The notes beneath the pieces were generated by a model, which saw nothing but the letters and a program-made list of their open reading frames with translations, searched no databases and was not told the DNA's origin. From Gemmata sp. (lineage in GTDB: Bacteria; Planctomycetota; Planctomycetia; Gemmatales; Gemmataceae), in assembly GCA_025055115.1 (NCBI GenBank), contig JANWYJ010000099.1, forward strand, positions 1-41,697: DNA of 41,697 nucleotides, given 5' to 3'. This document shows positions 1-41,697 of this stretch, one piece after another; within the stretch, counting starts at the first letter, position 1, and every line of letters starts with the position of its first letter. Both the position numbers and the translations under genes were made by a program.

Positions 1-69
1 TGGGACCGGCGATCCGGCCCCAGCCGCACGAGAGCTGCCCTGTTGTTTTCCTTCTTGATCTCTCTTGTC

Positions 70-135
70 TATCCTGCCTTACTCGCTCCCACCTTTATCC
101 TGCCTTACTCGCTCCCACCGCTGCTTACTCGCTCA
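70..135. repeat. Direct repeat after the sulfatase stop codon
   Basis: A 24-bp unit at 70-93 is repeated exactly at 96-119. A shorter third copy of its core TTACTCGCTC lies at 125-134, and the TTA at 125-127 is the complement of the sulfatase stop codon. The core therefore occurs at 79-88, 105-114 and 125-134. Reading along the sulfatase mRNA, the last codons and stop are followed by two more degenerate copies. The rest of 1-124 shows nothing recognisable. Confidence 0.9.
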
Positions 136-1588
136 CGCCGCAGGGGCGGACGGCTTGGCCTTGGGTATTGGTGAGGGAATCGCCCCATTCGCGGCGGGCG
201 GCCTCCACGAGGGTCAGCAACCGCTGCACCACGTCGGGATGCTTCGCGGCTACGTTGGTCGTTTCTCCGATGTCTGTTTCCAGGTTATACAGGGACAGTT
301 CGATCTTTTCGACTTTATAGCCGTGGCGGCTGGCGATCCCGCGCAGGCCGGAGGAGGTCATCGCTTCGGGCTTTTGCTGGCCGTGGTTGGCGGGTTTGCC
401 GTCGGTGCGGGTCGGCCCGTTGACGGTTAGGTACTCGTGGGGCAAGTGCAGTTTCCATTTTCCTGAACGGACCGCGTGGAGTTCATCCCCCGCGTAGAAG
501 AAGTAGGCGTTGTGGGGCGTGTGGGCGTTTTTGTCTCCGAAAAGAACCGGGGCAATGTCTTTGCCGTCGATGGGGCGTCGGGGTAGGGGGGCGCCTGCCA
601 GTTGGCAGAGAGTGGGGAGAAGGTCGATAGTCATGAGCGGTTCGTCGCATATGCGGTGGGCGGGGATTTTCCCCGGCCAACGCATCACACAGGGCACGCG
701 CACTCCGCCTTCGAAGGTGGTCAGCTTGCCTTCGCGGAGGGGACCGGCACTGCCGGCGTGTGTGCCGTAGGACAAAAACGGGCCATTGTCGGACAAGAAG
801 ATCACCAAGGTGTTCTTCTCCAGATTGTAGCGCCGGAGGGCTGCTAGCACCTCACCAATGCCGGCATCGAGTTCTTCCACCACATCACCGTAAAGCCCGG
901 CCTTCGACCGTCCGCGGAATGCTTCCGAAGCAAAAATGGGTACATGCGGCATGACATGCGGAACATAGAGAAAAAAGGGTTCGTGCTGATGCTGGGCGAT
1001 GAATTCGACGGCCAGATCGGTGAAGCGCCGGGTGAATTTCGCTTGGTCGGGGTCTTTCTCGATAATCTTTTCGCCGCGATAAAAGGGCAGGGGCGGCAGC
1101 CCGGGCATGGTGGGGTGCAGGGGGCCGTTGTCGTTGGAATAGGGAATGCCGGCGAAGTCGTCGAAACCCCGGCGGGTGGGCTGAAACGGCGGACGATCGC
1201 CCAGGTGCCACTTTCCGTAGCAGGCCGTTGCATACCCGCGGGCTTTGAGCAATTCCTGCAGCATTTGTTCTTGCGGATGAATGCCGACCTTACTGAGATG
1301 ATTCAACGCGCCGGACATCGAGATGCGGTTGGCATAACAGCCTGTCAGCAGGGAGGCTCGGCTGGCCGTGCAAACCGGCTGCGACACATAAAAGCTCGTA
1401 AAGCGGGTGCCCTCGCGGGCCAGTTGGTCGATATGCGGGGTTCGGATTTGGGTATTCCCATAGCAGGAGGGATCACCGTAACCCAAATCATCGGCCAACA
1501 GAATCACAATATTGGGGCGTTGTTCATGAGCGACAACGGGAAGACCACTCAAGGCCAGCGTGACAAGTGAAAGCCAGTAACGCCACAT
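125..1588 (-). CDS. Secreted sulfatase (arylsulfatase family)
   Basis: The 487-residue product is a type I sulfatase, an enzyme hydrolysing sulfate esters, in planctomycetes typically on sulfated polysaccharides or small aryl sulfates. After a signal peptide (residues about 1-20, ending VVA-H) comes the family opening RPNIVILLADDLGYGD with the metal-binding Asp pair D33/D34. The maturation motif C73-T-A-S-R77 fits C-x-[PA]-x-R, so Cys73 should be converted to formylglycine. Later family signatures include YGKWH and LSDNGP. The start is supported by AGGAG about 10 bases upstream and by the signal peptide right after it. Length is normal for the family. No adjacent sulfatase-maturating enzyme is visible. 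The sulfatase assignment is very likely; the substrate cannot be read from sequence. Confidence 0.93.
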   Translation of the reverse strand: MWRYWLSLVTLALSGLPVVAHEQRPNIVILLADDLGYGDPSCYGNTQIRTPHIDQLAREGTRFTSFYVSQPVCTASRASLLTGCYANRISMSGALNHLSKVGIHPQEQMLQELLKARGYATACYGKWHLGDRPPFQPTRRGFDDFAGIPYSNDNGPLHPTMPGLPPLPFYRGEKIIEKDPDQAKFTRRFTDLAVEFIAQHQHEPFFLYVPHVMPHVPIFASEAFRGRSKAGLYGDVVEELDAGIGEVLAALRRYNLEKNTLVIFLSDNGPFLSYGTHAGSAGPLREGKLTTFEGGVRVPCVMRWPGKIPAHRICDEPLMTIDLLPTLCQLAGAPLPRRPIDGKDIAPVLFGDKNAHTPHNAYFFYAGDELHAVRSGKWKLHLPHEYLTVNGPTRTDGKPANHGQQKPEAMTSSGLRGIASRHGYKVEKIELSLYNLETDIGETTNVAAKHPDVVQRLLTLVEAARREWGDSLTNTQGQAVRPCGVSE

Positions 1589-1699
1589 CGGATCAGCTCC
1601 TGGGGGGTCTCAGATTCCGTGAGTCCGGGTGTCATGGCCGAAAGTCGATGGTGTATTGCGGCCGTTCTGAATGGTACCTTGCGCCGGTATGATGGGCGA

Positions 1700-2614
1700 T
1701 CAGCGTTCTGTGTAAAGCCGATTTTTGATCGGGTGGGCGATCTCATCCGGCAATAGCGGAAAGAACTTCAAGCCGGTTTTTTCCTCCACTTCCGCGACGG
1801 TTACCAGGTAGCGTTTCCAATTGTTCTGAACGGACTGATCGTTGGGCATCCAAGCGGCCAAGGTGCGGGTTTCGGCAGTGGGTTGCGCGTCGGAATTCGG
1901 GAGAATCATGACCACTTTCCAGACCGCGTTGGGCACGGTGATGGCATTATTGCGGGAAAGGGTGAGGGCCGTTTTGAAGCCGTCGAGTCCGGTACCACCT
2001 TCGCCGTGGGGTCCGCAGGCGATGTACAGTTCATTGCCCTTCTGGGCCAGCCGGCGGCAATCGTTTTCGAGCTGGGCCCAGGCCCGCTGATTGCACGCGG
2101 GCGATTGGGGCACGATATTGGTCATGTAGAAGGTCGCACGGTTGTTTTCGCGGGTGTCGGAACGGTCCTTGGAGGGGCACATATGGCCGCGGTCGAAACC
2201 GGAGTTGTTGTAGTCGGCTTGTTTGACCGCGTAAAACTCCGGGGGTAAGGCGGGATCAGGTAAGAACCCCGGTTCGCGGTCCGTCTTGCCGATGTCGCTT
2301 TGGGTCAGGTGCCAACTGACCCAATTGGGAATCTTTTTCGTATCGTTGTACGACAAAACGTATTGTTCGCGGGCGATCAGGAAGGCTTCCCGGCTGGCCG
2401 GATCGGCTTGGGCCGGACCCGGCATACCATAGCGGATGTTGCGGTTGGCGAGGTGGTCTGCTGGGGAGGGGGTGGGCTGTGGCTCAGTGGTTACTTCAGG
2501 CCGCGGTGCCCACCGGCTCAGCAGTGCCAGCACGCCGAGGACCAGCAGAAGAAGCAGTGCCGCGATCCAGCGCTGCTGGGGAGACAGTGGGTTGAAGGGG
2601 CTTTTGACCGCCAT
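1700..2614 (-). CDS. Membrane-anchored DNA/RNA non-specific endonuclease (NUC1 family)
   Basis: The 304-residue protein carries the catalytic DRGH motif of the NUC1/Serratia-type nucleases at residues 141-144, followed by the expected MCPSKDR and the Asn/metal region FYMTNIVPQ. These enzymes cut DNA and RNA by a Mg-dependent mechanism with the motif His as general base. Residues about 16-34 form one hydrophobic segment (WIAALLLLLVLGVLALLSR), then a Pro/Thr-rich linker to about residue 52, so the nuclease domain is probably tethered outside the inner membrane. The start is supported by AAAGGAAG just upstream. It is downstream of and co-oriented with the NHL gene. Nutrient scavenging or defence against free DNA are both conceivable; no immunity protein is seen. 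Confidence 0.9.
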   Translation of the reverse strand: MAVKSPFNPLSPQQRWIAALLLLLVLGVLALLSRWAPRPEVTTEPQPTPSPADHLANRNIRYGMPGPAQADPASREAFLIAREQYVLSYNDTKKIPNWVSWHLTQSDIGKTDREPGFLPDPALPPEFYAVKQADYNNSGFDRGHMCPSKDRSDTRENNRATFYMTNIVPQSPACNQRAWAQLENDCRRLAQKGNELYIACGPHGEGGTGLDGFKTALTLSRNNAITVPNAVWKVVMILPNSDAQPTAETRTLAAWMPNDQSVQNNWKRYLVTVAEVEEKTGLKFFPLLPDEIAHPIKNRLYTER

Positions 2615-2626
2615 GCGGGAGCTTCC

Positions 2627-2658
2627 TTTGGCCGCTACAAGAGTTTGGCCGCTACAAG
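2627..2658. repeat. 15-bp direct repeat upstream of the nuclease gene
   Basis: TTTGGCCGCTACAAG occurs at 2627-2641 and again at 2644-2658, with a 17-bp period. It lies within 45 bp of the nuclease start codon, partly in its presumed 5' leader. No other structure is seen in 2659-2834. Confidence 0.85.
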
Positions 2659-2834
2659 GGTTACCTTGTCGTAAACGATTGGTATTTCAGGTTTTCTGAG
2701 AATTTTCCGCTCGGCGATGGCGGAAGTTCGAGGGCACCGGGGCCAATCGGTCGGGGCGAGTCGCTCGATGCACTGGCTCGGGTGTCGAGGGGGTTGTGGG
2801 TGGCTTCGGATGGCAGAATGTCCGCACAACGAGG

Positions 2835-3920
2835 CTAGGGGCCGCGTGTGATTTTCACAATCCGGTTGTTATCGGAATCGACGATGTAAATATCGCCCGT
2901 TGTCGGATGAACACTGACTCCGTGGGGGCGGTTGAATTCCGCGCGCTGGGGGTCGCCTTGGCCGAGTGATTGGCCGCGTTGGCCCGTTCCAGCAACGCGG
3001 GTGAGTGTGTTGTCGTTGGGGTTGAAGCGGACAATGCGGTGATTCTCCGTATCGGCGATCAGAATAGTCCCATCGCGATCGAGGCAGAGGTGTTTGGGGC
3101 CGTTCAGGGCCGCTTCGCGGGCTTTGCCAACGCCCATGCCCGCTTTCTCGGTGCCAGCGACGGTGCGAATTTTCCCCGTGCGATCGACCACGCGCAGGGC
3201 ATGGCCAGCGCGTTCGAGAATCCACACGTTGCCGTCGCGATCCACAGCGTGAGCGCGCGGATCGACAAGGGGTTGCTGCGTGGCGTCTTGGCCATCCTGG
3301 GGGATGCCTTTGTGGCCATTGCCAGCAACGGTTGTGACGATTTTCGATTGTAAGTCCACTTTGCGAATCCGTTTATTATCCAGGTCGGTGATGTAGAGAT
3401 ATTTCCTCGCCGGGTCGCAACTGACGCAGAAAACACCCCCAAACTGGGCTTTGTCCGCGGGTCCGCCATCACCGGCGAAGCCTTTTTTGCCTGTGCCCGC
3501 GAAGGCCTCCACCTGGCCGGTGGCTATGGAGTAAACCCGCACCCGATGGTTCCACGTGTCCGCCAAGAAGATTTGCCCTTGGGGACCGGTCGCCAGGCTG
3601 TGCATGCCGTTGAAGGTGGCTTTGCTCCCAGGTCCGCCATCGCCGGCATTTCCTTGGACTCCGGCGGAACCTGCCCATGTGACCAATCGGCCATCCGGCC
3701 CAATGGCCCGCAAACGCTCTCCTTTGGCCATTTCCACAAGGAAAATCGTTTTCCCATCGTCCGAAAAATCGACCCCGAAGGGCTGGATGAGCTGGGCTTG
3801 GGCGGCCTCGGTTCCATCGCCACCACGGCCACCACCGGCGACCAGCTCGATTTTGTCGGCCCGGGCTACGGCAACCAATACCATCAGCCCGAGCATGGCC
3901 AATCCGCTCGAACGCAGCAT
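2835..3920 (-). CDS. Exported NHL-repeat (six-bladed propeller-like) protein
   Basis: The product from this start is 361 residues: a signal peptide (MLRSSGLAMLGLMVLVAVARA) followed by repeated NHL units, recognisable by recurring GDGGPxxxAxF, ADTWNHRVR, TDLDNKRIRKVD, ADTENHRIVRF and VDSDNNRIVKI segments, ending about seven residues after the last one. Such propellers bind ligands or proteins; an enzymatic role is not indicated. An in-frame upstream ATG at 4088 would add 56 polar residues before the signal peptide. I reject it because the signal peptide should be N-terminal and because GGAG lies shortly upstream of 3920. Many planctomycete NHL proteins are exported, sometimes fused to cytochromes; no haem motif CxxCH is present here. 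Confidence 0.88.
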   Translation of the reverse strand: MLRSSGLAMLGLMVLVAVARADKIELVAGGGRGGDGTEAAQAQLIQPFGVDFSDDGKTIFLVEMAKGERLRAIGPDGRLVTWAGSAGVQGNAGDGGPGSKATFNGMHSLATGPQGQIFLADTWNHRVRVYSIATGQVEAFAGTGKKGFAGDGGPADKAQFGGVFCVSCDPARKYLYITDLDNKRIRKVDLQSKIVTTVAGNGHKGIPQDGQDATQQPLVDPRAHAVDRDGNVWILERAGHALRVVDRTGKIRTVAGTEKAGMGVGKAREAALNGPKHLCLDRDGTILIADTENHRIVRFNPNDNTLTRVAGTGQRGQSLGQGDPQRAEFNRPHGVSVHPTTGDIYIVDSDNNRIVKITRGP

Positions 3921-4108
3921 GGACTTTCTCCGCGGGGAAAATGGACGCTTGTGAAGAGAGCGTACCGGGGCTGGGGTTGTTCCGTCAACAGGTGGGCCGG
4001 AAAGCTGACCTTCATTCGCCAATTCCGACTCGCCGTTGGCTGGCTGTCGGCCTACTTTGGAATCGTCGCCTTGTGTGTCAGGCGGCACAACATACGGAGG
4101 AATGAGTC

Positions 4109-4504
4109 ATGCGAACTCTTTTGGGCATGGGCTTGGTGTTGCTGTTCGCCTGCGGTATGGCGATGGGGGATGATCAGAAAATCGACCCCCAAAAGCTCAT
4201 TGGCAAATGGGAACCCAAGGATAAGAAGGGTGAACAGATGGTGATGGAATTCACCAAAGACGGCAAGTTGACCGTCACTGGAGACTTGGGCGGCAAAGAA
4301 TTGAAGATCGAAGGCACGTACACCCTCGAAGGCAATAAACTCTCGTTCAAACTGAAGTTTATGGATGTGCCCATCGAAGAAACTGTGACGATCACCAAAC
4401 TCACCGACGATGAACTCGAAGGGAAAGACAAAGATGGTCGGGTCGAAGCCTTCCGCAAAGTGAAAACCAAGGAAAAAGACAAGGAAAAAGACAAGGCGAA
4501 ATGA
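4109..4504 (+). CDS. Small exported lipocalin-like protein, paralogue 1 (TIGR03066-like)
   Basis: The 131-residue protein has a signal peptide (MRTLLGMGLVLLFACGMAMG), then a GxW start (LIGKWEP), alternating beta-strand-like stretches, a TITKLTDDELEGKD segment and a Lys/Glu/Asp-rich tail. It is the first of three tandem paralogues of nearly equal length (131, 130, 131 residues) sharing GxW and T-I-x-K-L-T-D-x-E-L. This pattern fits the Gemmata paralogous family I remember as TIGR03066; the GxW plus up-and-down strands suggest a lipocalin-like barrel, which is inference. No function is known to me. GGAGG about 10 bases before the ATG fixes the start, and a strong intrinsic terminator follows. 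Confidence 0.85.
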   Translation: MRTLLGMGLVLLFACGMAMGDDQKIDPQKLIGKWEPKDKKGEQMVMEFTKDGKLTVTGDLGGKELKIEGTYTLEGNKLSFKLKFMDVPIEETVTITKLTDDELEGKDKDGRVEAFRKVKTKEKDKEKDKAK

Positions 4505-4574
4505 CGCCGCGGGCCAGTCGTTGCCAAACGACAACAACCAATAACTCCGCAGTTGCGTGTTCGCTCATGCGTCA

Positions 4575-4609
4575 GGCCGCGAGCTTGCGTCGCGGTCTTT
4601 TTTCTTTTT
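4575..4609 (+). terminator. Intrinsic terminator after paralogue 1
   Basis: An 8-bp stem GGCCGCGA / TCGCGGTC (4575-4582 with 4590-4597, one G-U pair) with a 7-nt loop is followed at once by six T (4598-4603) and five more T after one C. This is a textbook Rho-independent terminator, so paralogues 1 and 2 are probably transcribed separately. Confidence 0.85.
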
Positions 4610-4667
4610 CCAGACTTCTTTTTCCAGGCGGTTCCCCCGCGGTTTGCTCTTTTGGGTTTGCTCTTTT
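4603..4667. repeat. Two successive 14-bp-period duplications between paralogues 1 and 2
   Basis: TCTTTTTCCAG occurs at 4603-4613 and 4617-4627; GGTTTGCTCTTTT occurs at 4641-4653 and 4655-4667. Both pairs have exactly 14-bp periods although the units differ. The first overlaps the T-tract of the terminator. Confidence 0.85.
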
Positions 4668-4742
4668 TTCTGATCGCCGTGGCGACTATCCTCGGCACGT
4701 GCAGATTTGTGCCGGTCACGGCGTCTTCACGAGGACCAGGAT

Positions 4743-5135
4743 ATGCGTTATGTCATGCGTTCGGTGGTGGCCGTGGTTGCTTGCGGAGTGGTCGTTGCGG
4801 GCGGTTGGGCCGCCGACGAACCGATCGATGCCAAAAAACTTCTCGGCCAGTGGGAATTACCCAAAGCGGGGCCGAACGACACCCAGATGATCGTCGAGAT
4901 GATGGAGAAAGGCAAACTGACTATGACCGTCATGGTCAAAGGTCAGGCCGAACGCTGCCCGGGAACCTATAAACTCACCGGTAATAAGCTGGAGATTGAA
5001 GTCACCTTCATGGGGCAAACCCTTCAAGAAACATTAACGATTGTCAAACTGACAGACACCGAATTGGTCACCAAGGATTCCAAGGGTATTGAGGAAACCC
5101 TCAAACGGGTCAAAGAGAAGAACAAATCGCGATGA
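4743..5135 (+). CDS. Small exported lipocalin-like protein, paralogue 2 (TIGR03066-like)
   Basis: The 130-residue product has a signal peptide (about residues 1-22, ending GWAA), the LLGQWELPK start of the mature domain and the family segment TIVKLTDTELVTKD, then a short basic tail. It is clearly related to the genes on both sides. The ATG at 4743 is chosen over an in-frame ATG at 4707 because the latter would place twelve polar residues before the signal peptide and because GAGGACCAGG precedes 4743. It follows the terminator of paralogue 1, so it probably has its own promoter, which I could not place. Function unknown. Confidence 0.83.
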   Translation: MRYVMRSVVAVVACGVVVAGGWAADEPIDAKKLLGQWELPKAGPNDTQMIVEMMEKGKLTMTVMVKGQAERCPGTYKLTGNKLEIEVTFMGQTLQETLTIVKLTDTELVTKDSKGIEETLKRVKEKNKSR

Positions 5136-5220
5136 TTTCCGACTGTGGACCGCCCACCCGGGGCTTTACGCCGCCCACAGGCCGTGGTTATGCTGGCGCC
5201 AGGCAGTGGAGGATGGCACC

Positions 5221-5616
5221 ATGCGGTGGCTGACGGTGGTCGTGGTCGTGGTGGGAGTCGTTCCGGTGATGGCGGCCCCAATTCCCGCCGAGCGTCTGGA
5301 AGCCGAGCGGATTGTGGGAACGTGGAAAATGACCCGCGGAGCCCACGGCGAAACTGATGTCCACCTGGAGCTGGACTTGTACCAAAGCGGCCGCATGGTC
5401 ATTCGCCAGCGGATGCCCGATGGTCGACTGTCCATCTATCAGGGCAGCTACCGCGTGATCGGTGATCAGATGCCCTACGATGTCCAACAGGGGATGAACC
5501 GCAAGGCTGAAACGCTCACCATCACGAAGTTAACCGACACCGAGTTGATTGTGGTCGATCCGGATGGCCTCAAAGAAGAGTTCGTGCGCATCAAGAAAGA
5601 CCCGCGGCACAAGTAG
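5221..5616 (+). CDS. Small exported lipocalin-like protein, paralogue 3
   Basis: This 131-residue protein is the most diverged of the tandem set. It has a Val-rich signal peptide (MRWLTVVVVVVGVVPVMAAP), the GxW start (IVGTWKMTR) and the shared TITKLTDTELIVVD segment near the C-terminus. GGAGG shortly before 5221 and the signal peptide favour this start over the in-frame ATG at 5089, which would overlap paralogue 2. The gap to paralogue 2 is 85 bp with no clear terminator, so co-transcription is possible. Its tail is Lys-poor compared with paralogue 1. Function unknown; I am confident only of export and of the family relation. Confidence 0.8.
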   Translation: MRWLTVVVVVVGVVPVMAAPIPAERLEAERIVGTWKMTRGAHGETDVHLELDLYQSGRMVIRQRMPDGRLSIYQGSYRVIGDQMPYDVQQGMNRKAETLTITKLTDTELIVVDPDGLKEEFVRIKKDPRHK

Positions 5617-5918
5617 CGGGCGGGGCCGCCAATATCCCGTGCGGTCCGAACGACGTTCGAGGACGTTTGCAAACACCGGGATAGTTGCCGAATACGGCTT
5701 ATCGTTGGGCTTGTGTCGGGTTTTGCAACAGTCTCTGCCTTCTTCGCCCGCTGTCCAAACCGCCATGACCAAAAACCGCCATGACGGGCAGCGCTGGGCT
5801 GGTGCCCAACGACATGCCTGACCAAAAACCGCCATGACGGGCAGCGCTGACGAGGTGCCCAACGGCAGCCGTGGCTGAGCCGGGCCTGACAGGCACGCTG
5901 GCGGCCTCGGCCGCGGCA
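5617..5918. other. Convergent spacer without a gene
   Basis: This 302-bp stretch lies between the ends of paralogue 3 and ltaE. I see no gene in it. Reading frames that span it are low-complexity products of the internal repeat described separately. Confidence 0.7.
5766..5849. repeat. 31-bp direct repeat in the paralogue 3-ltaE spacer
   Basis: A 31-bp unit at 5766-5796 recurs identically at 5819-5849 (period 53 bp). The 10-bp core CCGCCATGAC occurs three times, at 5760, 5778 and 5830. The flank GGTGCCCAACG is also shared after each copy, so the original duplication was probably longer than 31 bp. Confidence 0.88.
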
Positions 5919-6944
5919 TTACTGGGCTAGCTGCCGGATGATAGCGGCGGCCTGGTGGCACTGCTCCCGCGACACATCCAGATGCGTCACGGCGCGGATG
6001 ACGTTGGTACCGAGGGCGGCGACCAAAACACCCTGGCTTCGCAGACGCTCGGCGACCTGTTGGGCGGTTCCCAAGGAGGGATGGACTTCAAACCACACCA
6101 AATTCGTCTCCACCTCCGGGGGCGTCAGTCGCAGACCAGGGACCGTGGCCACGGCTTGGGCGATGATTTGGGCGTTGGCATGATCTTCGGCCAGCCGCTC
6201 GATGTGATGATCGAGGGCGTAGTGGCATGCCGCTGCCAGATAGCCCACTTGCCGCATGGCCCCGCCGAAGAGTTTGCGAATCCGCCGGCCGTAGCTGATC
6301 AGGTCCCGGGGGCCAAGGAGCATCGAACCCACCGGTGCTCCCAATCCCTTGCTGAAACACACCGCGATGGTATCGAACGCCTGGCCCCATTGGTCGGCCC
6401 GGACGCCGGTTTTCACCATCGCATTCCAGATGCGGGCACCATCGAGGTGCATAGCCAGATGATGCTGGCGTGCCCAGGCGGCGATGGCTTGGACCTCGTG
6501 CAGCGAATACACCGTGCCGCCGCCACGATTGTGTGTGTTTTCCAGACACACCAGACGTGTCCGCACGGCGTGCATATCATCGGGGCGAATCTTCCCTTCC
6601 AATTGGGCGACCGACAATCGCCCGTGGCGGCCCTCCAGGGTACGACATGTCACGCCGCTGAGGGCCGCGGGACCGCCCGCTTCCCACAAATAGATGTGAC
6701 TGGTGCTGTCGATGAGAATTTCATCCTGGGGCCGGCAGTGGACACGCACGGCGATCTGATTGGCCATTGTGCCGCTGGGTACGAACAATCCGGCCTCCTG
6801 GCCAAACAGGGCGGCGACCCGTCGTTCCAGCTCGTTGACGGTCGGGTCTTCCCCCAAAACATCATCCCCCACGGCGGCCCGCATCATCGCCGCCAGCATC
6901 CCCGGGGTGGGTTTGGTCACTGTATCGCTGCGAAGATCGATCAT
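5919..6944 (-). CDS. ltaE: Low-specificity L-threonine aldolase
   Basis: The 341-residue product is a PLP-dependent fold-type I aldolase that splits L-threonine/L-allo-threonine to glycine and acetaldehyde. It opens with the family signature [13 protein letters not shown] and has [10 protein letters not shown], the SGTMANQ cofactor-phosphate region, [10 protein letters not shown] (the Asp that contacts the PLP ring nitrogen) and [12 protein letters not shown] with the Schiff-base Lys. The ATG at 6944 puts the signature at the N-terminus as in the family; an in-frame ATG at 7013 would prepend 23 residues encoded by an intergenic repeat. It sits 81 bp downstream of an exported hypothetical gene on the same strand. 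Confidence 0.93.
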
Positions 6945-6976
6945 GGGAAAACCTGTGCCACAGGGCCGAAGGCTCT

Positions 6977-7014
6977 CCCCGACAGCATATAAACTCCCCC
7001 CGACAGCATACAAA
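6977..7014. repeat. 17-bp direct repeat between the hypothetical gene and ltaE
   Basis: CCCCGACAGCATATAAA at 6977-6993 recurs at 6998-7014 with one change (T to C), with a 21-bp period. It lies 12 bp after the stop codon of the upstream gene (7026-7634). Confidence 0.85.
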
Positions 7015-7025
7015 ACCCGTGGGGA

Positions 7026-7634
7026 TCAAGGTTCTTTTTTCGCTTCGACTTGGCGGTTCTCGATGAACCAACGATTACCGACTTTCGTGAAGAAGATCGC
7101 TCGATTTTTGAAGTCCGGATGGGTTGCGGTCGCGCTGGTATCGGTAACGGCGAAAGTACCATCGTAAAGGATGCGGCGAAAGGCCCGGACTGTTTGCAGG
7201 TCGTCGCCGAGTTGGCGAGCGACGTGTTGGACCAATTGTTGAAACCCCAGTTCTTGCGCTTTCTGATCGACTCGTTGACGGAATTCTTGCGGCTCGAAGG
7301 GTAAACGATCCGCAGGGTCGATGCGGTCACGGTTTGCGCGTTGGTATTCGCGGAGTCGAACCAGGTCGCGTTCGGCCGTTGGCAGCAGCTCCTGGGTCCG
7401 TTCCCGAACGGCTTCGTCCACAAACTTCGGATCAAGTAAATGGGCGACCAAATACGAGAAATCTTGGCTGTTGATGGCGGCCAGAGCCGATTTCAACGTT
7501 TCTTTGGGAGTTTCTTGAGGGTATTGTTTGAGGCGAGCTTTCATTCCGTAGCGGGCTTGGGGTTCTTGGAGTGGTTGAGCGACCAGTGAAGCCGTAATGG
7601 CTAGGAAAACCGCGACGGTTAAGCTGGCACGCAT
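7026..7634 (-). CDS. Exported hypothetical protein
   Basis: The 202-residue protein has a signal peptide ([20 protein letters not shown]) and a mostly helical, charged mature part with Arg/Gln/Glu-rich segments between about residues 70 and 140. It ends in a strand-rich part ([17 protein letters not shown] then [18 protein letters not shown]) that resembles the last strands of an NTF2-like/ketosteroid-isomerase-like fold. That comparison is an impression. GGGAG before the ATG at 7634 supports this start over one 11 codons upstream. It is upstream of ltaE on the same strand and divergent from aroC. I do not recognise the family. Confidence 0.7.
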
Positions 7635-7714
7635 AGCAGCATTCTCCCGGAGTCGTCTTGTTTCCAATTTACCCTATGCTCCCTACGGCTTCCCCAGTGC
7701 CGTCGCCGATCAGC

Positions 7715-7727
7715 TACAATTATTGGC
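7715..7727 (+). promoter_or_regulatory. Candidate leaderless promoter (-10) of aroC
   Basis: TACAAT at 7715-7720 is a good -10 hexamer, and the predicted start point seven bases on is 7727, one base before the aroC ATG. No -35 match is evident at 16-18 bp. No Shine-Dalgarno precedes the ATG, consistent with a leaderless mRNA. Confidence 0.4.
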
Positions 7728-8831
7728 ATGGCAGGCAACACATTCGGTAAGTTATTCCGAGTCACAACCGCCGGTGTCAGTCACGGCCCGGGGTATCTGT
7801 GCATCATCGACGGCTGCCCGGCCGGGTTGGAACTGTCGGTGGATGATCTGTTACCCGACCTCCAGCGGCGGCGGCCCGGTCAGAGTCGATTGACCACGCA
7901 ACGCGACGAATCCGACATCCCCGAAATTTGGTCCGGAGTGTTCGAAGGCCGCACCGATGGCACCCCGATCGGCATTCTCTTCCGCAATACAGATCAGCGC
8001 AGCACCGACTATACCGACATCCAAGAGAAGTACCGGCCCGGCCACGCCGATTACACGTTCGATGCCAAATATGGTTTTCGCGACTATCGCGGCGGCGGCC
8101 GCAGCAGCGCACGGGAAACGATTTGCCGGGTCGCCGCCGGCGCGGTGGCCAAGAAGCTGCTGGCCCGCTTCGGGATTCGCGTTCTGGGCTATGTAAAACA
8201 AATCGGTCCGGTGATCGCGGACATTCCCGACCCCACGGCTCTCACCCTGGAAGACATTGAGGCAACCCCGGTTCGCTGCCCCAACCCTGAAGCCGCCCAA
8301 CAGATGATCACACTGATCGACGCGGTACGCAAAGACCGCGATTCGATCGGCGGCATCTGCGAACTGGTGGCCACGGGCGTACCCCCCGGTTTGGGGGAAC
8401 CCGTCTTCGACAAACTGAAGGCCGATTTGGGCAAAGCGCTTCTGTCGCTGCCGGCGGTTCTTGGTTTCGAGTACGGCGCCGGTTTTGGCGTGGCGACAGC
8501 ACGCGGCAGCACGAATAACGATGTCTTCGTTCCCGCAGGGTCTTGCCAGGGGGCGTCGGGCGTGGCCATTCAGACGGAAACCAATCGCCACGGTGGCATG
8601 CTTGGCGGTATCTCCAGCGGCATGCCGATTGTCTGCCGTGTCGCGATCAAACCGACCAGCAGCATTCCTCGGCCGCAACGCACCGTGACAAAACACGGCG
8701 AACCCACGGAGATTCTCGTCAAAGGTCGGCACGATCCGTGCTTGTTACCACGATTTGTCCCGATGGGCGAAGCCATGATGGCGTTGGTACTGGTCGACCA
8801 CCTGTTACGATCCCAAATCAGCCGGCTCTAA
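7728..8831 (+). CDS. aroC: Chorismate synthase
   Basis: The 367-residue enzyme performs the last common step of aromatic amino acid synthesis, turning 5-enolpyruvylshikimate-3-phosphate into chorismate with reduced FMN. Signatures are present in order: GNTFGKLFRVTTAGVSHG at the N-terminus, the RRPGQSRLTTQRDESD loop, FRDYRGGGRSSARET (FMN/substrate contacts), and NRHGGMLGGISSGMPI. Length is typical for the short (plant/bacterial) form. No other aro gene is adjacent. The start has no SD; see the candidate leaderless promoter. Its stop overlaps the stop of the convergent glyS gene by four bases. Confidence 0.97.
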   Translation: MAGNTFGKLFRVTTAGVSHGPGYLCIIDGCPAGLELSVDDLLPDLQRRRPGQSRLTTQRDESDIPEIWSGVFEGRTDGTPIGILFRNTDQRSTDYTDIQEKYRPGHADYTFDAKYGFRDYRGGGRSSARETICRVAAGAVAKKLLARFGIRVLGYVKQIGPVIADIPDPTALTLEDIEATPVRCPNPEAAQQMITLIDAVRKDRDSIGGICELVATGVPPGLGEPVFDKLKADLGKALLSLPAVLGFEYGAGFGVATARGSTNNDVFVPAGSCQGASGVAIQTETNRHGGMLGGISSGMPIVCRVAIKPTSSIPRPQRTVTKHGEPTEILVKGRHDPCLLPRFVPMGEAMMALVLVDHLLRSQISRL

Positions 8832-10306
8832 CTGGGTCGCAACGCGGCTTCGATCCGGGATCGAACTTCGGCCATGGGAAGGCGTTCTTGCTGGAGTGTG
8901 TCGCGGTCGCGGATAGTGACGGTGCCATCTTTCAGGGTGTCGCCATCCACGGTGATGCAAAACGGTGTACCGGCTTCGTCCTGCCGCCGGTACCGCCGGC
9001 CGATAGCGCCGCTCTGATCGTACACCACGTTGAAATAGGGCTTGAGCGACCGGTACAACTCCTTCGCCTTCTCATCCATACCATCCTTGTTCACCAAGGG
9101 GAAAATGGCGGCCTTGATGGGGGCCAGTCGCGGGTGAAAACGCATCACGATGCGTTCTTCGAGTTTGCCCTTGGCATCGGGCACCTGATCTTCGTGATAG
9201 GCTTCGCACAGCACCGCGAGGGTGAAGCGATCGACTCCCGCACTCGGTTCGATAACGTGCGGGACAAATTGGAACTTCCCTTTTTCTTCTTGTTCCAATC
9301 GCTTTTTGGCTTCCTCGCGCTGGGCTTTGTCGCCCGCAAACGGCGCCAACCGTTCTTGCAGCAGGGCGTTCCAACCGTCTTCGTCGAAGTAGGTCAAATC
9401 CTTGCCGCTTTGTTGGGCGTGGGCGGAGAGGTCAAAGTCACCGCGATGAGCGACCCCTTCCAGCTCCTGTGGTTCATCCGAAAAGGGGAACAGATACTCA
9501 ATGTCGGTGGTGCCGACGGAGTAGTGGGCCAGTTCCTCTTTTGTTTGTTCGCGAGGCCGGAGATTGTCGCTGCGAATCCCCAGTGTCGTGTACCATTTCC
9601 GCCGCACGTCGCGCCAGTACTCATACCATCGTCGCGACTCGTTGGGGTGGCAGAAAAATTCGATCTCCATCTGCTCGAATTCTCGGGAACGAAAGGTAAA
9701 GTTCCGAGGGTTGATTTCGTTTCGGAAGGCTTTGCCGATCTGGGCGATGCCGAACGGTAACTTCAACCGCGACGAATCCAGGACGTTCTTGTAGTTCACG
9801 AAGATGCCCTGCGCGGTTTCTGGTCGCAAGTAGGCAATATGCTCTTCGCTTTGGACCGCGCCGACATAAGTTTGGAACATCAGGTTGAAAGCACGCGGTT
9901 CGGTCAGTTGGCATTCGCTGTGTTGCCCCGGGGCCTTGCTGGGCTTCAGAGGGCATTGCGCAGCAGTGATCTGATCGGCCCGGAAACGGCCTTTGCACGT
10001 TTTACAATCGACCATCGGATCCGAGAAGCCCGCAACATGTCCGCTGGCGACCCACACCTTGGGATTCATGATGATCGCACAATCCAGCCCGACCATGCGG
10101 ATTTCCTGTCCGTCTGGCCCTGGTGGTGGATTGCGAACCATGTCGTGCCACCACGCATCTTTGATGTTCTTTTTCAACTCCACACCCAAAGGGCCGTAGT
10201 CCCAAAAGCCGTTGATCCCGCCGTAGATTTCCGACGACTGATAAATGAAGCCCATGTCTTTACAGAATTTGGCGAATTTCGCCATATCCACGATTTTTTT
10301 CGGCAT
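8828..10306 (-). CDS. glyS: Glycine-tRNA ligase, single-chain dimeric type
   Basis: The 492-residue class II synthetase charges tRNA-Gly with glycine. It is the alpha2 (eukaryote/archaea/Thermus-like) form, not the alpha2beta2 GlyQ/GlyS pair. The N-terminus MAKFAKFCKDMGFIYQSSEIYGG, the motif 2 region with AFRNEINPR and REFEQMEIEFF, motif 3 PSAGVDRFTLA and a C-terminal anticodon-binding domain are all present. The start at 10306 is supported by AGAGG and by the family N-terminus; the frame stays open upstream to 10573 but that part is Arg-rich and unlike any synthetase. It converges with aroC, stops overlapping at 8828-8831. Confidence 0.95.
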   Translation of the reverse strand: MPKKIVDMAKFAKFCKDMGFIYQSSEIYGGINGFWDYGPLGVELKKNIKDAWWHDMVRNPPPGPDGQEIRMVGLDCAIIMNPKVWVASGHVAGFSDPMVDCKTCKGRFRADQITAAQCPLKPSKAPGQHSECQLTEPRAFNLMFQTYVGAVQSEEHIAYLRPETAQGIFVNYKNVLDSSRLKLPFGIAQIGKAFRNEINPRNFTFRSREFEQMEIEFFCHPNESRRWYEYWRDVRRKWYTTLGIRSDNLRPREQTKEELAHYSVGTTDIEYLFPFSDEPQELEGVAHRGDFDLSAHAQQSGKDLTYFDEDGWNALLQERLAPFAGDKAQREEAKKRLEQEEKGKFQFVPHVIEPSAGVDRFTLAVLCEAYHEDQVPDAKGKLEERIVMRFHPRLAPIKAAIFPLVNKDGMDEKAKELYRSLKPYFNVVYDQSGAIGRRYRRQDEAGTPFCITVDGDTLKDGTVTIRDRDTLQQERLPMAEVRSRIEAALRPS

Positions 10307-10475
10307 GTGCAAACCTCTGCGCGTGCGTCGTTCGTGGTCGGAACCTGCGGTTAAGGTCATCACCAGCGGCAAAGCCCGACCCGGTGGCCCCAGTTCGAGC
10401 ATCATCATACGAATTGCGCGCCGCGATGGCGGGATGAGACGCTTGCGGCGGCGATTTCGCGCCTCTCGGCGAGCT

Positions 10476-10513
10476 TTTCTCCGCAAATGAATGCGTTTCT
10501 CCGCAAATGAATG
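10476..10513. repeat. 18-bp direct repeat between glyS and the patatin gene
   Basis: TTTCTCCGCAAATGAATG occurs at 10476-10493 and 10496-10513 (period 20 bp). The second copy ends exactly where the TTGACA promoter element of the patatin gene begins at 10514. Confidence 0.88.
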
Positions 10514-10547
10514 TTGACAACAAAACCTAGCACGGTTAATCCCCCGG
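10514..10547 (+). promoter_or_regulatory. Candidate promoter of the patatin gene
   Basis: A perfect -35 TTGACA at 10514-10519 is followed after 15 bp by GTTAAT at 10535-10540 (4 of 6 to TATAAT). The predicted start point is about 10547, two bases before the ATG, and there is no Shine-Dalgarno, so the transcript could be nearly leaderless. The short spacer is a weakness. Confidence 0.4.
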
Positions 10548-10548
10548 C

Positions 10549-11814
10549 ATGCGTTTTTTGCAACACCCGGCAACAGAAAAGGACCGATCCCGGTTTTGGC
10601 GGGGGTGGGCGGCGGGGGTTAGCCTGGGGATTCTGGCGCTAGTTGTAGGTTGCCAGCCGCGCTGGACCGTCGAACGGTTCTCGCGCTGGGCCGGCAGCCA
10701 GCGCGAAGCGCCTGTGGTCGTGCCTCCAGGCGTGATTCTGGAAGCCCCCAACGACCTCATCCCAGGGTTGCGTGCGCCGCGGCATCTGCTGGCGCTTTCC
10801 AGCGGTGGGTTGTACGGCGCCTACACCGCTGGGGTGTTGGATGGCTGGTCGCGCACAGGCGGCCGGCCAGAATTCGATGTGGTGACCGGTTCCAGCACCG
10901 GGGCTTTGATCGCGCCGTTCGCCTTTTTGGGCAGTGAATACGACGCCCTCGCCATGCAATTGTATACCAACGTTCAATCCGAAGATATCTACCGCATTCG
11001 CGCCTGGGTCACCATTCCCTTTCGCGACGCCTTGGCCACCACCGCTCCTCTCAAGCGCCTCATCGCGGAACAAATCCATCAAGGGTTGATGGAAAAAATT
11101 GCCGCCGAACATCAGAAAGGACGGCGGCTGTATGTGGGCACCACCGACCTGCGCACCAAACGCGCTGTCATCTGGGACATGGGGGCGATCGCGTCGCTAC
11201 CGTGCCCCGAGGGTTGCCGGTTGTTCCGCGATGTGCTACTGGCGTCGGCGTCGGTTCCTGGGGTGTTTCCCCCGGTCGAATTCCACTGGGAAAGCGCGGG
11301 CCAGCGTGAAAAAACTCTCCACATCGACGGTGCTGTGACGGCCCCCTTGTTCATGCCGCCCGGGGTGTTTGCCGCCATTGCCATCGCTCAGGGACCGCAA
11401 TTCCAGCCGCATCCGCCACCAGGCGCCCCTAACTTCTACGCTATTGTGGCGGGCAAAGTGTACCCCGAGGAAGGCCCCGTTCGTCGCCGTATTTTGCCGG
11501 TTCTGAGTGCCACCACCGAAGCGGTGCTCTTTGCCCAGATGCGCTCCGAATTAGCCAATTTATATTGGCAATCGCGCCTCGCCGGCGTGCGCTACCACAT
11601 GATCGCCCTCCGCCAAGAAGCCGACATTACCGCACGCAGTTCGGTCAGTTTCAACCAAACGGTGATGAAACAACTGTATTACGAAGGGCTTCACGATGGT
11701 TGGGCTGGTCCACGCTGGCGCTTCATTCCCCCCAGCCTCAGCCCTTGCGACGATTACCCCAGCCGTACGGCACACCCCCGGATTCTCATGCTGAACCCAC
11801 GGCCCAACCCCTAA
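10549..11814 (+). CDS. Patatin-like phospholipase, predicted lipoprotein
   Basis: The 421-residue protein is a patatin/RssA-type serine acyl hydrolase with a Ser-Asp dyad. The nucleophile elbow is GSSTG (residues 114-118, Ser116), the oxyanion-type glycine motif is SSGGLYGAY around residue 86, and the catalytic Asp lies in IDGAV near residue 260. The N-terminus is basic and hydrophobic and ends in a lipobox LVVGC, so Cys35 would be lipidated and the enzyme membrane-attached; the n-region is rather long. The oxyanion motif differs from the usual GGGxRG. Likely substrates are phospholipids or acyl esters. No neighbour suggests a pathway. Confidence 0.85.
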   Translation: MRFLQHPATEKDRSRFWRGWAAGVSLGILALVVGCQPRWTVERFSRWAGSQREAPVVVPPGVILEAPNDLIPGLRAPRHLLALSSGGLYGAYTAGVLDGWSRTGGRPEFDVVTGSSTGALIAPFAFLGSEYDALAMQLYTNVQSEDIYRIRAWVTIPFRDALATTAPLKRLIAEQIHQGLMEKIAAEHQKGRRLYVGTTDLRTKRAVIWDMGAIASLPCPEGCRLFRDVLLASASVPGVFPPVEFHWESAGQREKTLHIDGAVTAPLFMPPGVFAAIAIAQGPQFQPHPPPGAPNFYAIVAGKVYPEEGPVRRRILPVLSATTEAVLFAQMRSELANLYWQSRLAGVRYHMIALRQEADITARSSVSFNQTVMKQLYYEGLHDGWAGPRWRFIPPSLSPCDDYPSRTAHPRILMLNPRPNP

Positions 11815-12029
11815 CAACCGGCGATCGTATTTCCCACAACCTCTTACCGATTCCGGCGACAATCGGCTGTGTCGTGACTCCGTCCGACGACCCGCCTTGG
11901 TTGGCCTGCGCTGCTTGCGCACAACCCCCGTTCGGCGGCAGTTCGGACATCAATTCCCCCTTCAGCAGCAATCGCTTCTCCGCAACAAATTCATATCCAT
12001 AGTGGCCAGGATGATTGTCAAACAACCGA

Positions 12030-12057
12030 CATCATCGTGAAACCATCATCGTGGAAC
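12030..12057. repeat. 14-bp tandem repeat upstream of the MFS gene
   Basis: CATCATCGTGAAAC at 12030-12043 is directly followed by CATCATCGTGGAAC at 12044-12057 (one mismatch), ending 19 bp before the MFS start codon. Confidence 0.75.
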
Positions 12058-12076
12058 AACCGCCCGGGGCCTCTGC

Positions 12077-13321
12077 ATGACAAGCCGTGCTGCGTGGACG
12101 ATTGTCGGGCTGCTGTGGATTGTCGCGGTACTGAACTACCTCGATCGGCAATTGTTGGTCAACATGGCCGCTCCAGTGAAAGCTGATCTGGCGATCGCTG
12201 ACGAACGCTTTGGCTTGTTTTCGTCAATGTTTTTGTGGGTGTATGGCATCTGTTCGCCCCTGGCGGGTTATCTGGGGGATCGTGTTGGCCGCAAACCAGT
12301 GATCATTGCTAGCCTGGTCATTTGGTCGTTGGCCACGTTGGCTTCGGGGTTAGTCACGTCGTTCGAGCAAATGCTGCTAGCCCGCGCCTGCTTGGGGATT
12401 AGTGAAGCGTTTTACATGCCCGCAGCGGTGGCCTTGATCGTGGATCATCACACCACACAGACACGCTCGCGGGCCACTGGGTTGCACCTGAGCGGGGTTT
12501 ACGTCGGCTCGATTTTGGGCGGCTTGGGCGGTTGGTTCGCCGAAGAGCAGGGGTGGCGCTTCGGTTTCATTATGTTTGGTTCGTTGGGTGTCGCGTATGC
12601 GTTGTTTTTGGTCATCGTTTTGCGCGTGGGGGATCGCGTGGTGGACGATGAACCACGACAACACCCTGAAAGATCACGCCGTGAGGCACTGCCGGCCACG
12701 TCGTTGCCGCAACCGCTGCGTAGCAATCCGTTTCGCGCGTTGTTGTCCAGCCGAGGGTTTGTGTTGCTTCTGGTGATGAATGCCCTCAATGGAGCGGCGT
12801 ATTGGCCAGTCCGCAACTGGTTGCCGTCGTTTTTCAACGCTGAATTGGGCGTCAGTCTCACATGGTCTGGGTTGTACAGTACCGCGGCATTCAACGCGGC
12901 TGCCTTCGCCGGGATGCTGTTGGGCAGTACCATCTCCGATCGATTGGCGGCACGCCAGCCGCGGGTGCGGGCCTTGATCCCGGCGGTGGGTTTCTGTCTG
13001 GCGGCTCCGTGCTTGGTGGTGTTGGGGCTGGGCGTCTTCATTCCTGTTCTGGTGGCTTGCATTTTCGTGGTTGGAATGTCCCAAGGATTTCTGGATGCCA
13101 ATCTGATGCCCGCGGTGTGTACGGTGGCCGACGTGCGGCACCGGGCTACAGGCTATGGTCTGATGAACTTCGTCGGTACTAGTGCCGGGGGTCTCATGAC
13201 GTATGTCGGCGGGCGCATGAAGGACGCACACATTCCCTTTACGGACATGTTTCCCTTTGTGGCCGCCATGATTTTCGTTGCGGGCATGTTACTTTTCGCT
13301 GTTCGGCCCACACGGCAGTAA
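12077..13321 (+). CDS. MFS transporter
   Basis: The 414-residue protein is a 12-helix major facilitator permease. Loop 2-3 carries motif A as GYLGDRVGRKPVI. Helix 1 contains LNYLDRQLL, a signature typical of the anion:cation symporter, sugar-acid and spinster-like branches. A central polar loop (about residues 190-220, rich in Arg and Glu) separates the two six-helix halves. Such proteins couple uptake or export of a small, often anionic organic solute to the proton or sodium gradient; the substrate cannot be told. It stands alone between the patatin gene and the flagellar block. There is no clear SD before the ATG. Confidence 0.88.
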   Translation: MTSRAAWTIVGLLWIVAVLNYLDRQLLVNMAAPVKADLAIADERFGLFSSMFLWVYGICSPLAGYLGDRVGRKPVIIASLVIWSLATLASGLVTSFEQMLLARACLGISEAFYMPAAVALIVDHHTTQTRSRATGLHLSGVYVGSILGGLGGWFAEEQGWRFGFIMFGSLGVAYALFLVIVLRVGDRVVDDEPRQHPERSRREALPATSLPQPLRSNPFRALLSSRGFVLLLVMNALNGAAYWPVRNWLPSFFNAELGVSLTWSGLYSTAAFNAAAFAGMLLGSTISDRLAARQPRVRALIPAVGFCLAAPCLVVLGLGVFIPVLVACIFVVGMSQGFLDANLMPAVCTVADVRHRATGYGLMNFVGTSAGGLMTYVGGRMKDAHIPFTDMFPFVAAMIFVAGMLLFAVRPTRQ

Positions 13322-13428
13322 TATGGTGCGGGGCTGGCACATTACGAGTTCCAGAGGAAATTCTGCACTCCCACCTGAACTTGAATCCTCTCGCCAGGGG
13401 GATGCCATTTTTCGCATCCAAAGCTCAG

Positions 13429-13455
13429 CAAAATTTCTTCGCGCCCCTTCGATAA
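13429..13455 (+). promoter_or_regulatory. Sigma-28 (FliA-type) promoter of flagellin
   Basis: CAAAATTT at 13429-13436 and TTCGATAA at 13448-13455 are separated by exactly 11 bp. The known sigma-28 consensus is TAAAGTTT-N11-GCCGATAA; each half matches 6 of 8. The predicted start is about 13462, giving a 66-nt leader before the flagellin ATG. Context (directly before fliC) fits perfectly. Confidence 0.7.
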
Positions 13456-13527
13456 CCCTTGCAGACACGACGGGTGGGATGTCCGACCCGCCAGACCACA
13501 ACCAACCTTCACCGGGAGTAACTCGTA

Positions 13528-14352
13528 ATGGGCCTGTCGCTTGTTAACAATGTCCCCTCGCTGACCGCAACCCACAGCCTCAACAAGACGAACCTCAACC
13601 TGTCGCGCTCGTTGGAACGGCTTTCGACCGGTTTGAAAGTCAACCGTGGCGTTGATGGTCCGGCCGCGTTGGTCATCAGTGAGCGGATGCGGGCACAAAT
13701 CAGTGGCTTGAAGACCGCGTTAGACAACACCAACAAAGCCGTGTCGCTCATTCAAGTGGCCGAAGGTGCCTTGAACGAAATCAACTCGCTTCTCAACAAA
13801 GCCCGGAGCTTGGCGCTCGACTCGGCCAACGCTGGTATCAACGACGATGCTTCGCTCGATGCCAACCAAGCGGAATTGGCTAACATCATTCAATCGATCG
13901 ACGACATTGCCAACCGGACGCAGTTCAACGGCCGTTCGCTGTTGAACACCACCGATACCTTCACCTTCCAAACCGGGGCCAACGACGGTGAGACGGCCTC
14001 GATCGACATGCAAGACATGCAAGCCGCCGCTTTGGGTATCGATGCCATCGACATCGGTTCGGGTGGTGATACCAGTGCCGCCTTGACAGCTCTCGACGAT
14101 GCGATTTCCACCGTGTCGCAGTTCCGAGCCACGTTAGGGGCATTCCAGGCTAATAACCTCGAATCCAACGCCAACACGCTGCGAACCGCTCTGGAAAACA
14201 CGGTCTCGGCGGAATCGGTCATCCGCGATACCGACTTTGCCACCGAAATTGCCAACTTCACCAAACTGCAAACGCAAATGCAAGCGGGGGCCACCGTGCT
14301 GGGCAATGCCAACCAAATGACGGCTCTGGTCGCTCAACTGCTGCGTGGTTGA
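13528..14352 (+). CDS. fliC: Flagellin
   Basis: The 274-residue filament subunit has the conserved N-terminal coiled-coil region (LNKTNLNLSRSLERLSTGLKVN ... ALVISERMRAQISGL) and the C-terminal partner ending TQMQAGATVLGNANQMTALVAQLLRG. The two are joined by a short strand-rich stretch (residues about 140-190), so it consists of the D0/D1 core and lacks the exposed D2/D3 domains of enteric flagellins. GGGAG at 13514-13518 sets the start. It is preceded by a sigma-28 type promoter and followed by a strong terminator, so it is expressed as a late, single-gene unit. It is the only flagellin in the window. Confidence 0.96.
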   Translation: MGLSLVNNVPSLTATHSLNKTNLNLSRSLERLSTGLKVNRGVDGPAALVISERMRAQISGLKTALDNTNKAVSLIQVAEGALNEINSLLNKARSLALDSANAGINDDASLDANQAELANIIQSIDDIANRTQFNGRSLLNTTDTFTFQTGANDGETASIDMQDMQAAALGIDAIDIGSGGDTSAALTALDDAISTVSQFRATLGAFQANNLESNANTLRTALENTVSAESVIRDTDFATEIANFTKLQTQMQAGATVLGNANQMTALVAQLLRG

Positions 14353-14364
14353 TGGCTTCGTTCT

Positions 14365-14405
14365 GTGGGAATCGGTGGGGTTTCTCCTCATCGGTTCCCA
14401 CTTTT
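14365..14405 (+). terminator. Intrinsic terminator after flagellin
   Basis: A 16-bp stem (14365-14380 with 14386-14401, three G-U pairs and no mismatch) with loop TTTCT is followed by TTTT at 14402-14405, 12 bp after the fliC stop. It should separate abundant flagellin mRNA from fliD. Confidence 0.88.
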
Positions 14406-14464
14406 CGCAATTGTGTTCTAAACTCGATTGCTTCCTCTGTGGTGTTTTGCACTGAAGGTGTCGT

Positions 14465-16447
14465 GTGTCATCGCTCAGCGGACTGAACTCCAACGGTTTG
14501 GCTTTCAGCGGCTTGGCCACCGGCATCAATACCGACACGCTCATTGCCGGTTTGACGAAAATCAACCAGCAGCGCATCGACGCGCTCAAAGCCCGCGAAT
14601 CGACACTGCAAGCCCGGCAGTCTGCGTTTGCGACGTTGCAAGGGCGAGTGTTCGATTTGCAATCGAAGGCCGCGGCCCTGGCGCGTTCGGTGGGCGGTGC
14701 TTTTGACGCCCGGCAAGCGACCAGCTCGGATACCGCCGCACTCACGGCTGTCGCCGGCAGCGCGGCTTTACCCGGTACCTACAACCTCACCGTCACGGCG
14801 CTGGCCCAAGCTCATCAATTGGCCTCCGACGGTTACGCCGACATCAACACCCCAATCAAGCAAGGGACGCTGACGCTTCAGGTCGGCTCTGGACCAGCCA
14901 CGACCATCACGATCGACTCACAAAATAACACCCTGCAAGGCCTGGTGAATGCGATCAATGCGAGTGCCGCAGGTGTACGGGCAGCCATTATCAACGATGG
15001 CTCGGATTCGCCTTATCGCGTTGTCCTGACTTCGACTCGCACTGGTGCTGCGAATACCATCCAAGTGACGGCGAACCTGACAAGCGGTTCCGGTGCCGAC
15101 TTCGACCCCGCCGCCACAACTTTGCAAGCGGCGAGTGATGCCGAAGTTCGCTTCGGCAGTGGACCTAGCGCCCTGGTGGTGACCAGCTCGACCAATCAGT
15201 TCAACAATCTCATCCCCGGCGTCAGTTTGAATGTACTTCGGGCGGATGCGAGCAAACCGATCACGCTCACAGTCGCCGCGGATACAGCCGCAGCGACCCG
15301 AGCTGTGCAGGAATTCGTCAACTCGTACAACGCCGTCATCGACTTTGTGGCACAGCAATCCACCTATGACCCGAAGACGCAAACTGGCGGGCTTCTTTTG
15401 GGCAACCGCGACGCCCGGCAACTGACCAGTGAAATCGCCGCCGCGTTGGTTGTCGCCGTGCCGGGGCTGAATTCAGCGGCCAACCGACTTTCCAGTGTGG
15501 GTATCTCCTTCGACAACCGCGGCCGGTTAGTTCTCGATTCGGCCAAGCTCGATCGGGCACTCAAGGGCGAAACCGGAGCGAGCATCGCCGATCTGAAACG
15601 GTTGTTCGGCCTGACGGGGGTTGTTTCCAATAACCCCGGTATCGAGTTTGTGCTGGGAACCGACAAAACCAAACCGACCGGGAACACCCCTTATGAAGTT
15701 CACATCACCGCACCGGCTACTCGGGCTACGGTCACGGCGACGAGTCCGCCCCTGTTGATTTGGCCCCCGAACGCCTCACTGATGCTACGGCTGAACAACA
15801 TTGCGGGCGAAGTGACCATTCCCACGGGGGTTTACACTCCCGATGAACTTGTCGCCACCTTGCAACGGCGCATCAATGAAACACCGGCGTTTGCCGGCAA
15901 CTCGGTGACGGTGAATTTGGATAGTCTCGGTCGTCTGCAGATTACCTCCCAACGGTTTGGTTCATCCTCGCGCGTGGAGATCACGGGAGGTTCTGCGGCG
16001 GCTGGTTTGGGCTTCACCGGCACAGAGAGCGCCACGGGTACGGATGTCGAAGGCTACTTCGTGGTCAATGGCCAAAACGAGGCCGCAACTGGTAATGGTC
16101 AGTTGCTGCGCGGCAATGCTGGCAATCCCAATACCGAGGGGTTGCAAGTGCGTTCCACACTCACGGCACCAGGCAGCGCGGAATTAACCGTTACGCAAGG
16201 GTTAGCCAGCCGATTGAACCAGGTTCTCAACAAGTATCTCGATACCGGTCGTGGGCGTTTCCGCGCGATCCGTGATGGCTTCCAACGCTCGATCGACGAA
16301 ATCGGGCAAACCATCAGCCGACAGAACGACATGCTCTCCCGGCGCACTGAAGAACTGCTGCGGCAGTTCGCAGCCATGGAATCCGCCGTCAATAGTCTCC
16401 GCGGACTCCAAACCCAACTGAGCTCTCTCATTCAACGTCGTAACTAA
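14465..16447 (+). CDS. fliD: Flagellar hook-associated protein 2 (filament cap)
   Basis: The 660-residue protein caps the growing filament and guides flagellin insertion. The N-terminal FliD region (FSGLATGINTDTLIAGLTKINQQRIDALKARES) and the C-terminal FliD region (residues about 560-660, with RLNQVLNKYLDTGRGRF and IDEIGQTISRQNDMLSRR) are clear. Long strand-rich inserts in the middle make it larger than enteric FliD (about 470 residues). The start is GTG, preceded by GAAGG about 8 bases upstream; no ATG fits. It lies 112 bp after fliC across a terminator and 15 bp before fliS, so fliD-fliS probably form one unit. Confidence 0.94.
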   Translation: MSSLSGLNSNGLAFSGLATGINTDTLIAGLTKINQQRIDALKARESTLQARQSAFATLQGRVFDLQSKAAALARSVGGAFDARQATSSDTAALTAVAGSAALPGTYNLTVTALAQAHQLASDGYADINTPIKQGTLTLQVGSGPATTITIDSQNNTLQGLVNAINASAAGVRAAIINDGSDSPYRVVLTSTRTGAANTIQVTANLTSGSGADFDPAATTLQAASDAEVRFGSGPSALVVTSSTNQFNNLIPGVSLNVLRADASKPITLTVAADTAAATRAVQEFVNSYNAVIDFVAQQSTYDPKTQTGGLLLGNRDARQLTSEIAAALVVAVPGLNSAANRLSSVGISFDNRGRLVLDSAKLDRALKGETGASIADLKRLFGLTGVVSNNPGIEFVLGTDKTKPTGNTPYEVHITAPATRATVTATSPPLLIWPPNASLMLRLNNIAGEVTIPTGVYTPDELVATLQRRINETPAFAGNSVTVNLDSLGRLQITSQRFGSSSRVEITGGSAAAGLGFTGTESATGTDVEGYFVVNGQNEAATGNGQLLRGNAGNPNTEGLQVRSTLTAPGSAELTVTQGLASRLNQVLNKYLDTGRGRFRAIRDGFQRSIDEIGQTISRQNDMLSRRTEELLRQFAAMESAVNSLRGLQTQLSSLIQRRN

Positions 16448-16462
16448 CTACGGAATCCGATC

Positions 16463-16885
16463 ATGAATCCGTATTTGAAATACCGGCAACGGGAAGAACC
16501 AATCGGCTGGACCCGGATCGACTTGCTGCTAGCCCTTTACGACAAAGCCCTCGAACGGCTCGATCGGGCCGAGACGGCTCTGAAGGCTGGACAAACGACC
16601 ATAGCCACCAGTGAACTGGCCAAAACGCAGCTCATCCTCACGGCGTTGGTTTCCGGGGTCCGACCGGAGGTCAACCCCGATTACGCTGGGAACATACTGC
16701 GCCTTTATGAATATGTGAGCAATGAATTGCGTTTTGTCAAATATGAAAATATTATGAATGCGCGCAAAATTCTCCGTACTCTGCGGGAAGGCTTCGATTC
16801 CATTCGCGACGAAGCCAACCGCCTCGAGCGCAGCGGGCAAATCCCTGCGGCGGAGGAAATTCAAATGGTGTTGGCAACGGCCTGA
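16463..16885 (+). CDS. fliS: Flagellin export chaperone
   Basis: The 140-residue, all-helical protein matches FliS, the cytoplasmic chaperone that keeps flagellin unpolymerised and delivers it to the export gate. The N-terminal MNPYLKYRQRE corresponds to the Y-x-x-x family opening; the centre has LLALYDKALERLDRAE and the later helix LRLYEYVSNELRFVKYENI. Unlike many FliS the C-terminus is extended by a Glu/Arg-rich helix after residue 115. It directly follows fliD (15-bp gap), the usual order. Confidence 0.9.
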   Translation: MNPYLKYRQREEPIGWTRIDLLLALYDKALERLDRAETALKAGQTTIATSELAKTQLILTALVSGVRPEVNPDYAGNILRLYEYVSNELRFVKYENIMNARKILRTLREGFDSIRDEANRLERSGQIPAAEEIQMVLATA

Positions 16886-16890
16886 CCCCC

Positions 16891-17044
16891 TTGGCCACCA
16901 AGTTCCCTTGGCCACCAAGTTCCGCCTCTTTGGGTTTTGCCGAAGTGCTTTGATCACAACAAACAGCGTTGCGTCTTTCTCTGTCGTTGCCACCAAGTTT
17001 GTTTGTCGTTGCCACCAAGTTCCGCGTCTTCGGGTTTTGCCGAA
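16891..17044. repeat. Nested direct repeats in the fliS-flgF spacer
   Basis: The core GCCACCAAGTT occurs four times: 16894-16904, 16911-16921, 16989-16999 and 17011-17021. Three duplication layers are visible. A 16-bp unit recurs at 16891-16906 and 16908-16923 (period 17). An 18-bp unit recurs at 16982-16999 and 17004-17021 (period 22). A 34-bp unit recurs at 16911-16944 and 17011-17044 (period exactly 100, two mismatches). The repeats start six bases after the fliS stop. No gene fits in this 229-bp gap. Confidence 0.9.
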
Positions 17045-17114
17045 AGTAGTGAATGAAGGCCTTGGGGCTGGTCGATGATTAACGCGGATACCTGTTGCGA
17101 CCGGTAGAAGCGTT

Positions 17115-17843
17115 ATGATTCGCGGAATGTACAGTGCCGCATCGGCCTTGGTGGTGGCTTCCGAAGAGCAGGAAGTGACGGCTTACAATCTGGCGCAAGC
17201 CAACCAGACCGGCTATCGCGCCCGTGGCCTTGTGGTGGAATCGTTTGACCGCGTGTTGGGCCGGACAACAGAACCGACGGGCGACATTGTCGGTGCTCGC
17301 AGTGTGACGGCCTATCACGACTTCCGCCCTGGTGCTTTGGAACAAACCGGTCATCCTTACGATCTAGCCTTAGCGGAATCCGATCGTTTCTTCGTCCTCA
17401 ACGGTCCCAACGGTCCTTTGTACACCCGCAACGGGACATTCTTCCGCACTGCCGATGGGCAGTTGGTCAACCAGGCGGGTTATGCCTTGCAAGGGGAGGA
17501 TGGGCCACTGACATTTCCCCCCAACACCGCACAGCTCATCATCGCCAGCGATGGCTCGGTCACTGCCGATGGTCAACCTCTCGGCAACCTGAACATTGTG
17601 CGCTTCACGAATCTGCGCGAATTGACCGCTGTTGGTCCCACCCTGTATACCGCTTCGCCGCAGGCTGGGCCGGTCGCGGACCCGGGGCGTGTCTTGCAAG
17701 GCTATCGCGAAGGTTCGAATGTTCAACCGGCCGAGGCCATGGTGAAGCTGATTCTCGCGGCACGATCGTACGATGCTGCCCAACGCGCCTTACGCACCTT
17801 GGCCGAATCGGTGCAACTGAACACCCGGCCGCAAGGAACCTGA
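17115..17843 (+). CDS. flgF: Flagellar basal-body rod protein, FlgF type
   Basis: The 242-residue protein belongs to the FlgE/F/G family of axial rod/hook proteins. It opens with IRGMYSAASALVVASEEQEVTAYNLAQANQTGYRA, a variant of the ANNLANANTxGFK rod motif, and ends with the family C-terminal helix (EGSNVQPAEAMVKLILAARSYDAAQRALRTL). It precedes flgG in the same order as in other bacteria, and is slightly shorter than flgG, so FlgF (proximal rod) is the best name; a second FlgG-like protein is the alternative. The gap to flgG is 18 bp. The start has only a weak SD (GAAG). Confidence 0.88.
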   Translation: MIRGMYSAASALVVASEEQEVTAYNLAQANQTGYRARGLVVESFDRVLGRTTEPTGDIVGARSVTAYHDFRPGALEQTGHPYDLALAESDRFFVLNGPNGPLYTRNGTFFRTADGQLVNQAGYALQGEDGPLTFPPNTAQLIIASDGSVTADGQPLGNLNIVRFTNLRELTAVGPTLYTASPQAGPVADPGRVLQGYREGSNVQPAEAMVKLILAARSYDAAQRALRTLAESVQLNTRPQGT

Positions 17844-17861
17844 TTCCACCGGAGGTGGCCA

Positions 17862-18653
17862 GTGATCAAATCCCTGTTCACCAGTGCAACGGGCATGAAT
17901 GCCCAGACGACGTACATCGACAATACCGCGAACAACATCGCCAATGTCAACACCAACGGTTTCAAAAAAGGGCAAGTCACATTCCAAGACTTGCTGTACA
18001 TCAACTCGATTGCTCCCGGTTCAACGGTGGCCCAAGGTCTGCAAACGCCCACCGGCTTGCAAATCGGCAGTGGCACGCGGGTCTCGGGAATTACCAAAGT
18101 TTTCACTCCCGGGGCGCTGATCAACACGCAAAACCCCTTCGATATCGCCATTGAAGGCGACGGATTCTTTCAAGTGACGCTTCCCAATGGAGAACTCCGT
18201 TACACGCGCGATGGGGCCTTGCGGTTGAATGCCCAAGGGAATCTGGTCACCAGTGATGGCTTTCTCATTTCGCCGCAAATCACCATTCCGCCGCAAGCTG
18301 TCTCGGTTTCGATTGGCCCGGATGGTACGGTATCGATTCAAAACGCCGGTGCGCTCAATGCGTCCACCGTTTTAGGGCAGCTGACGCTTGTGCGCTTCCA
18401 GAACCCTGCGGGTTTGAGTGCCGAGGGCCGCAATCTCTTCGCGGAAACGGCTTCCAGTGGGGCACCGATTATTGCCACACCCGGGCAAAATGGCGTCGGA
18501 CTGACACAACAAGGCTTTCTGGAACGCTCGAATGTGGACGTGGTTACTGAACTGATCAACCTGATTTTGGCACAGCGGGCATATGAATTTAACACCCGCG
18601 CCGTCCGCACCGCCGATAACATGCTCGCCTCGACAACCGACCTCGTCCGATAA
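17862..18653 (+). CDS. flgG: Flagellar distal rod protein
   Basis: The 263-residue protein has the textbook rod signature SATGMNAQTTYIDNTANNIANVNTNGFKK, GDGFFQVTLPNGELRYTRDGAL in the middle and the C-terminal VDVVTELINLILAQRAYEFNTRAVRTADNML. It forms the distal rod that passes the P and L rings encoded just downstream. It starts at GTG (17862), preceded by a strong GGAGG at 17851-17855. Length equals that of enteric FlgG (about 260). A small hairpin (stem 69-74 with 78-83 in 186xx) lies in the 53-bp gap before flgA. Confidence 0.96.
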   Translation: MIKSLFTSATGMNAQTTYIDNTANNIANVNTNGFKKGQVTFQDLLYINSIAPGSTVAQGLQTPTGLQIGSGTRVSGITKVFTPGALINTQNPFDIAIEGDGFFQVTLPNGELRYTRDGALRLNAQGNLVTSDGFLISPQITIPPQAVSVSIGPDGTVSIQNAGALNASTVLGQLTLVRFQNPAGLSAEGRNLFAETASSGAPIIATPGQNGVGLTQQGFLERSNVDVVTELINLILAQRAYEFNTRAVRTADNMLASTTDLVR

Positions 18654-18706
18654 CCCCCGCTCCTAGCGCCCGCCAACGGCGGGGCTGACCTTCGGAGAAT
18701 GCCGGG

Positions 18707-19600
18707 ATGCGGTCTGTCCAACTGACCTGTGCGCTTATTGGTGTTGCGGTTCCGGGTGGAGCTGTGTGGGCTGCGGAACCGGTCACGGTCGAATTACACG
18801 ACCGCGCTGGTGTTGGTACGGCGATTGTGACCATCGGCGACGTGGCTCACATCAGTGGCAGCGATGCGTTGACGCGGGCCAAAATCGCCCAGCTCGATCT
18901 CGCCGAGTTGAAGTTACGGGAACCCAGCGTGCAATTGGGACGCCGCGCGGTGGAGTATCGCTTGCAATTGGCCGGTTTCACCCGCGACGCAGTGCGGATC
19001 ACGGGGGCCGAACGATGTCGTGTTACCCTTCTCAAACGAACGGTGACCGCCGATGAAGTGACCGCTGCGGCCCAAGCGGCACTCCGACCACTGCTACCGC
19101 CGGACAGCGATGCCAATTCCCTGCAATTGGCCGTGCCGATTGTGGTGAAGTTGCCCGAGGTTCCCGCGGGCGAGCGGCCGATCATCACGGCCAAGCCCCG
19201 GGGCACAGTGCCCCCGTCGGGGCGCGTGCAGATGGACGTTTCCATTGCCACCGCGACGGAACATCTCCTTTCGTGTGCTGTTTATCTGCAAATTCCGCCG
19301 CCAACGTCACGGCCACCGTCAACGACATCACGCCACGGTGTACCCACGACCCCACCACCGCCACCGCCGGGGGGCACGACGGCGAACGCAACGGCTTCGG
19401 ACGTTCTCATCCGCCCACGGCAGCGAGTGACGATGGAGGTCCGCACGGGGGAATTGGTGGTCAAAGCGCTGGGGGAAGCTCTGCAAGAAGGGCGATTGGG
19501 TCAAAGCATCTTGGTGCAAAATGTCGATTCTAAGAAAACGATCACGGCACGGGTCACCGGGCCGCAAACGGTGGAAGTGGATATTGGAGGTTCCCCATGA
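18707..19600 (+). CDS. flgA: Flagellar P-ring assembly chaperone
   Basis: The 297-residue periplasmic protein has a signal peptide (MRSVQLTCALIGVAVPGGAVWA), a central SAF-like region and the FlgA C-terminus (GELVVKALGEALQEGRLGQ, then VQNVDSKKTITARVTGPQTVEV). FlgA helps FlgI polymerise around the rod. A notable insert of about 35 residues (residues about 200-235), rich in Pro, Thr and Ser with a run of six Pro, separates the two halves; it is absent from enteric FlgA and is probably a flexible linker. The stop overlaps flgH by four bases (ATGA), indicating translational coupling. Confidence 0.9.
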   Translation: MRSVQLTCALIGVAVPGGAVWAAEPVTVELHDRAGVGTAIVTIGDVAHISGSDALTRAKIAQLDLAELKLREPSVQLGRRAVEYRLQLAGFTRDAVRITGAERCRVTLLKRTVTADEVTAAAQAALRPLLPPDSDANSLQLAVPIVVKLPEVPAGERPIITAKPRGTVPPSGRVQMDVSIATATEHLLSCAVYLQIPPPTSRPPSTTSRHGVPTTPPPPPPGGTTANATASDVLIRPRQRVTMEVRTGELVVKALGEALQEGRLGQSILVQNVDSKKTITARVTGPQTVEVDIGGSP

Positions 19601-20241
19601 GTCGGTGGCCGTGGCGGCGATTCTTGCTCGCCGGTGGTTTGCTGCTCCTCACAACCGTTTCGATGACTCGCGCCGACTCTATCTGGGAACGTCGCGATCC
19701 ACGCTATGCCTACCTGTTCAAAGATAACCGCGCCCGCATGATTGGTGATACGCTCATCGTTACCATCAGCGAAACGACGGTTGCTAACGAACAAGATCAA
19801 CGAACCTTGGCGCGAACCACCAGTGGTAGCGGCCAAGTGACACTGTTTGATCGCCTGCGGACTCCCGCAGGAGCCGATGCCGGCACGGCCGGAGCAACGC
19901 AATTCCAATTCCCCAGCCAAAACACCGCGATGCAATTCAACGGCAACGCGCAGAACCAGGTCAACCGTGTGTTCACCGATCGAATGGCCGTGACCGTGGT
20001 GGACATCATGCCCAACGGGAATCTGGTGGTGGAAGGCTACCGCAGCCGGATTGTGCAAGGTGAAGAACGCGTCTTACGCATCACGGGGATCGTTCGGCAG
20101 GCGGATATTCAAGTGGGCAACGTGATCCCATCGAGCGCTATCGCCAATTTCCGCATCAGTTATCTGGGCCGCGGACCAGCCACGCGCACGAACAAACAGG
20201 GCATTCTCACGCGAATCAACAGCATCTTCCGGCTCTTCTAA
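19597..20241 (+). CDS. flgH: Flagellar L-ring protein without a lipobox
   Basis: The 214-residue protein forms the outer-membrane ring of the flagellar basal body. Family features are SIWERRDPRYAYLFKDNRARMIGDTLIVTISETT, the DRMAVTVVDIMPNGNLVVEGYR segment and the C-terminal FRISYLGRGPATRTNKQG. Enteric FlgH is a lipoprotein; this one has an ordinary signal peptide (ending MTRAD) and no cysteine anywhere in the chain, so it cannot be lipidated at the N-terminus. It is coupled to flgA by a 4-bp overlap and lies 13 bp before flgI. Confidence 0.95.
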   Translation: MSRWPWRRFLLAGGLLLLTTVSMTRADSIWERRDPRYAYLFKDNRARMIGDTLIVTISETTVANEQDQRTLARTTSGSGQVTLFDRLRTPAGADAGTAGATQFQFPSQNTAMQFNGNAQNQVNRVFTDRMAVTVVDIMPNGNLVVEGYRSRIVQGEERVLRITGIVRQADIQVGNVIPSSAIANFRISYLGRGPATRTNKQGILTRINSIFRLF

Positions 20242-20254
20242 GCGAGGACTGCTC

Positions 20255-21361
20255 ATGTTTCGTACCGCCATCGCTGTTGCTGTGGGGCTTGTGCTGTGTA
20301 CAACCGCGGCGGCCCAGGTACGCATCAAAGACATCACCGATGTGGCCGGCGCCCGCCCCAACCAACTCTTCGGCTTCGGCTTGGTCGTGGGTTTGGATGG
20401 TACCGGCAGCCGCAGTACCTTCACACAAGATGTCGCAGTGCAGATGCTCCAGCGCCTGGGTACCACCACGCAAATTTTCAGCCAATTGCCGGCCGAATCG
20501 GTCATTCGCTCCACGAGTATTGCCGCGGTGATGGTGACGGCTGAATTAGGGCCATTTGCCCGCAAAGGTAGCAAAATCGATGTCACTGTGTCGGCCATCG
20601 ACGACACGCGCAGCCTGCAGGGAGGAACTCTCATCTTCACCCCCCTCCGTGGGGCCGATGGCAACGTGTACGTTCTGGCGCAAGGAGCGCTGTCGGTGGG
20701 AGGGTTCTCCGTGAACGTCGGCGGCGGTGGTATTCAGAAGAACCAACTGAACGTGGCCCGCATTCCCGGCGGGGGGATTGTGGAAAAAGAAGCCCCCGGG
20801 GAATTCGTTCAGAATGGGAAAGCGGCGCTACTGCTCAAAGACCCGGACTTCAACACGGCCCGGCTCATCGCCAAAGCCATCAATGAACGCTACCCGAATA
20901 CGGCGGTCGCAACCGATCCGGGGGCTGTGACCATCTGCCCCCCGGCCGATCCTTGCAAAACGCCGACACAATTCCTGGCCGAGATCGGCTTACTCTATGT
21001 GCGGCCTGATATTCCGGCACGGGTGGTCATCAATGAACGCACAGGAACGATCGTTGCCGGTGAGAATGTGTCGATTTCGAGCACCGCCATTGCCCACGGG
21101 AATCTGTACATTGGTGTCGCGATTACCCCGTTTGTCTCGCAACCGCCGCCATTTTCGGGGGGGACCACCGTGGTGGCGGGTGTTCCCCAATTCACTGGCA
21201 GTGAACAACAAGCCCGACTCATCGCCGTTCCCAAATCCACAACGGTAGCCGAGGTGGCCCGGTCACTGAACGCCTTAGGCGTGACCCCCCGCGATCTGAT
21301 CAGCATTTTCCAAGCCATGAAGAAGGCCGGGGCTTTGCACGCCGAGTTAATCATCGACTAA
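20255..21361 (+). CDS. flgI: Flagellar P-ring protein
   Basis: The 368-residue periplasmic ring protein has a signal peptide (ending AAAQ) and the family stretches VRIKDITDVAGARPNQLFGFGLVVGLDGTG, KIDVTVSAIDDTRSLQGGTLIFTPLRGADGNVYVLAQG and the C-terminal VAEVARSLNALGVTPRDLISIFQAMKKAGALHAEL. Length matches enteric FlgI (365). A C-x6-C insert (CPPADPC, near residue 230) could form a local disulfide. GAGGA precedes the ATG. The gap to flgJ is 75 bp. Confidence 0.97.
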   Translation: MFRTAIAVAVGLVLCTTAAAQVRIKDITDVAGARPNQLFGFGLVVGLDGTGSRSTFTQDVAVQMLQRLGTTTQIFSQLPAESVIRSTSIAAVMVTAELGPFARKGSKIDVTVSAIDDTRSLQGGTLIFTPLRGADGNVYVLAQGALSVGGFSVNVGGGGIQKNQLNVARIPGGGIVEKEAPGEFVQNGKAALLLKDPDFNTARLIAKAINERYPNTAVATDPGAVTICPPADPCKTPTQFLAEIGLLYVRPDIPARVVINERTGTIVAGENVSISSTAIAHGNLYIGVAITPFVSQPPPFSGGTTVVAGVPQFTGSEQQARLIAVPKSTTVAEVARSLNALGVTPRDLISIFQAMKKAGALHAELIID

Positions 21362-21436
21362 CCGCGGAGTTGAGGAAGGCACGCGGCGTATGAAGTCACC
21401 GTGCGTTGGACCTGCTTGAGATCCGAGGAGAAATTT

Positions 21437-21829
21437 ATGCTGGTACGGGAAGGAATTTCACCCATCAGCACATTTTCGTCACCGCATCGTCTCCATTCTG
21501 GTGCTACGGTGAAAGAGGCCGGGCCCGCGAAGGTGAAGGAAATGGCCACCGAGTTGGAGGCCACGTTTCTCGCGATGCTGCTAAAAGAAATGCGGGAAAC
21601 TCTGGACCCGGATAGCGGCGGGTTATTCCCCGGCGATACCGGCGACATCTACGGCGGACTTTTCGATCTGTACCTGGGCCGACACCTGGCCCACAGCGGG
21701 GGAGTCGGAATGGCCGCAGCGCTGATGCGCCAACTGCGACCGGCCGAATCAACCGCTCAAGCGAATCCCACAACAACCACCGATGCCAACCCTGCTCGTG
21801 CAGTCGTTCCTTCAACATCTGCAACATGA
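21437..21829 (+). CDS. flgJ: Rod-binding protein FlgJ, N-terminal domain only
   Basis: The 130-residue protein corresponds to the rod-binding domain of FlgJ (KVKEMATELEATFLAMLLKEMRETLDP then GDIYGGLFDLYLGRHLAHSGGVGMAAALMRQL), which scaffolds rod assembly. The peptidoglycan hydrolase domain found in enteric FlgJ is missing, as in many other phyla, so another hydrolase must open the cell wall. GAGGAG before the ATG at 21437 favours this start over an in-frame GTG-type start at 21401. Its Thr/Ala-rich tail overlaps flgN by 47 bp. Confidence 0.9.
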   Translation: MLVREGISPISTFSSPHRLHSGATVKEAGPAKVKEMATELEATFLAMLLKEMRETLDPDSGGLFPGDTGDIYGGLFDLYLGRHLAHSGGVGMAAALMRQLRPAESTAQANPTTTTDANPARAVVPSTSAT

Positions 21830-22286
21830 GGAAACGCTTCTTCGGGAAGCGTTGGCCATCACGAAGACCTTGTACACGGCCCTGGTCGCGGGGGACCTCG
21901 GCTCAGCCCAAAATTCTTCACTGCGGCAAGAAACGCTGGCTGCGGCGTTGCAGGAGGCGGCCCATCGGCGTGCAGAAGCCGCGGTTGCCCTGGCTCGTGA
22001 GGTGGGCTTCACGGGAAGCGCCCTCACACTGTCGGCATTGGCCGCCCGGTTGCCGGAGCCGCTGGCTACGGAAGTGATCATGGCCCGCGACCGGCTCGCC
22101 GTGCTGACAGCCGAACTGACGGTTGCGCAAACGCGCAATGCAAATTTGCTCCATCATCTTCGATCATATCTCCGCGGAGTCTTGTCCGACGCCGACTCGG
22201 ACGTTCCAGTACGGTATGGGCCTTCGGGCGCACGCATCGATGCACCAGTGAGTCTTTCCACCCTCCGTGAACGAGCGACCGCATGA
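21783..22286 (+). CDS. flgN: FlgN-like flagellar export chaperone
   Basis: The 167-residue, mostly helical, Ala/Leu-rich protein fits FlgN, the chaperone of the junction proteins FlgK and FlgL, which are encoded next. Helices contain LLREALAITKTLYTALVAGDL, LRQETLAAALQEAAHRRAEAAVAL and RDRLAVLTAELTVAQTRNANLLHHLRSYL, the last being the usual substrate-binding region. Sequence conservation in this family is low, so the call rests largely on position, size and heptad-like pattern. It overlaps flgJ by 47 bp and flgK by four bp (ATGA), so all three are likely coupled. Confidence 0.78.
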   Translation: MPTLLVQSFLQHLQHEETLLREALAITKTLYTALVAGDLGSAQNSSLRQETLAAALQEAAHRRAEAAVALAREVGFTGSALTLSALAARLPEPLATEVIMARDRLAVLTAELTVAQTRNANLLHHLRSYLRGVLSDADSDVPVRYGPSGARIDAPVSLSTLRERATA

Positions 22287-23938
22287 ATGCGTTGCAAATT
22301 GGGACTTCGGCGATTGCCGCTGGTCAGCGGGGTCTGGATTTGGTCGGGCAAAACCTCGCCAATGCCGCGACCCCCGGGTATCATCGACAGGCCGTCAATC
22401 TCGTCAGTCGGGTCACGGGCGATGTTTATGGAACGGGGGTGGCGGTCGCCAGTATTACCCGTTTCACGGCCCAAGCGGTGCGAACAGCCATCCTTAGCAA
22501 CAACTCCGCCCAAGCGGCGTTTTCCACTCGGCTCGACATTCGCCGCCAAATCGAACGCGCGCTGGGCACCACAGATGGCGGTATTGCCGATCAGCTTAAC
22601 GACTTCTTCAACCGAATCGAACAACTTAGCAGCCGACCCGACGACACCGCCGCCCGTCGCCCGCTGATCGCCACCGCGGTGGAGCTGGCCCGGCAGTTCA
22701 ATGCGGCCGCCACCGATATCGACCGGCTTCGTAACACCATCAGCGACCAAATTCCCCAAGCTGTGGAACAATTGAACGATTGGGCCAGCCGCATCGCAGA
22801 CCTCAATATTCGGATTTCCATCCGCGAAAAAACCGGCGATCAAGCCAACGACCTCCGCGATCAACGGGATCAACTGATTCATGACCTGGCCAAACTTGTG
22901 GACATTAAAACCGTGGACCAACCCTACGGTGTGGTGAATGTGATGGCCGCGGGGGCGGCCATCGTCGTGGGGGAATTCGCCAATCGCTTTGAAGTCAATA
23001 CCGATCCGCAGGGGAATTGGATCATTACACCCGTGGGCAGTACGCAATCCGTCACGTTCCAATCGGGGCGTTTGGGCGCATTATTGCAAGAACATAACAC
23101 GGAAATCCCCGCCACCCGGTCCCGTTTGGATGCTCTTGTCAGCGCCTTGGTCAACCAGGTGAACGCCGTGCACGCCACGGGGGTGCCGCTGAGTGGCCCA
23201 TGGACCACAACCACCGGTACGGTCAGTGCCCTGTCGGCCACGGTGCCGTTGGATGCTGCTGGTTTGCCATTTCCGATTCAAACGGGGCACTTGACCATCA
23301 GCGTGACCGATACATCGACCAATATCCGCACCAGCACGACGATTCCGATTGATCCCGCCACCCAAAGCCTCAACGATCTCGCAACCGCACTCAGCAGTAT
23401 TCCGGGGTTGACGGCGAGCGTTCATACCCCGGCCAATACGCTACAAGTCGATGCCCTGCCAGGGTTTGCGTTCGATTTTGCCGCTGCCAATGCCGATACC
23501 GCCGGTCTTCTGCCGGCGCTGGGCATCAACGGGTTTTTTCTTGGTTCAACGGCAGCGGGTATTCGCGTGCGTTCCGAGATTGTCGCCAATCCCAACCTTC
23601 TCGCTGCAGGCACAACGCCTCAACCGGGTGATAGCACCAACTTGCAGCGATGGGCTGCGCTGCGCGATGTGGCGGTGTTTGGGAATCGGACCTTTCAGGG
23701 AGAATACGCCGACCAAGCCGCGGCGGTGGGGGCCGACGTGCAATCCCTGGCCGATCGTCAGACCGCCCAGACGAACCTCATGCAGGCGCTATCAGCCCAG
23801 GAGCAAGCGGTCATTGGTGTGGATATGAACGAAGAGTTGGTCCGCTTGCTCGATTTCCAGCGGATGGTGCAGAGCGCGTCGCGGTACCTGTCGGTGGTGA
23901 ATTCGGCTCTCGATGAGATTATCGACATCCTGCGCTAG
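22283..23938 (+). CDS. flgK: Flagellar hook-associated protein 1
   Basis: The 551-residue protein forms the first hook-filament junction layer. The N-terminus LQIGTSAIAAGQRGLDLVGQNLANAATPGYHRQ is the FlgK variant of the axial-protein signature. A long coiled-coil region follows (ARQFNAAATDIDRLRNTISDQI, then the FlgK-typical NDLRDQRDQLIHDLAKLVDI), and the C-terminus GVDMNEELVRLLDFQRMVQSASRYLSVVNSALDEII is characteristic. Length equals enteric FlgK (about 547). The last codons and stop are inside a 37-bp unit that is repeated in the spacer before flgL. Confidence 0.96.
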   Translation: MNALQIGTSAIAAGQRGLDLVGQNLANAATPGYHRQAVNLVSRVTGDVYGTGVAVASITRFTAQAVRTAILSNNSAQAAFSTRLDIRRQIERALGTTDGGIADQLNDFFNRIEQLSSRPDDTAARRPLIATAVELARQFNAAATDIDRLRNTISDQIPQAVEQLNDWASRIADLNIRISIREKTGDQANDLRDQRDQLIHDLAKLVDIKTVDQPYGVVNVMAAGAAIVVGEFANRFEVNTDPQGNWIITPVGSTQSVTFQSGRLGALLQEHNTEIPATRSRLDALVSALVNQVNAVHATGVPLSGPWTTTTGTVSALSATVPLDAAGLPFPIQTGHLTISVTDTSTNIRTSTTIPIDPATQSLNDLATALSSIPGLTASVHTPANTLQVDALPGFAFDFAAANADTAGLLPALGINGFFLGSTAAGIRVRSEIVANPNLLAAGTTPQPGDSTNLQRWAALRDVAVFGNRTFQGEYADQAAAVGADVQSLADRQTAQTNLMQALSAQEQAVIGVDMNEELVRLLDFQRMVQSASRYLSVVNSALDEIIDILR

Positions 23939-24025
23939 CCGGATGATTCTCACTACCGCGACCTCGGATTATACGACATCAAGGGTGTGATTATCGACAT
24001 CCGGCGTTTGCCGGATGATTCTCAC
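23917..24025. repeat. 37-bp direct repeat carrying the flgK stop codon
   Basis: Copy 1 (23917-23953) covers the last codons and TAG stop of flgK plus 15 bases. Copy 2 (23989-24025) matches 34 of 37 bases with a period of 72 bp, and the TAG has become TTG. A partial third copy of the first half (GATTATACGACATC) begins near 23968. Copy 2 ends 15 bp before the flgL ATG. Confidence 0.9.
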
Positions 24026-24040
24026 GGTGGTTGTTGTATT

Positions 24041-24970
24041 ATGCGTGTCACGAATCAAACTCAAATCAACAACGCCATTGCCTACATGCAGACCCGCAGC
24101 CAAGACCTGGCCCGGTGGCAAGATCAGGTTTCGACGGGCCTGCGGGTGCGTGCTCCCTCCGATGATCCCGCGGCGTTTCCTGCTCTCCAGCAAGCCAAGT
24201 CGGCGTCGCAACGGCTGGAGGCGTACACGCAAACCATTGGCGATGCAACCGCGGTCCTCAATGTGAGTGTCAGTTCACTGCTCGATATGAACAGCCTGTT
24301 GGTGCGTGCTCGCGAAATTGCCCAGGAAGGGGCCGATTCGACGAGTTCCGACCCGGCAGTGCGCGAAGCCTTGGCGGTGGAACTCGATGGCTTGATCAAC
24401 CGGGCCTTGCAGATCGCCAATGGGCAACATGAGGGCAAACGCCTCTTCGGCGGAACCGCGCTGACCACTCCGCCGTTTCAAGTGGACACCACCGATGCCA
24501 ACGGCCGGCCACTGAGTATTGTTTACGTCGGTGCCACGGAGCGAGCACGAACAATCACCGGGCCGAATCAAACCACCGAGACCCGTTACGTTGGCGGCGA
24601 TGTGTTTCAACGCCCTGGGGCGGATGTCTTCCAAGCCCTCATCGCCTTGCGCGATGATTTGCGCAATACGACGTATAACGATGTTGATCGTTCTGCCGCC
24701 CTCAACCAGCGGATCGCCGACCTCGAAGCCGCCCGCGATGCCGTCGCAGATACGATCGGCGAGCAATCCTCCCATCTTGCGACACTCGACGCCTTTCTCA
24801 ATCTCACCACGGATGTCAAACTGCTCGCCGATCAGCGCGTCGGTGAACTCTCCGCAACCGACTATGCTGAAGCTGTGGTGAAACTGCGTGAAGCGGAAAC
24901 GGCCTTGCAAGCGATTTTCGCAGCCACGTCGCGGCTGCTGCAACCGGGCTTTCTCGACTTCATCCGCTAA
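24041..24970 (+). CDS. flgL: Flagellar hook-associated protein 3
   Basis: The 309-residue protein is the second junction layer between hook and filament. The N-terminus MRVTNQTQINNAIAYMQTRSQDLARWQDQVSTGLRVRAPSDDPAA is a flagellin-like coiled coil with the FlgL-typical SxGxRxxxPSDDPA motif. The C-terminus (DYAEAVVKLREAETALQAIFAATSRLLQPGFLDFIR) pairs with it. The ATG at 24041 is preferred over the in-frame GTG at 23987 because the upstream part is encoded by the 37-bp repeat and shares nothing with FlgL. No fliW or csrA follows, although these often do. Confidence 0.94.
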   Translation: MRVTNQTQINNAIAYMQTRSQDLARWQDQVSTGLRVRAPSDDPAAFPALQQAKSASQRLEAYTQTIGDATAVLNVSVSSLLDMNSLLVRAREIAQEGADSTSSDPAVREALAVELDGLINRALQIANGQHEGKRLFGGTALTTPPFQVDTTDANGRPLSIVYVGATERARTITGPNQTTETRYVGGDVFQRPGADVFQALIALRDDLRNTTYNDVDRSAALNQRIADLEAARDAVADTIGEQSSHLATLDAFLNLTTDVKLLADQRVGELSATDYAEAVVKLREAETALQAIFAATSRLLQPGFLDFIR

Positions 24971-24979
24971 CGGACGATC

Positions 24980-25078
24980 GCTGCTATTTCTCGGGCAGCC
25001 TCCGGCCACTGCCGCCGACGCGAACCGTATCAGTGAAATTGCATGGTCAAGCTGCTATTTCTCGGGCAGCCTCCGGCC
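24980..25078. repeat. 28-bp direct repeat with internal hairpin after flgL
   Basis: A 28-bp unit at 24980-25007 recurs identically at 25051-25078 (period 71). Each copy can fold as GCTGC...GCAGC with a 10-nt loop. Copy 1 begins nine bases after the flgL stop; each hairpin could act as a 3' end structure. Confidence 0.9.
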
Positions 25079-25159
25079 GCAGCCACGCACATGCGACTTC
25101 AGCCGCTCGGGGGGTGTGACAAGTCGATACCGGCTGCGTTTCGGCTACAAGGTTGTTCA

Positions 25160-25209
25160 CACTATCTCACTATTCCGATACCTCCACTATCTCACTATTC
25201 CGATACCTC
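25160..25209. repeat. Perfect 25-bp tandem repeat
   Basis: A 25-bp unit runs 25160-25184 and 25185-25209 without mismatch or gap, then begins a third time for five bases. It is more AT-rich than its surroundings. Confidence 0.92.
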
Positions 25210-25233
25210 CACTCCATGACGCGATACCGTGTT

Positions 25234-25295
25234 CCGATACCCTCACGCGATGACGCCATAACTTGTCCCGATACCCTCACGCGATGACGCCATAA
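25234..25295. repeat. 28-bp direct repeat with 34-bp period
   Basis: A 28-bp unit at 25234-25261 recurs identically at 25268-25295. It shares the word CCGATACC with the tandem repeat just upstream, so the two sets may have a common origin. Confidence 0.9.
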
Positions 25296-25481
25296 TGTAG
25301 CAACTCCCGGTTTTCGCCCGGTCGAGGTAGTCGATGCGGGACCGCTGCCCCCACAGGCTGACGCAAAGCGAGGGCGGCCAAGCGGTCGTCGCCTTTCTCC
25401 CATCCATTCTTTTCAAAAATCCCCGGCGCGGGTATGTTAGTAGGGGAGAATTTTGGGCAACTACGCTTACGGGAACCCGTT

Positions 25482-26510
25482 ATGGCCGCGCCACCGACCC
25501 TTCCGGGAAACGAGCCTCATCGAGCCGAGGACGTGTTGGTCTTCCCGGAGTTGCCCCAGGAGGAATTCTGGGAAGCCTACAACAAGCGGATGGAATTCCC
25601 GTTGGCCGCAGTCGGTACCGTGTTTTTGCATGTGTTGGTGGGGGCAGTGTTGGTGTATGTACTGGTCGGTTTGATGAATACGGGGGAAGACCGTTCCAAT
25701 CCGCCGTTGAAGCTGATGCGGGTTGGCGGCCTCGGGGATGTGGGGGAAGGGTCATCCGGTTCCGGAGGGAACCCGGATCAAGAAATCATCCGCGATGTTG
25801 ACCCTTACCAGGCCCGGCAGAAGGCTTTTGCGACCCCGCAAGCCCTGGCTGATGCCCGCGCCAACATTCAGAAAATCGTTCTCGACGACCCGAACGGGAA
25901 ACTGGCCATCGCCCCGGCCAATGCGGCCGCTTACCAAGACCTTGACGAAGCGCTGCGGAAGAAGCTGCTGGGCGTGGGTGGTCGGCAAGGCGATGGGAGC
26001 CAACTGGGCATGGGTTACGATGGCTCTCCGGGCAGCGGGCCGGGGGGCAGTGGGGCCGATTCCACTCGCGCTCGGGGCCTGCGCTGGGTTTTGCGCTTCC
26101 GCGTTATCCCTGGTGGCCGCGATTATATCGACCAATTACGCACCATGCGGGCGGAAATCCTCGTGCCCATCACTTCCGATAAAGATTGCATCATCGTACC
26201 CGATCTGAGCCAACCCACGTCTCACCGTGTGGCCACCAACGACGACTTCAACCGCTTGGCAGGCAAAATCCAATTCAGCGATAACCGCCCGGCGATGGTG
26301 CGCGAAGTTCTCGACGCCCTGGGTATCCACGCCAAGCAAGCCAAAGCGTTTTGGGCCTTCTTCCCCAAAGATATTGAGGAAGAGTTGGCCATGAAAGAGA
26401 AAGCCTATCGCAACAAACGCCCGGAGGATATCGAAGAAACGGTCTTCAAAGTGACGATCCGCGGCGGCAAACCCGAAGTGGTCGTGGAGGACCAAATCTT
26501 GAAACGCTGA
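25482..26510 (+). CDS. Hypothetical single-span membrane protein
   Basis: The 342-residue protein has a cytoplasmic-type N-terminus of about 39 residues and one transmembrane helix at residues about 40-65 (PLAAVGTVFLHVLVGAVLVYVLVGLM). A Gly/Ser-rich linker and a charged helical stretch follow, then a second Gly-rich linker (about 190-205) and a folded C-terminal domain (about 206-342) with mixed strands and helices. The layout is like TonB/TolA-type or other envelope-spanning adaptors, but I see no TonB C-terminal signature and do not recognise the family. An in-frame ATG at 25434 is an alternative start; 25482 has GGGAA upstream and starts the compositionally normal part. It stands alone after the flagellar block. 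Confidence 0.75.
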   Translation: MAAPPTLPGNEPHRAEDVLVFPELPQEEFWEAYNKRMEFPLAAVGTVFLHVLVGAVLVYVLVGLMNTGEDRSNPPLKLMRVGGLGDVGEGSSGSGGNPDQEIIRDVDPYQARQKAFATPQALADARANIQKIVLDDPNGKLAIAPANAAAYQDLDEALRKKLLGVGGRQGDGSQLGMGYDGSPGSGPGGSGADSTRARGLRWVLRFRVIPGGRDYIDQLRTMRAEILVPITSDKDCIIVPDLSQPTSHRVATNDDFNRLAGKIQFSDNRPAMVREVLDALGIHAKQAKAFWAFFPKDIEEELAMKEKAYRNKRPEDIEETVFKVTIRGGKPEVVVEDQILKR

Positions 26511-26701
26511 TCGGCTTCTGCCACAGGGCGTTGAGCCTTCCGCACCCGTAGGCCTGCGGCGCGTCGTGTCGGTACCCACCGGCCGCACGAACAACCCCCG
26601 ATCGGTCGCTCAGCTTCGACACCGGCGGAACTTCGGACCGTCACTGCTTGCAACGCAGGCGACTGGATGATGGCGCATTCGTGGGGCCAAACCAGTGCCC
26701 G

Positions 26702-27376
26702 TCACTCCCACAATTGCCGAAGTTGGCTGTAATCCGACAAATCGGGCAGAAGCACGTCGGGTTGATGTCTGGCGAGTTCTTCGAGGGGATGCCAACCAGT
26801 CGCGACGGCCACCGCCTGGGCACCGATGGCCCGGGCACAGCGAACATCCCAAGGGGTATCGCCGATCACCCAAACCTCCGCAGGGTCCACAGTTCGTCCC
26901 AAATAGGCTGCCACAGAGGCTAAGGCGGCACGGGCGACGTCATCCCGATCGTGGAAGTCGTCACCGAAGCCGCCACAGCGGAAAAACTCCCACAAGCCGA
27001 AGTGCTTCAGTTTCGCCGCGGCTCCTGGCCGCACATTGCCGGTGAGCAATCCCAGCACCACGGGTGTTCGTGTGGCGATGTGGGGGAGCAATTCTCGCAC
27101 GCCGGGGCAAACGTGCCCGCCTTTGGCTGTCAAGCTCCTCGGGAGATGTTCCAAATAGGCCTGACACAACCGGCGCTGATTCTCCAGAGTCGGTTCAATG
27201 CCATGCACTTGGAGCAAATCGCGACTGATGGCCAGGTCGGTTCGGCCACTGTAGGGCACTTCGTCGCGGATGGCGGTAATGCCGAAGGCGGTCTGTAAGG
27301 CCGCTTCCATGGCGGCTTTCCCGGCTCCGCCCGTCCGGATCAACGTCCCGTCGATGTCAAACAGCAGAATTGGCAT
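26702..27376 (-). CDS. HAD-family phosphatase (phosphoglycolate phosphatase-like)
   Basis: The 224-residue hydrolase has all HAD motifs: motif I FDIDGTLIR (D7 nucleophile, D9), motif II LLTGN, a conserved Lys region KLKHFGL, and motif IV WVIGDTPWDVRCARAIGA. A helical cap follows motif I (type C1), as in phosphoglycolate phosphatase (Gph) and beta-phosphoglucomutase. Substrate is likely a small phosphate ester. The ATG at 27376 puts motif I at the N-terminus; the frame is open to 27442 but that overlaps the divergent neighbour. There is no SD, and a -10 element lies 7-12 bp before the ATG. Confidence 0.9.
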   Translation of the reverse strand: MPILLFDIDGTLIRTGGAGKAAMEAALQTAFGITAIRDEVPYSGRTDLAISRDLLQVHGIEPTLENQRRLCQAYLEHLPRSLTAKGGHVCPGVRELLPHIATRTPVVLGLLTGNVRPGAAAKLKHFGLWEFFRCGGFGDDFHDRDDVARAALASVAAYLGRTVDPAEVWVIGDTPWDVRCARAIGAQAVAVATGWHPLEELARHQPDVLLPDLSDYSQLRQLWE

Positions 27377-27382
27377 TGTGCT

Positions 27383-27390
27383 AGTATACT
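27383..27390. promoter_or_regulatory. Shared palindromic -10 element of two divergent genes
   Basis: AGTATACT is its own reverse complement, so it offers TATACT as a -10 on both strands (27385-27390 plus, 27388-27383 minus). On the minus strand the predicted start is exactly the A of the HAD start codon (27376), a leaderless arrangement. On the plus strand it is about 27397, leaving a 20-nt leader with GGGAGG before the phosphatase. No good -35 is seen on either side. Confidence 0.4.
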
Positions 27391-27416
27391 GAATGCGTTC
27401 TGGGAGGCTGAGGGTA

Positions 27417-28103
27417 ATGCGTGTTCTAGCCATTGGCGACATTCACGGCTGCCGGGGCCCACTCGACGATCTGCTCGCTTGGGTGCAGCCAGCCTCCGAC
27501 GATCGGCTGATCTTCTTGGGTGATTATGTCGATCGGGGGCCGGATACACGTGGCGTGTTAAACCGCCTGATGGAACTTCGGCAATCGCACCCAATCGTCT
27601 GCTTGCGGGGCAATCATGAGATCATGATGATCGACGCTTACTACCGCAAGCGTGCGGAACTGAAGATGTGGCTGAGCGTCGGCGGGACGCAAACGCTGGG
27701 TTCCTACGGGCCGGCTCCCGGACTGACCGGCACCCTCGACGATGTGCCGGCCGACCATTGGCAGTTCCTCCAACGCGACCTGGTCGATTATTATGAGGAC
27801 GATGAATATATTTTCGTTCATGCCACGGTCGACCCCACGCTGCCCTTGCACGAACAACCCGAAAATGCCCTGTTCTGGGACTTTTTGCCTGATATGATGC
27901 GGCACCACTCGGGCAAAATCGTCATCTGCGGTCACAGTTCCCAAAAGTCCGGATGGCCGAAGATTATCCCCGGAGCTGTATGCATCGATACTTACGCCCA
28001 CGGCGGAGGTTGGCTGACGTGTCTGGATGTTCACACGGGTCACTATTGGCAAGTCGATCTGTTAGGCCGTCGTCGTGAGGATCGGTTAGAGTATCAACGA
28101 TGA
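27417..28103 (+). CDS. Serine/threonine protein phosphatase, PPP family
   Basis: The 228-residue protein is a metallophosphoesterase of the bacterial PrpA/PrpB-like PPP branch. The three metal-binding signatures GDIHG (residues 7-11), GDYVDRG and RGNHE are all present in order, and CGHSS near residue 167 supplies a later metal-binding His. It may dephosphorylate Ser/Thr-phosphorylated proteins or small phosphates such as diadenosine tetraphosphate. GGGAGG at 27402-27407 supports the ATG at 27417. It is divergent from the HAD phosphatase. A putative 17-codon reading frame and the ABC ATPase gene follow directly. Confidence 0.9.
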   Translation: MRVLAIGDIHGCRGPLDDLLAWVQPASDDRLIFLGDYVDRGPDTRGVLNRLMELRQSHPIVCLRGNHEIMMIDAYYRKRAELKMWLSVGGTQTLGSYGPAPGLTGTLDDVPADHWQFLQRDLVDYYEDDEYIFVHATVDPTLPLHEQPENALFWDFLPDMMRHHSGKIVICGHSSQKSGWPKIIPGAVCIDTYAHGGGWLTCLDVHTGHYWQVDLLGRRREDRLEYQR

Positions 28104-28113
28104 AGGGGAGAAA

Positions 28114-28167
28114 ATGATGAACAATCTTCAAGCGGCTCGGCATCCCGGATGGTTGCGCCATGATTGA
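28114..28167 (+). CDS. Possible 17-codon leader peptide before the ABC ATPase
   Basis: A strong Shine-Dalgarno (AAGGGGAGAAA) stands before two adjacent ATG codons at 28114 and 28117. The frame reads [17 protein letters not shown] and stops at 28167, overlapping the ABC ATPase start (28160) by eight bases. The ATPase itself has only a weak SD, so translational coupling through this leader is possible. It could also be chance; there is no comparative support. Confidence 0.3.
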
Positions 28168-28888
28168 AGTCCGCGATCTGTCCAAATGGTTTCGCGGTTC
28201 GGGTGGGGAACGCGTCGTGGCCGTGGACGCGGTCCGCTTCACCGTGCGTCCGGGAGAGGTTTTCGGCCTGCTTGGCCCCAATGGTGCCGGCAAAACCACC
28301 ACGCTCCGCATGCTCTGTACGGTTCTGAAACCCTCCGCAGGCACGGCCAGTGTGGCCAACTACGACGTGGTGACCCAAGCCAGCGAAGTTCGCCGTCATG
28401 TTGGCTTTCTATCCGCCAACACCGGCGTTTACGACCGCATGAGCGCTTGGGAGATGGTCGAATACTACGGCTTGCTCCATCAAATCCCCCCCGACGTGCT
28501 CTATCCCCGTATGGAAGAGCTGTTCACCACTCTGCAAATGACCAGTTTCCGCGATGTCCGCGGAGGGCAACTCAGTACAGGCATGAAACAGAAAGTGTCG
28601 ATCGCCCGGGCGCTGATCAACGACCCGCCTGTGCTGATTTTCGATGAACCAACAGCGGGGCTGGATGTCCTCGTGCAACGTGCCGTTCTCGATAACATTA
28701 AGCGGCTTCGCGGTCGCGGCAAAACCATTCTGTTCTCCACCCACATCATGCGTGAAGTCGAGAAACTGTGCGACCGCGTTGCGGTGATGGCCAGAGGCCA
28801 GATCGTCGTCTGCGGGACACTCGACGAATTGCGCGACCTCTACCACCAAAACGATCTCGAAGAACTCTTCTTTACCCTCGTGTCGTGA
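28160..28888 (+). CDS. ABC transporter ATP-binding protein (NatA-like)
   Basis: The 242-residue ATPase has Walker [10 protein letters not shown] (residues 39-47), the Q-loop region [14 protein letters not shown] (with Ser where Gln usually stands), the signature LSTGMKQKV, Walker [13 protein letters not shown] and the switch His in [12 protein letters not shown]. Overall it resembles NatA-type export ATPases (sodium or drug export). Its membrane partner, normally encoded right downstream, is absent: 81 bp later a gene on the other strand ends. It may pair with a permease encoded elsewhere. The phosphatase gene lies 56 bp upstream on the same strand. Confidence 0.92.
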
Positions 28889-28969
28889 GGGGTTCAGCGT
28901 ATGGGCACCGCCAGGAAGCAAGGATTCATGAGAGAAATATGAGGGTCTGCAGCCGTCGTGAATCCGCGG

Positions 28970-30448
28970 TTATTTGCGGTGAAATTCAATGTCCATGAAC
29001 TTCACCGCCAGCGGTTTCTGATCGCGGACCCGGAAGGTGGTCAGTTCGTCTTCAAAAAAACCGTCAGTGATGCGGAAGGTGTCCCGCTCATAGTGTTCCA
29101 GAGAACAGGTGAAGCCACTGAAGCGGAGGGTGAGTCGGTTGTCCAAAAATTGGACAGTCGCTCGGCCGTAGGCGGGGTGTTCGTAGCTTCCTGCGAAGTC
29201 GGCCAAGGCCAGCGACGGAGGGGCTGACGGGTCACGGGCCTGGTCGCGGGCAGCCCGAGACTGGCGTTTGGCCGCGGCTTCGGCATCGACCAGTTTGCGG
29301 TAATAGCCGATCCAATCCCGAGGTGGCAGCCCGAGATACAGATCGATCAGGGCGTTGGTGGTGGCGAGGGGCAGGCGGTTATCGTGCCGGTTGGTGAGGA
29401 TGGCACAGGCGAGGTTTTTCTCGGGCACCAGGGTCAGCTGAACGCGAAAGCCGTCGATGAGGCCGCCGTGCGCGACGATTTTCAGGCCGCGGTAGTCGTT
29501 CACCACCCAACCCATGGCGTAACTCATGAGGACGGTTTCGGGAAACATCGCCTGCGTCGTTTCATCGAGGCGGATAAGGTTCTGGGGGCTGCGGGTTTCC
29601 AGAAGGGCTTTGGAGGTAATCAGGCGTTCGCCGTTGGGAGCAATCCCGTTGGTGAGATGGAACTGAAGCCAAGGGACCAGATCGCGGGCGGTGGTGTGCA
29701 GAGAGCCGGCGGGGTTGGGTTCGTCGATCTCATAGGTGGCCATGCGTTCAATATCGCCGTTTTTGTTCAACCGATGACCCCAAGCCCGGTCCGCGTCGCG
29801 AGGAATTGCGGTGGTCGTGAAGTAGACATTCTTCATCTCCAAAGGTTCGCACAGGCGGTTGCGGATGAGTTTTTCCCAGCGGTCGTGGCCTATCTTCTCG
29901 GCGATGCGTCCAGCAGCGACAAATGGGATGCTGCTGTAGCGGTAACCACTGCGGAACGGATAATCGAGCGGCAGATGGCGAACTTTGGGAAGGATGTCGT
30001 CCCATCGGGCCGGGGCGTGATACCACAGCAGATCATGGCTTCCCAAGCCCGTGCGGTGCGTGACCAGATCGCGGAGCGTGAGCAGTTCGTTGGCGTGAGG
30101 GTCGGATAGTTGAAATGCCGGATAGAGTTTCTTCACGGGAGTATCCCAATCGAGTTTTTTTTCATCGACCAACAAGGCGAGCAGGGTGGTGGTGAATTGT
30201 TTGGTACACGAAGCGAGGGGGAAAATGGTATCCGCGGTGATCGGTTGTTTTGTGTCGATACTTCGTTGGCCATAGCCTTTTAGAAGGAGGATTTGGTCGC
30301 CGCGGACCAAGGCTACAGCCGCCCCCGGAACCTGGAAAGTCTTCAGAGCGCGTGCCACGATGGCGTCGGCCACGTGGGCCTGGATTTTGCTGGCCATCGC
30401 TGGGTCTAGAAGGAGGCTAGCCCACGCCAGCGCGATCGAGACATTCAT
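28970..30448 (-). CDS. Exported serine hydrolase, class C beta-lactamase-like
   Basis: The 492-residue protein belongs to the penicillin-binding/class C beta-lactamase superfamily (peptidase family S12). The nucleophile motif is S80-C-T-K83, the second motif is YSS within GYRYSSIP, and the third is HGG in VAHGGLIDGF. Residues about 1-19 look like a signal peptide (ending PAMA), and a C-terminal domain of about 100 residues (from about FAGSYEHP) matches the layout of DUF3471-type extensions. Such proteins are esterases, D-amino peptidases or lactamases; resistance is not implied. The start at 30448 (GGAAGAA upstream) is preferred over 30496. It is divergent from ppdK. Confidence 0.88.
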   Translation of the reverse strand: MNVSIALAWASLLLDPAMASKIQAHVADAIVARALKTFQVPGAAVALVRGDQILLLKGYGQRSIDTKQPITADTIFPLASCTKQFTTTLLALLVDEKKLDWDTPVKKLYPAFQLSDPHANELLTLRDLVTHRTGLGSHDLLWYHAPARWDDILPKVRHLPLDYPFRSGYRYSSIPFVAAGRIAEKIGHDRWEKLIRNRLCEPLEMKNVYFTTTAIPRDADRAWGHRLNKNGDIERMATYEIDEPNPAGSLHTTARDLVPWLQFHLTNGIAPNGERLITSKALLETRSPQNLIRLDETTQAMFPETVLMSYAMGWVVNDYRGLKIVAHGGLIDGFRVQLTLVPEKNLACAILTNRHDNRLPLATTNALIDLYLGLPPRDWIGYYRKLVDAEAAAKRQSRAARDQARDPSAPPSLALADFAGSYEHPAYGRATVQFLDNRLTLRFSGFTCSLEHYERDTFRITDGFFEDELTTFRVRDQKPLAVKFMDIEFHRK

Positions 30449-30603
30449 ACGATTCTTCCGCCGCGGCCGCGACAGCAACAACCGGTTTGCCGTCATGCTA
30501 GCCGAGGGCGAGTCCTTTTGCCATCGCGGCCTGTCGTCTGTAAATCAATCCCGAACGTGTTGCCGCAGCCGGCGGCGATCTCTCACACTCACTGCGGGTC
30601 ATT

Positions 30604-33270
30604 ATGAGCGCAAAGTACGTCTATTCGTTTGGTGGTAAAACGGCCGACGGTGATGGCTCGATGAAGGAGCTTTTGGGTGGAAAAGGTGCCAATTTGGCCG
30701 AGATGTGCAAAATTGGCATTCCCGTGCCCCCCGGTTTTACCATCACCACCGAAGTTTGTGCCGCATACTACGAACAGGGCCGAAAAATTCCTGAGGCCGT
30801 TCTTCCCCAAATTGATGAGGCGCTCAAGAAGGTGGAAGAGCTGGTCGGTAAAAAATTCGGCGACCCCAACGACCCCCTGTTGGTCAGCGTTCGCTCCGGG
30901 GCCGCTTTGTCCATGCCGGGGATGATGAACACCATTCTCAACCTCGGCCTCACCGATGCCAGCGTGGAGGGCTTGGCGAAAAAGACCAACAATGTCCGCT
31001 TTGCTTACGACAGCTACCGCCGGCTCATCGACATGTTCGGTTCCACGGCCATGGGCCTGGACCACGATCATTTCGAGCACGAACTCCACTCGATGAAAGT
31101 CGCCAAAGGGGTCAAACTCGACACCGACCTGACCGCCGACGACCTCAAAGAACTCGTTCAACGCTACAAAGCCGTTTACAAAAAGGATGTCGGTGACGAT
31201 TTCCCCCAAGACCCGAAAAAGCAATTGATGCTGGCCATCAATGCCGTTTTCAACTCGTGGATGGGCCATAAAGCGGTGGAGTATCGGCGGATCGAGCGCA
31301 TCACCGGCTTGAAGGGAACGGCCGTCAACGTGCAGGCGATGGTCTTTGGCAACATGGGCAATACTTCGGGCACCGGTGTGGCCTTCACCCGCGACCCCAA
31401 TACTGGCGAGAACGTCTTTTACGGCGATTATCTCATCAATGCCCAGGGGGAAGACGTGGTGGCGGGCATTCGTACCCCCGAACCGATCTCACAGCTAGAG
31501 CAGGAGATGCCGGAGGTCTATCGGCAACTGGTGCAGATTCGCTCGGTTCTCGAAAAGCACTACAAAGAGATGCAAGACATCGAATTCACGGTGCAAGAAG
31601 GGGTGCTGTACATGCTGCAAACCCGCACCGGCAAGCGCACTGGGACCGCCGCGGTTCGCATCGCCGTGGACATGGTCCGGGAAGGATTGATCGATGAAGC
31701 CACGGCCGTCAAGCGGGTCAATCCGGAAAGCCTCAACCACCTGTTGCAACCGCAACTCGACCCCAAGGCGAAGGAAAAACCGGTGGCGCAAGGCATTGCG
31801 GCTAGCCCCGGAGCCGCCAGCGGCAAAGTGCTCCTGTCCGCCGAAGCGGTGGTGGCCCACGCGGAAAAATTCCCCCACGACCCCATCATTCTTGTGCGCA
31901 AAGAAACCTCGCCGGAAGATGTGGCCGGGATGCACCTGGCCAAAGGCATCCTCACCTCCACCGGGGGCAAAGCCAGCCACGCGGCCGTGGTCGCCCGCGG
32001 ATGGGGCAAACCGTGTGTCGTGGGCTGCGAAGCCATCAAAATCGACGAAGCCCATCAGCAAATCACCATTGCCGGCCATGTTGTGAAAGCCGGCGAATTC
32101 GTCACCATCAACGGCACAACCGGTGACGTCATCATCGGCCAGGTGCCCACCGTGCCGCCATCGATGACCGGCGACTTCGCCACCCTCATGCAATGGGCCG
32201 ACAAGTACCGCCGGTTGAAGATTCGGACCAATGCCGATTCCCCCGCCGATGCCCTGAAAGCCCGCGAATTTGGGGCCGAAGGTATTGGCTTGTGCCGCAC
32301 TGAACACATGTTCTTCGGCAAAGACCGCATCGCCGCCGTGCGCGAAATGATCCTCGCCACCACGGAAGAGGGACGCAAGAAAGCCCTGGCCAAGATCGAA
32401 CCCTACCAAAAACAAGACTTCGTCGGCATCTTTGAAGCGATGGATGGCTTTCCCGTCACCATTCGCTTGCTCGACCCTCCGCTGCACGAATTTTTGCCCC
32501 AACGCGACAACGAAAAGGGCGCTCAGGAAGTAGCTGAACAAATCGGTACCACCGTGGAAAAAGTCTTCGAGCGAGTCGATGAACTGCACGAATTCAACCC
32601 CATGATGGGTTTCCGCGGCTGCCGCTTGCCGATCGTCTATCCCGAAATCGGCGATATGCAAGTGCGGGCGATCATCGAAGCGGCCATCGAAGTCAAGAAG
32701 AAGGGCAAAAGCGTTCTGCCCGAAATTATGATTCCTCTGGTGGGTACGGTCGAAGAACTCATCTTCCTCAAAAAACGGGCCATCGCGGTGGCCGAAGAAT
32801 GTATGAAGAAGGCCGGGATCACCGTCGAATACCAAATCGGTACGATGATCGAGCTGCCACGGGCGGCACTGACGGCCGATGAAATCGCCACCGAGGCCGA
32901 GTTCTTCAGCTTCGGCACCAACGACCTGACCCAAATGACCTTCGGCTTCAGCCGCGACGACATCAAAGGCTTTATGCCCACCTATCTCAAAGAGAAGATT
33001 CTCCCCATCGATCCGTTCCAATCGATCGACCAAAAAGGCGTCGGCAAGTTGATCGACATGGGCATTCGCTTGGGGCGTGAAAGTCGCAAGTCGAAGCACA
33101 ATCAGCACTTGAAAGTCGGCATCTGCGGCGAACACGGCGGCGACCCGGAGAGCGTGATCTTCTGCCACAAAGTCGGCATGGATTATGTGAGCTGCTCACC
33201 ATTCCGCGTTCCGATTGCCCGCCTCGCCGCCGCCCAAGCCGCCTTAGGAGAAACCGTTCGCGATAAGTAA
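30604..33270 (+). CDS. ppdK: Pyruvate, phosphate dikinase
   Basis: The 888-residue enzyme interconverts pyruvate, ATP and phosphate with phosphoenolpyruvate, AMP and pyrophosphate, serving glycolysis or gluconeogenesis. The ATP-grasp domain starts with [25 protein letters not shown], the swivelling phospho-His domain has [21 protein letters not shown] (catalytic His459), and the C-terminal barrel has [15 protein letters not shown] and the metal/PEP site [19 protein letters not shown]. Length is standard (about 870-890). No regulatory protein gene is adjacent. The last two codons and stop belong to a perfect tandem repeat, and hairpins follow. Confidence 0.98.
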
Positions 33271-33313
33271 TCCGATCTGCCCATCCGGATAAGTAATCCG
33301 ATCTGCCCATCCG
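33262..33313. repeat. Perfect 26-bp tandem repeat including the ppdK stop codon
   Basis: A 26-bp unit at 33262-33287 is followed without gap by an identical copy at 33288-33313. The first nine bases of copy 1 encode the last two residues and the TAA stop of ppdK, so a second in-register stop lies in the trailer. Confidence 0.93.
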
Positions 33314-33330
33314 GAAAGCTCCGTTGGCCA

Positions 33331-33362
33331 GGGAATCCGAAACAGCTATGTTTCGGATTCCC
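33331..33362. repeat. Perfect 14-bp inverted repeat after ppdK
   Basis: GGGAATCCGAAACA at 33331-33344 pairs perfectly with 33349-33362 around the loop GCTA. There is no T-run after it, so it is more likely an mRNA-stabilising 3' hairpin or a protein site than a terminator. Confidence 0.85.
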
Positions 33363-33372
33363 GTCATGGGCC

Positions 33373-33394
33373 TGTCCAATTTTTGGACATTTTT
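33373..33394 (+). terminator. Intrinsic terminator after ppdK
   Basis: TGTCCAA (33373-33379) and TTGGACA (33383-33389) form a 7-bp stem with a TTT loop, followed directly by TTTTT (33390-33394). The stem is AT-richer than usual, but the layout is a normal Rho-independent terminator. Confidence 0.65.
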
Positions 33395-33471
33395 CGCGGA
33401 AATCTTCTGCCAAGCGCTGGCCTGGCGTGGTATTCTCATCCGCAGCATTTCAGTTCTGAGGAGGTTCCGCT

Positions 33472-34215
33472 ATGTGCTGCTTTTCTCGACCGGTCGAGCT
33501 TGTTGCAGATACCAACATTTTTGCCCGCGCAGCGAAAGAGGGTCGGCAGTATCTGGTCTACAGCATGACTTTCCGCTCGGCGGAAGACCTGGCGATGATC
33601 CTGCCGATTCCCACACCCAAGGCTGCCCCCGAAGATGCGGTCAAGTTCATCTCGCTCAAAGGTTACGAAAACTTCTTCGACGACATGCGCAAGGGTTTCC
33701 CGGCCCCGCCACCCACCCGTGGCAAAAACGATGAAACCGATGACAGAAACAAAAACACGCTCAAGGTGGTGGAAGTCGGTGATTTTATTGCCTCGTTTGT
33801 CCCCACATTGAAAGACTTCGACCGGCTCGATCCGCGATTCCGTTTACCCGACAACGTGTGGGAGAAGCTACCGCAATACAGGGATTGGGGCTTTGCGGTC
33901 TTCAAGCTCAAAAAACCCGAGCACGGGAAAAGCAAAGTTCACCCGATGGCCTTTGAATTTCCCCGGGCCGACAAACGGGTGCTGTTCTTCCCCACCGTTC
34001 ACATCCACGATGGTACCGTACCGGCCAAAGCTCGGTTCGATCACGCCCTCTTCTGCCAGCCAAGCGGCGATGCTCCGCAGCAATGGGAGGAATCCGAACA
34101 GTTGGCCGAGCAATTCATGGCGATCCCCAAAACCGCAGGCATCGTCGATGGCCAAGCCCATATTTACCGCAAACTGATGCGAGGTCCGTTCGACAACAAA
34201 GATGTGCTGGTGTAA
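33472..34215 (+). CDS. Conserved hypothetical protein (MCCFS... family)
   Basis: The 247-residue, soluble protein begins MCCFSRPVELVADTNIFARA and contains LAMILPIPTP, VKFISLKGYENFFDDM, DFIASFVPTLKDFDRLDPRFRLP and MAFEFPRADKRVLFFPTVHIHDG. I remember proteins of this layout in planctomycetes and myxobacteria, always uncharacterised. The HIHDG segment and the paired N-terminal cysteines could bind a metal, which is speculation. GAGGAGG before the ATG makes the start secure. It is a single-gene unit between the ppdK terminator and convergent ribBA. Function unknown. Confidence 0.82.
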   Translation: MCCFSRPVELVADTNIFARAAKEGRQYLVYSMTFRSAEDLAMILPIPTPKAAPEDAVKFISLKGYENFFDDMRKGFPAPPPTRGKNDETDDRNKNTLKVVEVGDFIASFVPTLKDFDRLDPRFRLPDNVWEKLPQYRDWGFAVFKLKKPEHGKSKVHPMAFEFPRADKRVLFFPTVHIHDGTVPAKARFDHALFCQPSGDAPQQWEESEQLAEQFMAIPKTAGIVDGQAHIYRKLMRGPFDNKDVLV

Positions 34216-34390
34216 GGCGAAACACCCATCGCCCGCAGAACAAATGGGGCCAAGTCGGCTCCTTCTGGCAACGCGGGGCGATCGTCGAGAGCGACGGTGA
34301 TGGTATCCGTATCGATGATCACCCCCGTTCGGGTCGTGGCTACGATTCCAGCCCGTGATCTGTGGGCCCTGAGAGCCGACACGGATCGGA

Positions 34391-35674
34391 TCAGCTGCGC
34401 TCGTCAAACTCGTCGAGCAAATGCCCCAGTTTGTCGCGTTTGGCTTGGAGATAGTCGCGATTGTGAACCCCCGGAGGCATTTGAATCGGTACACGCTCGA
34501 CAATCCGCAAGCCGTAACCTTCCAAACCGATGACTTTGCGGGGATTATTGGTCAGCAGGCGGATATCGCGCACGCCCAGATCGTGGAGAATCTGGGCCCC
34601 AATGCCGAAGTGACGCAAGTCGGCGGCAAAACCGAGGCGTTTGTTCGCTTCGACCGTATCGAGGCCTTCATCTTGTTGCAGTTTGTACGCCCGGAGTTTG
34701 TTCAACAGGCCAATGCCACGGCCTTCTTGCCGCATGTACACGATCACCCCGCGACCGGCCTCGGCCACTTGTTTCATGGCGTACTGCAGCTGCGGGCCGC
34801 AATCACACTTGGCGGAGTGCAGTACATCGCCGGTCAGGCATTCGCTGTGCATCCGTACCAACACCGGTTGCTCTTGCACCGGCACGGTTTCAATCGCCGC
34901 ATCCCCGGATTCCTGGAGGGGAAGACCAATGCCGCCGAGAGTGAGAGCCAGATGGGGTTCGGTATCCACCAGTGAGGTATAGGCGAACAGATCGAAGACA
35001 CCAAAATCGGTGGGGAGTTTGAGCGTCAGTTCGCGTTTGACGAGTTTTTCGCGTCGCCGCCGGTATTCGATGAGGTCGGCGATAGTACACATTTTCAGGC
35101 CGTGGGTGGCACAGAACTTCTGCAAATCCGGCAGGCGAGCCATCGTGCCGTCTTCATTGAGGATTTCGCAGATAACCGCGATCTCCCGCAATCCGGCCAG
35201 GCGGCACAGATCGACGCTGCCTTCGGTATGACCGGCCCGGACCAGCACTCCACCGGGTCGAGCGATCAGGCCATCCATGTGCCCTTTGTCGCGGACCAGA
35301 TCATGCGGCCCGCTGTTCGGATCGGCACAGACCTGAACAGTGCGTGCCCGATCGTAGGCGGAAATCCCTGTAGTAATACCGTAGCGGGCATCGAAATTGT
35401 GGGTGAAGGGTGTCGCAGTCGGGTCGAGGTTGACCCCAGGAAGTAGCTCCAGCCCCAGGCGGTCGGCATGGGCCTTGGAAAACGAGACACACAACCGACC
35501 GCACGCCTGGCGGATCATGAAATTGATGGCTTGCGGTGTGACCGCTTCAGCGGCCATTACGAGATCGCCCTCGTTTTCGCGATGTTCGTCGTCCACCAAG
35601 ACGATCATCCGTCCGGCTCGGAGTTCTTCCAAGGCGGTATCGATGGTGCAGAAACCTTCCGCCGTGCGCGGCAT
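34391..35674 (-). CDS. ribBA: Bifunctional DHBP synthase / GTP cyclohydrolase II
   Basis: The 427-residue enzyme catalyses the two entry reactions of riboflavin synthesis. The N-terminal half is 3,4-dihydroxy-2-butanone-4-phosphate synthase ([24 protein letters not shown]). The C-terminal half is GTP cyclohydrolase II with the zinc ligands in [14 protein letters not shown], the nucleophile region [15 protein letters not shown] and [14 protein letters not shown]. Length is typical for RibBA. A -10 TATAAT lies about 28 bp upstream and CGGAGAA is the SD. No other rib gene is nearby, and there is no room for an FMN riboswitch (53 bp to the next gene). Confidence 0.97.
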
Positions 35675-35701
35675 CGCGAGTTCTCCGAGGGGGGTATCTC
35701 G

Positions 35702-35707
35702 ATTATA
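35702..35707 (-). promoter_or_regulatory. Candidate -10 of ribBA
   Basis: On the minus strand this reads TATAAT, a perfect -10. The predicted start point is about 35695, giving a 21-nt leader containing CGGAGAA. No convincing -35 is seen 16-18 bp upstream. Confidence 0.45.
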
Positions 35708-35727
35708 CTACCCGTGGGCCTGACGGA

Positions 35728-37293
35728 TTATGAGCCAGGGCCATTCATCCCCGGCCCTCCCAAACCCGGTCCCCCCAGACCCGGCCCGGGCTGACTCAGG
35801 CTGACGGGGGCCATGTCCGATTCCACGCGGACCACACGCCACGGCAATGCCAGCCGATCGGCCGCCCGCGGATCGCGGAAACGTTCCAGCAGCTCGTTGA
35901 GAAGTTCTTGCGGCAGTTCCGGCGTCAGGGTAGCACGAGCCGCATTCGCTTTGTGACGCTGGAGCATTTCTTGAACCGCCGGATGAGTGCATTCGACAAC
36001 CACCCGGCCACGGGCCACCTCGTTTTTTCCGATCAATTGAATTTCAATGGGCACACGAACTTCGACCGAGCGGTCCAGAATGGTGAGAATATCCTCCTTA
36101 TCAATCGGCGCACCATCAGGACCTTTCAATTTGTCGCCCGCGGGCCGAATGCTCTGCCGCTCCCACGACTTCATGAAGGTGGCTTTCACTTCCGGCGACG
36201 GTTCGGCCCCCTTGGGGAGTCGGAAGAAATGCTGCTGAAGATAGTCGCGATAACCCGTGGGGTCGATAGCGCCGACCACCGCCGCAAAGGCGAGTTGGGA
36301 CAGACCGCGGGGGTCGAGCGCGACCTCCGCCCAGCCCGGTCGATCCCCCCCCGGCCGAATAAAGCCCTGATACAAATACGGGTGGGTGGCGGTGCCAAAC
36401 CGGGCATGATCCACAAAGCCCCGTCCGAACGCCCCGCCATCCTTTTCCAACAGCCAGACCAGCCAACCGTATGCCGTTCGTGTCACCTGCGACGGATCTA
36501 CAAAGCCACTCCGCGGCCGCTCGATCATCCACTGCCGAGCACCGGCACCACCACTTTCACTTGTCACCCCCTCAATGCCCTTCAACGGGATGGTGACCGG
36601 AAAGGTCCCTTCGGGGCATTGGACGCTGCCCAACAGAGTGCATTCGATCACCCCCGGCTTGTTATTCCACGTCACCGTGGTAGTTTTGAAAGTCAGTTCA
36701 CCTTTATTCCGCTGCCCGAGGCGGACCAGATCACCCGTCACAAAGGTGAGGAAGTCGTCCCGGAAGCGGACGCGCATTTCTTGGGCATCGTCAGGAGCGA
36801 CCGCTTGGCGGGCCCCGGGCGGCAATGTGCGATAAAACGCCCGGGCGATGTCGTCATCCGTCGCACTATTGATCAGCACGAACCACTTTTCGGCTTCGGC
36901 TTGAGCGTCGCGCCGGATAGCGAAGCTGATGGCGAACAGATACGCCACATAGCACAAACCGAGAACTACAGCCGTCCACCAGGCCGCGTTGACGAGATTG
37001 ACACCATACAGGATGCCGGTCCGCGTGCCTTCGGAGTTCTGAATTGTCCGCCGGGCGGCAAAACACAGCACCAGGGTGGCCACCGGGAAGATCAAAAACG
37101 CCGGTTCGATGAGCGGTTTTCGGGATCGAAAGGCGAAATACCCAAAAACAAACAAGATGAGAGCAAACGTACCCGCCACGGTCGCGGCCAAAGCCGCCAC
37201 CCACGATACGGGAACATAGGGCATGACATCCGCCGTCGACGGCAGAGCTGGGAGGGACGGCGACGGCGTCGCAGGGGAGTTCGATTCAGCCAT
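35728..37293 (-). CDS. Hypothetical membrane protein with three N-terminal helices
   Basis: The 521-residue protein starts with a Pro/Ser-rich polar stretch, then three transmembrane helices at about residues 30-55, 61-80 and 103-126. A soluble domain of about 370 residues follows, containing FYRTLPPGARQAV and several segments typical of a mixed alpha/beta fold. It ends in a Gly/Pro repeat tail (GPGLGGPGLGGPGMNGPG). I do not recognise the family; the mixture suggests a planctomycete-specific envelope protein. It lies 53 bp upstream of ribBA and 146 bp downstream of rpoZ, all on the same strand, so it could be read through from the gmk-rpoZ unit. GGGG precedes the ATG. Confidence 0.75.
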   Translation of the reverse strand: MAESNSPATPSPSLPALPSTADVMPYVPVSWVAALAATVAGTFALILFVFGYFAFRSRKPLIEPAFLIFPVATLVLCFAARRTIQNSEGTRTGILYGVNLVNAAWWTAVVLGLCYVAYLFAISFAIRRDAQAEAEKWFVLINSATDDDIARAFYRTLPPGARQAVAPDDAQEMRVRFRDDFLTFVTGDLVRLGQRNKGELTFKTTTVTWNNKPGVIECTLLGSVQCPEGTFPVTIPLKGIEGVTSESGGAGARQWMIERPRSGFVDPSQVTRTAYGWLVWLLEKDGGAFGRGFVDHARFGTATHPYLYQGFIRPGGDRPGWAEVALDPRGLSQLAFAAVVGAIDPTGYRDYLQQHFFRLPKGAEPSPEVKATFMKSWERQSIRPAGDKLKGPDGAPIDKEDILTILDRSVEVRVPIEIQLIGKNEVARGRVVVECTHPAVQEMLQRHKANAARATLTPELPQELLNELLERFRDPRAADRLALPWRVVRVESDMAPVSLSQPGPGLGGPGLGGPGMNGPGS

Positions 37294-37439
37294 GACAGCA
37301 AAACCCCGAACCGGTGGGCGATGCGCTTATTCTACGCGGACACCGGTACTACGGGACAGCCGGCGAATCGGTTCATGGCCATTGCCCGCTCACTGTCAGC
37401 GGACGCTGATCGGTCCGCCGACTTCGGCGGGCGCAACGG

Positions 37440-37754
37440 TTAATCATCGGTGGCCGGCCGGGCGGTGGCACCGGGTTCAGGTGGGGTAGCTCCCGGCATA
37501 CCCGGGTAGGCCCCAGGCAGGTTGGCCAAACTCGTGGGATTTTTCGCCTGAACCGCTCCCGAAGCGTCCAGGTAAATTTTGTCTTGGAGTATTTCTTGAA
37601 TCACAATAGCCATGCGGTCGGTCAGGCCGCGGGTATCGACCAGCGGTTTGGCCCCCGTATTCAGTGCGATCATGCGTTTTTGAATCAGGGTTGAGAGTTT
37701 GAAACGTCCACCGACTTTGTTAACAATCGCTTCCTCTTTCAACTCTTCGAGCAT
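37440..37754 (-). CDS. rpoZ: RNA polymerase omega subunit
   Basis: The 104-residue protein fits omega, the small subunit that supports RNA polymerase assembly. The region [30 protein letters not shown] corresponds to the conserved omega start (family pattern: N-x-x-x-x-R-x-x-L), followed by the helix [13 protein letters not shown]. The last third is a low-complexity Pro/Gly/Ala tail. Its start overlaps the end of gmk by 16 bp, with GGAGG inside gmk, and gmk-rpoZ adjacency is a common conserved order, which supports the call strongly. The 146-bp gap downstream contains a small GC hairpin near 37415-37430. Confidence 0.88.
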
Positions 37755-38356
37755 AGAGAACCTCCGAGACAGTGGAATCGGTCGCCGATGCGCTGTTGCA
37801 GTTCACGGACGGCTTGCTCCAGATCGCGGTTGACGATCTGATGCTGAAATTTCCCGGCTTCGGCCATTTCCTGGTGTGCGGTGCGGAGACGGCGGGCAAT
37901 CCGCTCCTCCGCGGTATCGTTGCGTCCGCGGAGACGGGCTTCCAATTCCGCCAGACTGGGCGGCGCAATAAAGATCGACAAACATGCGGGGAACAATTCC
38001 CGTACACGGGCGGCCCCTTGGACGTCGATCACCAAAATCACCCCAATCCCCTGGGCCAGGTAGGGTTCGACTTCGCTTTTCGGAGTGCCGTAATAGTCGT
38101 TGCCAAAAACAATGGCATATTCCAACATCTGCTGTTCGGCAATGGCCTTTTCGAATTGCTCACGACTCCAGAAGTGGTAGTCGCGGCCATCGTGTTCCCC
38201 CGGCCGGGGGGGCCGCGTGGTGGCGGTGATGGCGCGGCGCAAGGGAGGAAGCTGATCCTTCATTTGGGTCAACAAACGCTCCACGACGGTGGTTTTGCCC
38301 ACACCACTGGGTCCAGACACCACAATCAGCGGGGCTGAGGCCGTGGTCGCGTTCAT
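37739..38356 (-). CDS. gmk: Guanylate kinase
   Basis: The 205-residue enzyme phosphorylates GMP to GDP. It has the P-loop GPSGVGKTT near the N-terminus, the GMP-binding region [37 protein letters not shown], and the LID/Arg region [18 protein letters not shown]. Length is standard (about 205). The frame is open upstream into yicC, but family length, a purine-rich SD (GGGGGG) and the position 20 bp after yicC fix the start at 38356. It overlaps rpoZ by 16 bp. Confidence 0.96.
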
Positions 38357-38376
38357 AATCCCCCCCGCAGGCTCGC

Positions 38377-39267
38377 TTATTCGATGTTCAGAACCAATTC
38401 GCGGAGTTTTTCGAGGGTCGCTTTGATGTCGAACACATGGCGGCTGATCGCCACATCGCCGGCTTTGGAGCCGATGGTATTGGCTTCGCGGCCCATTTCT
38501 TGGAGGACGAATTCCAGTTTCCGCCCCGCTTCGTTGCCCTGGTGCACCAATTCCGCCAACTGCTCCAGATGGCTCGTCAAGCGGATGACCTCCTCCGAGA
38601 CATCGGTGCGATCGGCAAACAGGGCGACTTCGCGAATGATGCTTTCCGCACTCAGCACCACGCCCGCATCCGCGACCGCTTGCCGGACCCGCTCCAACAA
38701 GCGCTGGCGATACTCCGTGACCACCCCTGGCAGCAACGCCCGCAACGCCGCGAGCTGTTCCGCAATCGAGCGATGATAGCCAAGCAATTCCGCCGCCATG
38801 GCCCGGCCTTCCTCCTGCCGCATGGCGTTGACTTTCACCAAGGCCGCTTCCAATGTCTGTTCGACGATCGGCCATTCATCCTCAGGGAGGCTGGTACTGC
38901 CCCGGGGTTCAGGGGCCACGCCTGGTAACGCCAAGGCCCCCGCGAGCAGCGGAGCCACCAATTCGGGGGTGCCGGCTTCGGCACAAGCCGTGCGGATTTG
39001 CCGCAGATAGTCGGCCAAGACCCCAATGTTCAACGCCGGGGCTGCCACGGCGGCAGACCGGTCGACCCGAATGTGGATGTGCAGTGTGCCGCGACGAATA
39101 TAGCGCCGGACAATTTTCTCCACTTCCGATTCATAGAGCGGGTAAGGCTCAGAACCGCGGACCGTGAGCTTGAGGTAGCGGTTGTTGAGTGCCCGGACTT
39201 CCACCGCCACTCCGACCGTCTCGGTCTGCGTGCGAGCTTCGCCAAACCCGGTCATGCTCCGCAACAC
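38377..39267 (-). CDS. yicC: YicC/YloC family endoribonuclease
   Basis: The 296-residue protein matches YicC, reported as an endoribonuclease in E. coli. The N-terminal LRSMTGFGEA, EVRALNNRYLKLTVR and the C-terminal DVSEEVIRLTSHLEQL, KLEFVLQEMGREANTIGSKAGD and LEKLRELVLNIE are all diagnostic. I choose the GTG at 39267 (reading VLRSMTGFG) because GAGGTGG stands right before it and relatives start with M-x-RSMTGFG; ATG at 39255 or 39327 are alternatives. yicC-gmk-rpoZ is a widely conserved order. Confidence 0.93.
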   Translation of the reverse strand: MLRSMTGFGEARTQTETVGVAVEVRALNNRYLKLTVRGSEPYPLYESEVEKIVRRYIRRGTLHIHIRVDRSAAVAAPALNIGVLADYLRQIRTACAEAGTPELVAPLLAGALALPGVAPEPRGSTSLPEDEWPIVEQTLEAALVKVNAMRQEEGRAMAAELLGYHRSIAEQLAALRALLPGVVTEYRQRLLERVRQAVADAGVVLSAESIIREVALFADRTDVSEEVIRLTSHLEQLAELVHQGNEAGRKLEFVLQEMGREANTIGSKAGDVAISRHVFDIKATLEKLRELVLNIE

Positions 39268-39356
39268 GCCGGCCACCTCGGGGAATACGAAGGAATTTTG
39301 CGTTCGGGGGAACAATCCGTCGATCAACAGAGGTCGTGGGGAGAACCCGTGGGAGG

Positions 39357-39650
39357 TTAGTTCGTTTTCCCGATCATCGGTCGGTTTTCTTGTTCGCTGA
39401 TATCATATTTGACCACCTTGACATGGATCATAATCACCAACACCCAGACACCGGCTAACCACAAGGTGACGCGAACGAACTGATCCGCCGCCCGCGAACC
39501 AAACGGGCTGGACCCACCGACGCCGCCAAACGCCCCCGCCAGTCCACCGCCTTTTCCGCGTTGAATCAATACCACCAACATCAGCAATAACCCCAAACCC
39601 AGTACGATGAGGTTGAGAAGATGCGATACCCACCACGCGGCAAAGACCAT
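39357..39650 (-). CDS. secG: Protein translocase subunit SecG
   Basis: The 97-residue membrane protein is the small SecYEG subunit. It has two transmembrane helices (residues about 9-28 and 60-78) joined by the conserved loop VLIQRGKGGGLAGAFGG. GGAGG about 9 bases before the ATG supports the start; the open frame upstream to 40001 is unrelated. It lies 89 bp upstream of yicC on the same strand. A -10-like TACAAT on the minus strand at 39719-39714 could be its promoter but has no -35 partner. Confidence 0.93.
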   Translation of the reverse strand: MVFAAWWVSHLLNLIVLGLGLLLMLVVLIQRGKGGGLAGAFGGVGGSSPFGSRAADQFVRVTLWLAGVWVLVIMIHVKVVKYDISEQENRPMIGKTN

Positions 39651-40030
39651 CACGATCGATCCTCCCTCCACGTTCCGCGGCCCAGCCGTCGGTTTCCGAA
39701 TCAGTGAACAGCTATTGTAGAATGGAAAGCCGCCCCCGGATAGCCCGGATGGCCCGGCCGCACCCGAGTCGCAAGATTCCTGCCCCCGGGTCCGATGGTG
39801 CGTTGCCCTCGGGGGGGATTCCACGAAGAAGCCGAAGGGGTGATCGTCGAGCGGGGGTATCGTAGTTGCGACTACTTCTCCGAACGTATTGAGCCAGACG
39901 ATTTGACGAGAGCATGTTACTTCATGCCATCGCGAACACGGGTTGTCTGTTGATGGGCCGTTATTAGCCCAGCTTCCCACCGCGGCCATGCGCGACGACA
40001 TGGCTCGATACCTTTGGAATTCGTGCCCGC
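39651..40030. other. Stretch without a gene upstream of secG
   Basis: This 380-bp stretch shows only short overlapping frames without recognisable products. It should contain the secG promoter (candidate minus-strand -10 TACAAT at 39714-39719). Confidence 0.6.
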
Positions 40031-40441
40031 CTATCGACCCAGCTCAGCCGCCTCGCGGCAATTCGAATAGCCTACTGGGAAGCCAAGCTGAGCTGTTGAC
40101 AACCCCTCCCATCGCGGGGTCGGCTGCAACGCCTGATTCGGCGCTGACTCCGGCAAAATCCTCCCCGCACTACGACGGGTCCGCAGCCACGTTCGTGGCT
40201 GACTCACGTTCGTGGTTGACTGCGCTCCATGCTGGCCAAAGTCGATCTCCGTCATCAGCATCGCGTCGAGGATACTGAACGCCATCCCAGACAGGCTCAA
40301 TACAAATGCAGGGCGACTGTTAGGTCCAAGCAGCAGGAAGTCGTGATGCCGCACCTCGAATGAGCGTCCATCTGCGATGTGAATGATGAACGGGCGGAAG
40401 GGAGTGGCTTGCAAAGCAGCGTGTAATTCCTGAACAGTCAT
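40031..40441 (-). CDS. Short conserved hypothetical protein with a repeat-like tail
   Basis: The 136-residue product has a compact first part of about 72 residues: TVQELHAALQATPFRPFIIHIADGRSFEVRHHDFLLLG and AFSILDAMLMTEIDF. I remember this as a small planctomycete family that occurs in many copies, always unnamed. The second part contains NQALQPTPRWEG, resembling the ALQQTG-type tails on many unrelated environmental proteins, probably translated from an intergenic repeat. The natural end may thus have been just after EIDFGQ, with the frame later extended. The start at 40441 (cat on the plus strand) is chosen because it begins the conserved part. Confidence 0.6.
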   Translation of the reverse strand: MTVQELHAALQATPFRPFIIHIADGRSFEVRHHDFLLLGPNSRPAFVLSLSGMAFSILDAMLMTEIDFGQHGAQSTTNVSQPRTWLRTRRSAGRILPESAPNQALQPTPRWEGLSTAQLGFPVGYSNCREAAELGR

Positions 40442-40727
40442 CAGGCCATCTCCAAAGCAAAAGACTACCGCTATCCTACCCTCCCTCCGTCTGCTGGGAT
40501 TGCTCACCATTGACTGACTCGGCCGATTCGCAGATCCTCTGCAAGCGATGGCTCGCCGAACAGAAATGGCCCGGAAAGAGGTTAAACGGGCGGTGACGGG
40601 GGCGAGCCATCCGACGGGTCCGGATGAACCCGTTGAGCGACGAGTTCACCGGAAGTGGGGGCTAGGAATGTCATCATTCATTATCGATTGCTTGGTCATT
40701 CGACCGGCGAAGAATCCAGCGGGGGAT

Positions 40728-41025
40728 GTGAACACCTCCCGAAACCTGATTCTCCGGGTGGTGGCGTCGTTCCATCAGAAGGAATGCGGGTGGCGGGATC
40801 GCAGTACCGCGCGAGACCGCATCCTCAGTCGCTTGTGGTAGCTCGCGCAAAGTTTATCCGAGGACGCGAGGTGGTGGGCCGGAGTGTGTGCGGTGAAGAT
40901 TGCGTGAGTGTGAACACCTGCACGGTTTCATCCGCGGTCTGTGGTCCTGCAGGTTGGCCATTACAGCATATTGAACTAAATTACAGTATATGGAGTTAAA
41001 AGGACGTGAACACCTGGAAGGTCTC
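40728..41025. repeat. Triplicated GTGAACACCT motif
   Basis: GTGAACACCT occurs at 40728-40737, 40910-40919 and 41006-41015. The last two extend to 20 bp with 17 matches. All are on the same strand. Confidence 0.7.
40960..40999. repeat. AT-rich 20-bp imperfect tandem repeat
   Basis: Two adjacent 20-bp units (40960-40979, 40980-40999) match at 16 of 20 positions. They are markedly AT-richer than the surroundings and lie between two GTGAACACCT copies. Confidence 0.7.
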
Positions 41026-41174
41026 CGCCGCGCATCGCGGCGGGATGGTTGGTGGGCCACGAGGAGATACCCCAGCCGAACAAGCCGAAGACTTCATTCG
41101 GGGTAGGCGGGTCGTTAGCCGGGGGTATCAATCACACTTGTCAGATTCTGGCCTATCCGAAAGAATACCAACAC

Positions 41175-41248
41175 GCGCCTGTAGCTCAACTGGATAGAGC
41201 ACCCGCCTTCTAAGCGGGTGGTTGTGGGTTCGAGTCCCGCCGGGCGTA
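41175..41248 (+). tRNA. tRNA-Arg (anticodon TCT)
   Basis: A complete cloverleaf is visible: acceptor GCGCCTG / CGGGCGT (two G-U pairs), D stem GCTC/GAGC with GG in the loop, anticodon stem CCCGC/GCGGG with loop CTTCTAA, five-base variable loop, and T stem GTGGG/CCCGC with loop TTCGAGT. The anticodon is TCT at 41209-41211, reading AGA/AGG codons. The 3' CCA is not encoded. The 74-nt gene stands alone. Confidence 0.95.
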
Positions 41249-41697
41249 CTGCCTTTCCTTTCCCGCAAACGCTGCTCGCTCGGGGTTAGACCGCGCTGAG
41301 CCGCAACCGCCAGGGAGCGGCATGGGCCCTCCCGCGACGAACCGCGCTTTCCCGCAACGATTTACGTCAGCGCTGCCTTCACCTGCTCGTCTCTGCACGA
41401 ACCCACGAGACTCCCGCGCGACAGCGACTTTGCGCCAACGAACCCACCTTGGCCCCGAAACTCTCGGTGTCTCTCCCTGTCGCGCGCGTTCGGTTTAGAT
41501 GGAGGTTCGGGCCGCGAAGCGAACGAAACAAAACCGCATTCGGTTGGGAAAGATGCCTCGCCGCTTAGCCGTTTGAGACAGACTGAGCATGCCTTCATTT
41601 CCGCCGGACGAGGCAGCGCGAGATTCGCGGACAGGCCGGCTTCCGCTGGCATACATAACCGACAGGTCACCGTCACGCGGAGACTGTCGGCATGCTC
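41249..41697. other. Stretch after the tRNA without a supported gene
   Basis: I see no convincing gene. CTTTCCCGCAA occurs at 41258-41268 and 41347-41357. A 104-codon minus-strand frame (41362-41676) with four cysteines in its first half has no recognisable domain or SD. The region downstream of a tRNA is a usual integration target, but no attachment repeat of the tRNA 3' end is found within the window. Confidence 0.5.

Follow-up and report, generated by a model that had tools for sequence, protein, structure and literature searches.

The 3' end of flgK in this Gemmata genome is duplicated in the spacer that precedes flgL, and the duplication is very probably a target-site duplication produced by off-target CRISPR adaptation, a reading in which we infer the role of Cas1-Cas2 from the sequence. 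The integration was perhaps carried out by a lineage-specific Cas2-Cas1 module beside which no effector is seen. The observations that bear directly on this reading are the geometry of the duplication, its recurrence across the quarter of the genome that was sampled, a most frequent copy length equal to that of a true CRISPR repeat and an insert length close to that of a spacer. To these are added a CC dinucleotide at the target border, an excess of such structures over related genomes and the presence of two cas1-cas2 pairs, located on contigs C86 and C95. The material consists of one draft MAG (100 contigs), a quarter of which was sampled, and one close relative. Coordinates without a prefix refer to the window, the whole stretch of 41,697 nucleotides that was analysed, and a slash within a motif marks the border of a target or repeat.

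The flgK-flgL junction

The features of the junction are the following:

22283..23938, plus strand: flgK, an open reading frame (NCBIfam TIGR02492, flgK_ends, 268 bits) of which copy 1 takes in the 3' end and the stop
23917..23953, plus strand: first 37-nt copy of the duplicated target (copy 1), holding the last flgK codons, the TAG stop and 15 spacer nt
23954..23988, no strand assigned: insert of 35 nt, spacer-like, between the two copies
23989..24025, plus strand: second 37-nt copy of the duplicated target (copy 2), with the copied stop decayed to TTG
24026..24027, minus strand: border dinucleotide, GG on the plus strand and hence CC/GTGAG on the minus strand, reading into the target
24041..24970, plus strand: flgL, an open reading frame (NCBIfam TIGR02550, flagell_flgL, 167 bits)

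The direct copies at 23917-23953 and 23989-24025 agree in 34 of 37 bases (36 of 40 when stretched 3 nt leftward) and lie 72 nt apart, start to start, in a repeat-insert-repeat layout of 37/35/37 nt. The number of such copies expected by chance was 0.00 in 100 dinucleotide-preserving shuffles of the window, and the duplication of the flgK end, stop included, described by an earlier sequence-only reading is therefore genuine. All three differences between the copies affect what was once coding sequence (CTG to CGG, CGC to CGT and TAG to TTG), the stop TAG at 23936-23938 in copy 1 corresponding to TTG at 24008-24010 in copy 2, and 16 nt starting at GCCGGATG are equal in both. Between copy 2 and the flgL ATG at 24041 lie 15 nt; this leader (24026-24040) is intact, and its untouched 15 nt include a GGTGGTT motif common to the sister genome G017, which also shares the flgK part of copy 1. 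The flgL frame is open upstream up to the flgK TAG. In length, the 37-nt target equals the CRISPR repeat on contig C95, and the 35-nt insert compares with 36 nt for the true spacer there.

This structure would arise if a fragment of about 35 nt, once captured, were joined by a Cas1-Cas2 integrase to both strands of the 37-bp stretch across the flgK stop and gap filling or repair then yielded the second 37-nt copy, in the order target-insert-target; in its general form, the model has captured fragments of about 36 nt attached to the two opposite strands at targets of some 37 bp. The first attack may have occurred at the flgL-proximal border, on the minus strand at CC/GTGAG, a strand order that we infer. 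Fragment joining and gap repair are the ordinary chemistry of CRISPR adaptation, which here would have acted at the wrong address. The stop codon would have been copied because the target straddled it, and both genes would have remained intact because copy 1 still served as the end of flgK and the leader of flgL stayed downstream of copy 2, which would then be left to drift. The scar is probably near-neutral, presumably also for flagellar expression.

A partial third copy between the other two had been taken as a sign of repeated duplication. This element (GATTATaCGACATC, 23967-23980) lies wholly inside the insert at 23954-23988 and is thus reassigned to the inserted DNA. Its 13-base resemblance to the target is equalled in score by 0.17% of mismatched insert/target pairs, and inserts do not resemble their own targets over 80 sites (the score averages 5.06, and 5.27 in mismatched pairs), a score of at least 9 being reached at 2 of the 80 with 0.76 expected. 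An origin of the insert as a copy of the local target finds no support over these sites in the score comparison, and the likeness of GATTATaCGACATC to the target is probably coincidental. Pieces of 24 nt from the insert have no second place in the genome with up to three mismatches, and no exact match in viral contigs. The locus was also considered as a functional CRISPR array and rejected, given that its repeat has no other copy in the genome and that it holds one insert only; a transposon, dispersed repeat or REP element was discarded after a genome pattern search (28 nt, up to three mismatches) that returned only the two copies.

The search for FlgL covered 59 genomes, this one included, and 30 matched; a single one is close, G017, with a FlgL 90% identical. 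Its flgK-flgL spacer is 47 nt long and lacks the duplication, which bears out the look of a lineage-specific scar, and the other, more distant members of the genus have different spacers. The sequence-only reading had held that the same copies, if kept in relatives since a deep split, would argue for function: they are absent from G017, an answer that extends to one sister. Removal of one copy and the insert leaves a spacer of 30 nt here and slightly improves the alignment with G017 (score 122.0, against 114.5), whose spacer differs by more than the duplication event and is too diverged to serve as a base-exact empty site. As far as the compared genomes show, the duplication appears to have arisen, or to have been kept, only in this lineage. 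Across the nine gaps between aligned blocks of the two genomes, six are longer here and three in G017. In another, distant member of the genus (G014, locus L012), much of the flgK-flgL spacer is filled by a near-perfect long inverted repeat, GTAGGGTGGGCCGAAGCCGGCGCTTCGCCGGCGAGTCCCACC and its complement.

Repeat-insert-repeat units across the genome

Short-range direct repeats number 89 in 257 kb of this genome (the window and 12 further stretches), while 180 kb of G017 contained 7 and a shuffled control with one plain shuffle per stretch contained none. Pairs at a distance of 66-80 nt were then counted in 1258 kb (1.26 Mb, 25.5% of the genome): 129 were detected, of which a true CRISPR at L108:19524 was dropped before fitting, leaving 128 units, a count that retains one possible remnant of a true array on contig C86 (L107:9531-9646). 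Simple scaling to the 4.93-Mb genome gives roughly 500. Each listed unit has its own repeat, so that the geometry is CRISPR-like and no repeat is shared. By gene calls from a codon-usage script, which are approximate, 96 of the 129 are intergenic, 27 lie at gene edges and 6 are coding. The coding units are in frame in four cases out of six, a small number, as would be expected if damaging ones had been lost.

The most frequent copy length is 37 nt (24 of 129), with a tail of shorter copies. The peak was first found in 25 units and recurs in later samples of 35 and 68. When the first 92 units are fitted one by one, 17 come out best at 37 and 12 at 36, the rest being spread over 21-47; if a single common length is imposed on these 92, the best fit is 35, and the many shorter units put 37 behind it by 51 log units. 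The value of 37 nt is therefore a mode and nearly an upper edge, not a constant. Units were taken as incompatible with 37 nt, and left out of the border and insert-length counts, if this length scored over 3 log units worse than the one that suited them best: this applies to 48 of the 128, and the remaining 80 are compatible with exactly 37 nt. The inserts of these 80 measure 36.7 +/- 2.15 nt. Unit distance is 73.4 +/- 2.7 nt (n = 128, mode 74), compared with 72.0 +/- 1.7 nt in true arrays of the genus (seven arrays, n = 65 intervals). The distance stays near 73 whatever the copy length, some units having shorter perfect cores, and simple integration gives no account of a constant distance with shorter copies. 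Indels and mismatches near one end can explain some of the short copies and not others.

The copies are identical in 46 of the 129 pairs (true CRISPR included), for which reason some scars are perhaps fresh. At L190:10719, three copies and two inserts follow one another as 38/35/38/36/38, which looks like a proto-array grown by a second spacer; third copies with an identity of 0.73-0.85, for which there is no control set, are seen at nine other units. The window itself holds two further candidates:

24980..25078, no strand assigned: probable second scar just after flgL, 24980-25007 against 25051-25078, 28 of 28 nt equal, distance 71
16911..17044, no strand assigned: possible third scar, 16911-16944 against 17011-17044, distance 100

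The latter may be a unit enlarged by tandem duplication; the intergenic spacer there measures 149 nt here and 54 nt in G017. The C86 unit at L107:9531-9646, which lies 2 kb after the type I-G cas2, is a pair of 37-42-nt repeats whose copies differ, and is either a worn true array or another scar.

In equal samples of 580 kb, pairs at 66-80 nt number 61 here (true CRISPR included) and 5 in G017. Of the latter, one belongs to a true CRISPR array and two are isolated units, with a coding pair and a 17-nt match making up the rest. The isolated units of G017 are found at L126:2488-2599 and L136:17823-17936, with layouts of 38/36/38 and 38/38/38. Another 14 members of the genus show 5 pairs in 658 kb, and 15 other members together show 10, one of which belongs to a true array, in 1238 kb (1.24 Mb). 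No repeat-insert-repeat unit occurs in two short loci from G040 and G041, two genomes of the order, which at 3.5 kb each are too short for a count.

Target borders, candidate integrases and rival origins

Directly outside the target, reading inwards, 40 of the 80 37-compatible units have CC at one end or at both (background 0.160, p = 1.8e-12, a value uncorrected for the choice of the motif, which was picked after the base composition had been seen in the same units), and 8 of 80 have it at both, against a background of 0.0075. The signal is centred on the border and gone within about 2 bases of sliding, and it appears in each part of the sample (10/17, 8/19 and 22/44). CC is found on the insert side in 2 of 80, a low count partly forced by the way in which borders are drawn, and with unfitted borders the preference weakens to 46/128 outer against 13/128 inner. 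G is weakly raised at the first target base (58 of 158 ends, p = 0.022). Targets are no richer in hairpins than GC-matched spacers, and an integrase drawn to hairpins was rejected on these grounds. The inserts have a GC content of 0.543, against 0.581 for intergenic DNA, with 5 of 2000 random sets as low. Matches elsewhere in the sampled quarter were found for 14 of 129 inserts, 11 of them of 15-16 nt, compared with 143 of 864 control windows; those of the L059 and L178 inserts are attributed to larger duplicated or contig-end sequence. The L173 insert (approximately 14660-14695) has 26 exact nt in common with a distant place in the same genome, L174:17282-17307. Most inserts are thus without a known source, a convincing one being present in the sampled quarter for 1 of 129, and six patterns searched exactly in viral contigs (five inserts and one true C95 spacer) gave no match.

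The two cas1-cas2 pairs differ in type. That of C86 encodes a type I-G Cas4g/Cas1g fusion (NF049935, 685 bits) and Cas2, the I-G effector genes (PF09617) being on other contigs, C55 and C65. That of C95 encodes Cas2 (Pfam, 47.9 bits) and Cas1 (222.8 bits) next to a CRISPR with 37-nt repeats and a 36-nt spacer, which reaches the contig end, where GTCTC seems to be the start of a third repeat. PADLOC recognised no defence protein among the nine open reading frames upstream on C95, where only the sequence within the contig is visible, and 'effector-less' is used here in the sense that none is seen nearby. The C95 Cas1 has invariant residues E165, H230 and D242 in a three-sequence alignment (the glutamate of GFEG, a histidine, and an aspartate in the GRPSLACDLIE region), which we take to be catalytic. 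In the other 18 genomes of the genus it finds matches of only about 29-33% identity, its closer relatives (47-53%) being found in 5 of 102 genomes of the order (G096, G063, G059, G040 and G041). The leader of the C95 array ends in GGCC before the repeat GTCTCAGACG, giving the junction GGCC/GTCTC, to which the flgL-side border of the flgK-flgL target (CC/GTGAG, minus strand) bears a likeness of a few bases. Lineage restriction and the CC match point to C95 as the main actor. It is tentatively proposed, with prospects just short of even, that in this lineage a Cas2-Cas1 module with no effector in view acts as a genome-wide, CC-directed inserter of fragments, which would have left about 500 single-spacer proto-arrays, at least one with a second spacer, expanding intergenic spacers and rewriting gene ends. 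If so, arrays would be observed here in the course of their birth, and CRISPR adaptation would have an unrecognised role as a mutator.

That the type I-G Cas4g/Cas1g-Cas2, and not the C95 module, is mainly responsible is a variant of the same off-target integration and is possible, if rather unlikely. A Cas1 match is present in 15 of 19 genomes of the genus, and G017, which lacks a C95-type Cas1 and has only the Cas4g/Cas1g type, carries two or three similar units; C95 is therefore not the sole cause. However, relatives with cas1 are almost free of scars, so that cas1 is not sufficient, and the CC border fits the C95 leader, GGCC/G, whereas the four other genus arrays with a readable upstream side (L093, L098, L100 and L105) have CG before the G of the repeat (CG/G). 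The distribution of the C95 Cas1, with its distant matches elsewhere in the genus, likewise speaks against this variant.

Explanations that dispense with an integrase fare considerably worse. It is very unlikely that the flgK-flgL structure is an ordinary local duplication, in which slippage during replication, a template switch or end joining produced a tandem unit of 72 nt and its second half diverged. Short tandem duplications are frequent in this genome (231 per 1258 kb), flgK-flgL spacers vary in length and content among members of the genus, and copy length is variable, all of which would suit such an origin. But a 72-nt tandem should match over about 72 nt rather than over 37 with a sharp edge, and in the first 55 fitted units, selected for fitting 37, the fraction of matching bases drops from 0.82-1.00 inside the copies to at most 0.39 outside. 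Nor does local duplication predict a mode of copy length, 36-nt inserts or a CC border, and end joining by Ku is opposed by a search of the genus that detected no Ku gene in 19 of 19 genomes. Less likely still is a selected regulatory element, in which a hairpin in copy 2 would tune flgK-flgL translational coupling or flgL initiation. This copy contains a perfect 8-bp stem (23998-24017) of -15.0 kcal/mol, compared with -9.6 in copy 1, that ends 23 nt before the flgL ATG, and the 161-nt junction exceeds its shuffles somewhat in stability (z -1.72, 15 of 200 as stable); the 81-nt region, on the other hand, does not stand out from its shuffles (z -0.55), the element is absent from the sister G017, and the same geometry recurs elsewhere with other sequences. 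A role of this hairpin as a terminator was discarded, as a scan gave no terminator-like site. The idea that copying of a gene terminus was selected, or created a new leader, finds no indication, this being one of 128 sampled repeat-insert-repeat units, and the flgK-flgL repeat is not a gene terminus copied with a purpose. The least probable origin is an artefact of MAG assembly, with strain variants joined in tandem, as might be feared in a draft of 100 contigs: the copies often differ, a copy 2 without a stop is an unlikely flgK allele, coding units and tandem duplications keep the frame (4/6 and 25/32) as selection would demand, and a preference for CC borders is not expected from an assembler.

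Known off-target integration and other duplications

By the general view, spacers are integrated for the most part at the array itself. Off-target integration of spacers, giving rise to 'neo-CRISPR' loci, was reportedly described by Nivala, Shipman and Church in 2018 (Nat Microbiol 3:310), who are said to have found hundreds of sites in E. coli with Cas1-Cas2 overexpressed, and only several putative natural cases. That system reportedly resembles the present one in a fragment of spacer length placed outside the CRISPR locus, a duplication of repeat length and sites similar to the native junction, and differs from it in that an estimated 500 fixed scars of different ages would be found here in one natural genome. 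The phenomenon is already known, and such numbers in a single natural genome would be new in scale; a literature search, which had most subscription papers outside its reach, returned no natural genome-wide case of such numbers.

Stray integration is treated or cited, together with Nivala et al. 2018, in three further reports (PMC9456107, PMC11788318 and PMC11394691), and the same work is cited in PMC11687729. According to an in vitro study of Streptococcus thermophilus Cas1-Cas2 (PMC6895254), off-target sites resemble the leader-repeat junction over about 5 bp on each side; guanine is preferred there and the products are likely half-site, whereas a CC border and complete genomic units are seen here. 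For Sulfolobus islandicus, accessory control of Cas1 by Csa3a against stray integration is described (PMC9456107), integration out of the array being treated as an event that cells avoid; Cas1 is described there as binding stem-loops, while the targets here show no enrichment in hairpins. Ectopic acquisition of spacers in the CRISPR3 array of S. thermophilus (PMC7999890) likewise concerns a non-standard place, inside an existing array in that case and outside arrays in this one.

Estimated hundreds of stray integrations in one natural genome, some perhaps fresh and some worn, would show adaptation to be capable of serving as a steady mutator. The scars would offer a natural data set on the ruler length and target choice of the integrase, would make array birth testable through the comparison of strains, and would explain odd repeats at gene ends, such as that of flgK-flgL, without selection.

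A second class of duplications in this genome consists of pure tandem duplications, mostly of 15-46 nt (231 in the 1258 kb, against 13 in 580 kb of G017), from which some kind of broader genome instability is apparent. Their end signature differs from that of the units and is symmetric, with C at position -4 in 0.54 and T at +1 in 0.42 of the 56 cases whose match length equals the period, and in coding sequence 25 of 32 are in frame. Examples in the window are found at 70-119, 10476-10513 and 33262-33315, the last of which consists of 26-nt copies in tandem that lie across the end of the open reading frame at 30604-33270, with the stop duplicated. In the long spacer after flgL, two adjoining tandem arrays occupy 25160-25295, one of 25 nt repeated 2.2 times and one of 34 nt repeated 2.9 times.
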